Shown: piece by piece, positions 1-11,938 of the stretch | How positions within the stretch are numbered: position 1 is the first letter of the stretch | How the letters are laid out: each line of letters opens with the position of its first letter | NCBI GenBank assembly: GCA_017629455.1 | Contig: JAGBXE010000122.1 | Location: 1-11,938, forward strand | DNA: 11,938 bases | From: Kiritimatiellia bacterium | GTDB taxonomy: Bacteria > Verrucomicrobiota > Kiritimatiellia > RFP12 > UBA1067 | Reading direction: 5' to 3' | Position numbers and translations under genes: made by a program | The notes under the pieces: generated by a model | Database searches by the model: none | Told to the model about the DNA's origin: nothing | What the model saw: only the letters and a program-made list of their open reading frames with translations

Positions 1-171
1 GATTAAAGCTCCAATTATAATAGGCGAGATAATGTTGCCAAAGTTTTCAGCCCATTTGGGCGGTTGGCGGCTTTTGCCTGAGAAAAAGATGAACGGCAGA
101 GCGCGAAGCGTGAAGTTGACCGCAAAGCCAGCTGCCACAATAGAAAGCATGTATATGATTTCGCGCGTCAA
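1..171 (-). CDS. azlD: AzlD family branched-chain amino acid transport subunit (3' part cut off by window edge)
   Basis: The first 57 residues of a small hydrophobic membrane protein are visible; the frame stays open to base 1. The pattern fits AzlD/YgaH: a membrane segment at about residues 5-20, the 'NFTLRALPFIFF' stretch, a short polar loop ending near 'KWAENFG', then a second hydrophobic segment ('IISPIIIGALI'). AzlD is known as the small partner of AzlC in an inner-membrane exporter of branched-chain amino acids. The start chosen is TTG at 171-169. It overlaps the azlC stop (TTGA) and lies 5 nt after a perfect AGGAGG. The ATG at 150-148 is too far from that ribosome binding site. The overlap implies translational coupling with azlC. 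Family assignment rests on the azlC neighbour as well as on the sequence. Confidence 0.85.
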   Translation of the reverse strand, partial: MTREIIYMLSIVAAGFAVNFTLRALPFIFFSGKSRQPPKWAENFGNIISPIIIGALI

Positions 172-818
172 GTTGACCTCCTTGAAAATATTGCGCGAAG
201 TTGGTCGGTAAGGATGACGATAAAGAGCGCCGCCATCGAAAACTCCATCCCGTTTGTCCACGCGCGAATTTTTTCGGGTGAAACTACATGGCCGAGAATC
301 TTTACGGCAAGAGTTCCCGCCGTCACGCCCACAATCCAATACGAGTGGTTTAGAGAGGAAAGAAATGTGCAGTAATTAAGATTCTCTTTCTTATCTCTTA
401 TTTTGCATGAGGCTTCAAGCGCATAGTTTTCGTCTGTCAGCATCAAAATAAGGTAGGCCTTTCTAAGGAACGGAACATCCTTCCATCTGCTGAGCATTGA
501 AAAGCCGTAAAATACGTAGCGGAAGTTTACGGCAAGCGTCATCACGGCAAATTGCAGTGCCGTAGTACGCGCGGCGATTTCAGGAACGCCGGCAATCGAC
601 ATTGTGCCAGTAACCCAAAGCGCGGCAGAAAGAAACCCCCAAATAGGTGAAAGGATAACATCGCCTTTTGCCGCAAGGAGTACGCCGGCTACAAACCCCA
701 TTGTGGTGTAGCCCATGAGCACGGGAAGCGAATCAACGAAAGCCCGCCGCGCAATCGCGCGAGTGCGCGAGCGCGTGATACGCCCGGTTTTCTCCCGCGT
801 CGATCTCGCTTCTTCCAT
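168..818 (-). CDS. azlC: AzlC family branched-chain amino acid exporter, large subunit
   Basis: This 216-residue integral membrane protein matches AzlC/YgaZ in length and landmarks. It has a basic N-terminus (residues 1-25, many Arg/Lys), 'FVDSLPVLMGYTTMGFVAG' at 27-45, the family motif 'NFRYVFYG' at 98-105 (compare the (N/D)xRHxLYG pattern), 'LTDENYAL' at 127-134, and a C-terminal 'GMEFSMAALFIVIL' segment at 190-203. Family members with AzlD export branched-chain amino acids or related compounds such as azaleucine; the substrate here is not shown by the sequence. The ATG at 818 has no SD upstream but follows a TATAAT box by only 8 nt, so the message may be leaderless. The 3' end overlaps azlD by 4 nt. 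It is divergent from the dehydrogenase gene, sharing a 150-bp intergenic region. Confidence 0.9.
   Translation of the reverse strand: MEEARSTREKTGRITRSRTRAIARRAFVDSLPVLMGYTTMGFVAGVLLAAKGDVILSPIWGFLSAALWVTGTMSIAGVPEIAARTTALQFAVMTLAVNFRYVFYGFSMLSRWKDVPFLRKAYLILMLTDENYALEASCKIRDKKENLNYCTFLSSLNHSYWIVGVTAGTLAVKILGHVVSPEKIRAWTNGMEFSMAALFIVILTDQLRAIFSRRST
177..182 (-). promoter_or_regulatory. Strong Shine-Dalgarno for azlD, inside the azlC 3' end
   Basis: The minus strand reads AGGAGG here (AAGGAGGTCAA over 183-173), fully complementary to the 16S rRNA anti-SD. It ends 5 nt before the TTG at 171. It decides the azlD start in favour of TTG over the downstream ATG, and it shows that SD-dependent initiation exists in this organism. 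Confidence 0.8.
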
Positions 819-826
819 TTCGCGCT

Positions 827-832
827 ATTATA
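827..832 (-). promoter_or_regulatory. Consensus -10 box (TATAAT) directly upstream of azlC
   Basis: The minus strand reads a perfect TATAAT ending 8 nt before the azlC ATG (818). Transcription normally begins 6-8 nt after a -10 box, so the predicted start is at or within a base or two of the ATG. No convincing TTGACA-like -35 lies 16-18 nt further upstream. Confidence 0.5.
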
Positions 833-902
833 CCAAACTTTCCTTCCCCTCTTATTCTCCAAACATCCTTCCCAACCTCAATTCACATCCTCCGCAATGC
901 AA

Positions 903-934
903 TTGCAGTTTGATAAATGAAAATATGTTATAAT
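903..934 (+). promoter_or_regulatory. Likely promoter of the zinc dehydrogenase gene
   Basis: A perfect TATAAT lies at 929-934 in an A/T-rich stretch, about 35 nt upstream of the ATG at 969. The best -35 candidate is TTGCAG at 903-908, but its 20-nt spacer is longer than the usual 16-18. The same stretch also contains TTTG (909-912) and TACATTTG (934-941) separated by 21 nt, which resembles the TTTG / TAnnTTTG pattern of Bacteroidetes promoters. The -10 box is the well-supported part. Confidence 0.5.
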
Positions 935-952
935 ACATTTGGTTTGGAAATC

Positions 953-960
953 AGAAAGGA
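953..960 (+). promoter_or_regulatory. Ribosome binding site that sets the dehydrogenase start
   Basis: AGAAAGGA ends 8 nt before the ATG at 969, normal SD spacing. It selects this ATG over the in-frame TTG at 939, which would add ten residues and would overlap the putative promoter. Confidence 0.7.
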
Positions 961-968
961 AAATATAC

Positions 969-2069
969 ATGGCCATTCCGAAAAAGTGCAAAGTGTCGGT
1001 TCTTGAAGAGCCGCGCAAGATGGTGTTGAAGGAAGTTGCAATCCCCGAGATCGGCCCGGATGAAATTCTCGTGAAGGTCGAAGGTTGTGGCGTTTGCGGC
1101 ACGGACGTGCATGAATACAAGGGTGATCCCTTCAAGTATTGCCCCGTTCAGCTCGGCCATGAAGGAACGGGCGAGATCGTTGCGCTCGGCAAGAACATCA
1201 AGACCGATTTCACAGGCAAGCCCCTTAAGGTTGGCGACAAGATCGTCACTGGTCTTAAGCCCTGCGGCACTTGCAACACTTGCAAGTTCACCCCTGAAAT
1301 CGCCGAGCTTTGCAATGGCGGCGAAATTTACGGTCTTATGCCTGGCCCTAAGAACTACCTCAACGGTTGGTTCGGCGAGTACATGAAGGTCAACAAGGGC
1401 GGCGTTGTGTTTAACGTCTCCGATATGGATCGCGATCTGCGCATCCTTATCGAGCCTGCTGCCGTTATCGTTCACGCTGTCGAACAGGCAAAGCAGATCT
1501 TCAACTTCCAGTTCAACAGCTACGTCCTCGTTCAGGGTTGCGGTCCGATTGGCCTTCTTCTCCTGGCGATGGTTCGCTGCATGGGCGTTAGAAACATCAT
1601 CGCGTGCGATGGCGATGCCAAGCGTTTGGCGTTTGCCAAGAAGCTCGGTGCTAAGTACACCGTCAACGGTCTTAAGCCTGGCGCGGTCGAGAAGGTTATG
1701 GAAATCACCGGCGGCGAAGGTGCCGAGATGGTCTTCCAGTGCACAGGCTCGCCCAAGGCTGCATCCGCTGCTTGGAAGTATGTCCGCCGCGGCGGTTCGT
1801 TCTGCGAACTCGGATTCTTCACGAATAACGGCGATACGACTTACAGCCCCCACCTTGACATGTGCAACAAGCAGGTCAAGGCTTGCGGTTCGTGGACGTA
1901 TCAGGCCAAGGACTGGGTCCAGAGCTTCGACTTCCTCAAGGAAGCTAAGGCTCGCAAGCTTCCGATCACCAAGCTCATCACTCACAAGTATCCGCTCGAG
2001 AAGATGAACGAGGCGATGGAGATGAATATCTCCATGAAGGGGCTTAAGATTGCGTTCGTAGCCAAGTAA
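969..2069 (+). CDS. Zinc-dependent medium-chain alcohol/polyol dehydrogenase (MDR family)
   Basis: This 366-residue protein has the full MDR layout. The GroES-like catalytic domain carries zinc ligands C43 (in 'CGVCGTD'), H64 and E65 (in 'GHEGTG'). A structural zinc lobe holds C99, C102, C105 and C115, and a conserved Glu-Pro lies at 162-163. The Rossmann fold has GCGPIG at 190-195 and an acidic residue (D214) at the end of the second strand, which favours NAD over NADP. Members oxidise alcohols, polyols or L-threonine; the substrate cannot be read from the sequence. The last structural cysteine is spaced Cx9C rather than the usual Cx7C. Lysine is coded almost only by AAG (about 37 of 39, the two AAA being codons 5 and 8), unlike the neighbouring genes, which suggests a highly expressed enzyme. 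It has its own promoter, SD and terminator, so it is probably monocistronic. Confidence 0.92.
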   Translation: MAIPKKCKVSVLEEPRKMVLKEVAIPEIGPDEILVKVEGCGVCGTDVHEYKGDPFKYCPVQLGHEGTGEIVALGKNIKTDFTGKPLKVGDKIVTGLKPCGTCNTCKFTPEIAELCNGGEIYGLMPGPKNYLNGWFGEYMKVNKGGVVFNVSDMDRDLRILIEPAAVIVHAVEQAKQIFNFQFNSYVLVQGCGPIGLLLLAMVRCMGVRNIIACDGDAKRLAFAKKLGAKYTVNGLKPGAVEKVMEITGGEGAEMVFQCTGSPKAASAAWKYVRRGGSFCELGFFTNNGDTTYSPHLDMCNKQVKACGSWTYQAKDWVQSFDFLKEAKARKLPITKLITHKYPLEKMNEAMEMNISMKGLKIAFVAK

Positions 2070-2091
2070 CTTAAATGAGTTCTTAAGAAAT

Positions 2092-2134
2092 CGCCTCCTC
2101 CGCAGATTAAAAACGCGGCGGGGGCGTTTCTTTT
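2092..2134 (+). terminator. Strong intrinsic terminator after the dehydrogenase gene
   Basis: A G/C-rich hairpin pairs 2092-2103 with 2115-2126: 12 positions with one T-C mismatch and one G-T wobble, around an A-rich 11-nt loop. The T-rich tract TTTCTTTT follows at 2127-2134. It begins 22 nt after the stop codon and should separate the dehydrogenase transcript from the aro fusion gene. Confidence 0.88.
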
Positions 2135-2166
2135 GGAAGATGTATCTATATTGATGGTTTGTTTCG

Positions 2167-4521
2167 ATGAAAATGTTTGGCCAGTTTCTTCGTGTCGCTG
2201 TTGAAGGAGCGTCTCATTCTCGTGCAATTTCGTTTAAGCTTGAAAATTTTCCATCAGGCTTTGTGCCGGATTTTAAAGCTCTTTCGTCGTTTATGGCTCG
2301 CCGCGCTCCTGGGCAAGGGCCGTTTACAACTGCGCGCTGGGAGAGCGATGCCGTTACGTTTTTATCGGGTTTCGGTCAGGATGGCGCTAGCGACGGTTCT
2401 CCTATTTTAGGCGAAATTCAAAATAGAGATATGCGCCCTCGAGATTATGGTGTCGATCGTACCGTGCCGCGCCCCGGGCACGCCGATTTTGGCCAATGGG
2501 TTGAGACTGGCACGATTCCTACTGGCGGCGGTAAAAATTCTGGGCGGCTTACTGCGCCATTGTGCGCCGTTGGCGCGCTTTGCCTGCAGATGCTTAAGCG
2601 CCGCGGCATAAGCATTTCGGCGCACATTGATTCAATCGCTGGTAAGGCTTCGCTTTTTAACGAGTTAATTTCCGCGGCAAAGCGCGATGGAGATTCTGTT
2701 GGCGGAACAATTGTCTGCGAAGTTAAGGGCCTGCGTCCAGGTTTGGGCGGCGCACTTTTTGACGGCCTTGAATCTCATCTTTCCGCTGCAATTTTTGCGA
2801 TCCCTGGCGTTAAGGGTATTGAGTTTGGCGAAGGTTTTCGCTCATCATCGCTTCGTGGGTCGGAAAACAATGATCCGTTCGTTGCACTTGGAGAAGGGCG
2901 CATAGAGACGCGCGGCAATAAGCATGGCGGAATCCTTGGCGGGCGTACAAGCGGTATGCCGGTGGTTTTCAGAGTTGCTCTTAAGCCTACGCCGACAATC
3001 TTTAAGCCGCTTGATAGCGTCGATTTGAAAACGATGACGTCCGCGCGTTCGTGTGCAAAGGGGCGTCACGATCCATGTATCGTTTTAAGGGCTGTGCCTG
3101 TTGTGGAGGCGCTTGCCGCGTTTGTGGTTTTAGATATGCTCTTAGCCGAAGAGGCTCTTCGCCCGAGAATATGCCTTACGCTTACAGGAAGCACCTTAAA
3201 GGAGTGTGCAAAGCAGTTTGAGGCTGAGAGGTACTTTGTCGAGATGGTCGAGCTTCGTGCCGATCTTCTTTCAAAGCGAGAGCGCGCCAAAGTTTGCGAG
3301 TTTCCAAGTATGGTCGATGTGCCTGCGCTTCTAACATATAGGCGCGCAAGTGATGGCGGCGCGTTTGAAGGCGACGATGGTGAGCGCAAACTTTTCTTCA
3401 GGAATGTTTTGGAATCGCAAGTCGAATGTTTAGATGAGAAGGGCTTTGAGTTCGTCGATTTCGAAGAGGGCTTTGCCGAGAGCGGATTAATTGAGCTTGC
3501 GCATAAGGCGGGAGCTAAAGTTGTTTGCTCGATTCATGATTTCAATGGCCCAGTACGCAATCTTACCGCTCGCTTGAAAGCGCTTTCACGAAATGCGGAC
3601 ATAGCAAAAGTCGCTTTTATGCCGCACTCACTCGACGACGTAACGCGAGTATTTGCGCAGTTAGGGCCTGCATCAAAGGCGAGGGGTTTAAAGTATGTCG
3701 TAGTGGCGATGGGGCATATAGGTTTTTCTACGCGTGTTCTTGCCCGCCGTTTAGGTTCGCTTTGGACGTATACTTCTGTAAAAGGTCTCTCAAGCCTTGG
3801 CCATGTTACGCCGCACGAGCTGGTTAAAACCTACAGGTTCAGGCAGCTTGATGACGAGACGGAAATTTATGGAGTTACTGGCTGGCCGCTAGAAGTTACA
3901 CGCAGCCCCGAAATTAACAACGCCGCGTTTTCGGTCGACGACAAGAATGCTGTCATGGTGCCAATGCCCAGTAAGACGCCGCGTTCTGCCGTTCGATTTA
4001 TGAGTACCCTGGGCCTTAAGGCTATGGCAGTAACTATTCCGCATAAGTTTGGAATAATGCCGCACTTAAAGCGCATTGATAAGATGGCAAGTAAAGTCGG
4101 CGCTGTAAATACCGTCGTTAGAGAAAAGTCGGGATTGGTCGGATATAATACCGACGTTGCCGGGATTACAGAAGCGCTTGAAGCTTTTGCAGGCAATCTT
4201 CGCCTTAGACGCGTAGCTGTTCTTGGTGACGGAGGCGCAGCACAGGCTGTTAAGTTTGCTCTCTCTCAGATGGGGGCAAAGTATGAAGTATTTCATCGCA
4301 CAATGCCAGAAGAGGGGTTTGACCTAATAATAAACTGTACGCCCGTTAATCCGATTGTGGGGTACAAGTTTACTGGTCGCGAGTTAGTGTATGACTTACG
4401 GTATAATCCAGAGACGACGCCTTTGATGGCCGAGGCTCTTAAAGCGGGCTGCCGCGTTCAAAATGGTTTTTCAATGCTCGTTCATCAGGCTGCCGAGCAG
4501 AGGAAGATTTACTGTAAATAA
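2167..4521 (+). CDS. aroCDE: Trifunctional chorismate synthase / 3-dehydroquinate dehydratase (type I) / shikimate dehydrogenase fusion
   Basis: One uninterrupted 784-residue frame holds three shikimate-pathway enzymes. AroC (about 1-330) makes chorismate from EPSP; it has H17 and H105 ('RPGHAD'), 'SGRLTAPL' (125-132), 'GGILGG' (254-259) and 'GRHDPC' (299-304). AroD type I (about 331-555) dehydrates 3-dehydroquinate; it has 'ELRAD' (362-366), H457 in 'SIHDF' and Schiff-base K481 in 'IAKVAFMP'. AroE (about 562-784) reduces 3-dehydroshikimate; it has 'TRSP' (578-581), catalytic K627 in 'TIPHK', 'GAVNTV' (645-650), D663 in 'GYNTD' and the NADP-binding GDGGAA (687-692). Linkers are only a few residues. 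Oddities are 'GASHS' for the usual GESHG in AroC, Asp396 where AroD usually has Glu, and a shortened AroE nucleotide-binding domain. The start is ATG 2167 or ATG 2173; neither has an SD. Shikimate kinase, EPSP synthase and dehydroquinate synthase are not in the window. Confidence 0.93.
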   Translation: MKMFGQFLRVAVEGASHSRAISFKLENFPSGFVPDFKALSSFMARRAPGQGPFTTARWESDAVTFLSGFGQDGASDGSPILGEIQNRDMRPRDYGVDRTVPRPGHADFGQWVETGTIPTGGGKNSGRLTAPLCAVGALCLQMLKRRGISISAHIDSIAGKASLFNELISAAKRDGDSVGGTIVCEVKGLRPGLGGALFDGLESHLSAAIFAIPGVKGIEFGEGFRSSSLRGSENNDPFVALGEGRIETRGNKHGGILGGRTSGMPVVFRVALKPTPTIFKPLDSVDLKTMTSARSCAKGRHDPCIVLRAVPVVEALAAFVVLDMLLAEEALRPRICLTLTGSTLKECAKQFEAERYFVEMVELRADLLSKRERAKVCEFPSMVDVPALLTYRRASDGGAFEGDDGERKLFFRNVLESQVECLDEKGFEFVDFEEGFAESGLIELAHKAGAKVVCSIHDFNGPVRNLTARLKALSRNADIAKVAFMPHSLDDVTRVFAQLGPASKARGLKYVVVAMGHIGFSTRVLARRLGSLWTYTSVKGLSSLGHVTPHELVKTYRFRQLDDETEIYGVTGWPLEVTRSPEINNAAFSVDDKNAVMVPMPSKTPRSAVRFMSTLGLKAMAVTIPHKFGIMPHLKRIDKMASKVGAVNTVVREKSGLVGYNTDVAGITEALEAFAGNLRLRRVAVLGDGGAAQAVKFALSQMGAKYEVFHRTMPEEGFDLIINCTPVNPIVGYKFTGRELVYDLRYNPETTPLMAEALKAGCRVQNGFSMLVHQAAEQRKIYCK

Positions 4522-4547
4522 TGAAAGGGGCGCAACTAAAGCGCTAA
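4521..4547 (+). other. Possible 8-codon coupling ORF between aroCDE and the permease
   Basis: An ATG overlaps the aroCDE stop by one base (TAATG) and opens an 8-codon frame (MKGAQLKR) ending in TAA at 4547, 6 nt before the permease ATG. The permease has no SD near its start, so terminating ribosomes could pass through this mini-ORF and reinitiate. It is too short for any protein-level evidence and may be chance. Confidence 0.25.
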
Positions 4548-4553
4548 AAAGAT

Positions 4554-5831
4554 ATGGAAGCAGTATTTTCAACTTGGGGAGCGCTTATTGGCTTAGTCCT
4601 TTCAATAGTGCTTATCGTACGTAAAGTTTCTCCTGCATATGCTTTAATCCTTGGTGCGTTAGTCGGCGGTGTTGTCGGTGGGGGCGGCCTTGTTAAAACT
4701 GTGAGCGCAATGATTTCAGGTACGCAGGCGATGATGCCGAGCGTATTGAGAATATTATCTTCCGGTGTCTTGGTTGGGGCGCTCGTAAAGACTGGAAGTG
4801 CAGCAAAAATTGCTGATGCAATAATTCGTGTTCTAGGCGCGAAATTTGCTTTGGCTGCTGTCGCGCTAGCTACGCTCGTTGTAACATCTGTCGGTGTGTT
4901 TATTGATATCGCCGTAATTACCGTAGCTCCCGTTGCTCTTGCCGTTGGTAGAAGGGCTGGAATCGGCGCGCCTGCGCTTCTTTTGGCGATGATTGGCGGC
5001 GGCAAGGCCGGTAATATTATTTCGCCTAATCCAAATACGATTGCCGTTGCCGAAGCCTTTAAGCTTGATCTTACGGCCACCATGATGGCAAATATCATTC
5101 CTGCTGTAGTGGCATTCTTTGTGGCTGTCGTTATTTCAACTTGGCTTTCTAAGCGTTGGAAAACGTGTGACACATCTGTCGATGTCGTTTCCGAAGCTGA
5201 CATAAGTGATAATGGGCCTTCGATCTTGCAGGCAATCCTTGGCCCCATGGCAGTTATTGCACTTCTTGCTATGCGCCCCATCTTTGGTATTCTTGTCGAT
5301 CCCTTAATCGCGCTTCCTGTTGGCGGCATCGTTTCTATTCTTGCCTGCGGCAAATGGCGATACACGGTTAAGTACAGCGAGTTTGGCTTATCTAAAGTAG
5401 TTGGAGTTTCAATTCTTCTTATCGGCACAGGCACAGTTGCGGGCATCGTTAAGGGTTCAGCTCTTAATGCCGATATGATTGCGCTTCTTAACGCTTGCCA
5501 TATGCCGCCATGGGCGTTGGCGCCTTTCTCAAGTATTTTGCTAGCCGGTGCTACCGCATCTACAACGGCGGGCGTTACAATAGCTGCTCAAACGTTTTCA
5601 GGTACGCTTGCAGAAGCGGGCGTGCCTGCTGTTTCGGCGGCTGCCATGTTGCACGCAGGCGGTACAATTTTCGACGCGCTACCCCATGGTAGTTTCTTCC
5701 ACGCAACTGCAGGAGCTGTTGGTATGGGAGTTAAAGACAGGCTTAAGATGTTTCCTTACGGCGAAATTGTAGGCGCAGCTTCTACGCTTACGGCCGTAAT
5801 AGTTTACCTTGTTCGTTCGCAAGTAGGCTAA
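4554..5831 (+). CDS. GntP family permease (gluconate/organic-acid:H+ symporter family)
   Basis: This 425-residue polytopic membrane protein has about 11-12 hydrophobic segments. Family-type landmarks are 'GGGKAGNIISPNPNT' (148-162), a polar loop at about 200-222, 'ATASTTAGVTIA' (333-344) and 'LPHGSFFHATAG' (376-387) with the following 'KDRLKMFPYGEIVG'. GntP relatives import sugar acids such as gluconate, or other small hydroxy acids and D-serine; the substrate here is unknown. The ATG at 4554 starts just before the first membrane segment and lacks an SD. The gene follows aroCDE by 32 bp on the same strand with no terminator between them, so the two are probably co-transcribed. That link alone does not show transport of a shikimate-pathway compound. 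The gene converges with mfd, with 2 bp between the stop codons. Confidence 0.88.
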   Translation: MEAVFSTWGALIGLVLSIVLIVRKVSPAYALILGALVGGVVGGGGLVKTVSAMISGTQAMMPSVLRILSSGVLVGALVKTGSAAKIADAIIRVLGAKFALAAVALATLVVTSVGVFIDIAVITVAPVALAVGRRAGIGAPALLLAMIGGGKAGNIISPNPNTIAVAEAFKLDLTATMMANIIPAVVAFFVAVVISTWLSKRWKTCDTSVDVVSEADISDNGPSILQAILGPMAVIALLAMRPIFGILVDPLIALPVGGIVSILACGKWRYTVKYSEFGLSKVVGVSILLIGTGTVAGIVKGSALNADMIALLNACHMPPWALAPFSSILLAGATASTTAGVTIAAQTFSGTLAEAGVPAVSAAAMLHAGGTIFDALPHGSFFHATAGAVGMGVKDRLKMFPYGEIVGAASTLTAVIVYLVRSQVG

Positions 5832-5837
5832 GCTTAG
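5828..5837. repeat. 10-bp palindrome spanning both convergent stop codons
   Basis: CTAAGCTTAG is a perfect palindrome. Its left half holds the permease TAA (5829-5831) and its right half the mfd stop (TTA on plus, 5834-5836). There is no T-tract or longer stem, so it is not a recognisable terminator, and none is visible elsewhere between the two genes. Confidence 0.6.
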
Positions 5838-8800
5838 GGAGTATCGCTTTCTTTTAATGCGTCGGCGGCAGATCCGATTTCGGCTATCTTGCGCCGCGCA
5901 TTGGAACCCTTAAGGTCTATTACTTTCGCAATTACATTTGAAGAATTGCGATAGAATACCGCTCTAGAGCCCTTTGCATCAACGCGCGAAACTTGTGCCA
6001 TCGCGCAGCGAACGCGTAAAGCGGCAATCCTGACAAATTCATCAGCAGCGCTCGGCAGCGGCCCGAATCTATCTTTCATTTCATCGGCGAGTGCCTTAAC
6101 CGTATGCAAATCTTGCGCTTCTGCAAAGCGCTTTAGAAGCGTCATCCTTAAGACGTCTTCTTCAATGTACTCTACGGGTATTCGTGGGTGTGCGAAATCG
6201 AGGTTCAGGTGCACATCGATTACGTCTTTTACGCGCTCGCCCTTTAAACGGGCGATTGTACGTTTTAATAATTGGCAGTAAAGATTAAAGCCAACGGCTG
6301 CGATATGGCCTGACTGTTGAGAGCCTAGGAGATTGCCGGCTCCGCGCAGTTCTAGGTCGCGGACGGCTAGATTAAAGCCAGAGCCCAGCCCTTGGTGGCG
6401 CTTAAGCGCGGCGAGGCGCTCTCTTGCTTCAGAGTCAATATCGCCGGAAGCTGGCAGTAAGAAGTATGCCATACCTTGGACAGACGATCTCCCCACGCGC
6501 CCGCGCAACTGGTAAAGATCGGACATTCCGAACGTTTCGGCGCGGTCGATTAAAATTGTGTTTGCACGAGGTATGTCGATGCCGCTTTCAATGATAGTCG
6601 TTGAAAGAAGGATATCAAACTCGCCACGTTCAAACGCGCGCATTTTTTTAGCTAGCGTCATCGCGTCCATTTGGCCGTGCGCAACTACGATACGCGCTTT
6701 CGGGCAAAGTGCGGCGAGTCTTTTCCTAGCCTTGTCTATCGACATTACTCTATTGTGGAGAAAATATACTTGCCCGCCACGAGCGATTTCGCGCTCAATT
6801 GCAGAGGTGATAGTTTCGTCGTTATCAAGTACGATGTGCGTTTCTACCGCTACGCGCTCACGCGGCGGTGAGCGCAGAAGCGATAAATCGCGTGCGCCTG
6901 TCATTGAGAGGTAGAGCGTGCGCGGAATAGGCGTTGCTGAAAGGGTAAGAACGTCGGCAGTTTCTCTAAGGCGCTTTAGAAATTCCTTTTGCCGCACGCC
7001 GAAACGCTGCTCTTCGTCTATTATAATTAGCCCAAGGTCGCGGAAGCGAATCTTTGAAGAGAGGATTGCGTGCGTGCCGATGACGATATCGCATACGCCA
7101 GTTTCAAGTCTGTTGAATGTGCCTTCGTGCGTACCTTTCGTCTGAAAGCGCGATACCGACTCGATGCGCACAGGCGTACCGTCAAAGCGAGCTGTGAAGG
7201 TTTCAAAATGCTGTTCAGCCAAAACTGTTGTCGGCGCAAGAACTGCCACTTGGCGGCCATTCATGACAGCAATGTAAGCCGCCCTCATCGCAACTTCTGT
7301 TTTACCGTACCCAGCATCTCCGCACACTAGGCGATCCATCGGTTTCTCGGAAGCAAGGTCTGCATCAATTGCTTCGATCGCTGAAAGCTGGTCGGGAGTT
7401 TCTTCATATGGGAATGCCGCATCAAATGCTTCGCGCCCATCGCAGTTGATGTCGTACTTAAAGCCTGGGGCCGTTTCTCGTTTAGCCTGCGTTTCGAGAA
7501 GGGCGGCAGCCAAATCGCAAACGGCTTTTTGCGCGTCTTTCCTGTCTTTATCCCACCGCTTGCCGTCGAGCCTATGTAGAGGTGCGCTTTCGCCTTTTAC
7601 GCCTACGTATCTAGACAAGAGATGCGCGTGAGAGCAGGGAACGTGGAGCTTGCCGCCATCGGCGTATTCAATCGTATAGACTTCGTTTCGGTGGCCATCA
7701 ACCAAGATTTCGGAAGAGCCTATGTATCTACCTACGCCATAGTCGAGGTGGACAACGAGTTCGCCTGGTTCAAGGTCGTCGAAGTCAGAAATGCGTTGGC
7801 CGTGGATGCCACTTCCAGAACGCCTTGAATGTGCCTTGCGTTTCGTAAATACTCTATCGGCCTTCGTCACTACTATGAACTTGCCGTCCAGTTCGAAGCC
7901 GCCGCTAAGAGCGTCTAAAGAAAGTATTTCCAAGCCGCGTGATCTGGCGCTTGAAATGTGTTTGTCAAGGCGCCTGCGGGCAGATTCGAAAAGTTCGGGA
8001 TGGTGTGCTTCGCCGGCACCTAATTCAGCGAAACCTGGTAGCGGAGATGTATGAAAACTGTAGACGCTTACGCCCTGTGGGGGCGGCTCGCCAATGTAGA
8101 CGGTAAATGGCGCCTTCTCACGCGAGGCAGCCTTTGGGAGCGAGTATTCGCAATGTTTAATCGCCAAGATTGCCGCGTTTTCAGGGAGAATGTCGATAAG
8201 GTGTGAAGCGTTTTCTCCTTCGTCGCCATTTACTTCAACGGGCAAAAATTCAGCTCTTAAGATTCGTTTTACCGAGATCTGTGTTGCAGGATCAAATGCC
8301 CGTATTGATTCAAGTTCGTCGCCGAAGAATTCAATTCGAACGGGAAACTCTTCGCCGGGGCACCAAGCGTCGATAATACCGCCGCGAACGGAAAAGTCGC
8401 CTTCCTGCTCGACTTGCGCAAGGCGGGAGTAGCCGATTTTGGCAAGGCGCTCGCTAAGCTCCGAAAAGCTCGGTTGCGGGCTTGATGCATTTTCATCTAA
8501 AACCGATACCGTTACCGACGGCATCGACTCAGACGGCAACGGCGCAGAAAGAGCAGAAGAAGGCGCTACAACAACTGCCGCGTACGGCAGATACGCCCAT
8601 GATTTCAGCGCCGATGCAGTTTTTAGCCTGAGCGCGAGGGCTGATTTTTCTCCGTCAAGAAGCGGTGGAAATTCGAGGATTCTCGTTTCTTTCGCCGAAT
8701 CGATATTTTGTGTTAAAGTCTTTAGGTCGTCGAGCAGCTGTTCCGCATCGGGAATACCGGCGGTAACAGCGAGAACTATCCTATTTGCTCCGTTTGTGTT

Positions 8801-8920
8801 TGAGGCTAGCGAGAGCGCGGCAAAAGCGTTGGCGCAGCCCGACTGCTGAGGGATGCATACAGAACAAGTTTCCAGCGGAGGCTGGAAACTTTCTGAGAAA
8901 AGCTTTAGCGCATCGAACAT
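5834..8920 (-). CDS. mfd: Transcription-repair coupling factor Mfd
   Basis: This 1028-residue protein displaces RNA polymerase stalled at DNA lesions and recruits UvrA. Its order is a UvrB-like N-terminal region (about 1-250, including the 'GDFSVRGGIIDAW' UvrB-interaction segment at 174-186) and the RNA-polymerase interacting domain (about 380-440, 'HLDYGVGRYIG' at 391-401). The RecG-like translocase has Walker A GDAGYGKT at 534-541, DEEQ at 635-638, SAT at 661-663, 'TTIIESGIDIP' at 774-784 and motif VI QLRGRVGRS at 804-812. A C-terminal TRCF domain covers about 900-1000. It is some 120 residues shorter than E. coli Mfd (1148), mainly in the N-terminal half, but the motor motifs are complete. 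The ATG at 8920 has only a weak GAAGA-like SD. It lies 17 bp after the beta-CASP nuclease gene, so the two are likely co-transcribed. Confidence 0.97.
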   Translation of the reverse strand: MFDALKLFSESFQPPLETCSVCIPQQSGCANAFAALSLASNTNGANRIVLAVTAGIPDAEQLLDDLKTLTQNIDSAKETRILEFPPLLDGEKSALALRLKTASALKSWAYLPYAAVVVAPSSALSAPLPSESMPSVTVSVLDENASSPQPSFSELSERLAKIGYSRLAQVEQEGDFSVRGGIIDAWCPGEEFPVRIEFFGDELESIRAFDPATQISVKRILRAEFLPVEVNGDEGENASHLIDILPENAAILAIKHCEYSLPKAASREKAPFTVYIGEPPPQGVSVYSFHTSPLPGFAELGAGEAHHPELFESARRRLDKHISSARSRGLEILSLDALSGGFELDGKFIVVTKADRVFTKRKAHSRRSGSGIHGQRISDFDDLEPGELVVHLDYGVGRYIGSSEILVDGHRNEVYTIEYADGGKLHVPCSHAHLLSRYVGVKGESAPLHRLDGKRWDKDRKDAQKAVCDLAAALLETQAKRETAPGFKYDINCDGREAFDAAFPYEETPDQLSAIEAIDADLASEKPMDRLVCGDAGYGKTEVAMRAAYIAVMNGRQVAVLAPTTVLAEQHFETFTARFDGTPVRIESVSRFQTKGTHEGTFNRLETGVCDIVIGTHAILSSKIRFRDLGLIIIDEEQRFGVRQKEFLKRLRETADVLTLSATPIPRTLYLSMTGARDLSLLRSPPRERVAVETHIVLDNDETITSAIEREIARGGQVYFLHNRVMSIDKARKRLAALCPKARIVVAHGQMDAMTLAKKMRAFERGEFDILLSTTIIESGIDIPRANTILIDRAETFGMSDLYQLRGRVGRSSVQGMAYFLLPASGDIDSEARERLAALKRHQGLGSGFNLAVRDLELRGAGNLLGSQQSGHIAAVGFNLYCQLLKRTIARLKGERVKDVIDVHLNLDFAHPRIPVEYIEEDVLRMTLLKRFAEAQDLHTVKALADEMKDRFGPLPSAADEFVRIAALRVRCAMAQVSRVDAKGSRAVFYRNSSNVIAKVIDLKGSNARRKIAEIGSAADALKESDTP
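8866..8891 (-). repeat. Perfect 11-bp inverted repeat with 4-nt loop inside the 5' end of mfd
   Basis: Arms 8866-8876 and 8881-8891 are exactly complementary around the loop 8877-8880. In the mfd mRNA this forms a hairpin from about nucleotide 30 to 55 after the A of the ATG (codons 10-19), with loop CUCC preceded by C. No U-tract follows, so it is not a standard terminator. Confidence 0.75.
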
Positions 8921-8937
8921 GCGTTCTTCGAAGTTTG

Positions 8938-10338
8938 TCAGTCGATTTCAAACGACTGCCCGGGCGCTGGCGCAAACGAGTTTTTAATGCCCATGTCTTT
9001 AAGAATGTCGACCATCGCCGAAACCTTGTCGATTTCGCCGTGTACGGCAAAAGCGTAGCGCACATTGTCTTTAACTTCGCTAATCCAGTTGGAAAGCCCC
9101 GCACGGTCGGCGTGAGCGGAGAGGGCGTTTATCACTTCAACTTGCGCTTTAAGTGGAACTTCTTCGCCAAAGACCTTGATTGTTTCTCTTCTCTCGACAA
9201 TGCGCCTACCGAGAGTGTTTTCTGCCTGGTAGCCGCATATAAGAATTATATTATTGGGATCTTGGACGCAATGCTTGAGATGGTGTACAACACGCCCGCC
9301 TTCGCACATTCCTGACGCGGCAATGATAATCATTGGGCCGGGAGTATCGTTAAGCGCCATCGACTCTTCCGGTGAGCCTACAAAGACCATGCCTGGGTAT
9401 TCTAGAGGGTTAATTCCGCGTGCGATTACAGCTTTTGCCTCATCGTTGTAGACTTCGCCGTGGGAAGCGTAAATACGAGTAGCTTTTTGAGAGAGAGGCG
9501 AGTCGATGTAGAGTTTTACTTCACGCGGAACTTTGCCGCGTTCGTACAACTTGTTGAGATAGTAGATGATTTGTTGAGTTCTGCCGACGGAGAATGCGGG
9601 GATGAGAAGTTTTGCGTTGAGCCTGTCGATTTTCTTTAGGAGTTGCTCCAGCTTAAGTTCAACATCGTCGGCTGAGGGGTGGTAGCGTTCGGCGTATGTC
9701 GATTCTACAAGTAGAATATCCGCACCCGAAGGATATTCAAAGTGGCGCAAAATGGGCTGATTTGGCTGGCCGAGATCGCCGGTAAAGAGAAGCCTGTGTG
9801 CTTTGCCTTTTGGCGGTTTTATGTCGAGTTGTACGAGAGCAGAACCTAGAATGTGGCCGGCGTTGAAAAATTCAAGTGTTATCCCGGGGGCTATTTCTCG
9901 CGGTTCGTGCATATGCGTGGGAACAAAAAGGTGCATCAAAGTGTCGACATCCTGCTCGTCGTAAAGAGGTTCGAAAAGATTTTTCCCGGCTCTCTTGCGC
10001 TTCTTGTTGACGTATTCAAGGTCGCGCTTTTGAAGAAAACAAGAATCGCGCAGAAGTACATTGCACAACTCCACTGTTGACTGCCGCGCAAAAACTCTGC
10101 CGCGGAAACCCTGCCTTACGAGCTGGGGTAGGTTTCCTGAATGGTCGATATGCGCGTGCGAGAGAATTACATAGTCGATTTTCGCGGGATTAACAGGAAT
10201 ATTCCTGTTTTTCTCAAACGCTTCTTTGCGGCGCCCTTGGTAAAGCCCGCAGTCTAGTAAAATGCGCTTGCCGTTAGCTTCGACGAGATGCATTGATCCA
10301 GTCGTAGTCTGCGCTGCTCCATAGAAAGTTATTTTCAT
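8938..10338 (-). CDS. Metallo-beta-lactamase fold, beta-CASP family ribonuclease (CPSF73/Ysh1-like)
   Basis: This 466-residue cytosolic protein has no signal peptide and shows all metallo-beta-lactamase and beta-CASP motifs. They are D29 (LLDCG), HAHIDH at 61-66 (motif 2), H162 in 'GHILGS' (motif 3), D188 in 'FTGDLG' (motif 4), E212 in 'VESTY' (beta-CASP motif A), H409 in 'SAHAD' (motif B) and H433 in 'VHGE' (motif C). The beta-CASP insert lies roughly at 210-400, with 'PAFSVGRTQ' at 247-255 and 'ASGMCEGGR' at 341-349. This set is typical of the CPSF73-like branch of RNA endo/exonucleases rather than RNase J, which is longer. The RNA target is unknown. The gene starts 45 bp after the surface-protein gene and ends 17 bp before mfd, all on one strand. 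No SD precedes the ATG at 10338. Confidence 0.93.
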   Translation of the reverse strand: MKITFYGAAQTTTGSMHLVEANGKRILLDCGLYQGRRKEAFEKNRNIPVNPAKIDYVILSHAHIDHSGNLPQLVRQGFRGRVFARQSTVELCNVLLRDSCFLQKRDLEYVNKKRKRAGKNLFEPLYDEQDVDTLMHLFVPTHMHEPREIAPGITLEFFNAGHILGSALVQLDIKPPKGKAHRLLFTGDLGQPNQPILRHFEYPSGADILLVESTYAERYHPSADDVELKLEQLLKKIDRLNAKLLIPAFSVGRTQQIIYYLNKLYERGKVPREVKLYIDSPLSQKATRIYASHGEVYNDEAKAVIARGINPLEYPGMVFVGSPEESMALNDTPGPMIIIAASGMCEGGRVVHHLKHCVQDPNNIILICGYQAENTLGRRIVERRETIKVFGEEVPLKAQVEVINALSAHADRAGLSNWISEVKDNVRYAFAVHGEIDKVSAMVDILKDMGIKNSFAPAPGQSFEID

Positions 10339-10383
10339 ATGCTTTATAAAACCTAATAATGCGTGATTAAACTCCGGTGGATT

Positions 10384-11938
10384 TTACCGTATTGTAATTA
10401 TCGCACCGGCAGTTATGATTTCATTAAGGTAGATTGTTCCGTTTTTAAGTTCGAATACGCCGGCAATATTCTTCTGGCCCGTTCCTTTAAGCCTAAACTT
10501 GGAAACGTCAATAGTGGTGCTGCCGGAGATTTTCGCAACGGCTATTGGCTTTGGCAATGGCATGCGCGGCAGGGGATTTTCGAGTGTGCGCCCAGCGTTT
10601 ACCGTGATTAAACCAGACAATGCGCAATCTTCGAAATTGACGGCTCCTTCGCCTGCATTAAGCGTATCGTCAAACTCGACAGGAAGCTTAGCCTTATAAA
10701 TCGTAGCGCCTTTAATTGTGCCAGCACCCTTGAAGCCGTTACCCTCAAGCGTTTGGTTGCAGTTTGAGAAATCGACTGTGCTAGCCTCGTTTATCGCTTC
10801 AACCGTTCCCTTGAAAAGGGCGGTACCGTCGGCAAATGCAATAGTTCCAAGCCCCGCATTGACTACGCCGCCTTCGCCGGTGAATGGAGCTTCAGTAGTA
10901 AATGTGCAACCTTCTGCTGGGCTTAAGATCGCGCCTCTGCCGCGCATTTCGTAAATAACATGGCCGTTTTGCGATGCGGGATACGTTTTGTCGCCATTGT
11001 TAGCGTCGTACACCCATTTGCCGTTGTCGAAGGCGATTGTAAAATCGCGGTTTTGAGCGGGCTCGTTAATTCCTGAGAACATAAATGTCGAGCCGCCCCT
11101 TACAAGTATTTCGCCGTAAAGGCGGTTGTCGTTGCCTTTGTTGAATGATACGGGCTTGCCGTCTTCGGTTGAAAATGTAGAGCCGTTATCAAGGTCTAAT
11201 TCAAGAGAGCCGTCGAGATTGGCTTTTTCTGTAGTGTACATCTGCGAAGCGTTGAGGTGGTAGCGAACTATTGCTCTTGTGCCAGTGCCCGCGTAACCGC
11301 GCGAAAGGTAGCCGCCGCCGCTAGAGGAAAATGAGTATGTTCCATTTGTTATCGCGTATACGATCGAGCTGTTGGCGTCGGTGCAAGAATAACCGGGCAT
11401 TGTGGCTTTTACTGCAAGCCTTGCGCCATTAATTATTTTAATGACTGAGTGTTGGTTCTTAAGTTTAGAGCTGTTCTGCCAGCCGTTATACACGTAGTTA
11501 GCTTCTGTGCAATCGAAGAATACGTTATCTAAGGTAAGTGTTTGTCCGCCGGTTCCTGACGAAGTTGGTAAGCCCACCATCGTAACGCCTAAAACTCGTG
11601 CTCTTGAGTTGCCGTGGCCGGCGAAGCGCAGTTCGCCTTCGGCAACTCCGAGTGTAGTGTGGATGTCGGAAGGTTCGGATCCGTCTTCCGGGAATGTGGC
11701 ATTGTGGTTCGTGGAGTTTACGTCGGGGGAGGAAGCCTGTGGGCCGGTGTGAACAGGGCATACCATGTACGTCGTGTCGGCCGGGATGTCGATTGTCAGC
11801 GTTCCCGTGCCGCGTTTTACCCAGCGGCCTTTAGTCGCATTGAAGTTTGAAATCGTGGTGTCGCAATCAGCTTTGAGGACAATTGTGGAGTTGGTGTCAA
11901 CGGCAGTTAGTGTTATATTAGCGGGAATATTGAGAGGC
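10384..11938 (-). CDS. C-terminal part of a large autotransporter-repeat (PATR-like) surface protein, 5' end beyond window
   Basis: The frame is open from the window edge to TAA at 10384, giving 517 residues of a longer protein; the ATG at 11766 is internal. The visible part is low in charge, rich in Gly, Thr, Asn, Ser and Ala, and built of short beta-strand units such as 'GGSTFMFSG' and 'VNAGLGTIAFADG'. It carries one clear passenger-associated repeat ('RWVKRGTGTLTID' at about residues 38-50 of the fragment). This is the style of right-handed beta-helix secreted proteins. The C-terminus ends '...AGAIITIR' with no visible autotransporter beta-barrel, LPXTG, PEP-CTERM or other anchor. Cysteines are few. 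The ligand or function cannot be inferred. No terminator separates it from the downstream nuclease gene. Confidence 0.75.
   Translation of the reverse strand, partial: PLNIPANITLTAVDTNSTIVLKADCDTTISNFNATKGRWVKRGTGTLTIDIPADTTYMVCPVHTGPQASSPDVNSTNHNATFPEDGSEPSDIHTTLGVAEGELRFAGHGNSRARVLGVTMVGLPTSSGTGGQTLTLDNVFFDCTEANYVYNGWQNSSKLKNQHSVIKIINGARLAVKATMPGYSCTDANSSIVYAITNGTYSFSSSGGGYLSRGYAGTGTRAIVRYHLNASQMYTTEKANLDGSLELDLDNGSTFSTEDGKPVSFNKGNDNRLYGEILVRGGSTFMFSGINEPAQNRDFTIAFDNGKWVYDANNGDKTYPASQNGHVIYEMRGRGAILSPAEGCTFTTEAPFTGEGGVVNAGLGTIAFADGTALFKGTVEAINEASTVDFSNCNQTLEGNGFKGAGTIKGATIYKAKLPVEFDDTLNAGEGAVNFEDCALSGLITVNAGRTLENPLPRMPLPKPIAVAKISGSTTIDVSKFRLKGTGQKNIAGVFELKNGTIYLNEIITAGAIITIR

Follow-up and report, generated by a model that had tools for sequence, protein, structure and literature searches.

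How did chorismate synthase (AroC, step 7 of the shikimate pathway) come to stand on one polypeptide with 3-dehydroquinate dehydratase (AroD, step 3) and shikimate dehydrogenase (AroE, step 4), and what might the cell gain from this arrangement? The question is raised by a gene in an 11,938-nucleotide stretch of DNA from a Kiritimatiellia bacterium, the whole of which we refer to as the window. Shikimate-pathway fusions (AROM, DHQ-SDH and the chorismate mutase fusions) are textbook cases of why enzymes fuse. The fungal AROM protein covers steps 2-6 and excludes step 7, and chorismate synthase is absent from the shikimate fusions described in those portions of the open-access literature that our search covered.

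One open frame encodes AroC, AroD and AroE

The gene, aroCDE, is a single open frame of 784 codons and a stop (window positions 2167-4521, plus strand; ATG start, stop at 4519-4521). Its 784-residue product carries AroC, type I AroD and AroE, in this order:

2167..4521, plus strand: aroCDE fusion gene, 784 codons and stop (one open frame; homologues over the full length)
2188..3144, plus strand: AroC (chorismate synthase) domain, residues 8-326 (PF01264; alignment to solved chorismate synthases; conservation)
3145..3171, plus strand: AroC-AroD joint, about 9 residues, 327-335 (Pfam borders; structure alignments; model)
3172..3834, plus strand: AroD (type I 3-dehydroquinate dehydratase) domain, residues 336-556 (PF01487; alignments; conservation)
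3835..3873, plus strand: AroD-AroE joint, residues 557-569 (gapless alignment to Arabidopsis DHQ-SDH)
3874..4518, plus strand: AroE (shikimate dehydrogenase) domain, residues 570-784 (PF08501; alignments; conservation; model)

Pfam matched Chorismate_synt (PF01264) to residues 8-326 (profile 1-327 of 327; 305.3 bits, cut-off 27), DHquinase_I (PF01487) to residues 336-556 (profile 1-230 of 230; 116.7 bits) and Shikimate_dh_N (PF08501) to residues 570-650 (profile 1-83 of 83; 47.6 bits), the last two also above their curated cut-offs; the C-terminal part of AroE had no Pfam match of its own. With NCBIfam, the protein passed aroC TIGR00033 (286.6, cut-off 212.2) and did not reach NF003793 for the AroC part (289.2, cut-off 321), aroD (104.6, cut-off 139.3) or aroE TIGR00507 (153.8, cut-off 200.2), the last of which points to a divergent AroE.

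Full-length homologues numbered 621 proteins at E<=1e-3, the window protein included, among 7994 scored candidates, and the 120 of them that were listed (119 and the window protein) all carry the three Pfam domains at 94-100% query coverage. The first-pass annotation had read the gene as one unbroken frame with three domains, and Pfam and all 119 other listed homologues agree. The three-domain fusion in the window is confirmed as real. Residues 300-350 include four potential start codons and residues 540-575 have none, and a simple pattern search found no Shine-Dalgarno-like motif before the start codons of the joint regions; this test carries little weight, because the ATG of aroCDE itself likewise has no obvious Shine-Dalgarno-like motif.

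Catalytic landmarks and constraint

By alignment and by conservation over 120 rows, every catalytic landmark of each domain is kept in the window copy, as had been claimed, and the landmarks are retained in 115-120 of the 120 rows. In AroC these are S16, H17, H105, R127, R300, H301 and D302, which include the active-site Ser-His pair, the second His and the Asp near the C-terminus. S16 and H17 are present in all 115 gap-free rows (5 of 120 have a gap there), H105 and D302 in 120 of 120, and R127 is replaced by His in one row. Two AroC motifs are changed in the window, GESHG to GASHS and GGGRSSAR to GGGKNSGR. The changed active-site letters of AroC and AroD are partly common to other fused and some unfused kin, a sharing that does not show the changes to be harmless. 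We considered whether the altered motifs distinguish the fusion and rejected this, as GGGxNSGR also occurs in stand-alone AroC (L111/L112) and in AroC-AroB kin, and several Clostridia AroC have the form GGGHFSGR; the GASH form, however, is nearly restricted to fused rows.

At the AroC-AroD joint there is no counterpart of the C-terminal tail that follows this point in solved chorismate synthases, and matches to 11 solved chains stop 10-44 residues short of the chain ends. In the predicted model, a helix (306-331) is followed at the joint by a strand (334-339).

AroD keeps H457, K481 and R523. Asp396 and His546, found in 120 of 120 rows, replace (as mapped by alignment) the usual active-site Glu and Gln of type I dehydroquinases, Glu 86 and Gln 236 (numbering as in PDB titles), which are helpful and not strictly defining. 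The Schiff-base Lys K481 and the catalytic His H457, aligned to 4ph6 and 3js3, are likewise in 120 of 120 rows. AroE retains its substrate part (570-650), K627, N648, D663, the dinucleotide motif (687-692), Y746 and Q774, with the catalytic Lys K627 and Asp D663 in all 120 rows.

Among the 120 rows the window copy deviates most: it differs at 29 of 310 near-invariant columns, none of them a landmark, against 15 of 303 in the row that follows it and a median of 0. Most of the set belongs to one close group, so that rows outside that group deviate more. A relaxed constraint on the window copy is possible. In six kin pairs dN/dS was 0.08-0.39 in every domain; the pairs consist of kin only, the window's nearest locus being too distant. 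No relative was found on viral contigs.

Two irregularities were seen among kin. In columns 201-300 of alignment A1, two versions of the AroC middle are mixed among close homologues, and in the pair L002/L003 dS is strongly unequal across the domains (0.18, 0.07, 0.54). Both may stem from recombination inside the fusion gene, or else from an assembly that is chimeric.

Relation to described fusions

The AroDE half is of the known DHQ-SDH kind. D precedes E, the joint is continuous (gapless against the plant enzyme), and the predicted model of residues 330-784 matches structure 6bmb, with the same fold and mutual placing of the domains. Plant DHQ-SDH, however, has no AroC, whereas here AroC stands in front and D and E score below the NCBIfam cut-offs; the AroC addition is the new part. 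Like AROM, the window protein joins several shikimate steps on one chain, D followed by E among them, but AROM is five-in-one (aroB, aroD, aroE, aroL and aroA as listed in PMC3018139), whereas here C, D and E lie on one chain and, in kin, K and B on another and A alone. The window protein is therefore not an AROM, which has steps 2-6 on one chain. According to PMC11237513, archaea, Planctomycetes and Acidobacteria also have AroDE, and Methanomicrobiales have AroE-AroK fusions; the latter resemble our case in joining same-pathway neighbours and differ in the partners.

The first-pass annotation knew of no fusion with AroC at the N-terminus of AroDE. Its claim held in the open-access literature searched: no AroC fusion of any form is described in the covered parts of these sources, including PMC9885046, PMC3018139, PMC11237513 and PMC5897657. 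Public protein sets already contain the same or related architectures under automatic one-domain names, for example 'chorismate synthase' for P0227 (Victivallales) and P0235 (Kiritimatiellae), '3-dehydroquinate dehydratase/shikimate dehydrogenase' for P0117 and 'chorismate synthase/shikimate 5-dehydrogen...' for the AroC-AroE-AroK protein P0190. Automatic naming thus conceals multi-domain enzymes behind the name of one domain.

The fusion usually carries the sole copies in kin genomes

Copy number and the remaining pathway steps were read from kin genomes, and we infer those of the window from them. AroC occurs once per genome in G001-G016, apart from fragments. In G001-G008 the fusion holds the sole AroE match in 8 of 8 genomes and the sole type I AroD match in 7 of 8. 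In the exception, G006, the AroD part of a 749-residue fusion (L006) lacks about 72 residues (profile 54-125) and two stand-alone type I dehydroquinases are present (G006:C186, C165); domain decay after takeover by the stand-alone enzymes is possible. One AroC-AroD genome, G009, also has an additional type I dehydroquinase.

Type II dehydroquinase was absent from all 25 genomes with an AroD-bearing fusion and present in all 12 with AroC-AroB or AroK-AroA-AroE proteins; it was also found in both genomes with a stand-alone kin AroC (G191, G228) and in three of the four remaining (17 of 43 in total). Single absences are weak, since the kin genomes are incomplete, but the dehydroquinase-type pattern across 37 genomes is not. 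With the sole AroE, and the sole AroC apart from fragments, in the fusion in G001-G008 and no type II dehydroquinase in the 25 genomes with an AroD-bearing fusion, the predicted parts should be active.

Shikimate kinase, DHQ synthase and EPSP-synthase-family matches were found in 20 of 20 genomes searched; the EPSP-synthase family also includes MurA. DAHP synthase exceeded the cut-off in 13 of 16 genomes, with a partial match in G012. G007 and G008, which do have steps 2-7, gave only weak matches below the TIGR01361 cut-off; these matches are perhaps KDO8P synthase, and another type of DAHP synthase may serve there.

In kin the fused domains are neighbours in one gene row

We compared 18 distinct AroC-AroD-AroE loci (L001-L008, L130-L136, L152, L182 and the window), not counting the duplicates L143 and L155 and the broken L012, L015 and L158. 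In kin, AroK-AroB forms one frame, a second fusion, which AroA usually adjoins. AroKB starts 4-47 bases behind the AroE domain in 11 of the 18 loci (L004, L005, L007, L008, L130, L133-L136, L152, L182), and among these AroA lies behind in 8 and TyrA in front in 8; neither was found in L134, where the stretch was long enough, and in L005, L135 and L152 the stretch ends early on one or other side. Counting all 18 loci, TyrA ends about 23-60 bases ahead of AroC in 10, and AroKB is not adjacent to the fusion in 7, including the window and L001. The least fused row seen is L013: DAHP synthase, a chorismate-mutase protein, TyrA, AroC-AroD, AroE, AroK-AroB and AroA. An ordinary AroE also lies directly behind AroC-AroD in L010, L011 and L180, as in L013, and elsewhere in the genome in G009; none was seen in the examined stretch of L137 and L181. 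L012 and L158 carry the label "C-D" owing to a contig end and a frame break, respectively, and are not real AroC-AroD genes.

Because the fusion partners are neighbours in one gene row, the joining of the non-consecutive steps 7-3-4 finds an explanation. The first-pass annotation had called the joined steps non-consecutive and simple channelling no explanation of them; steps 3 and 4, though, are consecutive.

Distribution and other ways of dividing the pathway

Fusion records (L001-L008, from the top 80 among at least 574 places) are labelled Kiritimatiellae, Verrucomicrobia, Lentisphaerae or uncultured bacterium, and many are named for rumen or for yak and sheep samples. Counts in the order and class surveys are for strong matches only, among the matches listed. 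Among 144 genomes taken as a sample of the order to which L001's genome belongs, 15 have the whole AroC-AroD-AroE in one frame, and 4 more have it cut by contig ends (G012, G015), broken in frame (G322) or with the AroD gap (G006). AroC-AroD without AroE occurs in 7 (in G014 in two pieces), AroC-AroB in 15 (a domain model finds AroB in all 15) and AroD-AroE in 3 (all 3 borne out by domain model), with AroC apart (G274, G303) or none seen (G237); 5 genomes had no match whatever and the remainder other or weaker matches. The same groups appeared among the matches listed for 288 genomes sampled from the class, and 2 of 118 sampled from the class of L066 (Lentisphaeria) have AroC-AroD-AroE, one behind a fused TyrA. 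The fusion is thus widespread within one order and also present outside it, not an isolated case.

In the AroC-AroB groups, AroK-AroA or AroK-AroA-AroE comes next, and such kin divide the pathway into AroC-AroB, AroK-AroA-AroE and type II dehydroquinase. The trifunctional AroK-AroA-AroE (steps 5, 6 and 4; about 700-717 residues) was found in L114, L116, L120, L121, L128, L175 and L179; 6 of the 7 genomes also have an AroC-AroB gene, and G296 is without AroC among the matches listed. Domain models showed TyrA-AroC-AroD-AroE in all 8 proteins to which they were applied, with Pfam agreeing for the three it was run on, and the architecture also occurs in L195. Bacillota have tetrafunctional AroC-chorismate mutase-AroE-AroK proteins (L019, L076 and many further matches), and AroC-chorismate mutase-prephenate dehydratase, AroA-AroC-chorismate mutase, AroC-AroK and AroC-chorismate mutase-AroK were each found in one protein; AroE-AroK fusions occur in Clostridia, Spirochaetia and others. 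The AroK, AroB, AroA, TyrA and chorismate mutase models were iterated from seeds in L013 and L019, and part of their matches were checked by Pfam. A 1329-residue frame in L007 was considered as a larger fusion and rejected: its first 530 residues have no Pfam match and tyrA lies there in another frame, and we take the extension to be an open frame ahead of the true start.

Within one bacterial order the pathway is divided in at least two ways that differ in their partners, part-way forms occur as well (C-D with a separate E, D-E without C), and tetrafunctional forms are found nearby. Combined differently in different relatives, these enzymes offer a bacterial parallel to the five-in-one AROM of fungi. 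Comparison of such sister designs makes channelling, assembly and dosage testable against one another.

A probable single origin

All trees were quick ones without bootstrap and left out same-genome duplicate loci and rows covering less than 60% of the domain profile, except that L143 (identical to L004) stayed in two early trees; most stand-alone Clostridia rows were omitted too. The first AroC tree, with 57 of 111 AroC rows, left the four L007-type fusions unplaced. In another AroC tree, without the near-copies or cut rows L158, L012 and L134, a branch (SH-aLRT 96) separates AroC-AroD-AroE, AroC-AroD and TyrA-AroC-AroD-AroE, 35 of the 57 rows, from the others; in a larger tree the AroC-AroB group falls inside the fusions (SH-aLRT 86). 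In the AroE tree (without L158, L134 and L127, near-copies or cut rows), AroC-AroD-AroE, AroD-AroE, AroK-AroA-AroE and TyrA-AroC-AroD-AroE form a 41-row group (95) set apart from the stand-alone AroE rows used; since the fused-type AroE domains group together, AroK-AroA-AroE appears to share its AroE with the fused stock. The best AroE tree does not unite the AroC-AroD-AroE forms in one clade, and a single clade is not rejected (p-AU 0.265). A single origin of these fusions is likely on these sequence comparisons. In the AroC trees the AroC-AroD rows sit among AroC-AroD-AroE rows, so that their origin is more simply read as an E part lost and replaced; the relevant branches are weak.

A model for the fusion and its alternatives

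Taken as a whole, the best explanation is very probably a trifunctional enzyme, in which a DHQ-SDH was joined to its neighbour AroC with a benefit in dosage and co-inheritance. One gene product would serve the cell as dehydroquinase, as shikimate dehydrogenase and as the sole chorismate synthase. A protein whose D-E joint is of the plant DHQ-SDH type would have gained AroC, its former neighbour in the row, at the N-terminus; the ancestral row would have read tyrA-aroC-aroD-aroE-aroK-aroB-aroA, a wholly unfused form that we reconstruct from the rows seen. AroK and AroB would have fused within the same row, which would then place steps 2-7 on three polypeptides, AroCDE, AroKB and AroA. By analogy with DHQ-SDH, D probably passes dehydroshikimate to E, and C would act separately on EPSP supplied by other proteins. 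Chorismate synthase is a homotetramer, and the AroC part probably forms one here with DE as outer parts. What the cell likely gains is that neighbours are made in equal dosage and inherited together, and not channelling through step 7. In the window, where the neighbours are other genes, the row would have been broken up and the fusion retained.

Alternatively, the fusion might have been selected as a scaffold, with an AroC tetramer whose four AroDE arms recruit AroKB and AroA and pass on intermediates, AROM-like with step 7 added. The first-pass annotation had suggested such a scaffold for the missing kinase and EPSP synthase, which our results do not support. That kin keep steps 2-7 on three polypeptides encoded side by side, that AroC has repeatedly fused to pathway partners and that chorismate synthase is a homotetramer all fit such a role, the hub position of AroC being in part a search bias because the queries carried AroC. 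However, the partners of AroC vary between groups (AroB, chorismate mutase, shikimate kinase, TyrA), AroKB and AroK-AroA-AroE do without AroC, the neighbours of aroCDE in the window are other genes, and the joining of non-consecutive steps is already explained by the gene row; we consider a selected scaffold quite unlikely. A physical assembly of AroCDE, AroKB and AroA on the AroC tetramer, carrying steps 2-7 and independent of AROM, with the AroC-AroB and AroK-AroA-AroE split as a third solution, is likewise improbable, if slightly less so; if true, the order would present natural experiments in cutting one pathway into polypeptides.

One domain of the window protein, most likely AroD or AroE, could instead be inactive and kept as structure, its step being done elsewhere. 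The window copy is fast-changing, and the AroD gap in G006, like the stand-alone AroE of AroC-AroD genomes, hints at domains being open to loss. Yet every landmark is kept, a spare AroE was found in none of the 8 genomes G001-G008 and type II dehydroquinase in none of 25, and dN/dS is well below 1 in kin pairs, which makes this very unlikely. Cleavage of a single chain into separate enzymes is compatible with the sequence, but D and E are joined as in DHQ-SDH, whose structure was solved with both on a single chain, and the C-D joint of about 9 residues has little space for a processing site, so that we give it hardly any weight. An error of sequencing or assembly that merged adjacent genes, conceivable for metagenome sequence and with a frame break inside the fusion in one kin record (L158), is refuted by the three domains in 119 of 119 other listed homologues from several sources and by the C-D-E order in 17 further distinct loci, and its probability is negligible beside that of a trifunctional enzyme.

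Other genes in the window

A surface-protein-like frame of at least 517 residues (10384-11937, minus strand) runs past the window end; counted from its first ATG it spans 460 residues, which matched nothing in Pfam or NCBIfam. The gene at 8938-10338 (minus strand) encodes a beta-CASP metallo-beta-lactamase protein that scores 389.7 bits against the NCBIfam model cas14_MBL_CASP (type VII CRISPR), far below the cut-off of 800, and is probably an ordinary beta-CASP ribonuclease.
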